Source: Anaerolineaceae bacterium (GTDB lineage: Bacteria > Chloroflexota > Anaerolineae > Anaerolineales > Anaerolineaceae). Taken from it: DNA of 64,000 nucleotides. Below the pieces are notes generated by a model. It made no database searches. It saw nothing but the letters and a program-made list of their open reading frames with translations, and was not told the DNA's origin. Shown here in pieces: positions 1 to 64,000 of the stretch. The position numbers were made by a program, and so were the translations under genes. How positions within the stretch are numbered: position 1 is the stretch's first letter; every line of letters begins with the position of its first letter. Location of the stretch: assembly GCA_016841525.1 (NCBI GenBank), contig JAENYZ010000001.1, positions 372,001-436,000 of the forward strand, given 5' to 3'.

Positions 1-867
1 TTGAATCCACCAACCGTAACTCAAAGCCGTGACAGACCCGACTGGCAGCCTTGAAGCCAAATTGTCCCTTGCTAAAAAGATCAGCTGGATAAATCCCATA
101 CTAACCAGGCGCGGTCCCATCAAACGCAGCACTTTCTGAAATGCGGCATCCTTAAGGTCAATTTTCGCAAACCAGCGAAAACGGTATTTGATCAAACCTG
201 GGATTTGGATCAACAAATGCAGCGTTGCACCAATGATCACGCCATAGACCAGTCCATGGATACCCAATCCAAAAGCTGGCAGTCGAAAACCAGCAATCCG
301 GTATCCTTCCGCTGGTGCCAAGACAACAGCGCCAAATATTTGTCCCAGGTCATAAAGGAGCGGTGCTAAAGCAGGCAGTAAAAAATGTTGATTTGCCTGA
401 AGACCAGCCATGACAAGGCCGCTGATAGAAAATAATAAAGTCGAGACCAGGTTATAACGCATCAACTCGATCGCTAAATCTTGCTGACCGGGGCTGAACC
501 CGGGTGCAATTCCTAATTGACCGCGGACCAAAGGCCCCGCAAGCAAAGCAACTAGAATTGCCAACCCACCTGTGACGATGAAGGCTAAATTTGCAACACC
601 GGAGAACAAACGCCAGGAGGACTCACGTCCCTCTTTTGATAAGACCGCTGATAGAACCGGGATAAAAGCGATCGCCAGCGCACCGCCGGAGATCAACGCA
701 AACAGCATATCAGGCAGATTATTGGCTGCGTTAAACACATCTAATTCTTCTGAAAGACCAAATTGGCGGCCAATTATCACCGTTCGCAAAACCCCCAATA
801 ATTTATCTGCGCCAAACAGGACGGCCAGCATCAACGAGATGCGCGTCAGCCGGCTGGTTTTCTTCAT
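1..867 (-). CDS. murJ: MurJ/MviN lipid II flippase, 3' part outside window
   Basis: I translated this from the minus strand; the ORF is open to the left window edge (289 codons visible), so the C-terminus is missing. The protein starts MKKTSRLTRIS and has the MurJ/MviN signature: a short cationic N-terminus, LLGVLRTVIIGRQFG (about residues 22-36), DVFNAANNLPDMLF, then several hydrophobic membrane segments with LARDNLASRLPVGSVTALSYG near the visible end. MurJ belongs to the MOP exporter fold and flips lipid-linked peptidoglycan precursors across the inner membrane. A GAAAGGG ribosome binding site lies about 8 nt before the ATG. It is divergent from the RNA-modification operon. The family call is firm; only the exact transported lipid is inferred. 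Confidence 0.88.
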   Translation of the reverse strand, partial: MKKTSRLTRISLMLAVLFGADKLLGVLRTVIIGRQFGLSEELDVFNAANNLPDMLFALISGGALAIAFIPVLSAVLSKEGRESSWRLFSGVANLAFIVTGGLAILVALLAGPLVRGQLGIAPGFSPGQQDLAIELMRYNLVSTLLFSISGLVMAGLQANQHFLLPALAPLLYDLGQIFGAVVLAPAEGYRIAGFRLPAFGLGIHGLVYGVIIGATLHLLIQIPGLIKYRFRWFAKIDLKDAAFQKVLRLMGPRLVSMGFIQLIFLARDNLASRLPVGSVTALSYGWWIQ

Positions 868-1032
868 AGATACCCTTTCAATCGATACCTTGCAATATGT
901 AGATTATGCCATAATCCTGATTGACTGACCAGTACTGCAAAAATGCTGCAAATGCCCCTTCCGTTTAAAGAGGTGTCAGAGGCAGGTTCAGATTTGTCTT
1001 TGATCCACATTGGAAAAAGCATTGGGTTTAGA

Positions 1033-1068
1033 ACCCCTTCCATTCAGGGAGGGGGTCAGGGGGTAGGT
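1033..1068. repeat. Dispersed G-rich hyphenated palindrome, copy 1
   Basis: The stretch reads CCCCTTCC, a short loop and GGGAGGGGG, then a second G run and TAGGT. The reverse complement matches a second copy at about 33273-33322 almost base for base. It lies in the 230-bp gap between murJ and the RsmI-like gene and has no ORF. Such REP/MITE-like elements are common between bacterial genes; the mobilising enzyme is not visible here. Confidence 0.6.
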
Positions 1069-1183
1069 AAGAATTAAGAACCAAAGTCGCTTACATAATG
1101 GATTTCAACAATGATTTAAGTAACAAATTATCCTCTTCCCAACTATCCACGCAATTCTCTTTTCTTATTAAAGCCGGGGATGT

Positions 1184-1189
1184 TACAAT
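1184..1189 (+). promoter_or_regulatory. Putative -10 box giving a leaderless mRNA
   Basis: TACAAT sits 7 nt before the ATG at 1197, so transcription starting at the usual distance would begin at or next to the start codon. No Shine-Dalgarno sequence is present. The -35 region is weak, so the call is tentative. It would drive the five-gene RNA-modification operon. Confidence 0.4.
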
Positions 1190-1196
1190 TAACAAA

Positions 1197-1898
1197 ATGG
1201 AAAAACAGACGAAACCAGGCAGACTTTATATCGTCGCCACACCCATCGGCAATCCAAAAGACATCACCCTCAGGGCATTGGACGTGCTCAAGAAGGTTGA
1301 TGCTGTCATCTGCGAAGAATTCCGCCAGGGCAGCCGGCTGCTGCATAAATTGGATATTGAAAATGAATTGATCCCCCTCAACGAACACAACGAAGCTGAA
1401 GAAGCGCAAAACATCATGGTGCGTTTAGCTAAAGGCGAGACCATGGCGATCATCTCTGACGCTGGCACCCCGGTGTTCGCTGATCCGGGACAGCACTTAC
1501 TTGAACTGCTTTATCAGATGAAGATCCCTGTTTCACCGGTGCCCGGGCCAGCTTCCCTGACCTCAGCCCTTTCTCTTTGCGATTTTTCCATCGAACGCTT
1601 CGTATTCGCCGGTTTTCCTCCCCGAAAAAGCGAACAGCGCGAGGGATTCCTGGCGAAATATCGCAGCGAATCAGTACCTGTCATCCTGATGGATACACCC
1701 TATCGATTGACTAAACTCCTGGAAGAAGTCACATCAGTATTTGGTAAAAACCAGGACATCCTGCTGGCATGTGACATGACACTGAAGAAAGAAGCTATCT
1801 TTCGCGGTCCCGTTTCAGAAATTTTGCCAAAAGTGTCCGGGCAAAAACGGGAATTCATGCTGATACTCAATATGAACAAAGGCAGAAGGCATCATTAA
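1197..1898 (+). CDS. RsmI-like tetrapyrrole-methylase-fold rRNA methyltransferase (divergent paralogue)
   Basis: 233 aa. It has the RsmI layout: YIVATPIGNPKDITLRAL near the N-terminus, ISDAGTPVFADPG in the middle, VPGPASLTSAL and AGFPPRKSEQR. RsmI uses SAM to 2'-O-methylate C1402 of 16S rRNA. The canonical segment EDTRxTxxLL is changed to EEFRQGSRLL, which sets it apart from the second, canonical RsmI at 9285-9953. An upstream in-frame ATG exists at 1098, but I chose 1197 because homology begins there and a -10 box lies directly before it. One nucleotide separates its stop from the next gene, so it heads a coupled operon of RNA-modification enzymes. The exact target base is inferred; a changed specificity is possible. 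Confidence 0.78.
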   Translation: MEKQTKPGRLYIVATPIGNPKDITLRALDVLKKVDAVICEEFRQGSRLLHKLDIENELIPLNEHNEAEEAQNIMVRLAKGETMAIISDAGTPVFADPGQHLLELLYQMKIPVSPVPGPASLTSALSLCDFSIERFVFAGFPPRKSEQREGFLAKYRSESVPVILMDTPYRLTKLLEEVTSVFGKNQDILLACDMTLKKEAIFRGPVSEILPKVSGQKREFMLILNMNKGRRHH

Positions 1899-1899
1899 G

Positions 1900-2994
1900 A
1901 TGATCAAACCCGAATTATTGAACATCAGGGACAAAACACTGAAACTGCCTGCCTTCCTGCCAGACGCAACCTCCGGTTACGTCCGTGCTGTCGACTCACA
2001 GGATCTTCAGAACGTGAAAATTCAAGCATTGGTGATGAACACATTCCACCTGATGCAAAAACCAGGTTCTAGCACCATCCAGGCTTTCAACGGACTGCAC
2101 CAATTTGCAGACTGGCCCGGCGTGATTGTGACCGACTCAGGCGGGTTTCAAGCCTATTCCCTGATCCATCAATCCGATCAATTTGGCACACTCAGCGACC
2201 GCGGCATTATCTTTCGCCCGGAAGGGAAAAATCGCAAATTCATTCTTTCCCCCGAGAAAAGTGTCCAGCTCCAGGTCAGCTATGATACCGATGTGGTCAT
2301 CTGCCTGGACGATTGCACCCATGTCGATGCTTCCCGGGAGGAACAGGAACTTTCTGTAGAGCGCACCCTGGATTGGGCAGCCCGCTGCAAAAAGGAATAC
2401 CTGCATCAAATGGACCAGCGGCAAGTCGATAATGACAAACGCCCGCTCATCTTCGGCGTCATCCAGGGCGGCGGCTACCCCGATTTGCGGAAAAAATGCG
2501 CAGAGGGCCTTTTGGAAATTGGCTTTGACGGCTTCGGGTACGGAGGTTGGCCGCTGGACTCACAGGGCAATCTCCTGGAGGAAATGGTCTCCCTCACACG
2601 AATTTTGGTGCCGGAGGAATTCACCATGCACGCCCTTGGCATCGGTCACCCCCTCAACCTAAAACGCACTTATGAGTTGGGGTATGTGATCTTCGACTGC
2701 GCCCTTCCCACACGGGATGCGCGCCACGGTCGCCTGATGCGTTATACGGTACCCCCTGGAACAGCTCTTTCCGGGAATAAATGGCTGGAATATGTTTACA
2801 TGCAGGATAAAAAACACATCAAAGACAGCCGTCCAATTTCAGAATATTGCGATTGTCCTGTGTGCTCTCATTACAGCCTGGGCTACCTTCATCACCTCTT
2901 CAAAACGGGGGATTGGCTCTATCAGCGCCTGGCAACCCTGCATAACTTGCGGTTCATGACGCAATTGACAGAACGGCTCCGCAACAATGATTGA
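1900..2994 (+). CDS. tRNA-guanine transglycosylase-like protein (divergent TGT paralogue)
   Basis: 364 aa. TGT enzymes swap guanine for a 7-deazaguanine in RNA. The key residues are present: DSGGFQ with Asp79, the nucleophile Asp266 in FDCALPTRDARHG, and a zinc site C317-x-C319-x2-C322-x25-H348. The bacterial substrate-binding segment GG(L/I)(S/A)VGE is replaced by GGWPLDSQG (about 215-223), and FGVIQGGGY stands for the usual FGIVQGG. It may therefore be a paralogue with a different base or RNA substrate rather than standard Tgt. It starts 1 nt after the RsmI-like gene and its end overlaps the next gene by 8 nt. A YhhQ-type precursor transporter gene lies 5.5 kb downstream, which fits salvage of a 7-deazaguanine. 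Confidence 0.8.
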   Translation: MIKPELLNIRDKTLKLPAFLPDATSGYVRAVDSQDLQNVKIQALVMNTFHLMQKPGSSTIQAFNGLHQFADWPGVIVTDSGGFQAYSLIHQSDQFGTLSDRGIIFRPEGKNRKFILSPEKSVQLQVSYDTDVVICLDDCTHVDASREEQELSVERTLDWAARCKKEYLHQMDQRQVDNDKRPLIFGVIQGGGYPDLRKKCAEGLLEIGFDGFGYGGWPLDSQGNLLEEMVSLTRILVPEEFTMHALGIGHPLNLKRTYELGYVIFDCALPTRDARHGRLMRYTVPPGTALSGNKWLEYVYMQDKKHIKDSRPISEYCDCPVCSHYSLGYLHHLFKTGDWLYQRLATLHNLRFMTQLTERLRNND

Positions 2995-3796
2995 TCGACC
3001 TGACATTGAAAATCTGGTAAAAAAAGTCCAGGCAAACAAAAAATACGAAGCAATCACACCCAAGCTTGTCAGGAGGCTTTCTAAATCTGCAATTGCCAGG
3101 GGGTTGAGCGGAAAATCCGCTGTCAAAGATGTTCGGAATAAATTGCACCAAATCGGCGGCGCATACTTCAAACAGAAGATCGATTATTCTCAATGCCTGA
3201 ATGAGCTCAAAGAAACTGACAAAAGCCTCAACTCTGATCAACTTCAACAATTTTGTGCCAGGATGATGGGCTTGCATGCCTCCACAGCTGAGCGACTGCC
3301 CATCCTTGAGGATTTTTTTAGGACCTGTCTCGAACCGATAGCCCCCGTTAAAAGCATCCTGGATTTAGCCTGCGGATTAAACCCGCTGGCAATCTCATGG
3401 ATGCCTTTACAAACTGGCTTTACCTACCATGCCTGCGATATCTACATGGATATGTTAAGCCTGGTTCAATCCTTTTTCGATCACCTAGGGATTGACGGCA
3501 CGACTGAAGCCTGTGACCTGGTTGGTGAAGTCCCCACAAAACCTGCACAAATTGCCTTCTTGCTCAAATCCATCCCTTGCCTTGAACAGGTCGATAAAGA
3601 TATCGGAATCATGCTTTTAGAAAAAATTCAGGCGGACCATATTCTGGTCTCTTTCCCTGTGCAGAGCCTTGGCGGGCGGAATAAAGGCATGCCAGATTTT
3701 TACCAGGATCATTTCTACGAGATGATCTCGGGCAAAGCCTGGGGGATAAAAAAATTTACTTTTCAAACCGAGTTGGCTTTCCTGGTGACCAAATGA
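2987..3796 (+). CDS. Arm/FmrO-family 16S rRNA (m7G1405-type) methyltransferase, copy 1
   Basis: 269 aa, close in length to ArmA/RmtB/Sgm. It carries the family hallmarks: KKLHQIxxAYF-like region near residues 51-61, HASTAERL at 97-104, the SAM motif LDLACGLNPLA at 125-135, an acidic residue in HACDI at 148-152, FLLKSIPCLEQ at 191-201 and VSFPVQSLGGRNKGM at 221-235. Known members methylate N7 of G1405 in 16S helix 44 and give high-level resistance to 4,6-disubstituted aminoglycosides. All motifs look intact, so activity is likely, but resistance is an inference. It overlaps the TGT-like gene by 8 nt and the second copy by 4 nt (ATGA), showing translational coupling. Confidence 0.82.
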   Translation: MIDRPDIENLVKKVQANKKYEAITPKLVRRLSKSAIARGLSGKSAVKDVRNKLHQIGGAYFKQKIDYSQCLNELKETDKSLNSDQLQQFCARMMGLHASTAERLPILEDFFRTCLEPIAPVKSILDLACGLNPLAISWMPLQTGFTYHACDIYMDMLSLVQSFFDHLGIDGTTEACDLVGEVPTKPAQIAFLLKSIPCLEQVDKDIGIMLLEKIQADHILVSFPVQSLGGRNKGMPDFYQDHFYEMISGKAWGIKKFTFQTELAFLVTK

Positions 3797-4614
3797 TCAC
3801 AATTGATATCGATGTAGATTCGCTGATCAAGCGCATCCTTGAAATGAAAAAATACCGGGGTTCAGGTCTTAACCCGGATACCATCCGTGATCTGATCCTC
3901 CAGGAAGCACCGCATCAAGCCTCATCCAAAAAACTGCTAAAGGCTGTCAAACGCAAACTTCACAATATCGTTGCCCCCTACCTGGGTGAACCGGATTATG
4001 AAAAACTGAGGGATGAGCTCAAACAAATTAAAAACACCACACCTGATTCTCCAGAAATTAGATCATTCTGTGAAAGAGTCCTTTCAGAGCATGCTTCAAC
4101 TTCAGAGCGCCTGCCGTATATGGAAGATTTCTACAATCAGCTATTTCAGCAGACTGGCATCCCTCACACCATACTAGACCTGGCGTGCGGACTGCATCCA
4201 CTGGCTTTGCCATGGATGGGACTGCCCCTCAGCGTCCAATACCATGCTTACGATATCATCCAGCCGCGTGTTGATTTCATCAATGATTTTTTCAAAACAA
4301 TCGGATTGGCACCCCTTGCGGAAAACCGGGATATTTTGGTAAATCCGCCTGAAATTAAAGCGGACCTTGCATTGATTTTCAAAGAAGCCCACCGTATGGA
4401 GAAACGCCAGCCAGGCTGCAGCCGTGGTTTATGGGCAGAACTGGATGTAAAAACCCTGGCAGTCTCACTTCCCACTCAGGACCTTTCAGGGACCCACAGC
4501 CTTTTAGAACAGCACCGTACGCTCGTTCTCGACAACTTGCCTGAGGACCATAGGCTTGAAGAAATCGCTATTGAAAATGAGATTGTCTTTTTGATCAGGA
4601 AAGTCCAGGCTTGA
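3793..4614 (+). CDS. Arm/FmrO-family 16S rRNA methyltransferase, divergent copy 2
   Basis: 273 aa, a tandem paralogue of the preceding gene. HASTSERL (100-107), LDLACGLHPLALPWM (128-142) and HAYDI (151-155) are kept, so SAM binding is expected. The later motifs have diverged: the FLLKxxPxLE segment reads LIFKEAHRMEKRQPG (194-208), and the SLxGxxKGM segment reads DLSGTHSLLEQ (230-240), without the KGM triplet. It may be a partner subunit, a methylase for another base, or a pseudo-enzyme. It overlaps copy 1 by 4 nt and stops 4 nt before the next gene. The family assignment is firm, the activity open. Confidence 0.75.
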   Translation: MITIDIDVDSLIKRILEMKKYRGSGLNPDTIRDLILQEAPHQASSKKLLKAVKRKLHNIVAPYLGEPDYEKLRDELKQIKNTTPDSPEIRSFCERVLSEHASTSERLPYMEDFYNQLFQQTGIPHTILDLACGLHPLALPWMGLPLSVQYHAYDIIQPRVDFINDFFKTIGLAPLAENRDILVNPPEIKADLALIFKEAHRMEKRQPGCSRGLWAELDVKTLAVSLPTQDLSGTHSLLEQHRTLVLDNLPEDHRLEEIAIENEIVFLIRKVQA

Positions 4615-4618
4615 GATC

Positions 4619-6082
4619 ATGGCGCTTGACACATCCAATAAGCTCAATCAGAGTTTGCAAAGATTTTCACATATTCTCTCACAGGCGGATATTCAAGGCC
4701 TTCTCGATATTCAAGAAGGACCCCTTCATACAGGCATCCGCTTAAATCCCCTAAAAACATCACCGGATGAAGCAATTAGAGATTTAAGCGAGCGCTATGG
4801 TTGGAAGATTGAACCGATTCACTTCTGCAATAATGCTTGGAAAATCATCAATGCCGAAACCTCGCCTGGCGGAACGATTGAGCATCGCATGGGTGCTTAT
4901 TATCTGCAGGACGCTGCATCAATGGTGCCGGTAAGCTTGTTTGAGATCAATGAACCCGAGCCATTAATTCTTGATCTGGCAGCCTCTCCGGGTGGAAAAA
5001 CGACCCATTTGATTGACCGATCAGGGGATAAGGGCTTAATTATTGCAAACGACGGCAGCCAGGGACGAATCACGGCATTGCGTGCTGTGCTAGAGACGTG
5101 GGGAGGCATCAACCAGGTGATCACCAACTACCCGGGAGAATCCTTTGGGGGATGGTTCCCGGAAACTTTTGATATCGTGCTTCTGGATGCCCCTTGTAGT
5201 ATGGAAAATTTGCGTCCGACCCCTAACCATCCGCTTCGAGAAACAACCACCGATGAACGTCTGCGATTGAAAGAACGGCAAATCCAATTGTTAACCAGCG
5301 GTTTACAAGCGCTTAAAACTGGCGGGCAGCTTGTTTACGCAACCTGCTCCCTTGCTCCGGAAGAGGACGAAGCTGTCATAAATGCCCTATTCGATAAATA
5401 TCCAGAGACTTTTAAAATCGAGGATGTGTCAAGCCAGTTTCAATTCAAGGCACCCGGTTTAACAGCCTTTGATGGCGAAACCTATCACCCACAGCTAATC
5501 AAAGCCCTGCGACTCTGGCCGCATCTGACGAATATGTCTGGTTTTTTCTGCACATTAATAACGAAACTTCGAGGGATGGATACAAACAGAGAAACACCAC
5601 CCAATCGGGACTTCTCAGCAACGCACCTTGAACCGCTGAAGAAAAATAACAAAACTCAAATTCATGATCAAGTAGAAACAAATTATGGCCTGGAGCTGGA
5701 GAATATCTTAGCAGCGTTTAGTTTAGAATTGTTCCAACGGTTTGACCAATTGTTCTTGATCCCCCAAAAATACACGGAGCACTTCATCACCCTGCCCTTT
5801 GAATACATTGGCATGCCCCTGGGTCAGTGGCACCAGAACATACTGATCCCTTCGCATACCTTTGCCAGCCGTTTTGGCACAGAATTTACCCGAGGGAAAA
5901 TTGTCATCGAAGAATCCCTTGTCGGGTTGTGGATTTCAGGCCGGGATATACGCCACCCACAGACTGAACTGACGCCAAAGGGTCAGTATTTATTGGTTAA
6001 TGATCTAGATGGAAGAAATTTAGGCTTGGGAAAATTGCTGCCAAAACGGCTGCGAAACATGCTCCCGAGAGGGCTAATCTAA
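4619..6082 (+). CDS. RsmF/NOP2-family rRNA m5C methyltransferase with C-terminal RNA-binding domain
   Basis: 487 aa. Residues about 60-110 include YYLQDAASMVPV, typical of the NOL1/NOP2/Sun family. The SAM loop LDLAASPGGKTTHL is near 118-131, motif IV DAPCS near 188-193 and the catalytic motif ATCSLAPEEDE near 240-250; both cysteines needed for m5C formation are present. After DAPCS the usual GEG is MEN. The C-terminal third (about 370-487) resembles the PUA-like extension of RsmF/YebU. RsmF makes m5C1407 in 16S helix 44, two bases from the Arm target. It closes the operon and overlaps the convergent plsC by 9 bp. Confidence 0.82.
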   Translation: MALDTSNKLNQSLQRFSHILSQADIQGLLDIQEGPLHTGIRLNPLKTSPDEAIRDLSERYGWKIEPIHFCNNAWKIINAETSPGGTIEHRMGAYYLQDAASMVPVSLFEINEPEPLILDLAASPGGKTTHLIDRSGDKGLIIANDGSQGRITALRAVLETWGGINQVITNYPGESFGGWFPETFDIVLLDAPCSMENLRPTPNHPLRETTTDERLRLKERQIQLLTSGLQALKTGGQLVYATCSLAPEEDEAVINALFDKYPETFKIEDVSSQFQFKAPGLTAFDGETYHPQLIKALRLWPHLTNMSGFFCTLITKLRGMDTNRETPPNRDFSATHLEPLKKNNKTQIHDQVETNYGLELENILAAFSLELFQRFDQLFLIPQKYTEHFITLPFEYIGMPLGQWHQNILIPSHTFASRFGTEFTRGKIVIEESLVGLWISGRDIRHPQTELTPKGQYLLVNDLDGRNLGLGKLLPKRLRNMLPRGLI

Positions 6083-6754
6083 GAACTGGATCAAGCCTTC
6101 ATCATTGACATTGATTTCGGAATAAACCCCATGATATTTTTCAGGTAATAATTTTTTAATTTCAAGCATAACGGCATCTGCTGCATCTTGCATCAATTCT
6201 TTACTCTTTGATTTGCCGCTGAAATTTAGACGGAACGGCCTACCCACCTTGATATTCATTGGGGTTCGTTTTAAGCGCTTGAAATTCTGAATAAAATTTT
6301 CATGACCAAAATAAGCTATAGGTATAATGGGTGCTTCTGTTTGAGTGGCAAGGATTGATATACCAGGTTTCCCCCGAAGAAGTTGACCATCTTCACTGCG
6401 TGTGCCCTCCGGTGCAACCGCCAGGATTTTCTTATCCTTCAGGGCTTGTTTCGCTTGTTTGAATGCAGCAAAATCTGCAATGTCCCGATCAATCGGGATA
6501 CCTTCCCATAAATTAAACAAAAAGGCTAAAAATGGCTTTTCCCATGTCTCCTTTTTAACCAGGCCCGTGGTCTTTCGTGGATAAAGATGGGTAATGAGAA
6601 CCGGGGCATCCAGAAAATTAACATGATTCGCCGCTGCAATCAATGGACCTTCATCTGGCACCATTGCCAGCTCAGCATCATCAATTTTCAATATCAAATT
6701 AGTAATACACTTGATAATTTTATTGACTACCCAAAGAAGCATTGAATTACTCAC
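6074..6754 (-). CDS. plsC: 1-acyl-glycerol-3-phosphate acyltransferase (PlsC family)
   Basis: 226 aa. It has the acyltransferase motif HX4D (His44, Asp49 in NHVNFLDAP) and motif III PEGTRS at 115-120, with a hydrophobic N-terminal helix. PlsC transfers an acyl chain to lysophosphatidic acid at the membrane in phospholipid synthesis. It overlaps the dagK-like gene upstream by 8 nt, so the two are co-translated, and its end overlaps the convergent RsmF-like gene by 9 bp. Chain specificity cannot be told from sequence. Confidence 0.88.
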   Translation of the reverse strand: MSNSMLLWVVNKIIKCITNLILKIDDAELAMVPDEGPLIAAANHVNFLDAPVLITHLYPRKTTGLVKKETWEKPFLAFLFNLWEGIPIDRDIADFAAFKQAKQALKDKKILAVAPEGTRSEDGQLLRGKPGISILATQTEAPIIPIAYFGHENFIQNFKRLKRTPMNIKVGRPFRLNFSGKSKSKELMQDAADAVMLEIKKLLPEKYHGVYSEINVNDEGLIQFLD

Positions 6755-7670
6755 ACACCATTTCTAATTGTTGTTTCAATATTGTCACTTCTAAATTTTT
6801 ACCTGCAACGCAAATGGTTTCACCGTCAGCGTGTACCGGCAAGCTGCCAGAAATGGCTTCAATATGGATATTCTTACCAACCGGCATCAGGATAGCTTCG
6901 TGGTCCCTCTGTGTGCCTGACATGACCTTTGGGAACAAGCCCAAAACACCTATTCGAGACACCTGCCCCGCAATACATAAATTCAACAAGCCGTCATCCG
7001 GTTCAGACTCGGGTGCAAACATAAATGCACCTCCCATCCGTTTACCGTTCATTAATGAGACGATCAGGCAGGCTTGTTGGAGGACCTCCCCATCAATATC
7101 TAACCTCAATTCAGGTGCTTTGAAATACAAGAAGATCGTTTTCAATGCGGCAATCAGGTAAGCCGGCATACCGGTGATAAATCGAGGCAATTTCGCTGCT
7201 TCAAAGCCGACCACAGCATCGAAACCAATGCCAACCCCATTCCCAAAATAGCGTCCTTCAGGGTAATCGCCCCCCTTAACAAATCCCACATCAATCATCC
7301 TGGTATGCCCATCCCCTAAAAGCTTACAGGCTGCTTCAAGATCTTGCGGGACACCCATCCCATAAGAGAAATCATTGCCCCTGCCGACGGGTAATACAGC
7401 CAGCCGTGATGAAAGTTTGCCGTTGTTCTTTGCTTGCATTAAGCCGTTGATGACTTCATTCGCTGTCCCATCCCCGCCTGCAGCGACAACAGTATCATAA
7501 CCATTCGACCCCGCTTCCTCAGCCAATCTGATCCCATGGCCAGGTTCATTTGTCACAAGCAAATCATAATCAATGCCAAAGGCATTTAGAAAGGATTCAA
7601 TCTCAGGGATCGCCTTTTTACCAGCGCCTCTGCCTGCAATCGGATTGACGATAATACAATGTTTGGACAA
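6747..7670 (-). CDS. Diacylglycerol kinase-family lipid kinase (YegS/DagK type)
   Basis: 307 aa, usual length for the family. It begins with IIVNPIAGRGAGKK and has the nucleotide-binding loop GGDGTANEVINGL at 65-77, LPVGRGNDFSYGMGVP (about 105-120) and GNGVGIGFDAVVGFEA, which are DAGK catalytic-domain signatures. These enzymes phosphorylate diacylglycerol or a related lipid using ATP. Feeding phosphatidate metabolism fits its coupling to plsC. RsmE lies 85 nt upstream on the same strand and may share the transcript. Confidence 0.88.
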   Translation of the reverse strand: MSKHCIIVNPIAGRGAGKKAIPEIESFLNAFGIDYDLLVTNEPGHGIRLAEEAGSNGYDTVVAAGGDGTANEVINGLMQAKNNGKLSSRLAVLPVGRGNDFSYGMGVPQDLEAACKLLGDGHTRMIDVGFVKGGDYPEGRYFGNGVGIGFDAVVGFEAAKLPRFITGMPAYLIAALKTIFLYFKAPELRLDIDGEVLQQACLIVSLMNGKRMGGAFMFAPESEPDDGLLNLCIAGQVSRIGVLGLFPKVMSGTQRDHEAILMPVGKNIHIEAISGSLPVHADGETICVAGKNLEVTILKQQLEMVCE

Positions 7671-7755
7671 ATCATTCTCCTGTCAATAATTTATTAAGAT
7701 ACCTGTAAGCCGCTGGTTAAGCTGTAAAATCATAACACATTCTAATTGTAAACCA

Positions 7756-8499
7756 CTAAAGCTCGCCCAAATCATGAAGTACAACTGCCGGAAAAACAAT
7801 CGCAGCGGTCTCCATTCGCAAAATCCGGTCACCCAGTGTCACCACCCGGCATCCAGACTCCTTCGCCAAATGAATTTCCTCCTCAGAAAATCCACCTTCG
7901 GGTCCAACATAAAGAGCGATGCTGCTGCCGTCGAACTCCTCAAGGCTTTGCGAGACCTGAACCTGGTTTGCATCATCTTCTTCCCAGGCAATCAAGGACA
8001 GACTGGTGGTTGCAGCACTTGAATTCAAACAAGCCTCAAATTCCTGCGGCTGATTTAGCTTCGGTAAGCGTCCCCGATGAGACTGTTCCGCTGCTTCCTG
8101 GATGATCCTTTCCCATCGTACCAATTTCTTTTCTGATAAGTCTGCGGACTGAACCAGGGTTCGTGAGGAAATGAATGGCGAAAACTCAGAAATGCCAATT
8201 TCTGTCCCCTTTTGCAAAATCCATTCGAACTTGTCCCGGCTTGTCATGCCGAAACACAACGTAATTTTCACGGCAGGCTCCGTTGAAGCAACTTCTTGAG
8301 TCATCACTTGTCCTATAACCGATCTCTTCTCTAAATCCACTTCAAGGGATACGCGATAAAGGCAGCCCTGGTTGTCCAGCACTTCCACAATATCGCCTGA
8401 TCGCAATCGCAGCACAGAAATGATCTGGTGTTCAACAGTTTCAGGAAAATTAACACGCTCATCTGATATTAGATACGGCTCTAAAAAGAAACGGTTCAT
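7756..8499 (-). CDS. rsmE: 16S rRNA m3U1498 methyltransferase RsmE
   Basis: 247 aa. It has an N-terminal PUA-like domain (MNRFFLEPYLI and HQIISVLRLRSGD) and a SPOUT-fold C-terminal domain with GPEGGFSEEE (about 198-207) and LGDRILRMETA (about 222-232), the knotted SAM site. RsmE methylates N3 of U1498 in the 16S decoding region. It is the last of several predicted helix-44 enzymes gathered in the first 10 kb. It is divergent from the YhhQ gene (48-bp gap). Confidence 0.92.
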   Translation of the reverse strand: MNRFFLEPYLISDERVNFPETVEHQIISVLRLRSGDIVEVLDNQGCLYRVSLEVDLEKRSVIGQVMTQEVASTEPAVKITLCFGMTSRDKFEWILQKGTEIGISEFSPFISSRTLVQSADLSEKKLVRWERIIQEAAEQSHRGRLPKLNQPQEFEACLNSSAATTSLSLIAWEEDDANQVQVSQSLEEFDGSSIALYVGPEGGFSEEEIHLAKESGCRVVTLGDRILRMETAAIVFPAVVLHDLGEL

Positions 8500-8534
8500 A
8501 TCCGGGTTTACTTTACCTAATCAGTCCATCGTTC

Positions 8535-8540
8535 TATAAT
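8535..8540 (+). promoter_or_regulatory. -10 box of a leaderless promoter
   Basis: A consensus TATAAT lies 7 nt before the ATG at 8548 and no Shine-Dalgarno sequence is present, so the mRNA probably starts at or next to the start codon. Confidence 0.55.
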
Positions 8541-8547
8541 TATTCAC

Positions 8548-9279
8548 ATGAATCAAGAAAAAGCAAAATCGCAAATAGTGGGTTTCAAATTCCTCGATAT
8601 TATCATGGTGACTTATGTCACCGTGCTCGTCCTGAGCAACATTGCATCATCAGCCAAAATCATCGATTGGGGCGTCAGCATTGGAAGAATCCCTTTAAGC
8701 TTTGATGCTGGTACGCTGCTCTTCCCAATCAGCTACATTCTGGGCGATGTTATCACCGAAGTTTACGGTTTCAAACGCTCCCGCAGAATCATCTGGATTG
8801 GATTTGGAACGCTCATCTTCAGCGCGCTTGTATTTTGGCTTGTTCAAGTTCTGCCGGGCGAAGCCACATGGCAAAACCAGGTCGGGCAGGAAACATACAA
8901 CCAGATTCTAGGTAGCATGAGTTCTGGCGGCATCATCCTTGCCAGCCTCGCCGGCTATTTCGCAGGCTCCTTTTCAAACGCCATACTGATGTCTTTATTG
9001 AAATTCCTGACTAAGGGCAAACATCTCTGGACCAGAACCATCGGCAGTACGATCGTTGGGGAAGCTGTTGATACTTTTACTTTCATTTTTGTCGCTTCCC
9101 TCGTCGGCGTTTTTCCATGGAGCCTCTTCTGGAGCCTGACGATCACCAATTATATCTTCAAAGTCACCTTTGAAACCCTTGTCACACCCTTCACCTACCT
9201 GCTTGTCAACAATCTTAAGCGTTCTGAAGGGATCGATGTCTTTGAAGAGCCGCAAAACCTGAACCCATTTAAATTTTAA
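8548..9279 (+). CDS. yhhQ: Queuosine precursor transporter (YhhQ/VUT, DUF165 family)
   Basis: 243 aa integral membrane protein with about six hydrophobic segments. The family signature is DAGTLLFPISYILGDVITEV (about 54-73) followed by YGFKRSRRIIWIGFG. E. coli YhhQ takes up preQ0/preQ1 for queuosine synthesis, so this gene suggests salvage of a 7-deazaguanine precursor, in line with the TGT-like gene at 1900. It is convergent with rsmI (5-bp gap). Confidence 0.87.
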   Translation: MNQEKAKSQIVGFKFLDIIMVTYVTVLVLSNIASSAKIIDWGVSIGRIPLSFDAGTLLFPISYILGDVITEVYGFKRSRRIIWIGFGTLIFSALVFWLVQVLPGEATWQNQVGQETYNQILGSMSSGGIILASLAGYFAGSFSNAILMSLLKFLTKGKHLWTRTIGSTIVGEAVDTFTFIFVASLVGVFPWSLFWSLTITNYIFKVTFETLVTPFTYLLVNNLKRSEGIDVFEEPQNLNPFKF

Positions 9280-9284
9280 AGAAC

Positions 9285-9953
9285 TTAATCTCTTTTGCCT
9301 TCAATAACCACAGAATACTCACCCCGGGGCTGTTCTGCTTTAAATCTCTCAATTAAGTCACTCAATTTTCCGCGATAAAGGCTTTCAAATTTCTTCGTCA
9401 GATCGTTTGCCACAACCGCTTCACGATCACCGAGCACAGCAAGGGCGTCTTCTAAAAAGGCTTGAATGCGATAAGGGCTTTCATAAAAAATTTGAGTATG
9501 GGCTGACTCCCCATCTTCAGCGATAAAACGCTGGCGAGCGCCTGACTTGCGCGGGGGAAACCCTTTGAAAGTAAAGCTGTGTGCAGGTAAGCCAGAAAGA
9601 GTCAGTGCCATAATCACGGCTGATGGTCCCGGGATTGCGGTAACCGTGATGTCATTATCAATCGCAGCCCGAACAAGGGAATAGCCCGGGTCAGAAATTG
9701 CCGGTGTGCCGGCGTTGGTCACAACAGCAATCGATTCGCCTTCAAGCATCTTCTCAATCAGCTTGGGGACAACTTTCTTCTCGTTGAAAGCATGATAACT
9801 TTTCTGCGGTTTGTGGATATCGTAATGATTCAATAAAATGGAGGTCTTGCGAGTGTCCTCACTGGCAATTAAATCAACAGCACGTAAAACCTCTAAAGCG
9901 CGCATTGTGATATCGCCAAGATTGCCAATCGGTGTTGAAACAAGGTAAAGCAA
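9285..9953 (-). CDS. rsmI: 16S rRNA 2'-O-ribose C1402 methyltransferase RsmI
   Basis: 222 aa. It has the full canonical motif set: [72 protein letters not shown] and [15 protein letters not shown]. It is therefore the likely housekeeping RsmI, in contrast to the divergent paralogue at 1197. It starts 3 nt after the stop of the HAD gene, so the two are probably cotranscribed. Confidence 0.92.
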
Positions 9954-9956
9954 ATT

Positions 9957-10580
9957 TCAGCCCTCCTCCCTGAGAAGCTCGCGTATCATGGGAATAGCCT
10001 GCTCATTATCTTTGAACTGGATGGCTTTCATGCCAAAATCAACAGCAGCTTTAACATTTTTGTCATAATCGTCCAAAAAAAGGGAGTCTTCCGGTTTGGT
10101 TTCCAAACGCGCCATCGCAATTTGATAAATCGCAGCATCCGGTTTGATGAAGCCCTCCTCAGCCGAGATGATGATCTCATCCACCACTTGATCTAAATGA
10201 AAAACATCCGTCATTAATGAACGCGATTGATCACCTGCGTTGCTCAAGATTCCCAATTGATATTCTTCATTTAATTCATCCATAAACCGTACCAACTGCT
10301 GGTTTAAATGTCGTTTGGAGATAAATTGATTTCGAAAGCGACGAATGGTTTCCGGTTTGATGCGCCATTTGGTATGCATCATGCGCCATGCTTCGTCCTC
10401 AGGAATCTTTCCCAAACAAATGTCATTAACCAATTGAGACTCATTCGGGTTAGCTAACATTTCCAGGACTTCAGGGTCCTGGTTAAATCCGAAAATCTTC
10501 ATCCATTTGCTGACTCGTTTTGGATCAGGCATGTTGTAAAGCACACCGCCAAAATCAAAAATTATCGTCCTGATCGTCAT
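9957..10580 (-). CDS. HAD-superfamily hydrolase (subfamily IA)
   Basis: 207 aa from the ATG at 10580. A further upstream in-frame ATG exists at 10658, but an AAGGGA ribosome binding site sits 6 nt before 10580 and homology starts there. Motif I is FDFGGV (nucleophile Asp9), motif II LSNAGD, motif III the lysine in GFIKPD and motif IV FLDDYDKN. Such enzymes are phosphatases or dehalogenases of small molecules; the substrate is not predictable. Confidence 0.82.
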   Translation of the reverse strand: MTIRTIIFDFGGVLYNMPDPKRVSKWMKIFGFNQDPEVLEMLANPNESQLVNDICLGKIPEDEAWRMMHTKWRIKPETIRRFRNQFISKRHLNQQLVRFMDELNEEYQLGILSNAGDQSRSLMTDVFHLDQVVDEIIISAEEGFIKPDAAIYQIAMARLETKPEDSLFLDDYDKNVKAAVDFGMKAIQFKDNEQAIPMIRELLREEG

Positions 10581-10754
10581 AAATTCCCTTACTATTAAAC
10601 ACAATCCATAAATCATGCTAATTATATCAGTTGTAAGGTCGCCAAAACCACAAATCATACCAAAACACTGTAAATTATCAGAAAAGATTCATAAAAACAG
10701 GTAAAATTATCAGCATCAAAGACAAAAAATAACCGCTGAAGGAAGAGGACCCGA

Positions 10755-12488
10755 ATGGAAAGAACCGTCCCAACACTTGCATCTGAAGAAATCGATCTTT
10801 ATATCCGCACCATTTACTCCCTGCTGCGCTCAACCACCCGAGTGCGAATTCGCACACTGGAAGAAGTTCATGCGGGTATCAATTCTTCATTACACATCCT
10901 GGCGCGGACGGAAACTCCGGATATCTCTTCTTTCATCTATGCCAATCTTCGACTGCCCGATTGTATGCCGCAGGTGCAGGCGGTACTCCTGGGTCAGAGC
11001 GCAACCGTCTTTGAGCAATCTGGTCTCAAGAATATTGAAGACTGGCAAGAAGTCGCAGCAAGGGCACGCCGGCGGCGATGTTTTTATAACGGCAAGGGCT
11101 TACTTGCCTGTTACATCGCATCTCGATCGGATATTGATGACGTTGTCCCAATAATGACAGCCTACCAGATTGAATGGAACAAATTGAATGCTTTGTTATT
11201 GGATTGGCCTGAACAAGAATTCAACCAACTTTCGCCTGAATCTGCAGAAGATTTGGAAAAACTGGCAGAACGCCTGCGTATTTCCCTGGAAGATCTTCTG
11301 CGATTGAAAACAATTTGGGGCGATCGTTTCATCCCCATGCTGCATGACATTCGTTACAGGAAATTAGACCTGGAAGTACAGCTTTTCAGCGGTTCCTTAA
11401 ATGAATATCGGCGTGCAACCCGGTATTGGTGGGACAACATCGAGGAAAAATTTCCTGATATAACTGAGCGTCCCGTATATCTCATCTCCAGCAACCCGCA
11501 CAGCATCCCCAATCTGCTCTCAGGTTTTGCCCTGATACAGCAGGATCGCTTGACGCAATTTCTTCAAATGGAAGGCGATGAAGATCTGCTGGCTGAATGG
11601 CGGGATATCAGCAAGGAAGAAGTCCCCTCACGCCCTGAAAATTTCCTTTATTACATTTTGAAGAAATACCAGTCCACCTCCCGGGGAAAGGATTTAATCC
11701 AGGCACAGGCAGACTATGAAAAGGAATATGGTATCCACCGTATCCCAAGCGAACATGCCTTTGATGTTGAAGCGCAAATCATCGCCTTATCAGACCTCAA
11801 CCCGAATACAATCGATCCCCGCCTGACGCCCGAAACCTTTGTCGGCGAGGATGCCGACTGGTCCTTTCTTGCCCAAAGCAATGCTTTAATTTTGAACATT
11901 GACTATCCCCTTGGGCTGGCGGCTTATAACCTCCTGGTGAAGATCGCTGAGCACACCTGCCCCATGCTGGGAATTTACATCATGGGTAAAGCAGCCACAT
12001 TGAACGGACGACGGGGTGATGTGATCATCCCTAATGTGACATACGACGAGCATTCCCACAATACCTTTATCTATAACAATTGTTTCTCAGCTTCGGATGT
12101 CAGCCCTTATTTAGTTTACGGTACCGTGCTAGACAACCAGAAATCCGTCTCGGTTTTGGGTACCTACCTGCAAAACGCCGGTGTGATGGAAGTCATTTAC
12201 CGTGAAGGTTACACCGATATTGAAATGGAAGCCGGTCCTTATATGTCTGCTGTTTATGAGCTATTCCGCCCCAAACGCCACCCGGTTGATGAGATCGTCA
12301 ATCTTTACGGCTTACCCTTTGATATGGGCATCCTGCATTATGCATCAGACACCCCCCTCACTAAAGGTGAAAACCTGGGTGCCGGCACCCTGTCATACTT
12401 TGGCGTCGATTCAACCTATGCCACATCTTTGGCAATCCTACGGCGCATCATGCAGCGTGAATATGACCGGGTGACCAATCATCGCTAA
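10755..12488 (+). CDS. Conserved hypothetical protein, nucleoside-phosphorylase-like C-terminal domain
   Basis: 577 aa. I do not recognise the N-terminal two thirds, which are mostly helical and charged. The C-terminal part resembles the purine/uridine phosphorylase fold: GIYIMGKAATLNGRRGDVII (about 405-424) is like the phosphate/base loop GxxGGLNxxxxxGDVVIP, and DIEMEAGPYMSAVYEL (about 488-503) is like the ribose-binding DMEAAAL helix. A function in cleaving or sensing a nucleoside is an inference. AGGAAGAGG precedes the start, and a strong bidirectional terminator follows. It is a lone gene convergent with valS. Confidence 0.6.
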   Translation: MERTVPTLASEEIDLYIRTIYSLLRSTTRVRIRTLEEVHAGINSSLHILARTETPDISSFIYANLRLPDCMPQVQAVLLGQSATVFEQSGLKNIEDWQEVAARARRRRCFYNGKGLLACYIASRSDIDDVVPIMTAYQIEWNKLNALLLDWPEQEFNQLSPESAEDLEKLAERLRISLEDLLRLKTIWGDRFIPMLHDIRYRKLDLEVQLFSGSLNEYRRATRYWWDNIEEKFPDITERPVYLISSNPHSIPNLLSGFALIQQDRLTQFLQMEGDEDLLAEWRDISKEEVPSRPENFLYYILKKYQSTSRGKDLIQAQADYEKEYGIHRIPSEHAFDVEAQIIALSDLNPNTIDPRLTPETFVGEDADWSFLAQSNALILNIDYPLGLAAYNLLVKIAEHTCPMLGIYIMGKAATLNGRRGDVIIPNVTYDEHSHNTFIYNNCFSASDVSPYLVYGTVLDNQKSVSVLGTYLQNAGVMEVIYREGYTDIEMEAGPYMSAVYELFRPKRHPVDEIVNLYGLPFDMGILHYASDTPLTKGENLGAGTLSYFGVDSTYATSLAILRRIMQREYDRVTNHR

Positions 12489-12532
12489 ATAACGCTTCTT
12501 CTACTGAAAATCAACTCATTCCTTAAACAAAT

Positions 12533-12570
12533 AAAGCCAGAGCAATTAGAAATACGTCTGCTCTGGCTTT
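12533..12570. terminator. Bidirectional intrinsic terminator
   Basis: A 12-bp stem AAAGCCAGAGCA / TGCTCTGGCTTT with A/T runs at both feet lies between two convergent genes (577-aa protein and valS). Confidence 0.85.
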
Positions 12571-12585
12571 TATGATTTTTGATGA

Positions 12586-15276
12586 TTATCCTAATTGCTG
12601 CCTGATCTTTTCTGCCGTGTCCCGGTAAGTCGCCAATTTTTCGCGTTCCTTTTCAACAACTTCAGCAGGGGCTTTTTCAGCAAAGGGACTGGCGAGCAAT
12701 TTCTCCAATCGTTTGATCTGACTTTCAGCTTCTTCAAGCTCTTTCTCAAGCCTTTCACGTTCAGCCTCAACGTCCACCAGGCCAGCTAAGGGCAGTGAAA
12801 TCTCAACCGGCGTAATCACCAGGCTGATCGCGTCATCGCTTGGGGCTAAGGGCTCAACAATGATCTTCAAATTGTTCGGGTCTATCCCAGCCAGTGAGAC
12901 AAAGCTTTGCCGCTGTGCCTGTATCATATCAAACGTATCTCCTGCGCTGATCGTGCAGGCAATTTTGTGACCGGGCTGAACCTTATACTCTGCACGAATA
13001 TTGCGAATCGCGCGTACCATCTCCTGGATCAGCGTAAAGTCTTCCACAGCCTGGCCTTCCCATCCCTCAAATGCCATCCTTTCAGGCCATTGAGCGATGA
13101 TCAGGGCATCTTCCCATCCGCCTTCAGGTGCCAGTTCTGGTGAGACCTCACGGGCTGCTTCCTTCAGGTGTCCCCACAAGGCTTCAGTCACAAATGGCGT
13201 AAAGGGGTGCAGAAACCGCAAGCATATATCAAAGACTTTCACCAGCGTTTGAATGGTCGTGTAAGCCCGATCCCCCCCCTCAGCAATCTGGTCCTTAGCA
13301 ATTTCCAAATACCAGTCAGCAAATTCTGTCCAGAAAAAGTCATAAATCTGACGTCCTGCTTCGCCAAATTGATAGGATTCAAATAAGCGGTTAACCGTCT
13401 CACTCAATTGTTTGGTGTGAGCCCAGATCCAGCTGTCCGGGAGGGTCCAATCCGGTTCACATTTCATCTCAGCAGGCATTTTGTCGATATTGCCGATTAA
13501 AAAGCGGCCGGCATTCCAGAGCTTGTTTGCAAAGTTACGATTGGCTTCGACCTTTTTCAGAGAAAGGTTGGTATCGTTTCCGGGTGTTGACCCGACCAGC
13601 AGCGTAAACCGCAATGCATCCGTGCCCAATTCATCCATCACCTCCAGCGGGTCGATGACATTGTTCTTGGTCTTGCTCATCTTCTGACCGTTCTCATCAC
13701 GAATCAGCCCATGAAGATAGACGGTGTGGAAAGGCACCTCACCGGTGAATTCCAGTCCTGCCATGATCATCCGTGCCACCCAGAAAAACAGGATGTCGTA
13801 AGCTGTTTCCATCACTGTGGTTGGATAAAAATAAGCCAGGTCAGGGGTTTGATCTGGCCACCCCAGGGTCGAGAAAGGCCACAATGCCGATGAGAACCAG
13901 GTATCCAGCACATCCGGGTCCTGGCGCAACCTGGTGCTCCCGCAGTGCTGGCATTTATCCGGGTCTTCACGAGCCACAGTCATCTCGTCACAATCATCGC
14001 AATACCATACCGGGATCGGATGCCCCCACCATAACTGCCGGCTGATGCACCAGTCGCGGATGTTTTCCATCCAGTTGTAATACACCTTTTTGAAGCGCCC
14101 AGGGATGATCTCAATCCTGCCGTCCTTCACAGCATCCAGAGCTGCTTCAGCCATGTCATTGACATCCACAAACCACTGGGTAGAGATCATCGGTTCTATG
14201 ATCTCACCGCCGCGCTGCGAGCGCGGCACCTTCATCAAATAGGGCTCTACCTTGATCACCAAACCCGCTTCTTCCATATCCGCCCACAAGGTCTCCCGGC
14301 ATTCAAATCGATCCATGCCTTCATAGGGTCCACCCTTCGCATTGATCGTGGCGTCCTTGTTGAGAACGTTGATAAATGCCAGGTTATGGCGCGTACCAAT
14401 CTCATAGTCGTTGGGGTCATGTGCAGGGGTGATCTTCAGCGCACCAGTGCCGAATTCCCGGTCCACATATTCATCCGATATCACAGGGATCTCACGACCC
14501 AGCATGGGCACCACAGCTTTCTTCCCGATGAATTTCATAAATCGCTCATCTTCAGGATGCACCGCCACAGCCGAATCCCCCAGAATGGTCTCAGGGCGTG
14601 TTGTGGCAACCGGGATATAGTCATCGCTCCCTGCAATCATGTACTTAAAGAAATATAGCTTACCGGGTTCCTGGGTGTACTCCACTTCCAAGTCTGATAC
14701 GGCAGTTTGCAATCCTGGGGACCAATTGATCATCCGCGGTCCACGATAGATCCACCCCTTCCGGTAAAGGGTCACAAAAGATTCACGCACTGCTTTGGAC
14801 AAACCCTCATCCATGGTGAAGCGCTCCCGGGTCCAATCACAGGAGGCACCCAGACGGCGAATTTGCTGGGTGATGATCCCGCCGTATTCTTCTTTCCAGG
14901 CCCAGGTTCGCTCCAAAAACTTTTCCCTTCCCAATTCTTTTCGGCTTGTGCCCTCTTCGCGCAGCTTATTCTCGACCTGCAATTGTGTGGCAATGCCGGC
15001 ATGATCCACGCCGGGAACCCACAGGCTTGGTTCACCTTTCATCCTGTGATAACGGATCATCAAATCTTGCAGTGAGACCACAATGGCGTGCCCCAGGTGT
15101 AACCGTCCTGTAACATTCGCCGGGGGAATCGAAATCACAAAAGGTTTCTTATCCGGGTCAAAACCGGGTTTATTGGGATCGTTAGCGGGTTGAAAATAAC
15201 CCGATTCCCACCACCAGCGATAAAGCCGGTCTTCCGTCTTGTTAAAATCATATGCTTTTGGCAGTTCTTGCACCAT
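12586..15276 (-). CDS. valS: Valyl-tRNA synthetase
   Basis: 896 aa, usual length. The class I HIGH motif is HLGHA (about 58-62) and the KMSKS motif is KMSKT (about 560). Also seen are the editing-domain region after VATTRPETILGD, the zinc-like cluster CDDCDEMTVAREDPDKCQHC and the C-terminal coiled coil (about 830-896) typical of ValS. It charges tRNA-Val. Expression is governed by the T-box leader just upstream. Confidence 0.97.
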   Translation of the reverse strand: MVQELPKAYDFNKTEDRLYRWWWESGYFQPANDPNKPGFDPDKKPFVISIPPANVTGRLHLGHAIVVSLQDLMIRYHRMKGEPSLWVPGVDHAGIATQLQVENKLREEGTSRKELGREKFLERTWAWKEEYGGIITQQIRRLGASCDWTRERFTMDEGLSKAVRESFVTLYRKGWIYRGPRMINWSPGLQTAVSDLEVEYTQEPGKLYFFKYMIAGSDDYIPVATTRPETILGDSAVAVHPEDERFMKFIGKKAVVPMLGREIPVISDEYVDREFGTGALKITPAHDPNDYEIGTRHNLAFINVLNKDATINAKGGPYEGMDRFECRETLWADMEEAGLVIKVEPYLMKVPRSQRGGEIIEPMISTQWFVDVNDMAEAALDAVKDGRIEIIPGRFKKVYYNWMENIRDWCISRQLWWGHPIPVWYCDDCDEMTVAREDPDKCQHCGSTRLRQDPDVLDTWFSSALWPFSTLGWPDQTPDLAYFYPTTVMETAYDILFFWVARMIMAGLEFTGEVPFHTVYLHGLIRDENGQKMSKTKNNVIDPLEVMDELGTDALRFTLLVGSTPGNDTNLSLKKVEANRNFANKLWNAGRFLIGNIDKMPAEMKCEPDWTLPDSWIWAHTKQLSETVNRLFESYQFGEAGRQIYDFFWTEFADWYLEIAKDQIAEGGDRAYTTIQTLVKVFDICLRFLHPFTPFVTEALWGHLKEAAREVSPELAPEGGWEDALIIAQWPERMAFEGWEGQAVEDFTLIQEMVRAIRNIRAEYKVQPGHKIACTISAGDTFDMIQAQRQSFVSLAGIDPNNLKIIVEPLAPSDDAISLVITPVEISLPLAGLVDVEAERERLEKELEEAESQIKRLEKLLASPFAEKAPAEVVEKEREKLATYRDTAEKIRQQLG

Positions 15277-15566
15277 CGAAAATACCTCCAGATCAAATTA
15301 AATTAAAAACCTCTCGTCACAGAGGACGAAAGGTCAACTTCCGCGGTACCACCTCATTTCGCTGACCTGGGTCAGCGCACTCAGCCTGGACGATCATCCA
15401 GTGTCGCTGTAACGGGCGCGCCCGTGCCGTTCTACTCACCCAAAAGGGTTTTCTTCAGCAATTCATTGCGGTGACTTCAGGCATAACCTGGTCTGCGGCT
15501 GCTCTCAGCCATGGCAAGCCTTCTCTTTCAGGGGTTAATGCCTTACTCTTCCGCAAGTTTTTAGTA
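15277..15566 (-). promoter_or_regulatory. T-box riboswitch (tRNA-Val sensing) leader of valS
   Basis: On the minus strand this leader has the hallmark AGGTGGTACCGCGG (15341-15354, T-box bulge that pairs with uncharged tRNA NCCA). It also has a GAGTA element early in Stem I and a GAACGG...CCGTTA helix region. The likely specifier is GAA-GTC-ACC with the valine codon GTC at 15473-15475. A terminator follows. Uncharged tRNA-Val would stabilise the antiterminator and allow valS expression. An apparent 96-codon ORF here is a by-product of this RNA. Confidence 0.93.
15301..15333 (-). terminator. T-box regulated intrinsic terminator of valS
   Basis: On the minus strand CCTTTCGTC pairs with GACGAGAGG (one G-U pair) and is followed by TTTTTAATTT. 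It lies just after the T-box sequence and 25 nt before the valS ATG. Its 5' arm is next to the T-box bulge, as expected for the terminator/antiterminator switch. Confidence 0.85.
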
Positions 15567-15571
15567 AGTAA

Positions 15572-15600
15572 ATTATAGCCATTTTTAAAAGATAATTCAA
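15572..15600 (-). promoter_or_regulatory. Sigma70-type promoter of the valS T-box transcript
   Basis: TTGAAT (15595-15600) and a consensus TATAAT (15572-15577), read on the minus strand, are separated by 17 nt. This places the start near 15565 and gives a leader of about 290 nt. Confidence 0.8.
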
Positions 15601-15985
15601 CTATAATTTCTGAGAAGGTATTCGGGAATAATAATCTCATTATCTCTCTGGTATTCCCAATGCGCAGCCTCGTGTAAGAAGCAGAGAAAAAACCAGCTTT
15701 AACAATATATACTAAATGAATTCTCTTTATTATTCTAGCTTGCAACTACCGAAATTGATAAGACAAACTTACAGCCAATCGCACTGGTGAGGACAGCATT
15801 GCTATCGGAATTTATTGACATTGCTACGTAACATGTTAAGTTTTGATTATTTAAATTGAAATGCTGAGCAGTTTATTGTCCCATCGAGACGACCTAGTCT
15901 ACAGCGGTACAGGTTTCTCCCCAACGAACATTGAGGAGAAACCTGTTCTAAACATGCGCTGTATATCAACCAGCCTATTTACAGC
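15601..15985. other. Intergenic region with gmd-tail relic and a long hairpin
   Basis: No gene is seen. Positions 15872-15910 resemble the last codons of gmd (21182-21220): CCCATCGA-ACGACCT-GTC is shared with two substitutions, followed by AGCGGT. The match breaks after that. Next to it, 15910-15946 forms a 12-bp stem ACAGGTTTCTCC / GGAGAAACCTGT without a T run, probably the 3' hairpin of the large secreted-protein mRNA. Confidence 0.5.
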
Positions 15986-18900
15986 CTACTTCAAAATTTG
16001 CGGCAGATAAATCATGTTATCAAATTCCACATGCTCTGAGACCGTAATGCTGAAAGATTGTGTATCAAACAACCCACCATCATCAGTCACCGTCAATTCC
16101 ACAAAATGGTCTCCGAGCTCAGCCATGCTAGGCGTACCTGTCAGCACAGCGGTGCCGTCCCCATTGTCCACAAAGGTCAACCAGGTGGGCTTTGTTACTA
16201 TGATCGTAAGTTCATCTTCATCTGTGTCAGCAGCGGCGATATTATAGGTATACAGCTCATCCACAACCGCAGATGTGATCGGCACACTGGTGAAGGAAGG
16301 CGCTTCGTTTACAACAACGCCGCCCGGGTTTTCAGTGCTGAGCAGGTAAGTGCCGGTTTGGCAAATCGGGACAGCCAGCATATTATCCGCCAAAAAGTGG
16401 ATCGGTTCGTAACCGGGGCAGCTTGCTTCTACCCAACCGGGATCATCGTAACGATAGAGCTGCAGGTCATTTTCCGCGCCGCTCAAATCTTCATCCCGGT
16501 ATTTTGCGATCAAGGCAGCAGGGATGCTGCCAATAACATGATCCGGAAGTTCCAAACCACCGCGATAAGCCACAATCTCCAAAGGTGTGCCTACAACACC
16601 TGCACCAGAAATGTCTGTTGAGATCAGTTCGTAACGGATACTCTCGTTACTGTTGTTTGTAGGAAGGTATAAACCGTAACCCAAACCAGGGGCTTCTTCA
16701 TATTGGATGTCATAATAAGCCTGCTTTAGCCTAAGCCCCGGGTCAAGGTAATCAGCGTTGGCAATGTAGATCAAGCCATAACCAATATTGTTATTGATCA
16801 TGGTCTTTTCATCATGCATTTCATCAAGAGCATCAGTATAATCAATCACAGCGTAGATCTTTTCTTCACCTGACCCGCGATCGACAACCCAGCTTGTGCT
16901 GCACTGCTCAGGACCATTCTGCCTGTCCAAAGCTGTTGTGGTCGTGCAGTTTCCAATTTCATTTTCAGCGGCGGGAATTCCCAAAAAGAAGTGTACGCTC
17001 ACAGGGCTGGTTGATGTCTCATAACTGAAGTTGCGAACGGTTGCCGTCATGATCAGCGTATCACCATATTGTACATAGCCGGGGTCAAGCTTTATGTCAT
17101 GTGAAAAGAGTTGTTTAGCCAGGCCGCAGGGGGGACCATCGAGTTCTCCAGTCGATGGAAAAATCCCAGTTTCATGGTCCGGAAAGCCGTACCACGGCAG
17201 CGTAAACGCAGGATCCGGTTTTTCATAAGCCATCCAATAACCGCCCTCAGTAGGTTGGGTTTGATAATCCATAACCAGGTAACCCGCCTGTGCCCAATAA
17301 AGCAGGCTTCTGGTTGTATATGCATTCCCAATCACTTCTGGTGGAGGAATATGTACCATTACGCTGGTAAGTTTTGAAAAAGCGCTGCTCATAGTAGATA
17401 AGCCTTCGATACCATAGGTGCCTTCAACTGAGGCACGGAAGCTAAAATCAAAGACTTTCCCAACCAACGGGATGCTTAGCTCGTTTTCGTAGCTGTATTC
17501 AACGCCAGCGCTGACCTGGTTGGAAAAACTGCTGGAATACTCCTTGGTGATGGAATTCTGCATTATCAAGGTCAGGTCAGTGCTGCCTGTCGTAGATTTA
17601 TCAAACAAAAACAACCTGTCGGGATTATAATCATCAGGGACCAACGATCCAGTCATTGCATCATCATAAGACCAGACATTATTAACCTGGTGGCTTGGCG
17701 CATAGAAAGATTCATCACAATGTGAACCATTCTTCGTTTCCGGTGAATTTGTTTGGCTGATATTGAGTGGGAAAGCAACAACAATCGTGTAAGGATCCTC
17801 AGGCATTTCACCTTCAGCCCCATAAACAGGGTACTCCCAAACACCATACTTGGTGCTGTTGTAAATCACCTGGTCATCGATTTCTGCGGAATTCTCCTCT
17901 GTCAGGGTGTAAGCATTAATTTCCTGAGCTGCCTTGGAAAAAGACTCCCCATAGGTATTGCTCAGGCTGGTCGATACGGTGTGCCCCATTGCACTAGCGC
18001 TGGTCTCCAAACTGGTAGATAAACTCCAGTCCCGCTTTGATTCAACCATGGACGAGTCCTCAGTTGTGCTTTCGTAGACATGCGTAGCGTAGGCACCTGC
18101 ACCCACTTCAAATAGGATAGGGTCGTCGCTGTTTTCAAGAATATCCCTATGGATGGGCGGCCTGTTCAGAAAAACCACCGGCGTGATCATCTTTTCCTGC
18201 ACCCGGTATGAGGGCGTTCCCACACGCAGTCCCTCACCGGTGAAATCATCCGAAACAAGTCGTGGATAATAACGTATTTCACCTTCAAATTGATTTAAAA
18301 TACGCTCATAATCATCTTTTTCAGTATCAAGCTTAAACACTTTAAATTCTTGTCCAGAATTGGTTCCTGCTTGAAGGAGAAACTCACCCATCATATCACG
18401 GTCAAAATCACCTATAACCACTCGGTCCCGGAAAGAATTAGCATTTGCACTCACAGTTCCATCCGACGCATCAGTAATAGTAAATTTACCAGTGTCAATC
18501 TGCCCATCTACCGGGTCAATATCCCAGCTATTTGACCGCCAGTCCTCATTATGAGCTAAATCTATTACTTGAACTTTACGTATGAACTTTTCTGAATCGT
18601 TTTTTGCTACAGTAAATAATGCATAACACCAATAACTGGAATCCGCAAAAGAGTGTGGCCAAGTTCTTACGATTTCATCCATCCCATCATTGTCCACATC
18701 ACCTGATGTTATTGTAAGACCCACTGAATTCACTGATGCATCAAGAGAAGCAGTATCATGCCAAAAATTTTCCACATTATAAGCGTTGATTTCAGGCTCG
18801 TCTGTTAATGGATCAAAATCAATGTCGTAAACGCGCGTCATAAATAAAAATCGATTGCCGTCACACAAGCCTTCCCATTCCCCATCATACTTTGTCCAAC

Positions 18901-20890
18901 TTGAAATTACTGCTAACTCTTCAAGCCCATCACCGTCATAATCACCGGGAGCGATTTCAAGCGTTCCTGTAAAGGTAAAACCGGAAAGGGTGGTGAGGGT
19001 TGTAATTGAGGTTTCCTTGGTGAATGCAGGGGAGTCAGGATCCCTGTTGAAGCTCAGGATATCTACAGCATACTCTGTTTCGGCCCCATTTATCCTAAGA
19101 AGTGCAATCTCATCCACACCATCACGATTAAGAAAATCACCTGCTGCAATTCGGAAAAAACTTACCTCATCGGATGTGGGTGTTACATAAGATGTGATCA
19201 GGTTTTGCGTGAACCCAACCTGATCTGGATTAGAAGAGGTGTCAAAAAGGCTGAAGGTCACCTGGTTTCCAGCCGAGGCATAAGCTGCCACTGTTTGACT
19301 GCGCCCATCTCCCCAGAAATAACCCGTTTCCACATCCAAAGATAAATCCCAATAGGCACCTTGATTGCGCGTTTCACCTAAAAAACCAGTGTCAACATTT
19401 GTTGGTATTGAGGGTAAGCCATCAGCCAGATTTTCCCACCCAGTGCTGGCCCGGCTAATCTGCAAACCGCCAGTTTCGGTCTGAGCAGCAATATAAGGCA
19501 GGTGACCTTCCATCAATGACGCACCTGGCGCAGATGCCAAAATGCCATCCTGATCAATCCAATCATCGTAAGATTCATCAAAGTAAGTCATCTTCCAGAG
19601 CTGGTTATCAGACCCCCGAACATAAAGGAAATTCTGCATCGCAGGAAGAGATATCACCGCAGGAGCAGATGCAATATGCACATCCAGCGGCATCCCACCC
19701 AGGTCCAATCGCTGCCAGCTTTCCCAACCAGCGTTGAAAATCCGTGTCCACAGGGCATTGTCAGCCCCAGAGGCAAAGACCTGGATGTGGTCTGTCCCCA
19801 TGGAAATTGCTGCCGGACCAGAAGCCAGCATCCCACCCAGGTTATGCCATGCCTCCCAGGTGCTGCCGTTAAAGTGACGCCAGCGCAGGGTGTTGTCCGG
19901 TGCCAAACGGAACAGGTCAATCATCCCCTCACGGGCAACGACAGCTGGTGCTGCCAATTCCGGCACCGGGACCAAATTCTCCAATGGCTGCCAGTAGGCA
20001 GGGTCATCAACAAGTTCCCACCCCCCACCAGACCAGTCACCATCACTCCATGAGCGCCTGTAAACCAGGTTATTCGCCAGGATAGAATAAACATCAAAAG
20101 CGTTTGGTCCTGTTGAGACAATAGCTGGCGCCGAAAGGAGCATGCCGCCCCCACCATCTTTATCCCAGGCAAGAGCAGGATTATCAACATCCTCCAGGTG
20201 CCACAGCGTATGATCGTATCCTCGAACCAGCAGATGAACAATTGAATTAGCCGTCACCAATCCTGGTGCGGAAGTTGTTCTGCCTATGTAACCCGGCATC
20301 TCAGTTGTGTAAAGATTCAAGCTTGGTTCTCCATCAAGCCATGCCAGGATCTGTTCTGCCTGGCCATCATTGTTCAGATCACCAGCCGCTATATCATCGT
20401 GGGGATATTTCCCATAATCATCATAACTTCCTGGGATTGCTGCAATCGCAGCAGGATTTGTATTGATTTCAAAGGATTCAAATGCAAAATTGTAGTAAGG
20501 ACCGGTACCTGGGACTGATGCGCTCCTAAAAATTTTATCCAGGCTGACCATGTTGTAATTGCCTGCAAAGGGGTCGCTCCCGTCCGCTGCCAAAGCATCC
20601 ACCCCGCTGAGCTGGACCGTTTCAACCATGCGTGTTTCTGGATTGATCACATCCACATCGGTTGTGTAATCTAACGCGGGTGAGACATGTCCAACATCGT
20701 GGTGCGGAATGGGCTTTTCGGGCATTGGCCACGCCCATTCTGGGTCATATTCTAATGCAGACGCAGTTTGATTCGCCTCAGAGGTTGCAAGTTCCTCCCT
20801 CTTAATCGCCAAGGCTGATTGCGGGGCACACAGTGTAAAAACACTCACCAAAATTAAGAACACGTTGAAATATCGAACAATTGCTTTCAT
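15986..20890 (-). CDS. Large secreted multidomain beta-propeller / FG-GAP protein
   Basis: 1634 aa. A signal peptide ends near Ala28 (SALA). FG-GAP-type Ca-binding repeats occur (GDLNNDGQAEQ near 165, GDYDGDGLEELAV, GDVDNDGMDEIV and GDFDRDMMGEF between about 640 and 850). Between them (about 200-480) lie PLL/lectin-propeller-like repeats of the type LxVRGxDxxLWxxxxxxxxW. A Ser/Thr-rich amphipathic beta region (about 950-1230) contains segments such as SLETSASAMGHTVSTSLSN and NQVSAGVEYSYENELSIPL. Then come a CARDB-like domain (about 1290-1410), a cadherin/He_PIG-like Ig domain (about 1530-1625) and the tail YLPQILK. It is probably exported and carbohydrate- or surface-binding; the middle region could be pore-forming. 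The function is unknown. Confidence 0.65.
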   Translation of the reverse strand: MKAIVRYFNVFLILVSVFTLCAPQSALAIKREELATSEANQTASALEYDPEWAWPMPEKPIPHHDVGHVSPALDYTTDVDVINPETRMVETVQLSGVDALAADGSDPFAGNYNMVSLDKIFRSASVPGTGPYYNFAFESFEINTNPAAIAAIPGSYDDYGKYPHDDIAAGDLNNDGQAEQILAWLDGEPSLNLYTTEMPGYIGRTTSAPGLVTANSIVHLLVRGYDHTLWHLEDVDNPALAWDKDGGGGMLLSAPAIVSTGPNAFDVYSILANNLVYRRSWSDGDWSGGGWELVDDPAYWQPLENLVPVPELAAPAVVAREGMIDLFRLAPDNTLRWRHFNGSTWEAWHNLGGMLASGPAAISMGTDHIQVFASGADNALWTRIFNAGWESWQRLDLGGMPLDVHIASAPAVISLPAMQNFLYVRGSDNQLWKMTYFDESYDDWIDQDGILASAPGASLMEGHLPYIAAQTETGGLQISRASTGWENLADGLPSIPTNVDTGFLGETRNQGAYWDLSLDVETGYFWGDGRSQTVAAYASAGNQVTFSLFDTSSNPDQVGFTQNLITSYVTPTSDEVSFFRIAAGDFLNRDGVDEIALLRINGAETEYAVDILSFNRDPDSPAFTKETSITTLTTLSGFTFTGTLEIAPGDYDGDGLEELAVISSWTKYDGEWEGLCDGNRFLFMTRVYDIDFDPLTDEPEINAYNVENFWHDTASLDASVNSVGLTITSGDVDNDGMDEIVRTWPHSFADSSYWCYALFTVAKNDSEKFIRKVQVIDLAHNEDWRSNSWDIDPVDGQIDTGKFTITDASDGTVSANANSFRDRVVIGDFDRDMMGEFLLQAGTNSGQEFKVFKLDTEKDDYERILNQFEGEIRYYPRLVSDDFTGEGLRVGTPSYRVQEKMITPVVFLNRPPIHRDILENSDDPILFEVGAGAYATHVYESTTEDSSMVESKRDWSLSTSLETSASAMGHTVSTSLSNTYGESFSKAAQEINAYTLTEENSAEIDDQVIYNSTKYGVWEYPVYGAEGEMPEDPYTIVVAFPLNISQTNSPETKNGSHCDESFYAPSHQVNNVWSYDDAMTGSLVPDDYNPDRLFLFDKSTTGSTDLTLIMQNSITKEYSSSFSNQVSAGVEYSYENELSIPLVGKVFDFSFRASVEGTYGIEGLSTMSSAFSKLTSVMVHIPPPEVIGNAYTTRSLLYWAQAGYLVMDYQTQPTEGGYWMAYEKPDPAFTLPWYGFPDHETGIFPSTGELDGPPCGLAKQLFSHDIKLDPGYVQYGDTLIMTATVRNFSYETSTSPVSVHFFLGIPAAENEIGNCTTTTALDRQNGPEQCSTSWVVDRGSGEEKIYAVIDYTDALDEMHDEKTMINNNIGYGLIYIANADYLDPGLRLKQAYYDIQYEEAPGLGYGLYLPTNNSNESIRYELISTDISGAGVVGTPLEIVAYRGGLELPDHVIGSIPAALIAKYRDEDLSGAENDLQLYRYDDPGWVEASCPGYEPIHFLADNMLAVPICQTGTYLLSTENPGGVVVNEAPSFTSVPITSAVVDELYTYNIAAADTDEDELTIIVTKPTWLTFVDNGDGTAVLTGTPSMAELGDHFVELTVTDDGGLFDTQSFSITVSEHVEFDNMIYLPQILK

Positions 20891-21038
20891 AACTTTTCTC
20901 CATTCTTGAAATTAATATCCTCATTTAATCAATCACACTTATTTACAACAACAAAAGGTTTTTTCCTTTCGTGCAGACACATAAATGAAAAAAAGTTTTA
21001 CTGGTAAAGTTACAATAAAGAAAAAAATTAAACACAAA

Positions 21039-21061
21039 GCCGCCAACAACCTGTCAGCGGC
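21039..21061 (-). terminator. Intrinsic terminator after gmd
   Basis: GCCGC pairs with GCGGC around a 13-nt loop. On the minus strand it is followed by TTTGTGTTTAATTTTTTT. It lies 120 bp past the gmd stop. Confidence 0.6.
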
Positions 21062-21181
21062 TATTATTGTTTGTGATTTTTCCAGATGACCCCCAAAGTG
21101 ACTTACAAACGCTCTGTAGCTTTCAGTCCTAAAAATATTTTACAATATTCTAAAATAAAATACAATAGGTAAAAATATAAA

Positions 21182-22252
21182 TTACCGCCCCATCGAAACG
21201 ACCTGGTCCTCCCAGCGGTGCCAACCGGAGAACTTTTCCTGGATAATCTTCCTGCCGTCGCCGGGCGCTTCAAGACCAACCAATTCCATATCTGCGTCCA
21301 CCATGATCCTAACCAGCTCATGAAACTTGATTTTTGGTTCCCAACCAAGCTGCTCTCTCGCCTTGCTCATGTCTGCCTCAAGGAAATCTACCTCAGTTGG
21401 TCGATAATAACGGGGATCAATGCGGACGTAATCATGCCAGTCCATGTCCACATAGCCAAAGGCTTCGTCGAGGAATTCACTGATCTTATGGGCTTCACCC
21501 GTCCCAACCACGTAATCTTCAGCCTTGTCTTGCTGCAGCATGAGATGCATCATCTCAACGTATTCCGGCGCGTAACCCCAGTCACGACGAGACTCAAGGT
21601 TGCCAAGATACAGGTATTTTTGATTGCCTGCCATGATGTTAGCCAAAGCTTGAGTGATTTTACGGGTCACAAAGGTCTCACCTCTGCGGGGGGACTCGTG
21701 GTTGAACAGGATCCCGTTAACGGAGAACATGCCGTAACCCTCACGGTAATTATTCGCCATCCAGTAGGCATATAACTTCGCGGCGGCATAAGGACTTCGG
21801 GGACGGAAGGGTGTGTTTTCATTCTGGGGCGGTTTTGAATCGCCGTACAACTCACTGGAGGAAGCCTGGTAAAATCTTGATTTCATACCGGCTTTGCGGA
21901 TCGCTTCCAGAATGCGCGTGGTGCCCAATCCTGTCACGTCCCCGGTATATTCGGGCATGTCAAAACTGACACGAACATGGCTTTGGGCTGCCAGGTGATA
22001 GACCTCATCCGGTTTCACATTGTAAAGCACGTCCAGCAAGGTATCCCCTGCCGTCACATCACCGTAGTGTAAATACATCTTAATCTTGCCGCCGTTGCCG
22101 TGGGGATCACGGTAAATGTGGTCAATGCGGCGGGTATTAAAGGTGCTCGCCCTCCGGATCAAGCCGTGGACTTCATAACCTTCATGTAAAAGCAATTCAG
22201 CCAGGTAAGATCCATCTTGCCCGGTAATGCCAGTAATTAACGCTGTTTTCAA
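21182..22252 (-). CDS. gmd: GDP-mannose 4,6-dehydratase
   Basis: 356 aa. It is an extended short-chain dehydrogenase with the NAD(P) loop [16 protein letters not shown] at 7-22 and the Gmd signature [15 protein letters not shown] at 33-47. The catalytic Thr/Ser-Glu region is SSSELYG, and the YxxxK pair is in [11 protein letters not shown]. It makes GDP-4-keto-6-deoxy-mannose, the precursor of GDP-fucose, rhamnose and perosamine for surface glycans. No partner sugar gene is adjacent. Confidence 0.95.
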
Positions 22253-22547
22253 AGCTTACCTCCAACAAATTTCATCAAAAATCGACTTGATAGTATATCC
22301 CTTCGCACGGATGGTGTCAAACGGAGTACAACCAGCATCATGGACCCTTACACCAAACATCGTACACGTAGAACATATTTTACCAGAGGAAAAATTTTTA
22401 TTTATAAGGACTAAATGTCGAAAATAATTCAACCATTTTAGCTGTAGACCAGGTTGTATTATTATAAATCATTGACCTATAACGCTTTCGAAGAAAAAAT
22501 TTGTGCTATGATTAGCTGATTGATTTAAAGAGAAGTGGAGCAAAAAT

Positions 22548-23009
22548 TTGAAACACTTAGCGGTGGGCGATCTCGCCCCTGATTTTTCACTGCCGGATAA
22601 AGACGGCAATCTGATCCGACTATCAGAGGTTAACAGCAAAAAAAATGTTCTGCTGGTGTTCAACATCGGCTTTGCCTGACCACATTGCACTAACCATATG
22701 GCGCAGTTGCGTCATGACAGTGAGAAATTTAACGCCTTGAATACTGAAATTATGATACTGGTTCCCAACGGACCCTTTATGATAAAACGTTATCTCAATA
22801 AGCATCCCTCAGATTTCACAATTTTGACGGACAAAGGGGCAAAGGTCGCAGCACAATATTTTCAAGTCAAACAATTTTTCGCCGTTGGCACCCCCACCGT
22901 GTTTGTTATTGATCAAACCGGGAAAATCATATACGCTTACTATGCGAAATCCGCGCTAGAAGAACCGGACAACGAAGGCCCCCTGGCTGCTTTATCCGCT
23001 ATGAAATAG
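22548..23009 (+). CDS. Peroxiredoxin-like selenoprotein (in-frame UGA = Sec at the catalytic site)
   Basis: 153 aa counting Sec. Translation from TTG 22548 (AAGTGGAG ribosome binding site 7 nt upstream) gives an AhpC/TSA N-terminus (VGDLAPDFSLPDKDGN). It then reads FNIGFA-UGA-PHC, with UGA (22677-22679, codon 44) exactly where the family has the peroxidatic Cys of WCPxC. The reading frame continues without a break to TAG 23009 and the rest is a complete thioredoxin fold (GTPTVFVIDQTGKIIYAYY). A stem-loop 22698-22715 (ATGGCGC, loop AGTT, GCGTCAT) begins 18 nt after the UGA, where bacterial SECIS elements lie. This gives a U-x-x-C redox motif. The alternative is a single nonsense mutation. Confidence 0.75.
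22698..22715 (+). promoter_or_regulatory. Candidate bacterial SECIS element
   Basis: A 7-bp stem (one G-U) with apical loop AGTT, starting 18 nt downstream of the in-frame UGA. It would recruit SelB. Position and loop G/U content fit bacterial SECIS elements, but the primary sequence is poorly conserved in general. Confidence 0.5.
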
Positions 23010-23129
23010 CTTTCTATCCGTTCGAATTCTTCAATTCTTTATATCCAAGAGGAAAAGGTGGAACTTCGTCTTCCCAATTCTGGGTCAAGCAGCTTAATTT
23101 TCTTTTATCCGAATTATTTCAGCTCCTCT

Positions 23130-23159
23130 TTGTACAGATCAACAAATATTAAGTACAAT
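23130..23159 (+). promoter_or_regulatory. Putative leaderless promoter
   Basis: TTGTAC (23130-23135), an 18-nt spacer and TACAAT (23154-23159) end 7 nt before the ATG at 23167, with no Shine-Dalgarno sequence. Confidence 0.45.
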
Positions 23160-23166
23160 AGACGGG

Positions 23167-24645
23167 ATGATTAGAAGAAGAAACTTCCCAATTTTCAGAT
23201 GGGCAGCAATCCTATTTCTGCTGATAACCCTTATTCTGACAACAATACAGCTTGTAAGCTACAGCCGAATCCGCAACAACTTCCCCCAGGGGATGCTTGT
23301 TGCTGGCGTTCCAATTGGGGGTTTGGATTTTACCCAGGCATCCGAACGCTTATACACCATTTTCCGCTCCCCAATTGAACTGCGCTATGACGGAAAACCC
23401 ATCCAGGTGCGCCCTGCAGTTTTGGGTTTTGAACCCGAAGTTGAAAGAATGCTGGCTGTTGCTGACAATCAACGCATCACTGAGCCCTTCTGGGAAGGTT
23501 TCTGGGGTTTTCTCTGGAATCAATCTATCAGAACAATTAACATCCCTCTTGACGCAGATTATGACGAGGGTCGCATCCAGGAATACCTTCGACTTGAAAT
23601 CGCTCCCCGGTACGACAATCCACCCACACCGCCGCAACCCATACCAGGAACAACACGCTTTGAAACAGGCTCACCGGGTACACAACTGGATTATGACCGG
23701 GCGGCCTTGCAAATCATCGATGCACTCCTGTCTCCAACCCGCAGGACAGTCAATTTATCATTGAACCAGGCTTCGGTGCCCAGACCTTCCATCGCAGATC
23801 TCGAAATTATGCTCAAACAAATCATCGACGTCTCCGGGTTTGACGGCATCGTCGAGCTCTATCTGCAAGATTTATCAACGGCGAGGAATATCTCATTTGC
23901 CTACCAGCCTGATGGCAATGAGCTCCCACCCAATATTGCCTTTTCATCCTGGAGCACAGTAAAAATCCCTGTAATGGTTTCCGCATTTCGAGAAATGGAC
24001 CCTCCCTATCCTCCTGAATATCTTGAATTGATGGATGAAATGATCGAACAATCTGAAAACAGCAGCACCGATGAATTAGCCATGTCTGTTTTGGATGACA
24101 ATCTTTCGCCTTTAATTGTTACAGAAGATATGCAGCGCCTGGGTCTTGAAAACACCTTTTGGGCTGGTCATTTCTATGTAGGAGCGCCCTTGCTTCAACG
24201 CTTTGAAACCCCTGCAAACCAGCGTGAGGACATCAGCACCGACCCGGATGTTTACAACCAGACCACACCAGCGGATATGGGTATGTTAATGGAAGACATC
24301 TACCAGTGTGCAGAATTAGGCGGCGGTGCATTGATCGCAGCCTTTCCAGACCAGATCACCCAGGAAGAATGCGAGATAATGATCAGCACCATGGCGCGAA
24401 ATCAAATTGCTGTGCTCATCCAGGCTGGGGTACCCTCAGGGACAATTGTTGCTCACAAGCATGGTTGGGCAAACGAGAATGACGGCTTAATTCATACCAT
24501 TGGTGATACTGCAATCGTTTACACACCTGGCGGCAATTACGTCCTGACAATCTTTGTTCACCATCCGGTACAGGCGGTATTCGACCCCGTCAACGCCCTC
24601 TTTGCGGATCTAAGCGCGGCAATCTACAATTTCTACAATAACTAA
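23167..24645 (+). CDS. Exported serine hydrolase of the class A beta-lactamase fold
   Basis: 492 aa. An N-terminal membrane anchor (about 11-31) is followed by a PG_binding_4-like region (about 45-180). The C-terminal half has beta-lactamase-fold motifs: S-x-x-K as STVK (about 260), SENSS like the SDN loop (about 297) and K-H-G in AHKHGW (about 433) for KTG. Such proteins act on peptidoglycan or beta-lactams outside the membrane. Real beta-lactamase activity is uncertain, because the Glu166 region was not located. It is a monocistronic gene. Confidence 0.72.
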   Translation: MIRRRNFPIFRWAAILFLLITLILTTIQLVSYSRIRNNFPQGMLVAGVPIGGLDFTQASERLYTIFRSPIELRYDGKPIQVRPAVLGFEPEVERMLAVADNQRITEPFWEGFWGFLWNQSIRTINIPLDADYDEGRIQEYLRLEIAPRYDNPPTPPQPIPGTTRFETGSPGTQLDYDRAALQIIDALLSPTRRTVNLSLNQASVPRPSIADLEIMLKQIIDVSGFDGIVELYLQDLSTARNISFAYQPDGNELPPNIAFSSWSTVKIPVMVSAFREMDPPYPPEYLELMDEMIEQSENSSTDELAMSVLDDNLSPLIVTEDMQRLGLENTFWAGHFYVGAPLLQRFETPANQREDISTDPDVYNQTTPADMGMLMEDIYQCAELGGGALIAAFPDQITQEECEIMISTMARNQIAVLIQAGVPSGTIVAHKHGWANENDGLIHTIGDTAIVYTPGGNYVLTIFVHHPVQAVFDPVNALFADLSAAIYNFYNN

Positions 24646-24656
24646 GACAAATTAAA

Positions 24657-24682
24657 AACCGGCTTCTGTAAAAAAGCCGGTT
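24657..24682 (-). terminator. Intrinsic terminator
   Basis: AACCGGCTT / AAGCCGGTT stem. The T run (TTTTTAATTT) is on the minus strand, just past the SHOCT membrane gene, and the convergent beta-lactamase-like gene ends next to it. Confidence 0.75.
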
Positions 24683-24703
24683 GAGTAAACAAATCTATGA
24701 CAA

Positions 24704-25354
24704 TTAGCCAATAAAAACTTCTACTTCCTCGCCATCACCCTCATCGACATGCACATAAAATGGGTCCTCAGGCGAAATGCCTTTCAAAATTTCTGAGTAT
24801 TCAGAAACAGGCTGGTCCTTCAAACCTGGGATACGATCACCAAAGGTAGAGATAACCCATCGAGTCAGGCTAAGGGGAATTGGCAAACTGATTACGATAC
24901 GCTGCGGCGACTCCCCGGGCTTTTGTTTGATGCGCACATGCAGCCAAACCCCATGACTGGATTGGTAGCTGACGGCAGTAATAAAAATCCCTAATAAAAA
25001 CGGGATCCATGCCAACCAGAACCCGAATCCAAATCCTTTGGCAGTGTAACCCATGTACATCCATATGGCGCCGAGTGTGGTGATCACCAAACCAACCGCA
25101 AAAGGCAGTACCCACCAGCGTTTGAGGTGCTTCATCCTATCCAGTTCTTCCTGGGGGATTTGAGGGCGAGCCGCTGCTTCTTCTGCCTTGATTTCAATCA
25201 ATTTCTGGTCAGCTGAACTTGCTTCAGAATCTGTTGATTCTAAAGGCTTTTCACCCTGCCCGCCCATCGCATTGATCAAACGCAAGCCTTCTTCAGCAGA
25301 AATTTGCCCCTGTTCGACCATATCCAATACTTTTCTTTCAGCCTGGTTAACCAT
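24704..25354 (-). CDS. SHOCT-like domain membrane protein
   Basis: 216 aa. The N-terminal 30 residues (RKVLDMVEQGQISAEEGLRL) are a SHOCT-like helical hairpin. Two membrane segments lie at about 82-104 and 112-132, and the rest is cytoplasmic with an acidic C-terminus (DEGDGEEVEVF). The upstream gene ends with the same SHOCT-like motif, and only 7 bp separate them, so the two probably form one envelope unit. No enzymatic motif is visible. Confidence 0.65.
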   Translation of the reverse strand: MVNQAERKVLDMVEQGQISAEEGLRLINAMGGQGEKPLESTDSEASSADQKLIEIKAEEAAARPQIPQEELDRMKHLKRWWVLPFAVGLVITTLGAIWMYMGYTAKGFGFGFWLAWIPFLLGIFITAVSYQSSHGVWLHVRIKQKPGESPQRIVISLPIPLSLTRWVISTFGDRIPGLKDQPVSEYSEILKGISPEDPFYVHVDEGDGEEVEVFIG

Positions 25355-25361
25355 CGCAACC

Positions 25362-26582
25362 TCAATCCTCTAAAGCTTTAAACAAGGTCTCTGCTTCATC
25401 AACGCTGATCTTTTTATCCTGCAGCATCTGTAAAATCATCAACCGTTCTTCATCCGAGGCCCCTTTCTTACCCGCTTTTCGGTGAACATGGTGAATGGGT
25501 TCTTTAACGCCTGTAAACATGGTGTCGAGATCACTCAAATCTACTTCAGGGATTACTCCCCGGTTTTTTTCAAGCTTCTCTCTTATCTGGTCAAGACGAA
25601 TTTCTGCCGATTTAATTTTTGCTTCAGCCATCTTAGTTGCTGAATCAATTCTACTCTGGATCATTTCGCTGTAAGCCGATTCTTCAAATTCAAATTTATC
25701 GGATAAATCACCCACGATATCTTCAGTCAAACCTGGTTGGTCTGTTAAGGAAACCCGCCCGCCAGCAGCCATTGTGACAGAGATGTTGCCCTCGCCCATT
25801 TGGTAATCATAGATGCCACCTCGATGCTCAATATCATCAGCTTTAACCTTAATCCTGATTTTATCATCACCAGACCTTAACATGAACGCTGTGTCCGACT
25901 GGGATTCATTTAATATAACATCAATATCCCCCCCCGCTCGCAAATTTTGATGATCTGTAAAATAGGCATTTTTCAACTTGATATTACCGCCAACATTGAT
26001 ATCGCCGCTTAACTGAACATTATTGACCGTCAGTGAACCACCAATTTTTGAGATACCCGCAAGTCCTGTGATTTCTTGACCCAGGAACTTGCCCCCTATT
26101 TTTTCAATAACCAAGGCTTCAGTCACACTTTTAATCCGGCAGTTCCCGCCAACCTTCTCACACTTAAATGAAGCAACCTCCTCAACAGTCAAATTGCCAG
26201 CTACTTTTTCTGCTTGAACCTGGATCGGCGCTTTTCGCACAGAAAGATTACCGCCGACTTTGCCAATCTCAGCCTTTTCAATATCATTTAAGACAAGGTT
26301 TCCCAGCACCTTTTCTATATCAATTTTATTATGGATATTCTTTATTTTTACTGATCCCATTCCCTTTTCAATGACAAGAGATGAATTAGATGGCACTTCC
26401 ACCGTACACGAAGCATTGACCGTCACATACACTTGGCCGTCTTCTTCAACCAGGGTGGCCAGCTGCGAAGAATTAATATCACAGCGAACTTCAGGCTGAT
26501 CAATGCCGTAAACCTGTACGCCGCTGTAAGCTTTCAGGTGGATTACAGGTTCCATTTGGGTAAGTTCCAGTTTGTGTGTCAT
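25362..26582 (-). CDS. DUF4097-type putative auto-adhesin / beta-solenoid protein with C-terminal SHOCT-like motif
   Basis: 406 aa with no signal peptide. Residues about 60-240 are short repeats rich in VGGNL, KVAGNL and KIGGKF turns, the pattern of the DUF4097/DUF2807 beta-helix family. A coiled coil lies at about 310-350 and a SHOCT-like hairpin ends the protein (LQMLQDKKISVDEAETLFKAL). It probably assembles at the inner face of the membrane with the next gene product. The role is not known. Confidence 0.65.
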   Translation of the reverse strand: MTHKLELTQMEPVIHLKAYSGVQVYGIDQPEVRCDINSSQLATLVEEDGQVYVTVNASCTVEVPSNSSLVIEKGMGSVKIKNIHNKIDIEKVLGNLVLNDIEKAEIGKVGGNLSVRKAPIQVQAEKVAGNLTVEEVASFKCEKVGGNCRIKSVTEALVIEKIGGKFLGQEITGLAGISKIGGSLTVNNVQLSGDINVGGNIKLKNAYFTDHQNLRAGGDIDVILNESQSDTAFMLRSGDDKIRIKVKADDIEHRGGIYDYQMGEGNISVTMAAGGRVSLTDQPGLTEDIVGDLSDKFEFEESAYSEMIQSRIDSATKMAEAKIKSAEIRLDQIREKLEKNRGVIPEVDLSDLDTMFTGVKEPIHHVHRKAGKKGASDEERLMILQMLQDKKISVDEAETLFKALED

Positions 26583-26637
26583 CTCCAGATCCTTTCAAAA
26601 TAAAGAAATTAATCGTTATTGCAATTATCTTAAAAGG

Positions 26638-26665
26638 ATGATATCATATATTTTAGTTTTGTCAA
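26638..26665 (-). promoter_or_regulatory. Promoter of the adhesin/SHOCT operon
   Basis: A perfect TTGACA (26660-26665) and TATCAT (26638-26643) on the minus strand are separated by 16 nt. The palindrome ATGATATCAT covers the -10 box and could be an operator. Confidence 0.65.
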
Positions 26666-27101
26666 GACAATAATTAAGATTATTGAAGTTAAATATTATA
26701 TTTTATTGATTTATGTAACAGAAGCAAGGAAAAAAAGATTAATTCATTCAGGAAATAAAAGGGTAATTCTAGGGAATTAACCATGTGTTAAAATAACAAT
26801 AATATTATCATGATAAATATCTACTATTAAATTTGGAAATATGATAAACTAGTAATAATAAATTGTAAATTTTTCTAAAAATCAATCGCTGGAAAAATGA
26901 AAACATGCCATTGATGACCACTGGTACAGGGATTAATTTATCACTTATTTCGGCCCCAATTATTGGTTAATTCAATTAGAAATCATCCTTTTAATTTATC
27001 TTTTTTTCATTATTTAAAGGAGGTGAAACTGGAACCCAAAAAACAATCGTTTTCACTTGTAAGAATCGAAACAAACTAGTTTTGAAGGAGAAGTATAAAA
27101 A
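26666..27101. other. A+T-rich intergenic region before the peptide transporter
   Basis: No ORF or RNA gene is seen. AT content is so high that -10-like hexamers are not informative. An isolated strong Shine-Dalgarno-like AAAGGAGGTGA at about 27017-27027 is not followed by a convincing ORF. The real ribosome binding site of the binding protein is GAAGGAG at about 27084. Confidence 0.4.
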
Positions 27102-28748
27102 ATGAAGAAGAAATATCTATTACTTATTGTTGTGCTGCTGCTCTCAAGCTTCGTGCTTGGTGCCTGCCAACAAGCAACAGAAGAACCTGTTGAAGAAACT
27201 GAAGAACCTGTTGTTGAAGAAACTGAAGAATCCATGGAACCCGAATATCTTTGGACCACGAATCTCCGTGAGGCGATTGCCGCAGCTATTGACCGAGAGG
27301 TCATCGTTGACCGTGTGTTTGAAGGCCGCAACGTTCCTGCCTATCACATGGTTCCTGTAGGTTACCCCTACGCCACCCAGCCTTTCTTTGACAAATACGG
27401 CACACGGGACCTTGACATGGCGATTTCATTGTTAGAAGCCGAAGGTTACACAGCGGACAATCCTTTTGTCTTTGACCTGTGGTTCCCCCCAGAGCACTAC
27501 GGCACAACCACCGCTGATGTTATGCAAGTCATCAAAGAGCAGCTTGAAGAAACCGGTTTGATAGTTGTTAATCTCAACAGCATGAACTGGGCTGAATATG
27601 TCGACGGCTTTGTCGCTGGTGACCTGCCCTTCTTCATGCTGGGTTGGTTCCCGGACTTTGCTGACCCAGAGAACTGGTTGTCACCCTTTGCTTCCTGCCT
27701 GCAATCACCGGATAACGGCGTGAACTACTGCAATGAAGAAATGGATTCACTCTTACAGTCAGCAGCTGCCTCCGCAGATCCTGCTGAAAGAGAATCTCTC
27801 TACCAGCAAATCGGGGAGCTCTATGCTGAAGAAGTCCCAACCATCCCCTTGTTCTGGGAACCCGAGTTCGTTTCCTATCGAACTGGTGTTGAAGGTGTAG
27901 TTGTTGGACCGCCATTCGAATTCAACTACGATGTATTGAGTTTTGGTGATGACGCCGACCCTGCCTCTGGCAACACGGACACCATCATCATCGGAACCAC
28001 CGATGAGGTCAACAGCCTTGACGCTAGCGATGCTTATGCAACCCATGACTGGGAAATCATCAAGAACACGGGCGCTGCCCTGCTCTCCTACACACCCGGA
28101 ACATCGGAGCTTATACCTGGCGCAGCAGCAGCTATGCCTGAGGTCAGCGACGATGGCCTGACATATACATTCACTCTCAGGGATAATCTGGCATTTGCTG
28201 ACGGCACTCCGGTATCAGCACAAAATTATGTTGACTCCTGGAACCGTCTCAACACCCTCGAAGGTCAGGTTTCCGGATTGATTCAGCTCTACGTTGAAAG
28301 CGTTGAAGCTGTTGATGATCTGACGGTAGCCTATCACCTGAAAGATACCTTTGGTTTCTTCCCGGCATTGTCAGCCACAGCACCTTTCGTGGTCACCAAC
28401 CCGGCAACCTTTGTTGAAGATGAGATCGTCCAATTCCCGGATGTTCTTGATGGGATTGGTCCCTATCGTATGGTCTCCCATTCAGTTGGTGAGCAAATGG
28501 TTCTCGAAGCCAATCCTGAGTACTTTGGTGAAGCACCACTCATCCCCAATGTGATCATCCGATACTTCGCAGATCCAACCACCATGTCCAATGCGGTTGA
28601 AAGCGGCGAGATTGATGTCGCTTGGCGCACACTTGGGCCCGTTGAAGCTGTTCGTCTGCAGGAAGTTGATGGTGTCACTGTCGATACTGTTGATGCCCCA
28701 GCCTTGCGCTACATGGTCTTCAACCACACTTATGAAGTTCAAGAGTAA
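27102..28748 (+). CDS. Family-5 peptide-binding lipoprotein with circularly permuted halves
   Basis: 548 aa. A lipoprotein signal has lipobox LGAC with Cys22, then an acidic Glu/Pro linker (24-46). The next part, about 48-290, is what normally forms the C-terminal half of SBP_bac_5 proteins: REAIAAAIDREVIVDRVF, then LGWFPDFADPENWLSPF, then the typical C-terminal strand GVVVGPPFEFNYDVLSF. The usual N-terminal half follows from 293: DTIIIGTTDEVNSLDASDAY, LTYTFTLRDNLAFADGTPV and GIGPYRMVSHSVGEQ. It ends at ALRYMVFNHT, where normal proteins continue into the VRxAIAxAIDR helix. Both junctions are in frame and linker-like. It should still bind peptides for the DppBCDF genes that follow, unless permutation changed this. 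An assembly error is the main alternative. Confidence 0.8.
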   Translation: MKKKYLLLIVVLLLSSFVLGACQQATEEPVEETEEPVVEETEESMEPEYLWTTNLREAIAAAIDREVIVDRVFEGRNVPAYHMVPVGYPYATQPFFDKYGTRDLDMAISLLEAEGYTADNPFVFDLWFPPEHYGTTTADVMQVIKEQLEETGLIVVNLNSMNWAEYVDGFVAGDLPFFMLGWFPDFADPENWLSPFASCLQSPDNGVNYCNEEMDSLLQSAAASADPAERESLYQQIGELYAEEVPTIPLFWEPEFVSYRTGVEGVVVGPPFEFNYDVLSFGDDADPASGNTDTIIIGTTDEVNSLDASDAYATHDWEIIKNTGAALLSYTPGTSELIPGAAAAMPEVSDDGLTYTFTLRDNLAFADGTPVSAQNYVDSWNRLNTLEGQVSGLIQLYVESVEAVDDLTVAYHLKDTFGFFPALSATAPFVVTNPATFVEDEIVQFPDVLDGIGPYRMVSHSVGEQMVLEANPEYFGEAPLIPNVIIRYFADPTTMSNAVESGEIDVAWRTLGPVEAVRLQEVDGVTVDTVDAPALRYMVFNHTYEVQE

Positions 28749-28838
28749 AAATATCTAAGAAACCAGCTTTACTTTTGTTGAGAGATGAACTGCATTTCTC
28801 ACGAACTTTGTAAAGCCCAACAAATTGTAAGTAACAGC

Positions 28839-28864
28839 TGGGGGCGAGGGAAACCTTGCCCCCA
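28839..28864 (+). terminator. Intra-operon hairpin (attenuator) after the binding protein
   Basis: TGGGGGCGAGG / CCTTGCCCCCA forms a stable stem in the 156-bp gap before dppB. It has only a weak T-rich tail, so partial termination or mRNA 3' protection is likely, raising binding protein over permease. Confidence 0.6.
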
Positions 28865-28904
28865 TTTGCTAATTCTTCATTAAGCAATCATAGGAAGTGC
28901 CATT

Positions 28905-29927
28905 ATGTCCTCTTCACTGCGTAGATTCTTAATCACTCGCATACTACTGACAATCCCAATGGTTCTGATCCTGGTGACGATGATCTTTTTTATTATGCGA
29001 GTGCTGCCAGGTGATCCCATACGTTCTCAGCTAGGACCTCGTGTGAGCGAAGAGCAAGCGGATGCCCTCCGTGAACGCCTTGGCTTGAACAGACCACTCT
29101 ATATTCAATATTTTGATTTCCTTTGGGATATGGTGACTCTGGATTTTGGGACTGCTTTAACCCAGGGGGAGCGACCAATCAGAGATGAACTGGGAGAAAG
29201 GTTGCCAGCCACAATCGAGTTAACCATCCCGGCGATTGCTATCACAGCATTGATCGGGATCCTATCCGGTGCATTTGCCGCAAAGAATCGGAAAAAGCCA
29301 ATCGATTACAGTATACGACTGTTGAGCATCGCCATTTATTCAATCCCAATTTTTTTCATGGGATTAATCTTTCAGATTATTTTTGCTGTCAGAATTCCCA
29401 TTCTACCCCTATCAGGCAGGATGGACACCCTTTTACTGACCCAGTTTGAATCGATTACCAACTTCTATGTGATCGATGCCATCCTGACAGGAAATTGGCC
29501 CGCTCTTAGATCAGCACTAACCCATCTAATCATGCCCTCAATCACCCTGGGACTGGCATTAACTGGCGTTTTTGTCAGGTTAACCCGGGTCAATATGATT
29601 GAAATGCTTCAATCTGATTTTATTACTGCAGGCAGAGCCAGGGGAATCCCGGAAAGACGGCTGGTATATAAACATGCACTGCGGAATACCTTTATACCCA
29701 TTTTGACTTTGCTTGGACTGCAATTTGCCATTCTGCTGGCTGGGGCGGTTCTGACTGAAACGACATTTTCATGGCCGGGTGTTGGACGGTACCTTGTTGA
29801 CCGCATCGAGCTGAGAGATTATACAGCTGTCCAGGCGACCATCGGTGTTTTCGCATTGTTTGTTGCCCTGATCAGTTTGTTAATGGATATCATTTACGCG
29901 CTTATCGATCCTCGTATCAGGTATTAA
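28905..29927 (+). CDS. dppB: Peptide ABC transporter permease, DppB type
   Basis: 340 aa with six predicted membrane helices. The N-terminus (LITRILLTIPMVLILVTM) and VLPGDPIRSQLG are typical of DppB/OppB. The EAA loop is seen around GRARGIPERRLVYKHALRN (about 242-260). It forms the inner-membrane channel with the next gene product. Confidence 0.93.
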   Translation: MSSSLRRFLITRILLTIPMVLILVTMIFFIMRVLPGDPIRSQLGPRVSEEQADALRERLGLNRPLYIQYFDFLWDMVTLDFGTALTQGERPIRDELGERLPATIELTIPAIAITALIGILSGAFAAKNRKKPIDYSIRLLSIAIYSIPIFFMGLIFQIIFAVRIPILPLSGRMDTLLLTQFESITNFYVIDAILTGNWPALRSALTHLIMPSITLGLALTGVFVRLTRVNMIEMLQSDFITAGRARGIPERRLVYKHALRNTFIPILTLLGLQFAILLAGAVLTETTFSWPGVGRYLVDRIELRDYTAVQATIGVFALFVALISLLMDIIYALIDPRIRY

Positions 29928-29955
29928 AAATACAAAAGATATGGAGTAATACTTT

Positions 29956-31218
29956 ATGGAATCAGAAAAAATCAATAAAGAAATCGCCCCAACACCTGAG
30001 GAAGTACCAGAATGGCTGCTTGATCTTGATAAGGTTGGGTTTGTCCGAAGATTATTTCTTGCACGTAAATGGTACGGCGGGGATTGGTGGTTTGTTGCCA
30101 TCAGCGCAGTTCTTTTACTCTTTTTTATTATTGTCGGGATTTTCCCACAGTGGTTTGCCCCTTATGACCCAAGGGCAGAAGTAGGCCCTTCTTTATTAGC
30201 CCCTGGTGAGCCTCCCGCAAGTTACCTATTAATAACACCCCTTGAAAGTGGTGATATTCGCTTCAGGGATATTTCCGATCGAACGAATAACATCGGCTTT
30301 ATTATCGGCAGTGCTGCCAGCCAGGCGATGCGAGAAGCCACAGACGAGCTGAATGAGGACGCGCCGGAAGGTGTGCGCTACCAACCTCGGCAGCAGCGCT
30401 ATGAAACTTTAGAAGAAGGGCTCCAATCCCTGGCAGATGGTGAAATTGATGGCTTCATCGCCTCTCCTGAGGAACTTGGTGGAACCCTCGAGGATTTCCC
30501 AACCCTTCAGGTTGTGAGTACCCTTAGGGAAGTAGGCGAAAGCGGTTTTATTTTTGGTACAAACCAGATCGGTCAGGACATCCTGAGCCGAATTATTTGG
30601 GGTACACGCATCGCTTTAATTGTCGGACTGAGCTCTGCTGTGGTTTCCTTTTTGATAGGCGTTCCCCTTGGTTTGGTGAGTGGCTTTGTTGGTGGGCCAT
30701 TTGACCGGATTCTAACCCTCCTGATGGACAGCCTCTATTCTTTTCCTGGCTTGATATTGGCAATCTCGATCGCCGCTGTTCTGGGCGCTGGCATTGGTAA
30801 TATCATCGTATCAATTGCTGTGCTTTATGTGCCCACTTACTACCGGATCGTCAGGGGTCAGACCCTGGCTGTTAGAGAAGAGCTTTATGTTGAAGCAGCC
30901 CGCAGCATTGGGACCAAGTGGACAACCATCTTGCGGAAATACATTTTTCCCAATGTCATCCCCTCTGTAGTGATCATTTTTTCTGTCAATGTCGGTGATG
31001 CAATTTTGACAGAAGCTGGATTGAGCTTCCTTGGTTTTGGCCTCCCGCCTGATACACCGGACTGGGGAATCGACCTGGCTCGAGGTCAGGACTATGTCCG
31101 AAGAGCATGGTGGTTGATCACCTATCCTGGCTTAATGGTGACCATGGTCACCCTTTCATTCAGTATGCTCGGTGAAAGCTTATCGGAAATTCTCAACCCC
31201 CGTCTTACGGAGCGATAA
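29956..31218 (+). CDS. dppC: Peptide ABC transporter permease, DppC type, with inserted extracytoplasmic domain
   Basis: 420 aa, about 110 longer than usual. The first helix (about 46-66) leads to FAPYDPRAEV. In usual DppC a short loop then reaches GTDxxGRDxLSR, which here is GTNQIGQDILSR at about 201. Residues about 85-198 are an insertion whose pattern (YETLEEGLQSLADGEIDGFI) resembles the second lobe of SBP_bac_3 periplasmic binding domains. The EAA loop region (EAARSIGTKWTTILRKYI, about 314-331) is normal. The insert faces the outside and may receive or sense substrate. Confidence 0.9.
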   Translation: MESEKINKEIAPTPEEVPEWLLDLDKVGFVRRLFLARKWYGGDWWFVAISAVLLLFFIIVGIFPQWFAPYDPRAEVGPSLLAPGEPPASYLLITPLESGDIRFRDISDRTNNIGFIIGSAASQAMREATDELNEDAPEGVRYQPRQQRYETLEEGLQSLADGEIDGFIASPEELGGTLEDFPTLQVVSTLREVGESGFIFGTNQIGQDILSRIIWGTRIALIVGLSSAVVSFLIGVPLGLVSGFVGGPFDRILTLLMDSLYSFPGLILAISIAAVLGAGIGNIIVSIAVLYVPTYYRIVRGQTLAVREELYVEAARSIGTKWTTILRKYIFPNVIPSVVIIFSVNVGDAILTEAGLSFLGFGLPPDTPDWGIDLARGQDYVRRAWWLITYPGLMVTMVTLSFSMLGESLSEILNPRLTER

Positions 31219-31219
31219 T

Positions 31220-32233
31220 ATGGCTGAAAAAGAATTACTTTCACAAATCCGAAATTTGTCGGTTGAATATAAAACACGTTTAGGTCAGGTCAGCGCGGTT
31301 GACAGTGTTTCCTTTGATATTTACAAAGGCGAAATTCTCGGCCTGGTTGGAGAAAGCGGCTGCGGGAAGAGCACCATGGGGAAAGCCCTCATGCGCATGA
31401 TCCAACCCCCCGGCAAGATTACTGGCGGACAGATCATCTTCCAGGGAGAAGATATCATGACCTATGACGACAACCAGATGCGCGACTTCCGTGGTCGCAA
31501 AGTCAGCATGATCTTCCAGGACCCGATGACTTCCTTGAATCCCACTCAAAGGGTTGATGAGCACATCATCGAGGCCATTCAGGTTCATGAGCCGCAAGTA
31601 AAAATTGAAGAGGCTTTGAAACTTGCGGAAAAGATGATCAGGAAACTTGGCATGCAAAAGCGCCGTATGAACAGTTATCCGCACCAGCTTTCAGGCGGCA
31701 TGCGCCAAAGAGTTATGGTCGGCTTGGGGCTGGTCCTGAATGCGGACTTAATTGTGGCGGATGAAGCCACGACCTCACTGGACGTGATCGTTGAAGCCCA
31801 ACTGGCGGACCAACTCAAGGATATCCGGGAAGAATTTGGCGTCTCCTTGTTGGTGATCACCCATAATATTGCCCTGGTTGCTGAGATCTCCGATCGCATT
31901 GTTGTTATGTATGCCGGTCATGTGATGGAAATTGCTAATGTCGAACCGATCTTTGACAACCCGCTCCATCCCTATACGAGAGGATTGCTCAAATCGATCC
32001 CGAACATCAAACTTAACGACACCGAAGAACTCTATAAGATGCCGGGAGAGCCGCCCAACCTGACCCATCCGCCCAGCGGATGCCGATTTCACCCGCGCTG
32101 CCCACGTGTTATGCCCATTTGTAAAGTCCATGGGCCCGATCTGACAGAGGTAAGCCCGGGCAGGTTCGTCAAATGCTGGTTGTATATTGACCACCCTGAA
32201 AAAGAATCTGAAACCATAAAGGTGGAAGCATGA
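31220..32233 (+). CDS. dppD: Peptide ABC transporter ATP-binding protein, DppD type
   Basis: 337 aa from ATG 31220 (CGGAG ribosome binding site, 1 nt after dppC). A longer in-frame start at 31172 would lie inside dppC and is less likely. Walker A is GESGCGKST, the ABC signature LSGGMRQRV, Walker B LIVADEATTSLDV, and the H-loop is in VITHN. The oligopeptide-transporter C-terminus has PPSGCRFHPRCP, a cysteine pair that in related proteins holds an FeS or metal site. Confidence 0.94.
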   Translation: MAEKELLSQIRNLSVEYKTRLGQVSAVDSVSFDIYKGEILGLVGESGCGKSTMGKALMRMIQPPGKITGGQIIFQGEDIMTYDDNQMRDFRGRKVSMIFQDPMTSLNPTQRVDEHIIEAIQVHEPQVKIEEALKLAEKMIRKLGMQKRRMNSYPHQLSGGMRQRVMVGLGLVLNADLIVADEATTSLDVIVEAQLADQLKDIREEFGVSLLVITHNIALVAEISDRIVVMYAGHVMEIANVEPIFDNPLHPYTRGLLKSIPNIKLNDTEELYKMPGEPPNLTHPPSGCRFHPRCPRVMPICKVHGPDLTEVSPGRFVKCWLYIDHPEKESETIKVEA

Positions 32234-33264
32234 CAAATGAAATCATAAAAAACAACGGACACGATAAGGACTTCCTGGTTGAAATCAAGAACCTGAAAAA
32301 ATGGTTTCCTGTTCAAACCAGTTTTATTGACCAGTTATTTGTTAAAGAGCGCGATTTTGTAAGGGCTGTCGACGGCGTCTCATTTAATATCCAACGGGGA
32401 GAAGTTTTGGGGCTGGCTGGCGAGAGCGGCAGCGGCAAAACCACCATTGGCCGCCTGACCATCGGTCTCGAAGAGAAGACCGAAGGAGACGTGGTCTTCG
32501 ACGGCATTGACCTCTCCACCCTATCCGCAGAGGAACTGCGAAAAATGCGCCGCCGAATGCAAGTCATCTTCCAGGACCCTTTAGCGTCACTCAACCCCCG
32601 CATGTCCTTGGGTGATGCCATCAAACAGGGTTTGGAAATTCATTACCCGGAAACCTCCGACCAGCATCGAAATATTGTGATAGACATCATGGAAAAAGTT
32701 GGCCTGAGCCCTGCCCAATTCTTTTACAATAAATTCCCCCACCAGATTTCTGGGGGTCAGCGCCAGCGCGTGGTGATCGCCCGGGCCCTGGTCACGAAAC
32801 CCGACCTTATTTTGGCAGACGAACCGATTGCCATGGCGGATGTAAGTGTGCGAGCGCTTTTGCTGGATTTGATGGTGCAGCTGAAGAACGAATTCAACCT
32901 GACTTACCTGTTCATCACCCACGATTTAGCAACTGCAAAGTACATTTGCGACCGGATTGCCATTTTGTACCTGGGTAAGATTGTGGAGATTAGCACCCTG
33001 CCAGAAGTCTATGGGCACCCCCTGCACCCCTACACCAACGCTCTCCTGGCAGCCGTACCCGTACCTAACCCGCACGAACGCCGTAAGGAACCGATGCCCA
33101 AAGGCGAAATCCCTAACCCGATCAACCCACCACCCGGCTGCCGATTCCACCCCCGCTGTACTTATGCGCAAGCAATTTGTTCTGAGGAGGAACCTCTGCT
33201 GCGTGAACTGCGCCCGGGGCATGAGGTTGCCTGCCACTTTGCAGAGCAGTTTTTAAAAGAATAA
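32230..33264 (+). CDS. dppF: Peptide ABC transporter ATP-binding protein, DppF/OppF type
   Basis: 344 aa. It overlaps dppD by 4 nt. Walker A is GESGSGKT, the signature ISGGQRQRV, Walker B LILADEP. After it, the family's usual SALDVS D-loop reads AMADVS, so the D-loop Leu-Asp is altered while DppD keeps a normal one. The C-terminal PPGCRFHPRC motif is present. The change suggests a degenerate ATP site in this half, but this is inference. Confidence 0.93.
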   Translation: MTNEIIKNNGHDKDFLVEIKNLKKWFPVQTSFIDQLFVKERDFVRAVDGVSFNIQRGEVLGLAGESGSGKTTIGRLTIGLEEKTEGDVVFDGIDLSTLSAEELRKMRRRMQVIFQDPLASLNPRMSLGDAIKQGLEIHYPETSDQHRNIVIDIMEKVGLSPAQFFYNKFPHQISGGQRQRVVIARALVTKPDLILADEPIAMADVSVRALLLDLMVQLKNEFNLTYLFITHDLATAKYICDRIAILYLGKIVEISTLPEVYGHPLHPYTNALLAAVPVPNPHERRKEPMPKGEIPNPINPPPGCRFHPRCTYAQAICSEEEPLLRELRPGHEVACHFAEQFLKE

Positions 33265-33272
33265 GAAAAATT

Positions 33273-33322
33273 AACCTACCCCCAGCCCCCTCCCTGAAGG
33301 GAAGGGGATTTAGGGGTAGGTT
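33273..33322. repeat. Dispersed G-rich hyphenated palindrome, copy 2
   Basis: ACCTACCCCC and GGGGGTAGGT-like ends enclose CCCCCTCCCTGAAGGGAAGGGG. It matches the reverse complement of 1033-1068 with few differences. It lies between convergent dppF and the HD-domain gene and may also act as a terminator. Confidence 0.65.
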
Positions 33323-34239
33323 TACCTACACAGTACGGCTTTCAGCATCTCAATCAAGCCCTCATGCGAGGATATCCCCAAAATCGAACAAATCTCACCA
33401 CTCAAATCCCAAATTGGCATTTCCGCCTTTTGCATCGCTACCATGTATTCCGGATATCGTGTTCTGAGTGCTGCCAGACGCTGATCAAAGGGCACAATCC
33501 CATCTCCCTCAACAAGTTTGTCGCAGAAAAACACCAGCCTGACCTCCCATCCCCAATCCTGTGCCTCAGGGCGCATCACACGTGTCATGATATGCTCTCG
33601 AAGGATTTCAGCCAGGCGTGGATAACCCTGTGCATCCAAGAATTCCGCCCCCATCCGCCCATGGGCACCGTCCATCTTCAGGGTCGCGATTTTGTCGATA
33701 TCGTGCAGCAGTCCCCCGCGATGGGTCAGCACCGGGTCCACCAATATGCCCCGATTGCGCATCAACACCGCCAGCACGTACGCTGAATTGGCGACAACAG
33801 CCGAATGCGCACGCACATTATCGGGCACATCCCACTCGTCCAGCCATGCCAGGCATTGCCCCAGGCTGGGCTTATGCAGGCCTGAATTGATGTTGATCAA
33901 CTCGCTGACATCCTGAATTTCCGCGTCATGACGTGGGAAAGCATCTACGGCAAGCGCACCCGCCGGGTTGAACCATATTGTAAGGAAATGTCTTTGAGAG
34001 AAACTGCGTAAATTTTCATATGATTGGTCAAGATAGGCGGAATCCGTGTTCGGGTTGCCGCTTTCAAGAAGGTCGATCGCCACCCGGGAAGATGACGATT
34101 CAAGCAAGTTGAAACAAATCCTGCCATCATAGGAGAATTTACCGGGAATGTCCGCAGCACTCAAATCACCATTTAAAGACACACAAAATCGCTCAAAAAG
34201 ATCGGGGGAAGTCAGGAAAATTTTCAAAGCATTCATCAT
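33322..34239 (-). CDS. HD-domain phosphohydrolase-like protein
   Basis: 305 aa from ATG 34239, which has an ACGGAG ribosome binding site; a longer start at 34299 lacks one. The central part has HD-family metal residues: His in VRAHSAVVAN, the HD pair in GLLHDIDKIA, and downstream GAHGRMGAEFL and LREHIMTRV. HD enzymes hydrolyse nucleotides or phosphodiesters. The N-terminal 110 residues are not recognised. The substrate is unknown. Confidence 0.68.
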   Translation of the reverse strand: MMNALKIFLTSPDLFERFCVSLNGDLSAADIPGKFSYDGRICFNLLESSSSRVAIDLLESGNPNTDSAYLDQSYENLRSFSQRHFLTIWFNPAGALAVDAFPRHDAEIQDVSELININSGLHKPSLGQCLAWLDEWDVPDNVRAHSAVVANSAYVLAVLMRNRGILVDPVLTHRGGLLHDIDKIATLKMDGAHGRMGAEFLDAQGYPRLAEILREHIMTRVMRPEAQDWGWEVRLVFFCDKLVEGDGIVPFDQRLAALRTRYPEYMVAMQKAEMPIWDLSGEICSILGISSHEGLIEMLKAVLCR

Positions 34240-34316
34240 TGAGCTCCGTGTGTTGACAAAGCAATGTCTGAGTATACGCCAAACCAAAAATGAGCGCAAA
34301 TCGTGATTAGTTATTA

Positions 34317-34346
34317 TTGACCCCAGAGGGATTTTGGCGGTATAAT
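34317..34346 (+). promoter_or_regulatory. Promoter of tRNA-Arg
   Basis: TTGACC (34317-34322), an 18-nt spacer and a consensus TATAAT (34341-34346), 11 nt before the tRNA 5' end. Confidence 0.8.
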
Positions 34347-34357
34347 CATCACTGCTC

Positions 34358-34433
34358 GCCCCCGTAGCTCAATGGACAGAGTACCTGACTTCGAATCAGT
34401 AGGTTGCGCGTTCGAGTCGCGCCGGGGGCGCCA
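34358..34433 (+). tRNA. tRNA-Arg (anticodon TCG)
   Basis: 76 nt including encoded CCA. The acceptor GCCCCCG/CGGGGGC, D stem GCTC/GAGT, T stem GCGCG/CGCGC and T loop TTCGAGT are all present. The anticodon loop CTTCGAA gives TCG (34391-34393), reading CGA. The first pair of the anticodon stem is a C-U mismatch. An integrase and accessory genes follow directly, so this is the likely integration site. Confidence 0.93.
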
Positions 34434-34459
34434 AATATGGCGGTAAATCCACCGAACAC

Positions 34460-34474
34460 CCCCATATATAGGGG
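34460..34474. repeat. CCCC-ATATATA-GGGG palindrome, left copy
   Basis: A near-identical 16-nt palindrome occurs at 63782-63797. The left copy lies between the tRNA and the arm-type repeat, the right copy outside the right arm-type repeat, so the two mark opposite ends of the accessory region. Confidence 0.55.
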
Positions 34475-34481
34475 TAAAAAG

Positions 34482-34509
34482 AGCCCTCGATTTTTGAGGG
34501 CTATATTTT
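34482..34509 (+). terminator. Intrinsic terminator after tRNA-Arg
   Basis: AGCCCTC / GAGGGCT stem with 7-nt loop, then ATATTTTTA. Confidence 0.8.
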
Positions 34510-34531
34510 TACTGCAACCTTACTGCAACCC
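34510..34531. repeat. Arm-type direct repeat pair (two TTACTGCAACC-like units), copy 1
   Basis: Two tandem copies of the 10-mer TACTGCAACC. The same double unit recurs in the same orientation at 35290-35311 (one mismatch) and 63717-63738 (identical). Tandem 10-bp sites near attachment ends are typical of the arm-binding sites of tyrosine integrases. Confidence 0.65.
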
Positions 34532-34704
34532 GGTTATAATCTTATACCATCCGAGATTGAGAACATGAATATAGATCATGGTTGTATTAAGGTATAATCA
34601 TGTTTGAAGAAGTTTTGTCAGGGAAACATCTCGCATAGCACCCCATTGGGTGCTTCACTTTCTTAATATACCAAAATCTAACTAAGTTATTCAAGGAGTC
34701 GGAA

Positions 34705-35199
34705 ATGATCGATAGAAACAAGACAACCAAGAAGGCAGCTAAGACTGCTAGCCAGAAAGAAAAGTCTACCAATAAGCAATATGCAAAGGCTGTCGAGAAA
34801 ACAAAGAGCAAAGCAGAAGAATATTTACGTGATCCAAAGAAGACCAAGAAACTTCTTGAAGATGCTGCCAAAAAGTCAAACCGTTACGAAAAGAACCGAG
34901 GTCCTTTAGACAAAGTTTGGAGCTATCTAACCGCGCTTTACCGACTTTTAAGAGCTTATTTCCGTGGAGAGTATAGAGACATCCCTTGGACATCGATTGT
35001 GCTTGCCACTGTTGGAATTATCTACTTTGTTTCTCCGATTGACCTAATACCCGATTTTATCCCTGTTGTTGGGCTTGTAGACGACGCAGGAGTGATTTTT
35101 CTTGTGGTAAAACAGATAAAAGCTGATCTCGACAACTTTTTAGCTTGGGAAATTACTCAAGGTGAAGACGAAGATGATGAATCTACTATCACGGAGTAA
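34705..35199 (+). CDS. DUF1232 (YkvA-like) membrane protein
   Basis: 164 aa. The first 70 residues are Lys/Glu-rich and probably coiled. The C-terminal part has the DUF1232 motif FVSPIDLIPDFIPVVGLVDDAGV (about 113-135) within a membrane hairpin. The function of the family is unknown. AAGGAG lies 6 nt before the start. The gene is bracketed by two copies of the arm-type repeat (34510 and 35290), as if it came in as its own small unit. Confidence 0.8.
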   Translation: MIDRNKTTKKAAKTASQKEKSTNKQYAKAVEKTKSKAEEYLRDPKKTKKLLEDAAKKSNRYEKNRGPLDKVWSYLTALYRLLRAYFRGEYRDIPWTSIVLATVGIIYFVSPIDLIPDFIPVVGLVDDAGVIFLVVKQIKADLDNFLAWEITQGEDEDDESTITE

Positions 35200-35289
35200 T
35201 TGACCTGACGCCCAATAAATGGTTCAAATACTCCAATAGTATCTAGAGACACACAGCTGGTAGATTGATATTGATTTATCTTTCAAACT

Positions 35290-35311
35290 TACTACAACCT
35301 TACTGCAACCC
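35290..35311. repeat. Arm-type direct repeat pair, copy 2
   Basis: It covers the last codons and stop of the integrase gene. One mismatch to the other copies (TACTACAACC in the first unit). Confidence 0.65.
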
Positions 35312-36469
35312 ATTCCGACCCTCTGTAGTCTCAATTAGCTCATTAATTTCATATATGGCTGTAATTTCATCCATTTTTTGAGCAGCTTCCTTCTGCATAC
35401 CTGGGATTACATGGGAATAGACATTCAATGTCAAGCCTGCATCGCTATGACCAAGACGTTCCTGAACAACCTTAACAGAGACGCCTTGTTTCAACATCAA
35501 ACTTTCAGCGGTATGGCGCAAATCATGGAAGCGGATATTGGGAAGATTCGCCTCTCTTAACAACTGCTTATATTGTCGATTAAGATTACTTTGGTCTAAT
35601 GGGGTTCCAATTGAAGATGGAAATATCAGGTTATTATCTTGCCACTTAGCACCCTTGAACTCTCTTTCAACCATTTGTCGCTTTAAATGTTCCTTCAAAT
35701 ACATAATTGTATCTGGACCTAAAACAATCATCCTCTTGCCAGCCGCTGTCTTAGGTTCTGAAAAGACTAACCCCTTTTCAGGTACCCGCTGAACCTGACG
35801 TTTAATATTAAGTTGGTAAGTATCCCAATCCAAATCTCCCCATTTCAAACCAAGTATCTCTCCCTGACGCAGCCCGGTTGTGATTGCGACCTTAAATAGC
35901 ACCTCGAGTCTTTTCCCTCTTGCGGCAATGAGCAGCGCTTTTACCTGATTTTCATCCAAAACACTCATCTCATGCTTTGTTACTTTCGGCTTATAAATCG
36001 CATCGGAAGGATTTCGATAGATTATCCCTAACTTAAGGGCATGGTTTAAGGCACAGTGAAGAACGGAATGCATTAACCTTACCGTTCTCACCCCAGTCCC
36101 TGATTCAACCTTGATATTGTAAAATGCTTGGATCTGTGATGGTTGAAGATCATTTAACTTTATCTTTCCCAGAATGGGGTTGATATGCATCTCTACTATT
36201 CTTCGATACTGGAAAAGTGTTTTGTGTTTAATAGAGCCCTGGCGTGCTTTCAACCATTCCTCTAAATATTCAGCTAAAGTAATTTTCTTGCCAGGGTAGA
36301 ATAAGCCCCTTTGAACTTTATGCAAGGTGTCAATACGCCATTTGTTCGCTTCTTTCTTTGTCTTAAAGTACTTTGTTACTCTCTTGCCATTCACAGAGAG
36401 TTGGACCATATAGGTTCCATTTTTTCTCTTCGTAATACTTCCTTCGTTCTGACCTCTTTTTTTAGCCAT
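35300..36469 (-). CDS. int: Tyrosine-type site-specific integrase
   Basis: 389 aa. An N-terminal AP2-like arm-binding domain (GSITKRKNGTYMVQLSVNGK) is followed by a SAM-like core-binding domain (about 65-150). The catalytic domain has Arg in TGLRQGE (about 199), HDLRH (about 313-317), His in LGHSD (about 339) and Tyr in LNVYSHV (about 350). All catalytic residues are present. It would integrate and excise the element at the tRNA-Arg 3' end 0.9 kb away. The 3' end contains an arm-type repeat. Confidence 0.94.
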   Translation of the reverse strand: MAKKRGQNEGSITKRKNGTYMVQLSVNGKRVTKYFKTKKEANKWRIDTLHKVQRGLFYPGKKITLAEYLEEWLKARQGSIKHKTLFQYRRIVEMHINPILGKIKLNDLQPSQIQAFYNIKVESGTGVRTVRLMHSVLHCALNHALKLGIIYRNPSDAIYKPKVTKHEMSVLDENQVKALLIAARGKRLEVLFKVAITTGLRQGEILGLKWGDLDWDTYQLNIKRQVQRVPEKGLVFSEPKTAAGKRMIVLGPDTIMYLKEHLKRQMVEREFKGAKWQDNNLIFPSSIGTPLDQSNLNRQYKQLLREANLPNIRFHDLRHTAESLMLKQGVSVKVVQERLGHSDAGLTLNVYSHVIPGMQKEAAQKMDEITAIYEINELIETTEGRNGLQ

Positions 36470-36545
36470 CTTACCTCCTTTCTTTTAGGTGTCGGATCAA
36501 AATACTAGTGATAGTTACAGGTATGAATATCATAAAAGGTTGAGA

Positions 36546-36566
36546 TAATGGATCAATGATCCATTA
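36546..36566. promoter_or_regulatory. Inverted repeat between xis-like gene and int
   Basis: TAATGGATC-AAT-GATCCATTA, next to the stop of the HTH gene. There is no T run, so an operator is more likely than a terminator. Confidence 0.45.
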
Positions 36567-36785
36567 TTAAGGTCCACTATCCATTGCTAATGTGCTTCGA
36601 TCAATAAAATCTTCAATGACAGATTCACGAGCTCGAACCAATCGTCCCATTTTTACGACGGGGAAATCACCTCGACGCATCATCAAATAGACTTGAGGTT
36701 TACTGACTTTTAAAATTCTTGCTATATCCTGTGCGTTCAGTAATCGATCTTTTCGATTACTGTTGATTGAGAAATTTTCCATCAT
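36567..36785 (-). CDS. Excisionase / AlpA-like helix-turn-helix protein
   Basis: 72 aa. A MerR-like winged HTH: NAQDIARILKVSKPQVYLMM then the wing GDFPVVKMGRLVRARESVIEDFI. Such small proteins direct excision or regulate int. It lies just upstream of int on the same strand, the usual place for xis. Confidence 0.8.
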   Translation of the reverse strand: MMENFSINSNRKDRLLNAQDIARILKVSKPQVYLMMRRGDFPVVKMGRLVRARESVIEDFIDRSTLAMDSGP

Positions 36786-36863
36786 ATTTCTTTCTATCTG
36801 AATTATCTATTTCTTATCAGGATGACATACACTGCAATACCATCCGCCACCCTGACTTGATGA

Positions 36864-38537
36864 TCACTTTTTCCAAGCGATTTGACCACATGCATCACAG
36901 GGCTTTGACATTCCACTACTCGCATCTCCATCATTTATAAACATCAATGATTCTTGCTGTCTTGTGCCATTAGTGCCATCTATGCCGTTTGTGCCATCAT
37001 ATTTATGTATATCAAGTTGAGCAGGAAAATTTATCCCATAAACAGAACAATTTCGTTGCAAATCTTGAAGGGAGACATCCCACCCACGCGGCCCATTCCC
37101 ATCTGGTCGTCTTGATTGGAACCTTAGAGATTGCATTACTTTCCCAACAAATCTTGAGGTGATCTTACTTATATCCACATCAGCTTCTTCAATTTTTGCG
37201 ATGGAAATCACAGCGTTTTTAATTTGCTTTGTTGGGAACCATATAGTTTTTTCAATGGCACAATTGGCACTAATGGCACTCATGGCACATGAAACCAAAC
37301 CTTTAATAACCAATACTGTCAAATCATCGCTTTCGAGATTAGGCTTCTCTTCATTAAAATACACCCAAGACAAATTTTCCATTTGACTAAACAGTCCCTC
37401 AACTCCATTTTTCTCCAGCCACAAGGCAATAGCAAGAGGTGCCCTCCATGGCTCCAGATCACGGCCACTTAGTCTAGAACGACTAACCGCTTCTCTTTCA
37501 CATGCCTTAATTTCAGGGAGGCGTGATAATCCTAACGCCCACAAATCATCCAAAAGTTTTCGTCGATCAGTCTTCCAAAGGTCATAATCACTAGGATCAG
37601 AATTGCGTTTGAGATCATCATCGGACCTTATTAGGGGGATTATTATTGTCCGGCTGGCTAGGGTAGGATCGGGTAAATTTATCGCAGAAAATAACCTGGG
37701 ACAAAAGGTATTTACATATCGCGTAGACCATTTTTTCCCATCAAATTGTTTTACACCAACCTGACTGCCCTTTCGATTGCCAGCCAATAGAAGCGCCCTT
37801 TTATCACCATTCAATTTATCTGGTCCAGAATAGTTTTCAGCATCATCGAAAGCAAGTGTCGCGCCATAATCTGCCATGTCGCGAAGGCTGGCATAAGTGC
37901 TACCAGCAAGGATCAATTCCCCAAGATAGCTTAATTCTGCTATCAGAGAAATAAGCTGCGTTTTTCCGCTTCCTCTTTGGCCATTAGGCCAGAGATAACC
38001 AATCACGGTAAACGCGTCCAAAAACCAAGTTGCGAGAATATAACATGCAATTAGCTCAGCTGTTTCTTTTTGAGATCCTAAACTTTTATTGAAGTCGATG
38101 AAACTACTGACAATTTCAACCAATCGTTCAAACACATCTTGGGGTTCTGGTCGATCACCATTCAGATATCTTATAACTCCACCGGATGACCAAGTTTGTT
38201 CCGGTTTAGGCATGATAGGCAACTCAACTTTTGCTCCCAGGAACCTAAGCGAGGTTATACCCTCCGCATCCAATTCGCCGAAGATAGTCCCATCATCACG
38301 AATGATGAACCTTTCCCGCTTGTAAGTTTTATTGGGCTCTTGGCTTTCACTATCTTCAGAATCTGGATTTATGTTTTCCTCAATAATTTCAACATAAGCC
38401 CAAACAGCTGCATAGGCATGACAGTCCAAAAGGGTTAATGGTCTTCGGATAAAAGCTGGCGGTTTCTCCATAAATCGCACCTTACGGACAACCTGATTTT
38501 CGCCTTGTTCTTTATTTTCAGCGCCCATTGAATTCAC
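36864..38537 (-). CDS. Mobile-element replication ATPase (primase-helicase-like)
   Basis: 557 aa. Walker A GQRGSGKTQLI at about 186-196 and an acidic Walker B-like LAFDDAENY at about 228-236 belong to an AAA/D5- or DUF3631-like ATPase. The C-terminus carries a CDAC zinc-knuckle half (CDACGQIAW). It is probably the replication initiator or helicase of the integrated element. The exact family is not certain; no primase catalytic motif was found in the N-terminal 150 residues. Confidence 0.55.
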   Translation of the reverse strand: MNSMGAENKEQGENQVVRKVRFMEKPPAFIRRPLTLLDCHAYAAVWAYVEIIEENINPDSEDSESQEPNKTYKRERFIIRDDGTIFGELDAEGITSLRFLGAKVELPIMPKPEQTWSSGGVIRYLNGDRPEPQDVFERLVEIVSSFIDFNKSLGSQKETAELIACYILATWFLDAFTVIGYLWPNGQRGSGKTQLISLIAELSYLGELILAGSTYASLRDMADYGATLAFDDAENYSGPDKLNGDKRALLLAGNRKGSQVGVKQFDGKKWSTRYVNTFCPRLFSAINLPDPTLASRTIIIPLIRSDDDLKRNSDPSDYDLWKTDRRKLLDDLWALGLSRLPEIKACEREAVSRSRLSGRDLEPWRAPLAIALWLEKNGVEGLFSQMENLSWVYFNEEKPNLESDDLTVLVIKGLVSCAMSAISANCAIEKTIWFPTKQIKNAVISIAKIEEADVDISKITSRFVGKVMQSLRFQSRRPDGNGPRGWDVSLQDLQRNCSVYGINFPAQLDIHKYDGTNGIDGTNGTRQQESLMFINDGDASSGMSKPCDACGQIAWKK

Positions 38538-38555
38538 CCCCCTTAGAGAAAATGG

Positions 38556-38561
38556 TATAAT
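38556..38561 (+). promoter_or_regulatory. Extended -10 promoter of candidate small RNA
   Basis: TGGTATAAT (extended -10, core TATAAT 38556-38561), divergent from the replication ATPase whose start codon is 19 bp away. No clear -35 box. Confidence 0.45.
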
Positions 38562-38567
38562 CTAAAC

Positions 38568-38644
38568 AGACACAATTCGTTTTTAACCAGAAGCGCATTG
38601 TTTGTCTAATATCTACCCACCGTCTATCACACGGTGGGTTTTTT
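38568..38644 (+). ncRNA. Candidate small RNA opposite the replication ATPase gene
   Basis: About 77 nt from a predicted start to an intrinsic terminator. The first stem pairs AGACA-CAAT (38568-38576) with ATTG-TT-TGTCT (38597-38607). The second is the terminator CCCACCGT / ACGGTGGG (38616-38638) with six T. There is no ORF of note. The position resembles counter-transcribed RNAs controlling plasmid replication, but it does not overlap the coding region. It is a prediction only. Confidence 0.5.
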
Positions 38645-38809
38645 GCTGTAATCATTTTTTCATCTCCTTATCTTCGAAAATTTTTTCATTAATTTTTTCA
38701 TCTTCCTCGACGAAACAGGCTTTCTTCTGACAATCTCGAGACGTAAGATAAGGCGCAACTCATCTGTGGGATCCCGTAAAAACAGATCATTTAAGAAAAG
38801 TTTTGCGCT

Positions 38810-39355
38810 CTATCTCCATCTATTAACAACTAGAAAGATTTGAAATTCACCTAACTCGCAAAATTCAATGAAATTCTTGATTACCTTGTTCTTTTTGTTC
38901 AACAAATACATAGCAGAATTTCGAGGCCGAATCACAAAGAATGCATCTATAGTTCGAATAACATTGCTTGCAGTATCACAAGAATTCCAGAAATCATCAA
39001 AATCTGAACTTTTTAGATCTATGTGATTGTGAATCTCTACTTCAAACTCGTCACAAGACATAAATTTATCTGCATGATTTATGTTTGACTGCAAAGCTTT
39101 TGCGATGCCCTTCGCATCTTTCTCTGAAACACAGCCAAATTCCGGATAAGTCATTTGAAGTTCTAGATCATCAGCAAATAAACATTTTGGCGAAAATGAG
39201 GCTGTTTGATCATTGTAAGGTTCCCATCCATTCCTATTTGCTTCCCGCAAAAAATATGCGTAATCTTCAAGTGAAAGTTTAAAATATCTTCCACTATTTC
39301 TTGCAAGAACAATTAGTGGTTTCCTATTTGATTCAAATTCAATTTGATAAGCCAT
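38810..39355 (-). CDS. Hypothetical protein
   Basis: 181 aa from ATG 39355 (AAGGAG 6 nt upstream); the longer start at 39370 would consume this site. I do not recognise it. It is mixed alpha/beta, acidic in the middle, and ends in a hydrophobic FQIFLVVNRW. It overlaps the upstream HTH gene by 17 nt, so the two are co-translated. Confidence 0.6.
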   Translation of the reverse strand: MAYQIEFESNRKPLIVLARNSGRYFKLSLEDYAYFLREANRNGWEPYNDQTASFSPKCLFADDLELQMTYPEFGCVSEKDAKGIAKALQSNINHADKFMSCDEFEVEIHNHIDLKSSDFDDFWNSCDTASNVIRTIDAFFVIRPRNSAMYLLNKKNKVIKNFIEFCELGEFQIFLVVNRWR

Positions 39356-39542
39356 TTTTATCTCCTTCATAAGTTTTGTGATTTGATATGTATTCGTTTA
39401 GATCTTCAACACTTATTCGAACATTTTTGCCAATTGTTACAGTTGGTATTTCTTTCAGACGCATCATTTCATATACTTTAGATCGACTTACCCCTAAAAC
39501 ATTGGCAACTTCATCTGCTGTCATTAGTTTTTCTGTAATCAT
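39339..39542 (-). CDS. Excisionase-family helix-turn-helix protein
   Basis: 67 aa from ATG 39542 with a perfect AAGGAGG site. MTADEVANVLGVSRSKVYEMM is the HTH, followed by the wing IPTVTIGKNVRISVEDLNEYI. A second AlpA/Xis-like protein in this element; it probably regulates the element's own genes. Confidence 0.8.
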   Translation of the reverse strand: MITEKLMTADEVANVLGVSRSKVYEMMRLKEIPTVTIGKNVRISVEDLNEYISNHKTYEGDKNGLSN

Positions 39543-39556
39543 TGATCCTCCTTGGA

Positions 39557-39590
39557 ACAAAAAAATCGTGGATACTGTTTGGTCCACGAT
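39557..39590 (-). terminator. Terminator-like hairpin just upstream of the ribosome binding site of the HTH gene
   Basis: ATCGTGGA / TCCACGAT stem, then TTTTTTTGTT on the minus strand, immediately followed by AAGGAGG and the ATG at 39542. There is no space for a separate promoter between terminator and gene. Confidence 0.75.
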
Positions 39591-39634
39591 CATTATGTCA
39601 TAAGATTTAATTCAAAACTATGGAAAAAATAAAT

Positions 39635-40471
39635 TTATTTTTCCCACCCTGGTGGTGTCGGATAAAATTCTTTCATGTGGAGAAGCATATCACTAATAAT
39701 CAAATTTCGAAGGTCATACCATTTATCAAATAATTGTTTTTCTTTTATTGTTACCTTATAAGTTCTTTCATATAACTCCATTAAGAATTCCCATGAACCC
39801 ATTAAAATAAACGGATCAAATAACCTCTCAATTGTCCTGTCAATAATTAAGTTCTCTTCATTTACTTTTTTGTTAAAATATTTAATCCTATCTCGAATAG
39901 TATCAGCAGCAATAGGTCCTTTGCTAAGCTTCCATGGAAATTTGCCATTATTTAAATCTTTTTTTACTTCTTTGTAATATGCATCTGCATCATCAGTTTT
40001 ATATCCAAATGCCATTAGAAACTGATAAAAAAAGATTCTAAAAATATTTGGTTCCTCCATACCGGGTAGTTGAACCAATCCGAAATCTATGCATAAATAT
40101 ATTAAAATCTGAAAATTTAAATATTTGGCAATTTCTCCATAAGACAAATTAAAATCATTATGTAATCTATATACAGATTGATGATAAGAAAACAGTGGGT
40201 TTTTTAATTTCCCATAATTACCTTTGAGTTTTTCACGGAATTCTAAAATTCCCTGCCAGTCATCAAGAATATCACTCTGCGTTGTTCCAGATTCTAAAAT
40301 TATTATTGAATAAATATTTGAGACACCCAAAAGAGGACAAACACAACTGGCTATTTTCACATTATTTAATTCTTTAATATTACTGACATTTGCATTCCAA
40401 TAATCATCCTCCTTAGGAAACTTACTCACATCTGGATAACCTTCTCCACCAACAATTGTTATATGTTCCAT
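39635..40471 (-). CDS. Hypothetical protein
   Basis: 278 aa from ATG 40471 (GAAGGAAG upstream; a longer in-frame start at 40504 lacks one). I do not recognise it. It is A+T-rich, and the middle is helical and hydrophobic (YLNFQILIYLCIDFGLVQLPG) without a clear membrane span. It lies in the element's accessory block between ardC and an HTH gene. Confidence 0.55.
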   Translation of the reverse strand: MEHITIVGGEGYPDVSKFPKEDDYWNANVSNIKELNNVKIASCVCPLLGVSNIYSIIILESGTTQSDILDDWQGILEFREKLKGNYGKLKNPLFSYHQSVYRLHNDFNLSYGEIAKYLNFQILIYLCIDFGLVQLPGMEEPNIFRIFFYQFLMAFGYKTDDADAYYKEVKKDLNNGKFPWKLSKGPIAADTIRDRIKYFNKKVNEENLIIDRTIERLFDPFILMGSWEFLMELYERTYKVTIKEKQLFDKWYDLRNLIISDMLLHMKEFYPTPPGWEK

Positions 40472-40533
40472 TATTTCTTCCTTCTTTAAGTCCCTAATTA
40501 TCATTTATTCGGTCAAAAATCCAATAGTAGTTA

Positions 40534-41334
40534 CTAATCAGATGAAATAGATTTAATTATCCGTGATGCACAATTATGAATATTTTGGAAATTTGCAAGA
40601 ACAATCTCTGAGGAAATTCCATAGAGAGATAAATAATTAGCACATGCTAATTTATCAATTCCAAAATACCTCGAAACTACAAAACCAACTGCTTCGGCTT
40701 CCATTTCTTTTTCAACCCTGGATAATTGATTGTTTTTAACCTGGTGGAGTAATTCATGGGCAATCTCATGGATAAATGTTTTTGTTCCAGCTTCTGGAGA
40801 TAAAACAATGCTTCCTCCCATGCTAACTCCTTGAGTATCACCAGCTAATGGTTCAATTGTAACCTTAATTCCATTGTTTTCAGCAAATTCAATCAATTTT
40901 TCCTGTAACTCCAGATTCTTCCCTGGGCTTTTCCAATTTGGTTGTTCTGGTAATGGTTCACCATCGGTTTGACTTACATCAAATACATGTGCAACATGGA
41001 AACCAACTCGCTCAATTATATTCCCTTCACTATCCTCTTCTTTCCAATAATGTGGCGCTAAAATTGGTATCCCTTTTTCACCTCGCTTTACATATCGACC
41101 TAATTTCTTCCAAGCTTTGAAGCCTGCCACATGTGATGCATTAGGCAGCGATAAAAGAATCAACCAGACATTACCTGCAGAATATTGGTGAAATTTCGCA
41201 CAAAAATCCAAATAACGAAGCATCTCTTCGCTAGTGCTAGCTTCATCTGTCAGTTTGGCTAATTCTTCTAGATGGTGCTCAATCTGCTTGTTCAACTCTT
41301 TGGCTGAAGTTTTTGATTTTTGTATAGTTTTCAT
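40534..41334 (-). CDS. ardC: ArdC-like antirestriction protein (zincin metallopeptidase fold)
   Basis: 266 aa from ATG 41334 (AAGGAAATTGAA upstream; a much longer in-frame ORF start at 41514 is not supported). The N-terminal ArdC ssDNA-binding domain has FHQYSAGNVWLILL and GFKAWKKLGRYVKRGEKGI. The C-terminal zincin-like domain has HEIAHELLH (about 188-196). ArdC protects incoming mobile DNA from restriction, which is notable beside a type I RM operon in the same element. Confidence 0.85.
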   Translation of the reverse strand: MKTIQKSKTSAKELNKQIEHHLEELAKLTDEASTSEEMLRYLDFCAKFHQYSAGNVWLILLSLPNASHVAGFKAWKKLGRYVKRGEKGIPILAPHYWKEEDSEGNIIERVGFHVAHVFDVSQTDGEPLPEQPNWKSPGKNLELQEKLIEFAENNGIKVTIEPLAGDTQGVSMGGSIVLSPEAGTKTFIHEIAHELLHQVKNNQLSRVEKEMEAEAVGFVVSRYFGIDKLACANYLSLYGISSEIVLANFQNIHNCASRIIKSISSD

Positions 41335-41357
41335 TTCAATTTCCTTTCTTAAATGAA

Positions 41358-41383
41358 TGGAGCAGGTATAAACCCGCTCCATT
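41358..41383 (-). other. Hairpin upstream of the ardC ribosome binding site
   Basis: GAATGGAGC-GG / CC-GCTCCATTC, 11-12 bp with one G-U pair and no T run. It is 8 nt before AAGAAAGGA of ardC. It is the weakest member of the series of hairpins preceding genes in this block. Confidence 0.5.
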
Positions 41384-41407
41384 CCTATTAATATTTGCCT
41401 GCTATTT

Positions 41408-41773
41408 TTAAAGGTAAGAGCCCATAGGCAATTCCCCATCTCTAAACATTTGAGCCAACTTCTTTGCCGTTTCGATTGCTTGGGCATTGCGAGGATCGGA
41501 ATAATCCTGCTCACTTAGTCCAACAATCAATCCCAGGGAAAAGCAGACAGCTAGACGCTGCAGGGTTCTATGGGTATGCCGTAGATGCAACCCTATCAAC
41601 CGCCCTTCCTGAAATTGCTTGCCGCCCAAGTTGAGAAAATCTTCAAAGAGCTTGGCAAAGTTCTCAGCGCTCATCGACTTGGCAACCTTATAGATGCTGA
41701 TTTCCTCCCCTGTGAGCTCCCGCGATGAAGTTTTGGCATTCCATTCCTTGATTTGTATGGTGTTGTTATTCAT
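41408..41773 (-). CDS. Hypothetical protein
   Basis: 121 aa from ATG 41773 (AAGGAG 5 nt upstream). Unrecognised. It is helical, with a hydrophobic LAVCFSLGLIVGL segment near residue 75. It overlaps nothing but follows the HIRAN gene at once (its ribosome binding site lies within that gene's end), so they are coupled. Confidence 0.6.
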   Translation of the reverse strand: MNNNTIQIKEWNAKTSSRELTGEEISIYKVAKSMSAENFAKLFEDFLNLGGKQFQEGRLIGLHLRHTHRTLQRLAVCFSLGLIVGLSEQDYSDPRNAQAIETAKKLAQMFRDGELPMGSYL

Positions 41774-41787
41774 CTTTTCTCCTTTTT

Positions 41788-42258
41788 CTAGAAGTTCCAA
41801 TCATCTTCCCAACTTTCAAATGTTGAGGTGTGACCATTGTTATTTGTCCGTTTTGGTGTTGGCAGCTTGAAGGCAATGACAACCCCCAGCGAATAGCCAT
41901 CCCAACGGCTGCCGGTTAGCATGGAAACCTTGCCTTGCACTGGATATCCATAAGCCCGGAAGTAGTGGACAATATCAGCAGCCAGATGACGATTGATATA
42001 GCCAATTTGCTCTCCATTTTCACGGCAAACCTTTATGGCATTGTTGTCATAGGGATTATCAGGTTCCATCTCGAGCCAGACTTTATCCCCCATCTGCAAT
42101 CGGGCGACGACCTCTTGCCTACCTTCAAAAGTCACGCCAACCACCTTCGTTTGGATATTCCGTCCAAATATTGTCGTGAAGGGGTAATAAACTTTTAAAT
42201 TTGGTAAGCTTATCTTTTGTTCAGGTTTTCCAATTTTCTCAATAACTAGATTTTCCAT
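41788..42258 (-). CDS. HIRAN-domain protein
   Basis: 156 aa with a consensus AGGAGG site. The HIRAN core is VVGVTFEGRQEVVARL, then LEMEPDNPYDNNAIKV, then GEQIGYINRHLAADIV. HIRAN domains bind DNA 3' ends or damaged DNA and usually sit in helicases; here the domain stands alone. In mobile elements such proteins may protect or mark DNA ends, which is inference. Confidence 0.85.
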   Translation of the reverse strand: MENLVIEKIGKPEQKISLPNLKVYYPFTTIFGRNIQTKVVGVTFEGRQEVVARLQMGDKVWLEMEPDNPYDNNAIKVCRENGEQIGYINRHLAADIVHYFRAYGYPVQGKVSMLTGSRWDGYSLGVVIAFKLPTPKRTNNNGHTSTFESWEDDWNF

Positions 42259-42278
42259 CTTTAAGCCTCCTTGTGCTT

Positions 42279-42312
42279 AAATAAATAAAGGGCAGCCTCA
42301 AAAGACTGCCCT
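42279..42312 (-). terminator. Terminator-like hairpin upstream of the HIRAN gene
   Basis: AGGGCAG / CTGCCCT stem then TTTATTTATTT on the minus strand; AGGAGG and the HIRAN ATG follow within about 20 nt. Confidence 0.75.
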
Positions 42313-42323
42313 CTAGATTTTGT

Positions 42324-42509
42324 TTATGGCCTATACTCTAGGCTCTTTAGGATCAACACCCCCGGTTGGGGGTTAGTGACCTGAACCTGTTTGCCAGGCT
42401 GTAGTCCTGCGGCTAACAGCCATTTTCCCTGAATTCTTATTGCCGGTCTCACCTCCTTTTTGGAAAAATCACCAGTATCCTGCACCTTGAGCACTCGGAA
42501 CTTTTTCAT
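42324..42509 (-). CDS. SymE-like protein (type I toxin fold)
   Basis: 61 aa from ATG 42509, overlapping the upstream gene's stop by 4 nt (ATGA). IRIQGKWLLAAGLQPGKQVQV and the following PGVLIL match the SymE/AbrB-like fold (canonical LRLxGKWLxxAGF). SymE in E. coli is an SOS-induced toxin held by an antisense RNA; I see no such RNA gene here. It may instead be a small regulator. Confidence 0.72.
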   Translation of the reverse strand: MKKFRVLKVQDTGDFSKKEVRPAIRIQGKWLLAAGLQPGKQVQVTNPQPGVLILKSLEYRP

Positions 42510-42889
42510 TGCTTCTTCCCATTGCACCAGCTGTCATTCCAGCGATGGGAGTACCAGGTGCGTCCATTCTTAGCCCATTTTTGCATCTCCACACCGTGGA
42601 GAGGGCACACAGGATTCTTACCATCCGATTTAACCAAGACAGTTCGCCCGGAACCGTTGCCATTATCCTTCTCATTGGCATTGTGAGCCTCTTTACGGAC
42701 AGGTGTGCATTTACCTTCAACAAGGTGTGATAAGGTGCTCTCTGCCTTAATAAGAGCCTCTGAGCCCGTCCCAGCTTGAATGGACAGGATGCACTCAAAC
42801 CCAGACGGATCTAGATAGCGCACGGACCATGTAGAAATAGTTTCCGAGAATCCACTCATGATCTCTGAATTTTTAGGATTTTCTGTCAT
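42506..42889 (-). CDS. Small zinc-ribbon protein of mobile elements
   Basis: 127 aa. The N-terminal half is beta-rich and unrecognised. The C-terminal 40 residues have CPLHGVEMQKW then TWYSHRWNDSWCNGK, the Cys/His ribbon (CxxHxxxM...WYSH...WC) I associate with phage and ICE proteins. AGGAG precedes the start. It overlaps the SymE-like gene. Confidence 0.6.
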   Translation of the reverse strand: MTENPKNSEIMSGFSETISTWSVRYLDPSGFECILSIQAGTGSEALIKAESTLSHLVEGKCTPVRKEAHNANEKDNGNGSGRTVLVKSDGKNPVCPLHGVEMQKWAKNGRTWYSHRWNDSWCNGKKQ

Positions 42890-42905
42890 ATTTAACTCCT
42901 TTCTT

Positions 42906-42948
42906 AAATTAAAAAAGAGCGCCCTCCCAAATGAATGGAAGAGTGCTC
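42906..42948 (-). terminator. Terminator-like hairpin upstream of the zinc-ribbon gene
   Basis: GAGCACTCTTCC pairs with GGGAGGGCGCTC (one mismatch, two G-U) and is followed by TTTTTTAATTT on the minus strand. AAGAAAGGAG and ATG 42889 follow directly. Confidence 0.75.
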
Positions 42949-42973
42949 ATTGAATAAAATAGTGGCTATGTTT

Positions 42974-43276
42974 TTAATCCAGGACCTCGTCGCAATCGCT
43001 GCATACATCCTGAATGTCATCCCAGAGCTCACCAGCCGAGAAGTGATGCCCACCATTTCGTACGACATGCTCATGTGGGCATTGAGCCTGCTCGAGTAAT
43101 TGCTGGAATTCGGTTAAGTTAATCCACTTTCCGGAAAGACCAGAGCCATGGCACTTTGGGCAAGGAAAGAAACGTTGATACTTTTCCCCTTTGGTATCGA
43201 CATCCATCCCCGCTGGGAGATAAGCCTTGCCATCACAATACGAACACTTGCTCAAGATTTTGACTTTGATAATCAT
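42974..43276 (-). CDS. Small CxxC zinc protein
   Basis: 100 aa. CSYCDGKAYLP and CPKCHGSGLSG give a DnaJ-like CxxCxGxG pair of zinc knuckles, with more cysteines at CPHEH and CSDCDE. AAAGGAGG lies 3 nt before the ATG. Probably a small nucleic-acid or protein-binding regulator of the element. Unrecognised beyond this. Confidence 0.6.
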   Translation of the reverse strand: MIIKVKILSKCSYCDGKAYLPAGMDVDTKGEKYQRFFPCPKCHGSGLSGKWINLTEFQQLLEQAQCPHEHVVRNGGHHFSAGELWDDIQDVCSDCDEVLD

Positions 43277-43294
43277 ATGCCTCCTTTGGTATTT

Positions 43295-43323
43295 AAAACA
43301 AAAATCCCGCCGTCGTTGGCGGG
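43295..43323 (-). terminator. Terminator-like hairpin upstream of the CxxC gene
   Basis: CCCGCC / GGCGGG stem with 6-nt loop, then ATTTTTGTTTT on the minus strand, 8 nt before AAAGGAGG. No gene is visible upstream on this strand within 1 kb. Confidence 0.75.
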
Positions 43324-44522
43324 TTCAATGCCTGCGCCAGCTGGTCACAGGTGGAAAAATTAATTAACCCCCAGGTTCACTTTGGAGTATATCTCCTCTA
43401 TATATCACTCAAACAAACTCAAGCAGAGGTGTTTTGTTCTGAAAACCTTTTCATAGACTCTACGCGTGTAGAGTGAGGTTTTCGTAACATTTCGTACCTA
43501 ATTTACGGGGTATTATCATTTTTACTGAAATGGTTATCTCATGAAAATTTATAAATAAACCTTTCACGGAGATATTATGTTAAACTTGCTAATGACATTC
43601 TGAACAATTTTTTCTCTGGTTCATACGGTATTTTTTCTTGGATGACTTAATATTGAGTTGATTTGAACAGTATCTAAATGTCAATAAAATTTAAGATTTT
43701 CAGAAAAAGCCATTAAAAAATTCGATAATGTCAGACGAATCTGAATAGACTACGAAAATAACTCCACCGGTGTACACCCCTATTTTTCAAACAAATTCAT
43801 ACAGATTTACGTGGTTTTGAGATTTTTCCGAAAAGAGTAATAAAGCATATAGAATTGATAGGGCTTTCACGGGGATATTATTTTTAGCTTTCCGTTGACA
43901 ATCTGGAATTTTCCTCCACTGGTGGAGAAGGCGGTTTTTCTTACTTTTTCTCATATTGGGCTATTGGTTTTGAGAAAAATAAAATAAAGGAGTTGGGAAT
44001 ACAAAATAGGCTTTCACGGGGGTATAGTTTATGCTCAATCAGCCGATTCAAATCCTTTAATCCTAAGCAGATAGCGAGTACCAGTGCGCCACTTCCTAGA
44101 ATATGAGAATCACAGATTCCGCAAATTATTGAGAACTTGGTTATATTAAATTCTCTTGTATGGGGATATATTGAAAAGTTGTTTTGGTTAGATCTATTAA
44201 TTTCTACACGGTGTATAAAAAATAATAAAGAAATAATCTCCTTTAGCTAAGAAGAATCAATATTTTATAATTCAAATCCTAATGATTAATCACAATAGTT
44301 TGGAAAAAATTCGCTAGAAATTCTGAGGTCTAAAATTGAAGAATGATTAAGAACAAGCTTTGAAAGAATTAATTTAGATTTTTAAGACAGAGTCAAAGAA
44401 GAACTAAATTATTTATGAAAAATGGAATTTGGTTATTTTGAATACAATAAAATATCTTAACATCAGTTTCTCAGATTTTTTATACTATAATTCATTAAAT
44501 CCTTTAAAAATAGAGTGGTGGA
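43324..44522. other. Non-coding region with palindromes and iteron-like repeats
   Basis: About 1.2 kb, A+T-rich, no ORF. Three CTTTCACGG(A/G)G(A/G)TAT copies start at 43561, 43864 and 44011, with weaker copies near 43501 (TTTACGGGGTATTAT) and 44156 (TTGTATGGGGATATA). Palindromes lie at 43457-43474 (ACTCTAC-GCGT-GTAGAGT), 43761-43778 (ACTCCACCGGTGTACACC), 43914-43927 (CTCCAC-TG-GTGGAG) and 44203-44214 (CTACACGGTGTA). Each of the first three is followed about 100 bp later by a full iteron copy. Two units also share TGACA(A/T)TCTG after the iteron. It looks like a replication origin or a large regulatory region. A -10-like TATAAT near 44486 may serve hsdR. Confidence 0.6.
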
Positions 44523-47201
44523 ATGAGTCTAAACGAAGCAGATACCAGAGCACAATTGATTGATCCAAAACTCCAAATTGCAGGCTGGAGTGGCGATAAA
44601 ATTCGAAGAGAACATTATTACGATCGAAATCATCAGTATACGGATGGTCGAATTGTGCTGCGCGGAAACAATGCCAAGCATCACGAAGGACGTAAGGTTG
44701 ATTATTTGTTGCGACTAACTTCAGGTATGCCCATTGCTGTCATCGAAGCCAAAGAGGAAAATTTATCCGCTGAGGTTGGATTTAAACAAGCCAAAGATTA
44801 CGCGGAAGACCTAAATCTCCCTTTTGCCTATGCAACCAATGGCCATGCCATCATTGAATACGATTTTTTCACAAGATCTAGTGATAATGTCGAGCAATTC
44901 CCAACACCAGATTATTTATGGAAACGTTACCAGTTAAATTTTGGGCTTTTAGAGAAGACCAGGACTGGAACATCAGAGCCACCAGCTCCATATGTTACAC
45001 CTGGAGAAAAAGACGCTTTTCGGAAAAATCCCTTAACACATTCTTATTTCTCTGAACCGGGTGGAAAAACACCTCGCTATTATCAAGAAGCTGCGATCCA
45101 ATCAGTACTGACAAGAATGATGAAGGGGCAGCAAAGAATTCTTTTGACAATGGCTACGGGTACAGGAAAAACGTTTACCGCGATGCAGATAGTTTGGAAA
45201 CTGATCCAATCAAATTGGTTAAAACGAAGAAACGGAGGTCAGCAGGCAAGGGTTTTGTTTCTTGCTGACCGCGTAGCCCTAAGAGATCAAGCCTATAATG
45301 CATTTTCTCCATTTGCATCAGATACCAGTGATCCCCGATGGATAATCGAAGGCTTTGACAAATTTAGTTTGAACCGAATGTTATATTTTGGGATCTATCA
45401 AAGCCTGTGGGTGGAGAACTCTGAAGGTGAAAGACTATTCCAACAATTTCCTCAGGATTTCTTTGACCTCGTTATCATAGACGAGGCACATCGTTCTGGC
45501 TTTGGAACCTGGCGAGATATCCTGGATCACTTTGGTCAAGCCATCCATCTAGGGATGACTGCAACGCCTAAAAGAACTGATAATATTGACACCTACGCTT
45601 ATTTTTGCGAGGAAGAGCCAGATATCCCTATCAATGAAAATGAGCCCTCTCAAGGCTCTCGAAAAAAAGCTGCCTATGAATACAGCCTCGGGCAGGGGAT
45701 TGAAGATGGCTTTCTCTCGACTTATAAGGTTCATCGGGTTCGTACAACAGTCGATGCAACAGGGCTTCAATTGGAGGATGCCTTTGAACAGGGGGCTGAG
45801 GTTTTCATCCCCGAAGATATTGTAATACGAGAGACCTATAATACACCACAGTTTGAACGGCAAATTACATTGCCAGATCGCACCCAAGTGATGGTTGACC
45901 ACCTTGCGAAATTGTTACGCCAATTAGGGCCAGAAGAAAAAACAATGGTGTTTTGTGTTGATATTCCACATGCACAGTCGGTGGCACGTTTATTAAATAA
46001 CCATTTTGAAAATAGCTTACGACTTCCTGGGTATGCAGCAGCAATTGTTTCTAGTGAACCCAGAGTAGAACAATTATTAACTCAGTTCCAAACGGGTATT
46101 TCTCGCACGCCAATTGTTGCGACTACTGCTGAGTTATTATCCACTGGTATTGATGTTCCTGCTTGCCGCAATATTGTTTTCATGAAAACTGTTTCGTCCA
46201 CGGTACTTTTCAAACAAATTGTTGGTCGAGGCACACGTGTAGATCCTTCGACAAAGAAACTCTGGTTCCGAATCATTGACTACACCGGGGCTACCACTCT
46301 CTTTGATGAATGGGATCGCCCACCAGGGGCTGCACCTGAAGAGCTTGATGGGCCTTTCACAGGAATCCTCAAAGGAACTGTACTAAAAGCTGAAACCGAT
46401 ATTGTCATTCAAGGTGCTACAGTGAGTTTGCTGTTAGCCCCAAATCAACAACGTGGTCCAATTTATACGGATGCAAAGGGTGTTTTCACATTTGAAAACC
46501 TGCCATCGGGTGTGTTTACTTTGATAGTGGATGGCCCAGGATTTCATCGAAAACAAATGGGGGTTGAAGTCAATGTTGAGGAAGGAACTCACGTTGATGT
46601 TGCACTAAAACCTCAAGGAGAAAAAGTCGGAAAAATCCGGGTGAGGGGACTAGATGTTGAAATTGCCGATGAAGCAATTTTCATAATTCACAATACTAGC
46701 GAGCAACTCAGTTTAGAGCAATATCTTGAATACACAAGTGAAAAGGTCAAGAAAATCAGCGGGGCAAAATCAATCGATGATTTACGGGATGTATGGGTAG
46801 ACCCATCAACACGAACTGATTTTCGAAATCGTTTGGAAGATTCTTCCGTTTATGTTGATGTGCTAGCCGAGATACAAAATCAAACTGACATGGATCAGTT
46901 TGATCTTTTAGGAAATATTGCATTTGAAGCCCCCTTATTAACTCGCAGTGATCGAGTCACCGCATTTAAAAACCGGCAATCGGGTTATTTACAGCGAACT
47001 GCATCCAACCGACGGGATGTGATTTTGGCTTTATTGGAGAAATACCGCGTATACGGGATTGATGAAATTATGGATGCCCACATCTTTAATTTGCCGCCAT
47101 TCGAAAGTATGGGGCGAGCTCCCGGGGTATTAAGACGATTTGGATCAGCTGAGAAATACCAAAATACAATGCGGGAGATGCAGCGACGCTTGTACCAATA
47201 A
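44523..47201 (+). CDS. hsdR: Type I restriction endonuclease subunit HsdR with inserted carboxypeptidase-regulatory-like domain
   Basis: 892 aa. The N-terminal nuclease domain (about 1-180) has KVDYLLRL..IAVIEAKEE, the D...ExK site. The SF2 translocase follows: Walker A MATGTGKT (about 210-217), IIDEAHR (about 318-324), MTATPKR, and the motif VI region QIVGRGTRVD. At about 613-700 a CarboxypepD_reg/CnaB-like beta-sandwich interrupts the usual order (LKGTVLKAETDIVIQGATVS then FTFENLPSGVFTL). The C-terminal EcoEI_R_C-like region (about 715-892) is intact. The sandwich is normally seen in secreted proteins, so its presence here is unusual. First gene of the defence operon. Confidence 0.9.
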   Translation: MSLNEADTRAQLIDPKLQIAGWSGDKIRREHYYDRNHQYTDGRIVLRGNNAKHHEGRKVDYLLRLTSGMPIAVIEAKEENLSAEVGFKQAKDYAEDLNLPFAYATNGHAIIEYDFFTRSSDNVEQFPTPDYLWKRYQLNFGLLEKTRTGTSEPPAPYVTPGEKDAFRKNPLTHSYFSEPGGKTPRYYQEAAIQSVLTRMMKGQQRILLTMATGTGKTFTAMQIVWKLIQSNWLKRRNGGQQARVLFLADRVALRDQAYNAFSPFASDTSDPRWIIEGFDKFSLNRMLYFGIYQSLWVENSEGERLFQQFPQDFFDLVIIDEAHRSGFGTWRDILDHFGQAIHLGMTATPKRTDNIDTYAYFCEEEPDIPINENEPSQGSRKKAAYEYSLGQGIEDGFLSTYKVHRVRTTVDATGLQLEDAFEQGAEVFIPEDIVIRETYNTPQFERQITLPDRTQVMVDHLAKLLRQLGPEEKTMVFCVDIPHAQSVARLLNNHFENSLRLPGYAAAIVSSEPRVEQLLTQFQTGISRTPIVATTAELLSTGIDVPACRNIVFMKTVSSTVLFKQIVGRGTRVDPSTKKLWFRIIDYTGATTLFDEWDRPPGAAPEELDGPFTGILKGTVLKAETDIVIQGATVSLLLAPNQQRGPIYTDAKGVFTFENLPSGVFTLIVDGPGFHRKQMGVEVNVEEGTHVDVALKPQGEKVGKIRVRGLDVEIADEAIFIIHNTSEQLSLEQYLEYTSEKVKKISGAKSIDDLRDVWVDPSTRTDFRNRLEDSSVYVDVLAEIQNQTDMDQFDLLGNIAFEAPLLTRSDRVTAFKNRQSGYLQRTASNRRDVILALLEKYRVYGIDEIMDAHIFNLPPFESMGRAPGVLRRFGSAEKYQNTMREMQRRLYQ

Positions 47202-47296
47202 TCTCAAATTATCCAGTAATATTAACAATTGCGTGTCATCAACCTAAACTTTAATCAAATCATGAATTTTCCACTACAAGAAGAAAGAAACAACCT

Positions 47297-48913
47297 TTGA
47301 GCAATCTCTCCAATTCAAATCCAACACTTGAAAGTGATATCAACGAGGCCTGCAATTTATTATGGCGAGATAACAACTGCACTTCCCGCCTGGATTATGT
47401 TGAACACATTGCCTGGTTACTTTTTTTGAAATTCCTGGATGCTCAGGAGGAAATCTGGCAGGCTGAAGCAAAATTGATGGGTGAAGATTATGAACCTTTA
47501 TTGCCAGACGATTTGCGCTGGACGGAATGGACATCAATTTCAGCCGAAGACATAGTTCAATTTATTCATGAAAGATTGTTGGCTTATTTACAAAATTTGG
47601 AAGGTGATTCCTTCCGTGATAATGTTGCGCGGATTTTTTCTGATCGCACAGTCATTGTGGCTGCATCTGGTTATATCCTCAAGGATGTACTGGAAATATT
47701 AGACAAGATTGACTTCACCCATGAAGACGATGTATTCATCGTCTCAAAAGTATTTGAAGATCAACTTGCCAGGTTGGGCAGTGAGAAGCAAAACATGGGT
47801 GAGGTATATACCCCGCGGTGTGTGGTGCGTTTCATTGTAGATGTGGTTGATCCAAGGTTGAGTGAAAAAATCTACGATCCTGCCTGCGGAACGGGTGGTT
47901 TTCTAGCTGAGGCTTATCTACATATTCGTAAACATAATACCGAACTAAACGTTGATCAATATGATTATTTGCAAAATGATGCCTTCTGGGGAAACGAAAA
48001 AGGCTCTCGGGAAGCACTTCTTGGACTAATCAATGTTATCCTGCATGGGGTCAGTGGTGTCAATATACGTCGCCACAACACCCTCGAAGAGAATGTCAAA
48101 TATCCCGACCCGGAATTTGATGTTGTGTTAACCAATCCACCTTTTAGCGGGCGTGAAAACCCACAAATTCGCAACAATTTCCCCATTGATGCCAGCGCAA
48201 CAGAACTTCTTTTCATTGAACACATCATCGCAAAACTGAAACAAACGTCTGGCGCTCGCTGTGGCATGGTTGTACCTGAGGGTATTTTGTTTGGTAATGG
48301 TGCCTTTGCAGATGTTAAGAAAGTTCTTTTAGAGCAGTTCAATTTACAAATGGTTGTCAGCCTACCCCCAGGCACATTTTCACCATACTCGGATGTGAAA
48401 ACGGCGTTGTTGTTTTTTACGCGCCCGGGTCCTACAGAAAAAGTGTTATTTTATGACCTGCCTTTAAGGGAAGGATTACAGAAATTTAACAAGGGAAATC
48501 CAATCGGTGATGAAGATTTTGCAGAAGTGCGCGAACTTTGGCCTGTTTGGAAAAATTATATTCAAGGAAATATGATGGAGGATCTTCCATTCCCAATGGG
48601 TGAACAACGTCGGTTGGATTGGCAGGCTTATTGGCAGTGGGAGGATTATAATGCGGATGAAAGTGGGCAACTACAAACACCAGAACTACCAGAAACGACC
48701 CTTCCTGAAAAGCCATACACAGTTTGGGTGGAAACCATTGAGGAAATTCAGTCTAAAGATTACGATATTTCCGCCAATAATCCCAATCGGCCAGAACGTG
48801 ATATGCTACCAGATCCTTCCGAAATCACCCAGCATATGATTGAAGAGATTGAACAGATGTTACAAATACTCATTGATATACATGAAAATCTGATCGACAA
48901 AGGCAAAGAATAA
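47297..48913 (+). CDS. hsdM: Type I modification methyltransferase subunit HsdM
   Basis: 538 aa from TTG 47297; homology starts at once and no ATG lies upstream in frame. The N-terminal HsdM_N bundle (LDYVEHIAWLLFLKFLDAQEE) is followed by motif I DPACGTGGFLAEAY (about 193) and motif IV NPPFSG (about 279), the N6-adenine signature, and GEVYTPRCVVRFIVDVVDP. It forms the M2S complex with HsdS and methylates host DNA. Confidence 0.94.
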   Translation: MSNLSNSNPTLESDINEACNLLWRDNNCTSRLDYVEHIAWLLFLKFLDAQEEIWQAEAKLMGEDYEPLLPDDLRWTEWTSISAEDIVQFIHERLLAYLQNLEGDSFRDNVARIFSDRTVIVAASGYILKDVLEILDKIDFTHEDDVFIVSKVFEDQLARLGSEKQNMGEVYTPRCVVRFIVDVVDPRLSEKIYDPACGTGGFLAEAYLHIRKHNTELNVDQYDYLQNDAFWGNEKGSREALLGLINVILHGVSGVNIRRHNTLEENVKYPDPEFDVVLTNPPFSGRENPQIRNNFPIDASATELLFIEHIIAKLKQTSGARCGMVVPEGILFGNGAFADVKKVLLEQFNLQMVVSLPPGTFSPYSDVKTALLFFTRPGPTEKVLFYDLPLREGLQKFNKGNPIGDEDFAEVRELWPVWKNYIQGNMMEDLPFPMGEQRRLDWQAYWQWEDYNADESGQLQTPELPETTLPEKPYTVWVETIEEIQSKDYDISANNPNRPERDMLPDPSEITQHMIEEIEQMLQILIDIHENLIDKGKE

Positions 48914-50085
48914 TGTTTGGTTCAAGAAAACTGGGTTCATTAGTAACCATCTTTGATCGCCAAAGAAAACCGGTAACAAAGAGAGATAGAGTTCCAGGGA
49001 AAACTCCTTATTGTGGTGCCAATGGTATTGTAGATTATGTGTCGGGCTTTACTCATGAAGGTAAATTTGTCTTAATAGCAGAAGATGGGGGAAATTATGG
49101 ACCAGGAGAGAAGAGTGCTTACATAATGGAAGGACGGTTTTGGGCAAACAACCATGTTCATGTGGTGAAAACAAACCCTTCTATTCTGCCAGAATATTTA
49201 CTATACAATCTAATTTTCTTGGATCTTACTCCATACACAAGAGGTGCTACTCGAAAAAAAATAAACCAAGGTCAACTCAAGGACATTGACATTCTTGTTC
49301 CTCATCCTAGTAATCCAGAAAAATCTTTACAAGAACAACATCGAATTGTTGCACGCATTGAATCCCTTCTTACTGAAGTGAAACAGGCGAAAAAGCTGCA
49401 TTCTTCAATTGTGAAAGATACTGAGCAGTTAATAGATTCTGTATTGGGAGAGGTGTTTGGAAATTTCAATAATTTAAATTCTGATAATTGGCAAATTCTC
49501 AAAGTATCTGATATATGTGAAAAGCCTCAGTATGGCTACACACAATCTTCTTCAAATGAACAAGTAGGCCCAAAATTTTTGCGAATCACTGATATACAAA
49601 ATGGGAAAGTTGATTGGTCGTTAGTTCCTTATTGTGAATGTGAAGATAAAAATTTCAAGAAATATAGAGTTAAAGAAGGTGATATTTTCTTTACAAGAAC
49701 AGGAGCAACAACTGGAAAAACTTATTTAGCAAAAGGTGAAATTCCTGACGCAGTTTTTGCATCCTATCTAATTCGTCTTGTAGTCAAAAATGATGATACT
49801 AATTCTGTTGAACCAGAATATCTTTATGTTTTTTTTCAATCTCCACAATATTGGAAACAAATTATTCCTCGTGGTGGCGCACAACCAAATATGAATGCAA
49901 CACTATTAGGTAAAGTAAGAGTACCAATTCCAAGTAATAAGAAACAACAATGTAAAATAATTAATGAATATTTTTTACTAAAAGAAAATATAGATTCCAT
50001 TAGAATAACTCTTCAGAAACAAAAGGATTCACTACAAACTCTAGAACAATCAATCTTGTCCCAAGCGTTCAAAGGGGAGCTATAG
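48913..50085 (+). CDS. hsdS: Type I specificity subunit HsdS
   Basis: 390 aa; its ATG overlaps the hsdM stop by 1 nt. Two target-recognition domains (about 1-130 and 195-335) are each followed by a conserved helix: QHRIVARIESLLTEVKQAK and the C-terminal coiled coil ending LSQAFKGEL. The two halves set the bipartite DNA target. No inverted-repeat or second S gene was seen that would suggest phase variation. Confidence 0.92.
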   Translation: MFGSRKLGSLVTIFDRQRKPVTKRDRVPGKTPYCGANGIVDYVSGFTHEGKFVLIAEDGGNYGPGEKSAYIMEGRFWANNHVHVVKTNPSILPEYLLYNLIFLDLTPYTRGATRKKINQGQLKDIDILVPHPSNPEKSLQEQHRIVARIESLLTEVKQAKKLHSSIVKDTEQLIDSVLGEVFGNFNNLNSDNWQILKVSDICEKPQYGYTQSSSNEQVGPKFLRITDIQNGKVDWSLVPYCECEDKNFKKYRVKEGDIFFTRTGATTGKTYLAKGEIPDAVFASYLIRLVVKNDDTNSVEPEYLYVFFQSPQYWKQIIPRGGAQPNMNATLLGKVRVPIPSNKKQQCKIINEYFLLKENIDSIRITLQKQKDSLQTLEQSILSQAFKGEL

Positions 50086-50093
50086 GAGGGAGA

Positions 50094-52481
50094 ATGGTAG
50101 ATTGCAAAAATATTCAACCACAACTAAATCTGGTTTGGAGCGAATTTAGGCAATTAGGGATCACTGATGATTTAACTATTTTTGAGAACCTTGCTGCAAT
50201 CTTTTTGTTTCATCATTATGGAATACTGGATGAGTTTGTTAATGAGATTCGAAAAACATCCCTGGAGAGCTTTAAAGATTTCCCAACAATTGTTGAAACT
50301 ATAATTCTTCCTTTTGCTAATAATGAGAAGGCAAAAAATCTCATCCCAAGATTTTCATCTAGTATTAATTTTAGATTCCTTGAAACCCTAATTATTATTA
50401 TTCAAGATGTTCTGAAATTTAATGATGCCGGCGAGATTTTTAATGAATGTGTTATTAAACGTCAAGACGCTATGCACCGTGGAGGAAGATATCCAACGCC
50501 ACGCCATATCACTTCATTATTAGTAGCACTGGCCGAAGTTTACCCAGGTATGCAAATTGCTGATTTGGCATGCGGCACAGGCGGTATATTAGTTGCCTTG
50601 GGCGAAAACCAATCAAAAGTAATGGGGATAGAAATATCTCCAAACCTTGCTAGAATCGCTTGGACAAACTTAATTCTAAATGGATTTGAAAAGCCTGAAA
50701 TTTATATTACAAATACGTATGATTGGGTTAGAAAAATTCTTATAAACAAAAATTTATCAGAAATTGATCCTCAAAGCCAGGTGGATCGAATAATCATGAA
50801 CCCACCTTTTGGCGAAAAAGTATCTGGGGATTATGCTATAAATAAAATAGCAGCCTCAAGTCGTAGTGAAGCTGTCTTTTCATCACTCGGGTTAGATATG
50901 TTGAAACCTGGTGGACGTTTGGTGACATTGGTGCCAACTGGTATACTTTTTTCTAATAGCATAGGTGAACGATCGCTACGAGAGAGGCTCATACAAGAAC
51001 ATCAAATTCAGGCGATAATAAGTTTACCAATAGATGCTTTCCAACCCTACAGCTCACTAAAAATACACATACTTGTTGCAGATAAATCTAATTCAATCAA
51101 TCTATGCAAAAATGTTTGGTTTTATGATGTTCGCCATGATGGCTTTACTTCTGGCCGCAACCGCATAGCGGAACCAAATTTAGATGAGATCCCAAGGTTA
51201 TTATTTGCTTTTCTTCATCAGCATGATGAAGCATCTCACAAGTTCACAATTGATTCCAAAAACACTTTTGACGTACTTCCCCTTATCAGTGAAAAACAAG
51301 ACAATTTTGGGTATCGGTTTTCATGGGATAAATCCCAAGATATCTTGATTGAGAAATTAGATTTTAACAAAAAAAGCACTCCCAATTTTCGAATTAAAGT
51401 TGGTTCAATGTGTCTATATATAAGCAGCAATGCAGAATATCTTGAGGGAATTTCAAAACAACAAGCAGGTTTACAACTTCCAGAACCTACTGTTTCTGCA
51501 CCTGTTTCTTGCCATATCCAAACGGATAGTGATACTGAAATCTCTCTAAATATAGATGAGGAACATGAAACTTTAAAATCTGGTCGAACGACTCGCCAGC
51601 TTCAACCTCATGATGCTATGAACTTCAATCAACCCAAAATCATGTTAATTGATCTTAATGGAATGGTTTTTGCAGGTCCTTATACACTTCCCTTGCAGGA
51701 AATTCCACGAGCTATTCGACCAAATCCATTTTCAATTTGGGACTTGCAAAACGATGATGACGAAATTATTGGGTATATAATATTGCTTCGCAGCTTGAAA
51801 ATTCAAACAGAACAATTTAGATCTCGGACAAGTCAACTGCATTTAATTAAAAATGAACACACCTATTTATCTCTTTGGTTTGAAAAGGATAATTCTCTGG
51901 GAAAAATCAAATATGCGGAAGTCACATCGGTTTACAAATCAGTAGCTGAACACACCGGCATCATATTGGATATAGAAGGTGAGTGGTATGGAGTAAGGGT
52001 TTCTAAAAATGCCATAATCGATCAAAAATATAACCTCGAACCTGAAAGATATTTCCCCCAAGAAGAAGTCGCAGAAACTTTAGAAAGCCCAGCAAAAATA
52101 TTGGCCGACATAAAAACAAAACAAGTCGAAATGGGACAACGACTGAATTTTCTCCTAGGTGTGATTGGAAAAAGGAAAATAAGTAAACATCGCATCCCCC
52201 CTGCTGTTGCCACAGACTTAACACTTTTAGGGAGTTTAACTCTTTATCAAAAACAAATTTGGGAGGAAATAAAAATCAAAACAGACCTTATAGGTATAAG
52301 AAATGAACAATACGAAACGCCTCAATTGTTCCAACCTAAAGATTTAGAAGAAGTACCAACTATAGACCTGTTGAAAACACTCGAACTCTTGGAGCGAATG
52401 GGGCTGATTGTCTCAGTAACAATAGATAATGCGCCGTATTTTCGTCTTCTTTCGGAAGCAGACATCGAGGGGGAAGAATGA
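50094..52481 (+). CDS. Large N6-adenine DNA methyltransferase with C-terminal specificity-like region
   Basis: 795 aa. An N-terminal helical domain (1-120) is followed by GGRYPTPRHITSLL, motif I ADLACGTGGILVALG (about 155-169) and motif IV NPPFGEK (about 235-241), an HsdM-type gamma MTase. Residues 400-795 are longer than in HsdM. They include NLEPERYFP and a helix LADIKTKQVEMGQRLNFLLGVI resembling the conserved helix of HsdS, then a possible winged-helix end. This suggests a one-chain methylase that carries its own specificity. It starts 8 nt after hsdS and overlaps the ATPase gene by 4 nt, so it is coupled to the ATPase-HNH pair rather than only to hsdRMS. Novel role likely. Confidence 0.78.
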   Translation: MVDCKNIQPQLNLVWSEFRQLGITDDLTIFENLAAIFLFHHYGILDEFVNEIRKTSLESFKDFPTIVETIILPFANNEKAKNLIPRFSSSINFRFLETLIIIIQDVLKFNDAGEIFNECVIKRQDAMHRGGRYPTPRHITSLLVALAEVYPGMQIADLACGTGGILVALGENQSKVMGIEISPNLARIAWTNLILNGFEKPEIYITNTYDWVRKILINKNLSEIDPQSQVDRIIMNPPFGEKVSGDYAINKIAASSRSEAVFSSLGLDMLKPGGRLVTLVPTGILFSNSIGERSLRERLIQEHQIQAIISLPIDAFQPYSSLKIHILVADKSNSINLCKNVWFYDVRHDGFTSGRNRIAEPNLDEIPRLLFAFLHQHDEASHKFTIDSKNTFDVLPLISEKQDNFGYRFSWDKSQDILIEKLDFNKKSTPNFRIKVGSMCLYISSNAEYLEGISKQQAGLQLPEPTVSAPVSCHIQTDSDTEISLNIDEEHETLKSGRTTRQLQPHDAMNFNQPKIMLIDLNGMVFAGPYTLPLQEIPRAIRPNPFSIWDLQNDDDEIIGYIILLRSLKIQTEQFRSRTSQLHLIKNEHTYLSLWFEKDNSLGKIKYAEVTSVYKSVAEHTGIILDIEGEWYGVRVSKNAIIDQKYNLEPERYFPQEEVAETLESPAKILADIKTKQVEMGQRLNFLLGVIGKRKISKHRIPPAVATDLTLLGSLTLYQKQIWEEIKIKTDLIGIRNEQYETPQLFQPKDLEEVPTIDLLKTLELLERMGLIVSVTIDNAPYFRLLSEADIEGEE

Positions 52482-53980
52482 GATTATCAAGGTTATATAT
52501 TCAGAATCACTTAATGCTACAAGACCTTGATCTTCGCTTTAATCGGGAAGGGCGATTAGGTTTATGCAATTATGCTCTTGATTTCCTTGTTGGTCTTAAC
52601 GGATCAGGAAAAAGCACAATATTTCGTGCACTGGTGCAAATATTCTCTAACCTTCAAGCTAACCGGGATACAGAGTTCAATTATATTCTTGAATATTTTT
52701 TAGGTTCACAGGAATCTGAAATGCTCATAACAGTCAGCCAATTAAGAGATTCTGAGAATAAATTGACTAAGCGAATGTTGGTCACAAGGGATGGAGAAAA
52801 GAAACCATTGTATGATGATTCATCAAGTGATCGAAATTTTTTGCCACGGAACATTATTGCTTATACAACTGGTCTTGAAAATGATTGGGAAAAATTATTT
52901 GATAATTTATTGAATGATTGGGATTCTGAAATCGCTAATGAGGAAATCCTTTCAAATCCTATAGATAGAGCTATAAGAGAGTTGCCTGGTCATTTACAAA
53001 AAAGAAAAAACCAAAAAGATAGTGAGACACCCCCATTTTATTTGCTCCGCTATTCTAGACTTAAAGCAATAACATTGTGTGGAATATTGTCAAATCTAGC
53101 AGAAGATGAGCAACCCGATAGTCAGCCTTTACGGGCGGTTTATAAATCACTTGGGTTGAATTATTTTTGTGGTTTCACCCTACGTTTTGAAATCCATCCC
53201 AAATTGACTAATGAAGAGACATTCAATCGTCTAGTTGATTTGGCAGACATTCATATAAGCCAAGGTTCAGAACACCTTTTAAAATTTGACTTTGGGATTG
53301 AAGGTCATTCAAAAGCCAAAAAGATAATAAAATCCTTTGGGAACAGTTTCATCCTTTTCCAGAACCTAGATAAATTATACGAGCCAATAATTACAGGAAA
53401 ACCTACTCTTAAGCAAGTCAATTTATTCTTTGAACGAGTTACAGAAGATAAAGATGAGAGCATTGAAGGAATAACAAAAATATTACTTTTCGATTGGCTA
53501 AGTGATGGTGAACAAAGCTTTTTAGGACGTATGGCTCTGCTAGTCATGTTGGATATTGGTGAAAGCTTGATATTGCTTGATGAACCAGAAGTTCATTTTA
53601 ATGATTTTTGGAAAAGAGAGGTTGTTAATTTACTCAATGTAGTTATGCGAGACCAAAACAATCATCTTCTGATTACTACTCATTCAAGCATATTATTATC
53701 CGACGTTACTGAAAAACAGGTCAAACTTTTTGTTAAAGATCAAGAGGGAAAAACTCAAATACGAACTCCTGGAATCAAAACATTTGCCGCTGATCCAAGT
53801 GAAATTATGGTTTCAACTTTTGATATAGATATACCAGCTGGAAGACGTTCTATAGAGATACTTCAAAAGGCACTTGATGAAGGTAATCAAGATGAACTCG
53901 AGAAGTTGCTTAAAATAATAGGTCCAGGCATGTGGCGTTTTCGCTTGAGAGGGAAACTGGAGGAAGATGATGCTTCATAA
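52478..53980 (+). CDS. AAA/ABC-type ATPase (PtuA/OLD-like) of a defence module
   Basis: 500 aa. Walker A VGLNGSGKST (about 38-47), ABC signature-like LSDGEQSFLGR (about 341-351), Walker B LILLDEPEVHF (about 362-372) and the switch His in LITTHSSILL (about 397-406) place it with AAA_21 SMC-like ATPases such as PtuA of Septu. No Toprim domain is visible. These ATPases sense invasion and license a partner nuclease. The next gene overlaps it by 14 nt and encodes an HNH nuclease, as in Septu. Confidence 0.82.
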   Translation: MRLSRLYIQNHLMLQDLDLRFNREGRLGLCNYALDFLVGLNGSGKSTIFRALVQIFSNLQANRDTEFNYILEYFLGSQESEMLITVSQLRDSENKLTKRMLVTRDGEKKPLYDDSSSDRNFLPRNIIAYTTGLENDWEKLFDNLLNDWDSEIANEEILSNPIDRAIRELPGHLQKRKNQKDSETPPFYLLRYSRLKAITLCGILSNLAEDEQPDSQPLRAVYKSLGLNYFCGFTLRFEIHPKLTNEETFNRLVDLADIHISQGSEHLLKFDFGIEGHSKAKKIIKSFGNSFILFQNLDKLYEPIITGKPTLKQVNLFFERVTEDKDESIEGITKILLFDWLSDGEQSFLGRMALLVMLDIGESLILLDEPEVHFNDFWKREVVNLLNVVMRDQNNHLLITTHSSILLSDVTEKQVKLFVKDQEGKTQIRTPGIKTFAADPSEIMVSTFDIDIPAGRRSIEILQKALDEGNQDELEKLLKIIGPGMWRFRLRGKLEEDDAS

Positions 53981-55091
53981 AGTTAATCCTCCAGATTGCC
54001 AAGCTGAATTGAATGAGTTGATAGGATATCAACGTAAAGTTTTACAATTTGCTGTACGTAATACTGCATATTCAGATCAAGGATTTCGAGCTGTAATGGG
54101 GAATGATTTTGTTGATTGGATTAACAAAGGATGGAATCACTCTTTAAGGAGAGTTCATAGAGTATTTCGAACATTTCTTCAAAATATCCAAATGTTAACA
54201 AAGCAACCACGATTAGAGAAAGAACAAGTTCTCACCCAATTTGAAAACGATCAAGATTATTTTGATAATTTGGATAACCCCCATTTTGTATTTTCTTTTG
54301 ATGTGAATTCAAAGCAAACTCATGAAATCGCCAGAGATGTCTTGGTTGGATTTTATAACCTGCTTGGTATTGGTTTTCCCCAGGTGCTTTTTCCTTTCTC
54401 AATTGAAGATGGTATATTCAGAAAAATTAATGTGGTTGAAGGATTTAAGAATACAAACGCGTTTATCCAATATGTTTGTCCATGTTGTGACAACAACTTT
54501 GCAGATACAATAAGGGCAAATATTGAAGGCTACACACTTGAGCATTACTTCCCAAAATCACTTTATCCTGCAATTTGCTTACATCCACTAAACTTGATAC
54601 CAATGTGTGAGGGATGCAATAGTAGAAAGAGCGATGATGATCCAATTCGCCCATCGGCTCTTGCACCAGCTACGATCCCCCTACCAGAATTATTTCATCC
54701 AATAAAAAGACCTGTTAGTACAAAGGTAAATTTGGTTTTTTCGAGTAGAAAACCAAAGTTAGATTTTAAGGCAATATATCCTCCACCAGATTATCGGCCC
54801 TCAATTGATTCATATGATGCATTTTATGGTATCCCCTCCCGGTGGGAAAATGTTTGGTTCCGCATAGAAGGGAGAATGGATAGATGTATAAAACAGGCAA
54901 TAAGATATTTTAAAATGCAAGGAAAAATCATCACTCAAGAGAATTTTAACTATATCATTGAAGTTGCGTTGGAGGAATTACAGATAGAAATCGGTCGAGA
55001 GCAATTTGCATACCCAGCTTTTCATTGGCTCAACTGGCAATTGAAAACTAGCTTTGAGAATTTATACTGTAGTTACTTAAGCGAAGGATAG
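53967..55091 (+). CDS. HNH endonuclease (PtuB-like partner)
   Basis: 374 aa. The HNH region spans about 170-225: CPCC zinc knuckle (about 171-174), LEHYFPKS with the catalytic His (about 191-198), HPLNLIPMCEGCNSRKSD supplying Asn and the second CxxC. It is longer than typical PtuB, with about 170 N-terminal and 150 C-terminal residues that I do not recognise. It overlaps the ATPase gene by 14 nt and is the last gene of the operon. Confidence 0.84.
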   Translation: MMLHKVNPPDCQAELNELIGYQRKVLQFAVRNTAYSDQGFRAVMGNDFVDWINKGWNHSLRRVHRVFRTFLQNIQMLTKQPRLEKEQVLTQFENDQDYFDNLDNPHFVFSFDVNSKQTHEIARDVLVGFYNLLGIGFPQVLFPFSIEDGIFRKINVVEGFKNTNAFIQYVCPCCDNNFADTIRANIEGYTLEHYFPKSLYPAICLHPLNLIPMCEGCNSRKSDDDPIRPSALAPATIPLPELFHPIKRPVSTKVNLVFSSRKPKLDFKAIYPPPDYRPSIDSYDAFYGIPSRWENVWFRIEGRMDRCIKQAIRYFKMQGKIITQENFNYIIEVALEELQIEIGREQFAYPAFHWLNWQLKTSFENLYCSYLSEG

Positions 55092-55100
55092 TTATTGTAA

Positions 55101-56018
55101 TCACATGGTTTGGCGGAATGATTGTTCAACAAGGTGCATGACTTGATCAATCTCAGATAATTTTGTCAATTTCAGATCAACAAAACCTGTTCCATAATGT
55201 CCAATATTGGTGACATCCCGGGTCAATTGATAAGGATCATTTAGTTCTGATTGATGGATATCCAGCCAGATCCATAAAGCTTTGCTTTGAACTCTAATTT
55301 CACAAAAATTCTTCCCATGTTTATAACTGATGTACATCTTATTAGCTTTTTCTATGATTGATTGGTCATCAGCCAGATCAAATATCCGCTCTCTTATTTG
55401 TTCAAACAACTCTATTGTGGTTTCGGACTTGCCACTTAAGTGATCTTCAACGGTGTACACAGGTGTATCAATTTCTTCTTGTATGTCTGATTCATTATCT
55501 GTTCTTTCATGTTTTGAATCTCTTTGATTTGTTATAAATATTGGATCTAGAAATAAGAAATCCTCACCATACCGGCGATAGGTCCACAATTCAATATTCG
55601 CCCCAATTCTGTTAACTGCATATTTATCATATCCAGAAAAGGATTCTGCTATTAAAATCAACCTCGGCGATGACCATTCAATCTGTATGTCTTCCCCCAA
55701 AGCTTCTTGGGCAGCAAGAGTGAAATCTCCCTTATGATCAACCAGCCAATCCAAATAAAATAAACCCTGATTAATCACGTTTTCTTTACTTGATTTTTTA
55801 TATTCAATTATGGTTGGGAAATTATCTTGGTCTAAACCGAGGGTATCAATCCTTCCTCTTTGTCTATCCCCGGTTGTAAATTCACTTGCTATGAACCGAA
55901 CCCCGATAAGCTTTTCTAAATTCCCTTCAAAAAGCCGTTGCAGTTCTCTTTCACTCTGAAATGAGGAAGGTTTTATCTGACTAACTTCTGATTTTGATTT
56001 CAAGCAATATAAAGGCAC
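55101..56018 (-). CDS. DUF91/NucS-like and DUF5655 protein (predicted nuclease)
   Basis: 305 aa. The N-terminal PD-(D/E)XK fold has RGRIDTLGLD (Asp58) and IIEYKK (Glu72-x-Lys74), like DUF91/NucS proteins. The C-terminal half (about 200-305) matches the DUF5655 pattern: IRERIFDLADD, KANKMYISYKHGKNFCEIRVQ and GHYGTGFVDLKL. These proteins are often in mobile or defence regions, with unclear function. It converges on the HNH gene 9 bp away, at the tail of the opposite-strand block. Confidence 0.75.
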   Translation of the reverse strand: MPLYCLKSKSEVSQIKPSSFQSERELQRLFEGNLEKLIGVRFIASEFTTGDRQRGRIDTLGLDQDNFPTIIEYKKSSKENVINQGLFYLDWLVDHKGDFTLAAQEALGEDIQIEWSSPRLILIAESFSGYDKYAVNRIGANIELWTYRRYGEDFLFLDPIFITNQRDSKHERTDNESDIQEEIDTPVYTVEDHLSGKSETTIELFEQIRERIFDLADDQSIIEKANKMYISYKHGKNFCEIRVQSKALWIWLDIHQSELNDPYQLTRDVTNIGHYGTGFVDLKLTKLSEIDQVMHLVEQSFRQTM

Positions 56019-56066
56019 CGTTTTCTCCCTTCTTGATCTCTCCCTTGATTATAAGGTCGTTTTATA

Positions 56067-58847
56067 TCAATAAACCAAAGAAAAGTCACTGACCTTAATT
56101 TTCTCTTCAGCTTGCCTAGCAATTTCTTTCAGCTCTTCAATGCGGTTATCCAAAACTATGTTTTTGTAAGGAGTCAAAGTTTTAATATCTACATCGATTC
56201 CTTTCTCGCGATGAACATATAGTCCCTTTTTAAATACCCTATCGTAGAGAAAAAGTATCATTCCCTGTGTATCAGTAATTCGATAGAAGTCCATCAGTTG
56301 ATAGCTCATCCATATTCGGCATACCATCTCAACGCTTTCTTGATTATCAATTCCTGTTATATCATTGAACTCTAATTGCCGGATTTGTATAACCTCCCTG
56401 ACAGCAGGTCGCATTACACTGACTGGCATTGGGGAAAATCGACATCCTTCTTCTCTTATTCCAACTTTTTTTTCAAGATTTCTCAAAAATAAGTCATGGG
56501 TTTCCCAATTCGCTAATATATCAAGTCGGGCAATAATATCAGAGGGTATTGGTGGATTATAGATAAACATTGATCCGAGAAACACCCAAGCCTCCATCAA
56601 AATCTCATTTGTGATTTCAATTGGTTTTGACACTAAAATATGTCTTAGGAAATTCCGTAATTCCAATCTACAATCTTTTTTATCGGTTTGATTTAAAAGA
56701 TAATCAATATAATAAACAATCGCAATTAATCTCCCAAAGCCTTGTGATTTTCCAATAATATCTCTGCACAACGTCTTCCCCTCTTCGTCTAATCGATGAA
56801 AATATCCCTTCTTTGAATTTCCATCACCCCACATAAATTGCAGCATTGCTAAGGCTGATTTCGCAACAAACTCATCATCCATCCAATCAAAGCTGAAAAG
56901 CCGCCATAAAACATGCGAAAATATGACATAATTATTAGCAATCACATCATAATCAACGATTTTCAGAAATTCAGTACTGCTGATACCTTTGAGATACCTG
57001 CGAATAAATGATCGCATGATATTTCGTTTTCTTGCATCGCTACTCCACTTCCGCTTTTCCCGTTCCCCTTCTTCTTCTTCAGCCTCTTCAGGATTTTCTG
57101 GACCAGAATCACTTTGATCAGGTCTAATTTCAGGTTCCGCTGATTTTTGTTTACCCTGCGCTGTATCGATCAGCCCCTGAAAGTGAGAGGTAATAGAGGA
57201 TAAAATAACCTGTAAATCTGTCTTACGAGTTGAACCACTACCATGGCTCCAAGTGCGATATTGCTCTAGTTTTGGATGTGATCGTAATAAATCATAATCA
57301 ATCTCTTCATATGCTATTCTTACTGCATTATCATCGTCCCAATCTATGTCTTCAGTTTTATTTCCAATTGCTTGCCAGAGATTAACAACACTTTTGCCAT
57401 CTATGATCAAGGATCCGTCCAACTCATGTAATAAAGCTTCGAAATCCTTATCATCAAGGTCCAAATCTCCCACCTTATTCAGGTTTTCTCCATCCTCGCT
57501 GACATTAATGGATTTATCTAATTCTTTTACATTAAATGGCAATATTGGAGCTGACTTATATTCGCCATCAAATAAAAATCTGATAGTAAAATTTCTCGAC
57601 AATAAATTTTGAACCTCAATTGATAACTCGGCTTGAATTGAATTGGCCTCGAACTCTTTTACATTTAGAGGGTATTGAACATCAACTATTTCCATTACCA
57701 CATTACTGGGTTCTTCTAATTGTCCTTTGAAAAAGATTGTAAATCGATCATCTTCCCATTCTGCTCCAACAACCCAAAATGGTGATGATGCATAAAATTC
57801 TTGGATCTCATCCTCAACCCCCCTGTCAATTTTCAAATTTAATTGGCTTACCGGACATGAAATATCCGTGATGCTCAACCGTTCAAACAGCGGATTATAT
57901 TCATCTCGTTGGCCAACTAAAATATTCCCTAATTCAAAATTTCCTTCTGGTGGCATCCTCAAAAAAGCACTGATTGACAGATTTGGAGAACCTTGTAAGC
58001 AAATTGCCTTGTGTTTTGTCGTTGCCACATATAACTTATTGTGGATATAAGTATTATCTTCATCAACCTCTATAAGTTTGACCACAATTTTATTGTCTGA
58101 CGTTTTGATCAATTCTTGAAGAACATTCGGATCGATTGAAGTCTGTCCCTCTTGTAATAAAATCTCTGTATATTTAGGGTTTAACTCTTTGATTAATCGT
58201 TTTAGAGCAATAAGTTTTTCATCATAAAAGGGGGTGAGGATACGTAAGGACTCGACAGGATCTTCATCAATCTTATTTATAAAGTGTTCCATAAAAGGTT
58301 TCTCAGAGTTGGATCGAACTGATTCAGATTCAGATCCAAAACCATGGTAAAGCCATGGCGAATCCTCAAACAGCTTCTCCAATTGTTTTTCTGTTCTAGG
58401 TCTTAAATAATGGCCTGAAATTAATTCATCAAGATACCCTCTCGCATAATTGAAAGCTGAAATAAATTCCGTGTGTTCTGGATCATAATCATATTGGACA
58501 AACATTTCTCCCCCAGAGGCATAACCGGAAAAGCCTAAATTACCACTACCGATGAACATTCTTCCAGAATTGGGGGTCGTTAACAAAATCATTTTAGGAT
58601 GATATGTTGTGCCATAAACACCATCGACTACATATTTTCGATTTGCCCAGCGCACATCATCTCCCCCCTTACAACTTTGAAGGGAACGGAATAATTGTTG
58701 CCCATCTCCTATGATTATGATATTACGCCAGTTGTCTTGCCAAACGACTCTCTCAAAAAAAAGAAGATCCACACCATAGGTTAGAAATACTGCGTTCTTC
58801 CATTTTCCCACGAGTTGCTTTGGAAGCTCTAAGAGATCAAACTTCAT
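56067..58847 (-). CDS. Large phospholipase-D-fold protein
   Basis: 926 aa. Two PLD half-sites: YHPK (His83, Lys85) with GSGNLGFSGY about 15 residues later, and IHNK (about 268-271) with GSPNLSISAF. The usual Asp after each HxK is replaced by Thr. The PLD domain covers about 1-330. The middle is acidic (about 560-600, Glu-rich linker with EEAEEEEGEREKRK). The last 300 residues are helical and unrecognised. PLD-fold nucleases act in several anti-phage systems. It overlaps the upstream gene by 4 nt, so the two are one module. Confidence 0.72.
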   Translation of the reverse strand: MKFDLLELPKQLVGKWKNAVFLTYGVDLLFFERVVWQDNWRNIIIIGDGQQLFRSLQSCKGGDDVRWANRKYVVDGVYGTTYHPKMILLTTPNSGRMFIGSGNLGFSGYASGGEMFVQYDYDPEHTEFISAFNYARGYLDELISGHYLRPRTEKQLEKLFEDSPWLYHGFGSESESVRSNSEKPFMEHFINKIDEDPVESLRILTPFYDEKLIALKRLIKELNPKYTEILLQEGQTSIDPNVLQELIKTSDNKIVVKLIEVDEDNTYIHNKLYVATTKHKAICLQGSPNLSISAFLRMPPEGNFELGNILVGQRDEYNPLFERLSITDISCPVSQLNLKIDRGVEDEIQEFYASSPFWVVGAEWEDDRFTIFFKGQLEEPSNVVMEIVDVQYPLNVKEFEANSIQAELSIEVQNLLSRNFTIRFLFDGEYKSAPILPFNVKELDKSINVSEDGENLNKVGDLDLDDKDFEALLHELDGSLIIDGKSVVNLWQAIGNKTEDIDWDDDNAVRIAYEEIDYDLLRSHPKLEQYRTWSHGSGSTRKTDLQVILSSITSHFQGLIDTAQGKQKSAEPEIRPDQSDSGPENPEEAEEEEGEREKRKWSSDARKRNIMRSFIRRYLKGISSTEFLKIVDYDVIANNYVIFSHVLWRLFSFDWMDDEFVAKSALAMLQFMWGDGNSKKGYFHRLDEEGKTLCRDIIGKSQGFGRLIAIVYYIDYLLNQTDKKDCRLELRNFLRHILVSKPIEITNEILMEAWVFLGSMFIYNPPIPSDIIARLDILANWETHDLFLRNLEKKVGIREEGCRFSPMPVSVMRPAVREVIQIRQLEFNDITGIDNQESVEMVCRIWMSYQLMDFYRITDTQGMILFLYDRVFKKGLYVHREKGIDVDIKTLTPYKNIVLDNRIEELKEIARQAEEKIKVSDFSLVY

Positions 58848-60514
58848 TCCTCCCCCACAAGTAATTTCTCACCATACTGGGATAAAGAATGATTGGGAAG
58901 ATGTAAATCATCACAATAACCTAACTCGAAAACCGTGGTGGATATGGAATCAAATCGAGCACTCATGAAACTTATACTGTTATCATGGTGAAAGAAACGT
59001 AATCGGTTGCCCTCTCTCCTAAACCGAAAAGAATTGTCTGGGAGTTTTCGAGTAGCAACAATTATATGTTGTTGAATTATATAGTTTTCAAAAATCCTTT
59101 TGAGTATTTCGAAAATCGTCAAACCATCAGCTGTCATTCTTTTAGTTTGACGGATGAAACCATCCAAACTCAGGCGACCGTCTGACCCCATTTTTGAGAT
59201 CTTCCATTCAGGCTCCTGCCATAAATTAATGTCACAAAATCGTAAATATATGATGGCTAACATTGTTAACATTCCTGAAATCACAAGCTTTCCATCACGT
59301 CTATTTGATCGTCCAATTTGATACAATTTATCTTCGTTAATCTTACAGTTGAAACTACACTTCTGATCAAAACTTCGCTCTTCTGAGCCAGTAATAAGCA
59401 AAAGATTTTCTAATAACTTTAAAAAACTTGTTCCCGAGATTAACCCATTTAAATCAATTGATAAAGATTTAGATAAGTAATCAATGTCTATTATGGATTC
59501 TAAATAATCCCAAAAAATCGAAACCTCTATAGGTTTATGATCACCATTATTTTCAATTCCCCAAATGCAAAATTGATCCCAAAGCATATTTAAAGCAAAT
59601 GAATAATATTCTCTTGCCTGATATAAACGCCACATTTTTGAAATGGAAATTAAATTCATACTAGGGACAAAGCGCTGTCCATTTTCCTCTTCACCAAAAT
59701 AAATTAGCTGCCTAAATGAATCCTCATTTAATCCTTGTTCCTGAGTTTGTTTTGCAATATCCAAGAACATCCTCATTGTTAATTTTCGATATTGGGCTGA
59801 TTTTCCTGCCCCACCTTTTTCAAATACATCACGCAAATAACTTCTGTCATGAGCTTTACTGGTTTTTAATTGACATAAACAAGCCTCGTGTATATAGTCC
59901 TGAATTACTTGTCTCGGAACTTCTGTTTGATCAAATTGAAAATAATTACGATAGTAGCTCGTATCCTGAACAGATTCTCGGAATGCAGCAGCAATATCCT
60001 TACCTAAAGGTTCTGTAGGAACATCAACAGGATAGGGTAAACCTCTGCCGCCTGGATGCAATAGTCCGAGTTCTGCCATCACGGTACGATAATAAAGACC
60101 GTATCCACCTAAAGAAGTTTTTATATAATTTGTTGAGGTGTTATAAGTCTCCTGTTCCTTAGCTGCTAAAGGCCCTGTCTTTTGACCACCAACGATATTC
60201 CCCATCTCTCCATGTTCAGGCTGATTGCACAAATAGCAACCAACTGAAAAAATAAATTCTCTTGGCCGATAATATCTTGCCCATGATGACATGTTCCGTG
60301 GTAAGTCTTTTCGCCAAAATTCATCTAAAAGAAAGATATAAAAACTATGATAGCGGGGATGGAATGTAAGCACATTGATACTTGGAGACAGACTTGGTAA
60401 GATCTGGTCAGAAGAAACACTACCTAATCCCAGATGATCTCTACCTCTAGTCTTATAACCCATTTTGGCTGTCCATTGAGGGTAGGGCGATTGATAGTTT
60501 CCAATTTTTTCCAT
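58844..60514 (-). CDS. Unknown protein coupled to the PLD gene
   Basis: 556 aa. I do not recognise its family. The N-terminal half includes GYKTRGRDHLGLGSVSSDQ, a CYLCNQ cysteine pair (about 93-98) and long helical regions later. No ATPase or nuclease motif was found. Its stop overlaps the start of the PLD gene (ATGA), which implies a stoichiometric partner, perhaps a recognition or effector subunit. Confidence 0.6.
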   Translation of the reverse strand: MEKIGNYQSPYPQWTAKMGYKTRGRDHLGLGSVSSDQILPSLSPSINVLTFHPRYHSFYIFLLDEFWRKDLPRNMSSWARYYRPREFIFSVGCYLCNQPEHGEMGNIVGGQKTGPLAAKEQETYNTSTNYIKTSLGGYGLYYRTVMAELGLLHPGGRGLPYPVDVPTEPLGKDIAAAFRESVQDTSYYRNYFQFDQTEVPRQVIQDYIHEACLCQLKTSKAHDRSYLRDVFEKGGAGKSAQYRKLTMRMFLDIAKQTQEQGLNEDSFRQLIYFGEEENGQRFVPSMNLISISKMWRLYQAREYYSFALNMLWDQFCIWGIENNGDHKPIEVSIFWDYLESIIDIDYLSKSLSIDLNGLISGTSFLKLLENLLLITGSEERSFDQKCSFNCKINEDKLYQIGRSNRRDGKLVISGMLTMLAIIYLRFCDINLWQEPEWKISKMGSDGRLSLDGFIRQTKRMTADGLTIFEILKRIFENYIIQQHIIVATRKLPDNSFRFRREGNRLRFFHHDNSISFMSARFDSISTTVFELGYCDDLHLPNHSLSQYGEKLLVGEE

Positions 60515-60617
60515 CTAAGCCTTAATCCTCCTAATTTCAATACATCTAGTAAATAATTGGTTAAATTGCAGCTTTCACTCGACCCTTATTTTAACCGTTT
60601 CTTTGGTAGAGTACTTC

Positions 60618-61244
60618 CTACCTAGCCTCTATTTTCCAATATATCCCATCGCTGGTTGATAGTCCATTTTCATCACACCGCGTTACTTTATACAAAATGT
60701 CTGGCTTTGGAATAGCCAACCAGAAAAAATCGTCCTTTGATTTCATCCATTTCGGCCATTTATCAATCTCTAATCTTATCGGCTTTGTTGGTGATAAACA
60801 TACAAAATGAGGAATAACGTTTTCCCAGAAATCACCTTTATCACCAAAAATCTCTCGATATCTTGTGGCTTTTGAATCCATTTGTGTATTTTTCCATGGT
60901 GAGGTCAATTTTGTTTCTATAAGAATTATGTGATAAATTTTTTGCAGTTCGAACGCAATTAACCAATCTGTATCTTCTTGTTGGCCTTTAATTATTCGAT
61001 CCTCATTGAGATAGGCTTTTTTTGAATCCTCATTATTTGCTAGGTATAAGCTGGCATAAATCCAATCTATATGATAATCCATGGCTGAAAATGCATTAGG
61101 TGGAATTTTCACATTAATTAAATCGCTTATATTCTGGCGAAAACATGGACCGAGTGAAAAATTAGGATTCCCGAGCAAATAACCAAGCAAATAGAATCGT
61201 TCCTTAGAATTAAATAATTTTAAATAATCGATTAATTGATTCAT
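60618..61244 (-). CDS. Putative PD-(D/E)XK nuclease-like protein
   Basis: 208 aa. EDTDWLIAFE (Asp91/Asp93) followed by IILIETKL (Glu110-x-Lys112) fits the D...ExK core of restriction-like nucleases, with a helix of Arg/Lys after it. No other motif. It lies in line with the PLD pair on the same strand (104-bp gap) and may belong to the same module. Confidence 0.5.
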   Translation of the reverse strand: MNQLIDYLKLFNSKERFYLLGYLLGNPNFSLGPCFRQNISDLINVKIPPNAFSAMDYHIDWIYASLYLANNEDSKKAYLNEDRIIKGQQEDTDWLIAFELQKIYHIILIETKLTSPWKNTQMDSKATRYREIFGDKGDFWENVIPHFVCLSPTKPIRLEIDKWPKWMKSKDDFFWLAIPKPDILYKVTRCDENGLSTSDGIYWKIEAR

Positions 61245-61373
61245 ATTCTAACCACCTCTCAATTAACTTGAACTATTAGAAATTATTGATGATAATTTCG
61301 AAACTCTGACTTATGGAAATTTAGTATTTCTATTCAATTTGCTCAAAACTTTTGTTTCTTAAAGATTTCGATT

Positions 61374-63002
61374 TTAATTTATTATCTCAAATGGATAAGT
61401 AGCTAATATTTCTCCGGTGGTATTATTAGATATTTCACAGACACCTTGACCTGTAAGAAAACTCAAAGAGCTAAAAATTTTTTTATAATTTGCCCCTATG
61501 GAGACATCTTTATGAATAAATGGTTGAATTGCCCAATTGTCTCCATAACATAGAATTTTTAGATCAATAGTCATACATGAGCTTTCTCCTAATAATCCAT
61601 ATTCAATAATGATAGCTTCACCTGGCTCATATATTTGCTTGGACATTTCCCCATCAAACGACCAGTCCAGTTCCTTATAATATTCCATTATAGACGTACT
61701 ATTCTTATAACCTTCAAGATTTTCCAATATATTAATGGCTTCATTGCAATCAATCTCATCCTCTATCATAGTAATTGCTTTTTGATACTTGGTTTCATTA
61801 ATTAATTCATCTGTATCCTGATAGTCGACAAGACTATTGAATATGGATAATGCATCGTCAAATTGTTTGTCTTCTAATAAGGCTTTCCCTTTCTGCAACT
61901 TTGCATCATTAGATAATTCTTTTGAGTCCTTAAGGTCAACAAGAGTGTCAAAAATCGCTATTGCCTCATCATACTGTTTTCTCCTCAGAAAATCTTCCCC
62001 CTTTTCATAAAGTGCTTCTTTAGTCAATTTCTCAGAATCTTTATAATCATCCAAAGATTCAAAAATCGCTATTGCCTCATCATACTGTTTTCTCCTCAGA
62101 AAATCTTCCCCCTTTTCATAAAGTGCTTCTTTAGTCAATTTCTCAGAATCTTTATAATCATCCAAAGATTCAAAAATCGCTATTGCTTGATCGTATTTTA
62201 ATTTATCAAATAGATTTAAAGCTTGTCTATACTTAATGAATGGAAATAAATAATTAATAATTAAAACCCCAGCAAAAGCTATACCGATCAAAGATATTGA
62301 AACAAATCGAATTATTTTCCTTTTCTTTCTTTTCTGGACCTCTGAAGTTTCTCTAAAATTTTTTAGGTTTTCCCGCAGAAAATCATTATCAGTAACCTCA
62401 AAAATAGTTCGTTTTTCTAAACCACACCGCACACAATTATTATCTTGATTTCTATTGGACCTACCGCAAGTGCAAAACCAAAAGTCATCTTGTTTCAAAG
62501 GGAGAAATTTAAAATTCTTTGTCTTTGTAAAATCAAGCTTATTGATTTCTCGATTAAACTGCTCATAAAGGTCATCAGGCAAGGATTCAATCAGTTGCTG
62601 TATTGGAGATGTAAACTTTTGTTTTGGTGGACGCCAAATATTACCATTTGATAACACTATCTTATCAATTTCTACTTCAACTTTTCGCACCTTGTAATCC
62701 AATACTATTGGCGTTTTTTCACCAAAAGTTTTTTGATCTAATAGGTTAATGTCCATAAATGTATAGTAGGAGTATCCTTCTTTTTTTACATTTTCACCTG
62801 AATCAGTTAAACCTCTAATCTTTAACGTAATGGATGAAATCTCACTCAATTTAAGGTTTAAAATATTCAATCTAAGCTGGAGTAAAACGGACTTTGTTTT
62901 TGTGTCTAATAGAAGTGCACCTTTTTCAATCTCTGCAGGCGCATCAAGAACAAAGGAGTCATATTGAATTTCCTGTAAGCGAATATATCTTTGATTACTC
63001 AT
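61374..63002 (-). CDS. Zinc-ribbon, membrane and TPR-like repeat protein
   Basis: 542 aa. The N-terminal beta-rich domain (about 1-150) is unrecognised. A double-cysteine ribbon CTCGRSNRNQDNNCVRCG (about 180-197), one membrane helix (about 235-258) and then TPR-like repeats of 37 residues with the core DEAIAIFESLDDYKDSEKL follow. Two repeat units are identical at DNA level (61949-62059 and 62060-62170). The C-terminal domain is outside-facing by the single-pass prediction. Function unknown; perhaps an envelope partner of the neighbouring small membrane protein. Confidence 0.65.
   Translation of the reverse strand: MSNQRYIRLQEIQYDSFVLDAPAEIEKGALLLDTKTKSVLLQLRLNILNLKLSEISSITLKIRGLTDSGENVKKEGYSYYTFMDINLLDQKTFGEKTPIVLDYKVRKVEVEIDKIVLSNGNIWRPPKQKFTSPIQQLIESLPDDLYEQFNREINKLDFTKTKNFKFLPLKQDDFWFCTCGRSNRNQDNNCVRCGLEKRTIFEVTDNDFLRENLKNFRETSEVQKRKKRKIIRFVSISLIGIAFAGVLIINYLFPFIKYRQALNLFDKLKYDQAIAIFESLDDYKDSEKLTKEALYEKGEDFLRRKQYDEAIAIFESLDDYKDSEKLTKEALYEKGEDFLRRKQYDEAIAIFDTLVDLKDSKELSNDAKLQKGKALLEDKQFDDALSIFNSLVDYQDTDELINETKYQKAITMIEDEIDCNEAINILENLEGYKNSTSIMEYYKELDWSFDGEMSKQIYEPGEAIIIEYGLLGESSCMTIDLKILCYGDNWAIQPFIHKDVSIGANYKKIFSSLSFLTGQGVCEISNNTTGEILATYPFEIIN
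61949..62170. repeat. Exact 111-bp tandem duplication within the TPR gene
   Basis: Two 111-bp (37-codon) copies without a difference, followed by a decayed third copy (from 62171). Recent in-frame duplication; copy number may vary between cells. Confidence 0.95.
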
Positions 63003-63008
63003 GGCTAT

Positions 63009-63350
63009 TTACAATTTTGGTAGGTCATCAAAAATATCAGGATCTTGCAATTTTTCTTTATCAGTTCTTTTCTTTTTTGAAGCATGAATTCCACTTATTA
63101 TCAAAGATAAAGCTGGCCATAAAATCCCAAAGGATATAACATATCTTGATAAAATAATGAAGAGTGCGGTTGTTGCCAACTCTGAATCAGCTTCTGTTAC
63201 AGATGTAGTGATAATTTCAAAGATTGATGGTCCATAACCATAAGGTCCCCATGAGTATCTTAAAAAATAATTTACAACCCAAATTGTTGATATTAGAAAT
63301 GTAATTTGTGCTGCTAAGATATATGATGGCGTTGTATTTTCCTGTTTCAT
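63009..63350 (-). CDS. Small membrane protein
   Basis: 113 aa with two or three hydrophobic segments (about 10-28, 60-80, 72-90) and a basic, acidic-ended C-terminus (KKKRTDKEKLQDPDIFDDLP). Not recognised. Its stop lies 6 bp before the start of the zinc-ribbon/TPR gene, so they form an operon. Confidence 0.6.
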   Translation of the reverse strand: MKQENTTPSYILAAQITFLISTIWVVNYFLRYSWGPYGYGPSIFEIITTSVTEADSELATTALFIILSRYVISFGILWPALSLIISGIHASKKKRTDKEKLQDPDIFDDLPKL

Positions 63351-63716
63351 GTGATTTTCTCCTTTTAGTTTTTATGTGATAATAATTTAAATGTAACAAA
63401 CTAAATTACATCCTATTAATACTTCCCACCATTATTAAAGTTCTTCTCTTTTTATTTGAGTTTATGATTTTCATTTTGTCCCACCTTCTATTTAGATAAT
63501 CGCTTGGAAGATTTTAGAACGCAATTTTCCCTAGTAATTCATAAAAACCGTAGAGGCCTGATAGTATTTACCATTATAATACGAAACACTTCAAACAAAT
63601 CATAGAAACCTGGATATTTAAATTTTCATTTTGACTTCTGAATCGCAATAATTGACATACTAATCAACCAGATCATATCTCTTTTTAATTAGTAAATCCT
63701 AGCTGTTATGAATACT
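63351..63716. other. A+T-rich non-coding region
   Basis: No gene, RNA or clear hairpin is seen. It carries the promoter region of the small membrane protein operon. Confidence 0.4.
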
Positions 63717-63738
63717 TACTGCAACCTTACTGCAACCC
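63717..63738. repeat. Arm-type direct repeat pair, copy 3
   Basis: Identical to the pair at 34510-34531 and in the same orientation; the next 15 bp (ATAtTCTTATAC-like) also resemble the left copy. It suggests that an attachment end of the element, or of a neighbour element, is close. Confidence 0.7.
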
Positions 63739-63781
63739 AGTAATATTTCTTATACATATTATCAAGAATATACAAGATTTT

Positions 63782-63797
63782 CCCCTATATATAGGGG
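63782..63797. repeat. CCCC-TATATATA-GGGG palindrome, right copy
   Basis: A perfect 16-nt palindrome, like the one at 34460-34474 near the tRNA. It lies 10 bp from the stop of the BrxA-like fragment. Confidence 0.6.
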
Positions 63798-63807
63798 TGA
63801 TGATATT

Positions 63808-64000
63808 CTATAACACTATATATACGGAATATAAATCAACAGGTACTTCTTCCATATCCAATCGTAGAAATTTGTCACGGATCACCTCGACAGCAAAATC
63901 ACAAATAAAACGGTAAGTCTTACAAACAGCCAACCATAACAATTGCTTTTGCTCTTTGGCATTGGTGTTAACTAATAATTCAAGCTCTTCTTCTTCAAGA
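63808..64000 (-). pseudogene. BrxA-like (DUF1819) gene, C-terminally truncated, 5' part outside window
   Basis: 63 codons are visible to the stop TAG. NAKEQKQLLWLAVCKTYRFI and DFAVEVIRDKFLRLD match the DUF1819/BrxA pattern (EQRLLLFxAICKTYRLFFDF). In this family about 50-60 more residues with a second conserved region normally follow; here the frame ends 14 residues later in VDLYSVYIVL, next to the palindrome. BrxA is a DNA-binding protein of BREX phage defence. It appears cut off by the element end, with no brxB to its left. A start lies beyond the window, so the N-terminus could not be checked. Confidence 0.6.

Follow-up and report, generated by a model that had tools for sequence, protein, structure and literature searches.

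A guanine transglycosylase paralog accompanies FmrO/Rmt-family 16S rRNA methyltransferase homologues in Chloroflexota and on resistance plasmids

A five-gene operon of RNA-modification enzymes

The 64,000-nucleotide stretch of an Anaerolineaceae genome analysed here (the window) carries five plus-strand genes at positions 1197–6082 that encode an RsmI paralog, a guanine transglycosylase paralog (TGT2), two FmrO/Rmt paralogs, and an RsmF-like protein. Recomputed from the coordinates, their junctions are a 1-nt gap, an 8-nt overlap, a 4-nt overlap, and a 4-nt gap, just as the first-pass annotation had reported; its placing of RsmE 1.7 kb away (1.67 kb from the operon end) likewise holds. That annotation had not named gene 2 as a TGT, nor had it named the transporter and the second RsmI listed below.

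1197..1898, plus strand: RsmI2, an RsmI paralog of the 2′-O-methyltransferase family for C1402 (TIGR00096, 189 bits; cut-off 167.9)
1900..2994, plus strand: TGT2, a guanine transglycosylase paralog (PF01702, E 4.5e-89)
2987..3796, plus strand: RmtA, a homologue of the FmrO/Rmt-family 16S G1405-N7 methyltransferases (PF07091, E 2.4e-47, 162 bits)
3793..4614, plus strand: RmtB paralog, the second FmrO homologue (PF07091, E 3.5e-39, 135 bits)
4619..6082, plus strand: RsmF-like m5C methyltransferase (C1407 family) with a weak PUA-like C-terminus (PF01189, E 4e-35; PF17125, E 4.8e-11)
7756..8499, minus strand: RsmE (U1498), a neighbour outside the operon (PF04452, E 4.5e-48)
8548..9279, plus strand: queuosine-precursor transporter, Vut_1/YhhQ (TIGR00697 over cut-off; synteny in the family)
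9285..9953, minus strand: second RsmI, of canonical type (TIGR00096, 230 bits)

By family, the 16S targets of these enzymes are C1402 (RsmI and RsmH), G1405 (Rmt), C1407 (RsmF), and U1498 (RsmE). RsmI2, for which an in-frame ATG is also present at 1098, passes the TIGR00096 equivalog test and is one of two RsmI copies in the neighbourhood. The RsmF-like protein exceeds the cut-offs of PF01189 and PF17125, scores 24.0 bits against PF13636 (cut-off 27.6), and reaches 268 bits (E 9e-80) against the equivalog model NF008898, far under its cut-off of 588.

Both FmrO copies fall under the NF000466 cut-off of 250 (RmtA, 221 bits; RmtB paralog, 170 bits). RmtA has an intact FmrO domain, SAM motif, conserved G-M and Y, and SLGGRNKGM loop, and matches Sgm (3lcu) at E 1.2e-39. 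While its SAM motif and substrate loop resemble those of the Rmt/FmrO/Sgm m7G1405 methyltransferases, the genes described here differ from that group in being chromosomal, in sharing an operon with TGT2, and in including a second paralog with an altered loop. In this RmtB paralog the SAM motif is largely retained; within the substrate loop, G246 and M247 (Sgm numbering) are replaced in all ten members of its clade and Y251 is kept in two of the ten. Given this loss of conserved residues, two working G1405 methylases are unlikely, and to judge from the sequence the RmtB paralog is likely either retargeted or a non-catalytic partner.

Five further genomes among the nine sampled in the family (own genome included) and one named Anaerolineaceae genome carry the full five-gene order, which argues that the operon is not a chance arrangement. 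The check proposed by the first-pass annotation, a search for the order among relatives, thus shows it to be conserved within the family, with a TGT2–Rmt core spanning the phylum, and rules out an order unique to this contig. A scan of named genomes yielded two loci that are TGT2 by motif (L101 and L102) among the 80 listed; in five family members, as well as at L101, TGT2 is preceded by RsmI2.

A guanine transglycosylase with an altered base pocket

TGT2 retains D79, D137, Q189, and D266 as well as the zinc ligands C317/C319/C322/H348. In Zymomonas mobilis numbering, D102, D280, D156, Q203, G229, G230, C318, C323, and H349 are kept in all 49 full-length TGT2 proteins, and the zinc-site residue C320 in 47. 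By family, catalytic aspartates, the guanine-binding residues D156/Q203/G229-G230, and zinc site, TGT2 thus resembles the bacterial TGT that acts on tRNA G34 (Z. mobilis, 1enu). It departs from that enzyme in its Rmt gene neighbours, in V45D and K52R (both in 49/49), in an unconserved Glu235, and in the pocket, where W217-P218 stands in place of Leu231-Ala232, the pair beside position 7 of the guanine. Trp-Pro occupies this pair in every full-length TGT2 but in none of 21 ordinary TGTs (TGT1), which carry L/V at 231, A/S at 232, and E at 235 in 20 cases each; two truncated TGT2 copies linked to rmtE2 have Phe-Pro. TGT2 therefore lacks the Leu/Val231-Ala/Ser232-Glu235 peptide-switch feature, its position 235 being variable. 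According to an excerpt of the structural work on the Zymomonas enzyme (PMC3660597), the main-chain amide of Ala232 contacts guanine N7 through a water, and the 231/232 peptide flips, together with Glu235, for preQ1. The counterparts of Zymomonas R286 and R289 are likewise retained.

With 292.8 bits, TGT2 falls under the TIGR00430 equivalog cut-off of 306.75. The genome encodes another TGT (G000:C5:808478-809434), 33% identical to TGT2, and this second copy, along with the differing pocket, rules out gene 2 as the sole ordinary TGT. A clean TGT2 clade was not upheld: its support was 0.29 in a midpoint-rooted tree, and an outgroup-rooted tree gave a 52-member clade (support 0.987) that unites all 51 TGT2 sequences with one CPR TGT (L104), which has a GGYAV motif and no Rmt found, and which pairs with L011 at 0.92. 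An AlphaFold model was poor (pLDDT 56.5, three-row alignment) and was left out of the evidence. The DpdA DNA-guanine transglycosylases (solved structure 7ui4) are a known case in which the TGT family took on a different nucleic acid as its target; DpdA matches TGT2 weakly (NF041059, E 8e-4) and is much more distant from it than bacterial TGT is.

TGT2 and Rmt on chromosomes and resistance plasmids

Across 400 genomes of the phylum Chloroflexota, FmrO/Rmt was present in 76, spread over 18 family labels, and TGT2 was seen in 70, every one of them among the 76. The two genes lie on the same strand within 500 nt of each other in 58 of the 70 genomes, and farther apart or on different contigs in the other 12. 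No TGT2 without Rmt was seen among the matches listed (down to ~196 bits), while no TGT2 was seen in six Rmt genomes, in two of which the Rmt match reaches the contig end. Distances in the TGT2 and Rmt trees correlate (Mantel r 0.79, n = 43; 0 of 5000 permutations as high). With the chosen set of query enzymes, RsmI was found at 16 of 33 chromosomal TGT2 loci read and not at the other 17; of 78 other TGT loci listed for comparison, none had Rmt and one had RsmI. At some of the pairs the neighbouring RsmI is canonical. A TGT2–Rmt–RsmI arrangement is also present in a MAG labelled Firmicutes.

The presence of RsmE, two RsmI copies, and a queuosine-precursor transporter in the same neighbourhood would fit an ordinary clustering of RNA-modification genes that have no common target. 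We regard this as very unlikely, since the co-occurrence is nested and includes unlinked cases, the two gene trees correlate, and the same pair is found on plasmids of Enterobacterales.

A further TGT besides TGT2 was found, by match counts, in 69 of the 70 genomes, the exception being G337, and TGT2 is thus not the tRNA enzyme by default. It could still act on tRNA, at another anticodon or position, and be co-inherited with Rmt through one shared translational phenotype: TGT2 belongs to the TGT family, whose characterised members act on tRNA or DNA, and it keeps the R286/R289 equivalents. The additional TGT, the rRNA enzymes for C1402, G1405, and C1407 that our query set placed around the pair, and the lack of a solitary TGT2 among the matches listed count against such a role, which we judge rather unlikely. 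A QueF match (E ≤ 1e-10) was obtained in just 36 of the 70 TGT2 genomes and none in the own genome, ruling out that TGT2 needs its own preQ1 synthesis; the transporter at 8548..9279 is, from its sequence family, a possible supplier of a 7-deazaguanine base.

On resistance plasmids, including those of Enterobacterales, we found the arrangements RsmH-TGT2-RmtG, TGT2-RmtD, TGT2-RmtE2, and TGT2-x-RmtB2. The rmtG locus reads RsmH-TGT2-RmtG-RsmI fragment, an operon already in print (PMC9311965), and the gene beside rmtG has likewise been reported (part of PMC3904158). Searches of the literature for a link between TGT2 and Rmt listed no paper concerning it, a study of phage DNA being among those listed. 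Like the operon in the window, the Klebsiella plasmid rmtG operon has a Trp-Pro TGT2 (44% identical) overlapping the rmt gene and C1402-family genes on both sides; it differs in having RsmH upstream instead of RsmI, and RsmI as a fragment only, and no RsmF was found in it. The rmtE2-linked TGT2 was truncated in both plasmid records opened, which argues that TGT2 is dispensable for resistance there.

The plasmids raise the possibility of an intrinsic aminoglycoside-tolerance cassette, in which the phenotype comes from Rmt only and the other enzymes restore fitness after G1405 methylation. As excerpted from PMC9311965, acquired Rmt enzymes confer high-level resistance, and such 16S methylation is the intrinsic self-protection of drug-producing actinomycetes. 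TGT2 travels with rmtB2, rmtD, rmtE2, and rmtG alike, yet the wide chromosomal distribution, over 18 family labels, resembles that of a standing function, and we deem the cassette improbable.

A candidate base exchange in helix 44

Members of the C1402, G1405, and C1407 families recur around the TGT2–Rmt pair—RsmI, Rmt, and RsmF, and RsmH on plasmids—which supports the helix-44 theme of the first-pass annotation; the two G1405-family enzymes of the operon are unlikely both to be working methylases. Co-occurrence alone cannot name the target RNA of TGT2. In all 22 genomes with a 16S match (14 TGT2-positive, one Rmt-only, seven negative; 30 searched, eight giving no match), helix 44 (1400–1408) reads CGCCCGTCA; an altered sequence as a target mark is thereby ruled out, positive and negative genomes being the same. 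The context of G1405 is C-G-U inside a helix; eukaryal TGT requires U-G-U in an anticodon loop (PMC8136771).

Starting from the observed gene order, co-occurrence, correlated gene trees, catalytic residues, and pocket change, we infer the RNA target, the nucleotide, and the incoming base. Our preferred reading, held with about even confidence, is that the operon would be a decoding-site modification set with the Rmt–TGT2 pair at its core: TGT2, its base pocket rebuilt, would most likely swap a helix-44 guanine for a 7-deazaguanine-type base, and the RsmI, RsmF-like or, on plasmids, RsmH enzymes would complete the neighbouring modifications. The leading candidate is G1405, as the sole guanine between the targets of RsmI/RsmH (C1402) and RsmF (C1407) and the base on which Rmt acts.

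Since 7-deazaguanine lacks the N7 that Rmt methylates, both modifications cannot mark the same final base. A bolder reading, which we hold only tentatively and as rather unlikely, is a two-step replacement, in an order that is itself conjectural: once methylated at N7 by Rmt, the base of G1405 would leave readily, and TGT2 would then excise the m7G and put in a 7-deazaguanine. The Trp-Pro pocket would have lost its reading of an unmethylated N7 and could stack against the positively charged m7G.

The same enzymes might instead make methylation reversible, with TGT2 as an eraser that takes out the m7G1405 made by Rmt and restores guanine. It is well established chemically that m7G leaves more readily than G. 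The amide donor lost at Pro218, judged against the contact described in the excerpt of PMC3660597, fits an N7-methylated leaving base. The Pro218 change also removes the contact for the incoming guanine, however, and it would be strange for a single operon to encode both writer and eraser. We know of no precedent and see little chance that an eraser is the answer.

If the two-step model is true, it would be, to our knowledge, the first transglycosylation of ribosomal RNA, and the clinical genes rmtB2, rmtD, rmtE2, and rmtG would be first steps of this pathway that have become separated from their operon. For no fewer than four acquired types (B2, D, E2, and G), the linkage to TGT2 points to operons like the present one. 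This pairing on chromosomes and clinical resistance plasmids suggests that an exchange of bases in the core of the ribosome has so far gone unrecognised, a question open to test in cultivable, non-pathogenic bacteria. Should TGT2 act on 16S rRNA, base exchange would join the ways in which ribosomes are modified, and it would become visible what one class of pan-aminoglycoside-resistance enzymes is natively for.

The TGT2–Rmt pair in the operon and across the phylum

Re-reading of the window reproduced exactly the operon coordinates (1197–6082, forward strand) and gene junctions (1-nt gap, 8-nt overlap, 4-nt overlap and 4-nt gap) of the first-pass annotation. From 5′ to 3′, the genes encode an RsmI paralog (RsmI2), a tRNA-guanine transglycosylase (TGT), two FmrO/Rmt-family proteins (RmtA and RmtB) and an RsmF-like protein. 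The transglycosylase had gone unmentioned in the earlier reasoning; since the genome encodes a second TGT elsewhere (contig C5, 808478–809434; 33% identical), we named the operon copy TGT2. By PF07091 profile search, this genome has two FmrO genes, both in the operon.

The five-gene order is complete in six of nine sampled family members (the window's genome, G192, G337, G283, G304 and G349), with MurJ upstream wherever the stretch reaches (that of G304 ends short of it). It is also complete in Anaerolineaceae bacterium UBA1415 (L101), the named relative from which the phylum is taken to be Chloroflexota. In G104, RmtA and RmtB are separated by genes for a histidine kinase and a response regulator (L037:9205–10963; ORFs read by eye), and no RsmI was found in the stretch read; in G168, Rmt adjoins the RsmF-like gene. 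No Rmt was seen in G208, one of the nine family members.

The core of the operon is the TGT2–Rmt pair. In our 400-genome phylum set, PF07091 was present in 76 genomes (18 family labels), and a TGT2-type match (46–100% identity or a clear fragment) in 69 among the matches listed; G301, whose TGT2 was recognised at its locus (L016, 42% identity), makes 70. All 70 fall inside the 76 Rmt genomes (Fisher's exact p = 1e-71, common descent ignored) among the matches listed, which reach down to about 196 bits, such that short fragments in Rmt-negative genomes could escape. Among the same matches, Rmt occurs without TGT2 in six genomes (G053, G107, G168, G228, G274 and G377), with the Rmt match reaching the contig end in G107 and G274. 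No Rmt was found in the 88 genomes lacking a TGT match at E≤1e-20. In 58 of the 70 genomes, TGT2 and Rmt are no more than 500 nt apart, always on the same strand (TGT2 first in 48, Rmt first in 10); in the other 12 they are more distant or on separate contigs, yet both present. Judged by match counts (three matches where TGT2 was split), 69 of the 70 TGT2 genomes carry one or more additional TGTs, the exception being G337 (95% complete). Tree distances of TGT2 and Rmt correlate (Mantel r 0.79 over 43 loci, reached by 0 of 5000 permutations; 0.76 over the 40 chromosomal loci), as expected for co-inherited genes and, alone, no proof of interaction.

Active-site residues of TGT2 and the two Rmt copies

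We compared 49 full-length TGT2 sequences (three from plasmids; shorter pieces L004, L025/L079, L058 and L059 excluded) with 21 ordinary phylum TGTs and the Zymomonas row, whose numbering is used here. Neither set varies at D102, S103, D156, Q203, G229, G230, D280, R286 or R289, and the zinc ligands are kept in TGT2, but C320 is missing in 2 of 49. Positions 231–232 are Trp-Pro in all 49 TGT2 and likewise in L101 and L102. Ordinary TGTs have Leu/Val at the first of these positions and Ala/Ser at the second (each in 20/21); Glu235, kept in 20/21 of them, varies in TGT2. Two truncated rmtE2-linked copies have Phe-Pro, arguing that the proline is stricter than the tryptophan. From these residues, TGT2 is predicted to be an intact enzyme whose pocket has been remodelled. 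In Zymomonas TGT, the backbone amide of Ala232 reaches guanine N7 via a water molecule (PMC3660597). Because a proline in this place lacks the amide hydrogen, such a contact is impossible in TGT2; its loss would be expected for a leaving base whose N7 is not free (m7G, for example) or for a pocket fixed for one 7-substituted base.

A divergent CPR TGT from candidate division WWE3 (RIFOXYC1_FULL_40_10; L104:4980–6029) combines a TGT2-like 'LPDAT' start with a GGYAV pocket and, by eye, has D at position 45 without Trp-Pro. One tree places it with TGT2. An RsmI gene, transcribed divergently, lies close by, but no Rmt was found; this TGT may be an intermediate form.

RmtA keeps all residues conserved at ≥93% among its relatives in the alignment. 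Of the ten sequences that make up the RmtB clade (window, families f1 and f9, L101), G246 and M247 (Sgm numbering) are replaced in 10/10, P209 and Y251 in 8/10 each and L211 in 7/10; the equivalent loop residues of RmtC reportedly matter for G1405 recognition. RmtB is probably a non-catalytic or retargeted partner. Separately, family f9 has a degenerate RmtB paralog directly before RsmE (U1498), away from TGT2 (L042:6970–8530, L043:6976–8572).

Helix 44, neighbouring genes and base supply

The 16S segment CGCCCGTCA, which we take to be positions 1400–1408 (E. coli numbers), is identical in all 22 genomes read (14 TGT2-positive, one Rmt-only, seven negative); G1405 is therefore available as a target, and no mark within this segment sets the TGT2-positive genomes apart. 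R286 and R289, presumably reading the base after G34, are kept in TGT2, and V45 and K52, presumably near the base before it, are replaced by D and R in 49/49. PMC8136771 gives U33-G34-U35 as the tRNA target of the eukaryal enzyme; the context of G1405 is C-G-U instead of U-G-U. The kept arginines together with the changed positions 45 and 52 would fit such a C-G-U site, but the D at position 45 is shared by L104, which has no Trp-Pro.

The neighbouring genes point to helix 44. A tblastn survey with a chosen enzyme set found RsmI in 16 of 33 chromosomal TGT2 loci, six of them the window's close kin, and in two Rmt loci (L074, L077) whose stretch holds no TGT2. Outside the close kin, RsmI lies directly upstream of TGT2 in seven of ten RsmI loci (L045, L062, L064, L065, L068, L078 and L079), the best match there being the canonical-type copy; in L102 (a MAG named Firmicutes bacterium ADurb.Bin153), TGT2 and Rmt overlap by 4 nt with RsmI just downstream. 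Searched with the plasmid RsmH, the chromosomal loci surveyed gave no match. As a control, 78 other TGT loci among the matches listed from named genomes (L103–L180, many with short flanks and from other phyla) yielded no Rmt and one RsmI (E≤1e-4). In family f9, an RsmF-like gene (only 27% identity) adjoins TGT2 in opposite orientation (L073:5497–6897, L075:6174–7595).

One further gene of the window may bear on base supply:

8548–9279: queuosine-precursor transporter, position kept in the family

QueF matched at E≤1e-10 in 36 of 70 TGT2 genomes, so that TGT2 cannot everywhere rely on preQ1 made by the cell itself; there was no QueF match in the window's genome, G192, G337 or G104. Salvage of a base for TGT2 is possible. 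Further along, G+C drops from 0.44–0.49 to 0.33–0.40 over 36000–64000, shortly after a tRNA-Arg gene (34358–34433); this stretch could be an inserted island.

TGT2 on resistance plasmids

A tblastn search of 72,556 plasmid records with TGT2 matched 68. Among the 60 of these listed, at least 16, at 41–49% identity, were taken as the TGT2 kind, and the remaining 44 reached 30–36%. Six regions were examined. The rmtG plasmid has overlapping RsmH-TGT2-RmtG followed by an RsmI fragment, the Providencia rmtB2 plasmid TGT2-metallophosphoesterase-RmtB2 in one direction (metallophosphoesterase at L056:5125–5934), the rmtD2 and rmtD1 plasmids TGT2-RmtD with an RsmH fragment upstream, and both rmtE2 records RmtE2 preceded by a TGT2 that lacks its beginning. 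In seven of the other ten TGT2-kind records, rmtG was noted under the match.

Parts of this arrangement are published: the review PMC9311965 describes an operon in which rmtG stands with rsmH, tgt and 'rsmL', and PMC3904158 reports that in strain Kp13 a gene for a tRNA ribosyltransferase immediately precedes rmtG. PMC10132066 (RmtE) and PMC10536106 (16S-RMTase spread) do not contain the words tgt, tRNA or Chloroflexi, and the accessible open-licence literature yielded no TGT2–Rmt link across Rmt types or to Chloroflexota, a weak negative.

The first-pass proposal that the operon is aimed at the decoding centre (RsmI at C1402, Arm/FmrO at G1405, RsmF at C1407) is partly supported, with RsmI, RsmH and RsmF-like genes recurring around the TGT2–Rmt pair. 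That TGT2 and Rmt act jointly on the 16S decoding site is, in our estimate, an evenly balanced proposition; a two-step replacement of m7G, by Rmt and then TGT2, seems unlikely. What is truly new here is that one TGT subfamily is tied to 16S-methyltransferase genes, on resistance plasmids as well as in the phylum studied.

Follow-up and report, generated by a model that had tools for sequence, protein, structure and literature searches.

Does the reading frame at positions 27,102–28,748 of the window, a 64,000-nucleotide stretch of an Anaerolineaceae genome, encode a solute-binding protein (SBP) whose two halves have genuinely changed places, and if so, how did this arise and what does the protein do? 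The first-pass annotation, made from the sequence alone, read the frame as a peptide-binding lipoprotein in which the C-terminal half precedes the N-terminal half. Our analysis divides the gene as follows.

27102–28748, + strand: family-5 solute-binding lipoprotein in circular permutation (548 aa, with the stop codon inside the coordinates; SBP_bac_5; OppA/DppA type)
27102–27167, + strand: lipoprotein signal peptide with lipobox LGAC and lipidated Cys at aa 22 (27165–27167), from sequence
27168–27248, + strand: flexible acidic, proline-containing linker from the lipid anchor to the new N terminus, from sequence and low pLDDT
27249–27941, + strand: old C-terminal half, aa ~50–280, from OppA alignment, our own HMM and model comparison
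27942–27980, + strand: joining linker (aa 281–293) between the old C terminus and the old N terminus, from ortholog alignment and our own HMM
27981–28736, + strand: old N-terminal half, aa 294–545, from OppA alignment, our own HMM and model comparison

The whole protein scored 242.9 bits against SBP_bac_5 (E = 7.6e-72; Pfam cut-off 32.4), which establishes family membership by homology. Within the single uninterrupted frame, profile positions 216–365 came first (97 bits) and positions 1–211 second (149 bits), so that nearly the whole profile was covered, once only, in inverted order. Alignment with OppA (1b05) paired residues 54–253 with OppA 288–485 and residues 294–517 with OppA 14–253. Our own HMM, derived from 32 SBPs of normal order and 518 positions long, placed its positions 287–515 at aa 48–280 and 31–286 at aa 287–544, every position once. 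The two halves score 256 and 288 bits, which rules out chance. The old C-terminal half corresponds to OppA about 284–512, comprising domain III and the C-terminal strand of domain I, and the old N-terminal half to OppA about 1–280, comprising domains I-II-I and terminating at the domain I/III hinge; the chain ends a few residues past the natural mid-protein strand ALRYMVFNH. No part has been lost and none doubled. Pfam, the OppA alignment and our HMM thus agree on the inverted order that was first proposed, no alignment yields the normal order, and the coordinates first given, the linker placed at about 280–292 and the end point ALRYMVFNHT all proved correct. An N-to-C order is typical of described family-5 SBPs and lies outside the homology-based definition of the family; the permuted protein does not follow it. 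The frame is confirmed as a true circular permutant of a family-5 SBP.

Residues A21 and C22 of the lipobox are invariant in 19 orthologs, and an export signal is thus present. The N-terminal acidic/proline linker differs in length between orthologs, with low pLDDT at aa 21–32. In OppA, Asp419 pairs with the amino end of the bound peptide; Asp185 of the permuted protein is its retained equivalent.

An AlphaFold2 model of the permuted protein, with the ortholog alignment as input, had a pLDDT of 89.7 and a pTM of 0.82. Model residues 278–537 match OppA/YliB 1–273 (Z of 24–25) and residues 48–283 match HbpA2 280–514 (Z of 23.5), both in comparisons bound to chain order. Because Foldseek and VIA alignments follow chain order, the halves were compared without a whole-chain, order-independent superposition. 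The structure prediction proposed at the outset as a check thus returned a confident model in which each half matches the corresponding OppA-type half, and, with the halves matched separately, the ordinary three-domain, two-lobe fold is predicted to be retained. The domain limits of OppA are I, 1–44, 169–270 and 487–517; II, 45–168; and III, 271–486. By these limits, the new termini sit just beyond the hinge between domains I and III: domain III has become contiguous and comes first, the I-II lobe follows, and of the two hinge crossings one is severed.

Directly downstream, the window encodes the components of a transporter.

28905–29927, + strand: DppB-type permease, the next gene after the SBP
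29956–31218, + strand: DppC-type permease with an extra segment before the transport domain
31220–32233, + strand: DppD-type ATPase
32230–33264, + strand: DppF-type ATPase

The permuted SBP heads an SBP-dppB-dppC-dppD-dppF operon wherever the contig permits, and a partner importer of BCDF type is thus present and conserved. Its closest normal-order relatives (L069, L071, L073 and L075–L077) head the same operon, and their transporters are 59–71% identical to those of the permuted window operon. The extra segment of the window DppC spans about aa 90–215; we considered whether it goes together with receptor permutation and rejected this, since DppC is equally long beside normal-order receptors. 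No NCBIfam equivalog reached its cut-off, and the substrate is unassigned. Elsewhere, the window encodes a secreted protein of 1,634 aa (15986–20890, − strand).

Compared with the OppA/DppA/NikA family (PF00496, SBP cluster C), the window protein is homologous over its full length, in two blocks, and has in common the predicted folds of the halves, the lipobox, the adjacent BCDF transporter and the Asp of the OppA D419 type. It differs in that the C-half precedes the N-half, the chain begins and ends at the hinge of domains I and III, and a linker connects the old termini. We consider it highly probable that the gene encodes the lipid-anchored receptor of the downstream DppBCDF-type importer and is a genuine, in-place family-5 permutant with an ordinary fold. 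The role in import is inferred, in the absence of expression, binding or transport data, as are the capture of a ligand (a peptide or other amine-bearing solute) and its delivery to DppBC with docking, for which there is no biochemistry. In this reading, the chain has, relative to OppA, been opened shortly after the hinge of domains I and III (OppA about 275–285), and about 13 residues join the old termini. The lipid anchor attaches at the hinge, where a single covalent crossing is left of the original two. By inference, the membrane-tethered receptor would capture its ligand between the lobes and dock on DppBC as normal-order orthologs would. Alternatively, the permuted chain could form a domain-swapped dimer or act as a dedicated sensor or scavenger rather than an importer receptor; a severed hinge crossing could favour swapping, and no biochemical data exclude it. 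We regard this as unlikely, however, given that the protein is the sole SBP in a conserved importer operon, occupies the position of the normal gene in relatives, carries a lipobox and gives a confident model as a monomer.

How the permuted gene arose can be inferred in part from its relatives. Both halves are nearest to one normal-order ortholog, L069 (56 and 61%, with the next ones at 42–49%), as would be expected had a single gene been permuted, and because the orthologous operon in close relatives has a normal-order gene, the permutation occurred in place. Routes to permuted families by duplication, fusion and trimming or by fission and fusion have been described (PMC3320104). Most likely, we infer, the gene was permuted within the existing operon by tandem duplication and fusion, after which the outer halves would have been lost. 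We looked for flanking remnants or a duplication intermediate and found none, and this route is therefore unproven. The missing remnant would also suit fission–fusion, a route known in other permuted families, or a shuffling of halves from different paralogs. Either is very unlikely, as separately encoded halves were not seen and the two halves would hardly share their nearest normal-order ortholog in an orthologous operon had they come from different genes.

Permuted family-5 SBPs are not confined to the lineage of the window protein. In a tree of chains projected on the profile regardless of their order, we found two further permuted clades, types B and C. Type B proteins (~690 aa) run through profile positions 286–510 and then 29–260, with the hinge cut of the window protein, whereas type C proteins (~560–620 aa) run through ~138–511 and then ~36–133 and are cut in a domain II loop. 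The AlphaFold model of a type C member (pLDDT 89.8, pTM 0.84) matches DppA 91–507 over residues 53–444 with a Z of 32. Two further permuted proteins were found.

L107:2015–4906 (= G000:C1:233514–236405), − strand: type D permuted SBP of 964 aa in the same genome as the window, cut near profile position 224
L171:2023–3810, + strand: permuted OppA-like lipoprotein on a Subdoligranulum variabile plasmid (OY725879.1), with the type C cut in domain II

The host of L171 is a gut bacterium of the Bacillota/Clostridia, outside Chloroflexota, and the gene is without annotation in the plasmid table. Type C and L171 are cut at HMM position about 134/140. These proteins and L068, a further permuted SBP, resemble the window protein in that the old C terminus is joined to the old N terminus; a linker likewise lies at the new N terminus, and a lipobox is present wherever the N terminus is readable. 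All are lineages separate from the window protein, from which type C and L171 differ in their domain II cut and type D in its cut near HMM position 224 and its large insert.

Several further features of these loci were recorded. The insert of the type D SBP is long and Ala/Glu-rich, and the DppC of its operon (L107:9320–11074) has an extra segment of ~300 aa. A single 1,132-aa lipoprotein (L161:2122–5517, − strand) combines Peripla_BP_6, SBP_bac_3 and a permuted type C SBP_bac_5, and a protein of 932 aa (L159:993–3788, + strand) combines a heme-binding motif, SBP_bac_3 and a permuted type C SBP_bac_5. At L167, an SBP of normal order and a permuted one of type C adjoin on the same strand (1–2280 and 2633–5104, both −). 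Two candidate traces of duplication in type C were rejected: HMM positions 115–134 seemingly occur twice in L177, L181 and L187, which reflects forced alignment of unlike segments, and long N termini, considered as a leftover half, consist of other domains in both proteins inspected (L159 and L161).

L068 bears directly on how often the chain has been permuted. It is cut at the same point as the window protein, yet is only 42–46% identical to it and groups with normal-order genes (its contig begins inside the linker, and the signal peptide is not visible). The SBP tree rejects a single permuted clade of type A and L068 (p-AU = 1.6e-6). A second tree, built independently from the concatenated transporter genes, also places L068 beside the normal-order L071, with support of 1.0. 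As judged from these two trees, the same hinge point was used in no fewer than two independent permutations. Had the chain been permuted just once, long ago, and then returned to normal order several times, this would explain why type A, L068 and type B are cut at nearly the same point. Such a history would have to contend, however, with the rejected clade, with the nesting of L068 among normal-order genes in both trees and with the different cut of type C, and the normal-order genes on several intervening branches mean that several exact reversions would be needed; we hold it to be very unlikely.

The inverted order is conserved far beyond the window. About 50 loci show it, one of them in the complete genome of Pelolinea submarina and others in three further cultured isolates. 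Full-length matches in the same order occur at 71–91% identity in 20 genomes of the family, and the order recurs in more than 30 named records, part of which overlap these 20; they include Pelolinea submarina NZ_AP018437.1 (a complete chromosome) and isolates of Longilinea arvoryzae, Anaerolinea thermolimosa and Ornatilinea apprima. Comparison of close orthologs gave, for each half, a dN of about 0.04–0.11 and a dS ranging from about 0.8 to saturation, with a higher dN in the joining linker than in either half; on these substitution estimates, strong purifying selection acts on both halves. That two tandem SBP genes were fused in assembly, conceivable because this genome is a draft and such tandem genes exist in the class (for example, L167), can be dismissed, as order and cut are identical across these loci, the complete isolate chromosome and the three other isolates included, both halves are under selection and the profile is covered exactly once. 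Misassembly, which the first-pass annotation had named as the result that would refute it, is ruled out by conservation in isolates, and the search for the same order in other genomes that it had called for succeeded.

Of 199 Anaerolineae genomes sampled, 103 gave single-frame matches across the junction with a junction profile (A3; E ≤ 3e-46). In a sample of 251 genomes drawn from the whole phylum, 35 gave such matches, including families outside Anaerolineae. By this measure, about half of the sampled Anaerolineae genomes carry a permuted family-5 SBP; about 50 of the junction-spanning and related loci were checked individually with an order-aware profile. Junction-spanning matches on plasmids of Rhodococcus, Nitratireductor, Ensifer, Thioclava, Sulfitobacter, Rahnella, Shinella and Azospirillum proved on inspection to have the normal order, as did the plasmid candidates L128, L172–L175 and L188–L192, leaving the Subdoligranulum record as the only permuted one among those inspected.

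The initial reading knew of no described natural permutation in this family, and our searches agree. In the PDB, where the junction profile matched 97 sequences, the best stretch lay on one side of the junction only in all 60 matches listed, so that no solved permuted family-5 structure was seen among the matches listed. None of the open-access papers searched describes a naturally permuted family-5 SBP; with the search limited to such papers and UniProt and InterPro outside its scope, absence is not proof. The nearest precedent is Tp0684 (MglB-2) of Treponema pallidum, a naturally permuted, tethered Type I sugar SBP classed as 'Type Ic / Cluster Bc', which was shown to bind glucose and to close despite its permutation, and for which the authors suggested tethering as the reason (PMC4990184). 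Both proteins are natural circular permutants of tethered SBPs, but Tp0684 has the Type I sugar-binding fold of an unrelated SBP class and is cut inside the N lobe, whereas the window protein lacks the fold that defines that class and matches family-5 profiles and structures.

The finding is wider than the single gene first noticed: permutation recurs throughout the class and uses no fewer than three cut points. Tentatively, and with more doubt than conviction, we suggest that the family-5 SBPs of Anaerolineae are a hotspot of recurrent permutation (at least five events and at least three cut points, with the hinge cut three times), which may be selected for shifting the lipid tether and loosening a hinge crossing, thereby tuning opening and permease docking. 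Natural circular permutation is well known in principle; here it is repeated in one receptor family within one phylum. Chain order cannot be safely assumed in SBP annotation, domain counts or methods based on multiple sequence alignments in Chloroflexota. Permutation at the same point twice within orthologous operons constitutes a natural experiment: because permuted and normal receptors serve such similar transporters, the effects that termini, tether position and hinge connectivity have on capture and import are directly measurable.
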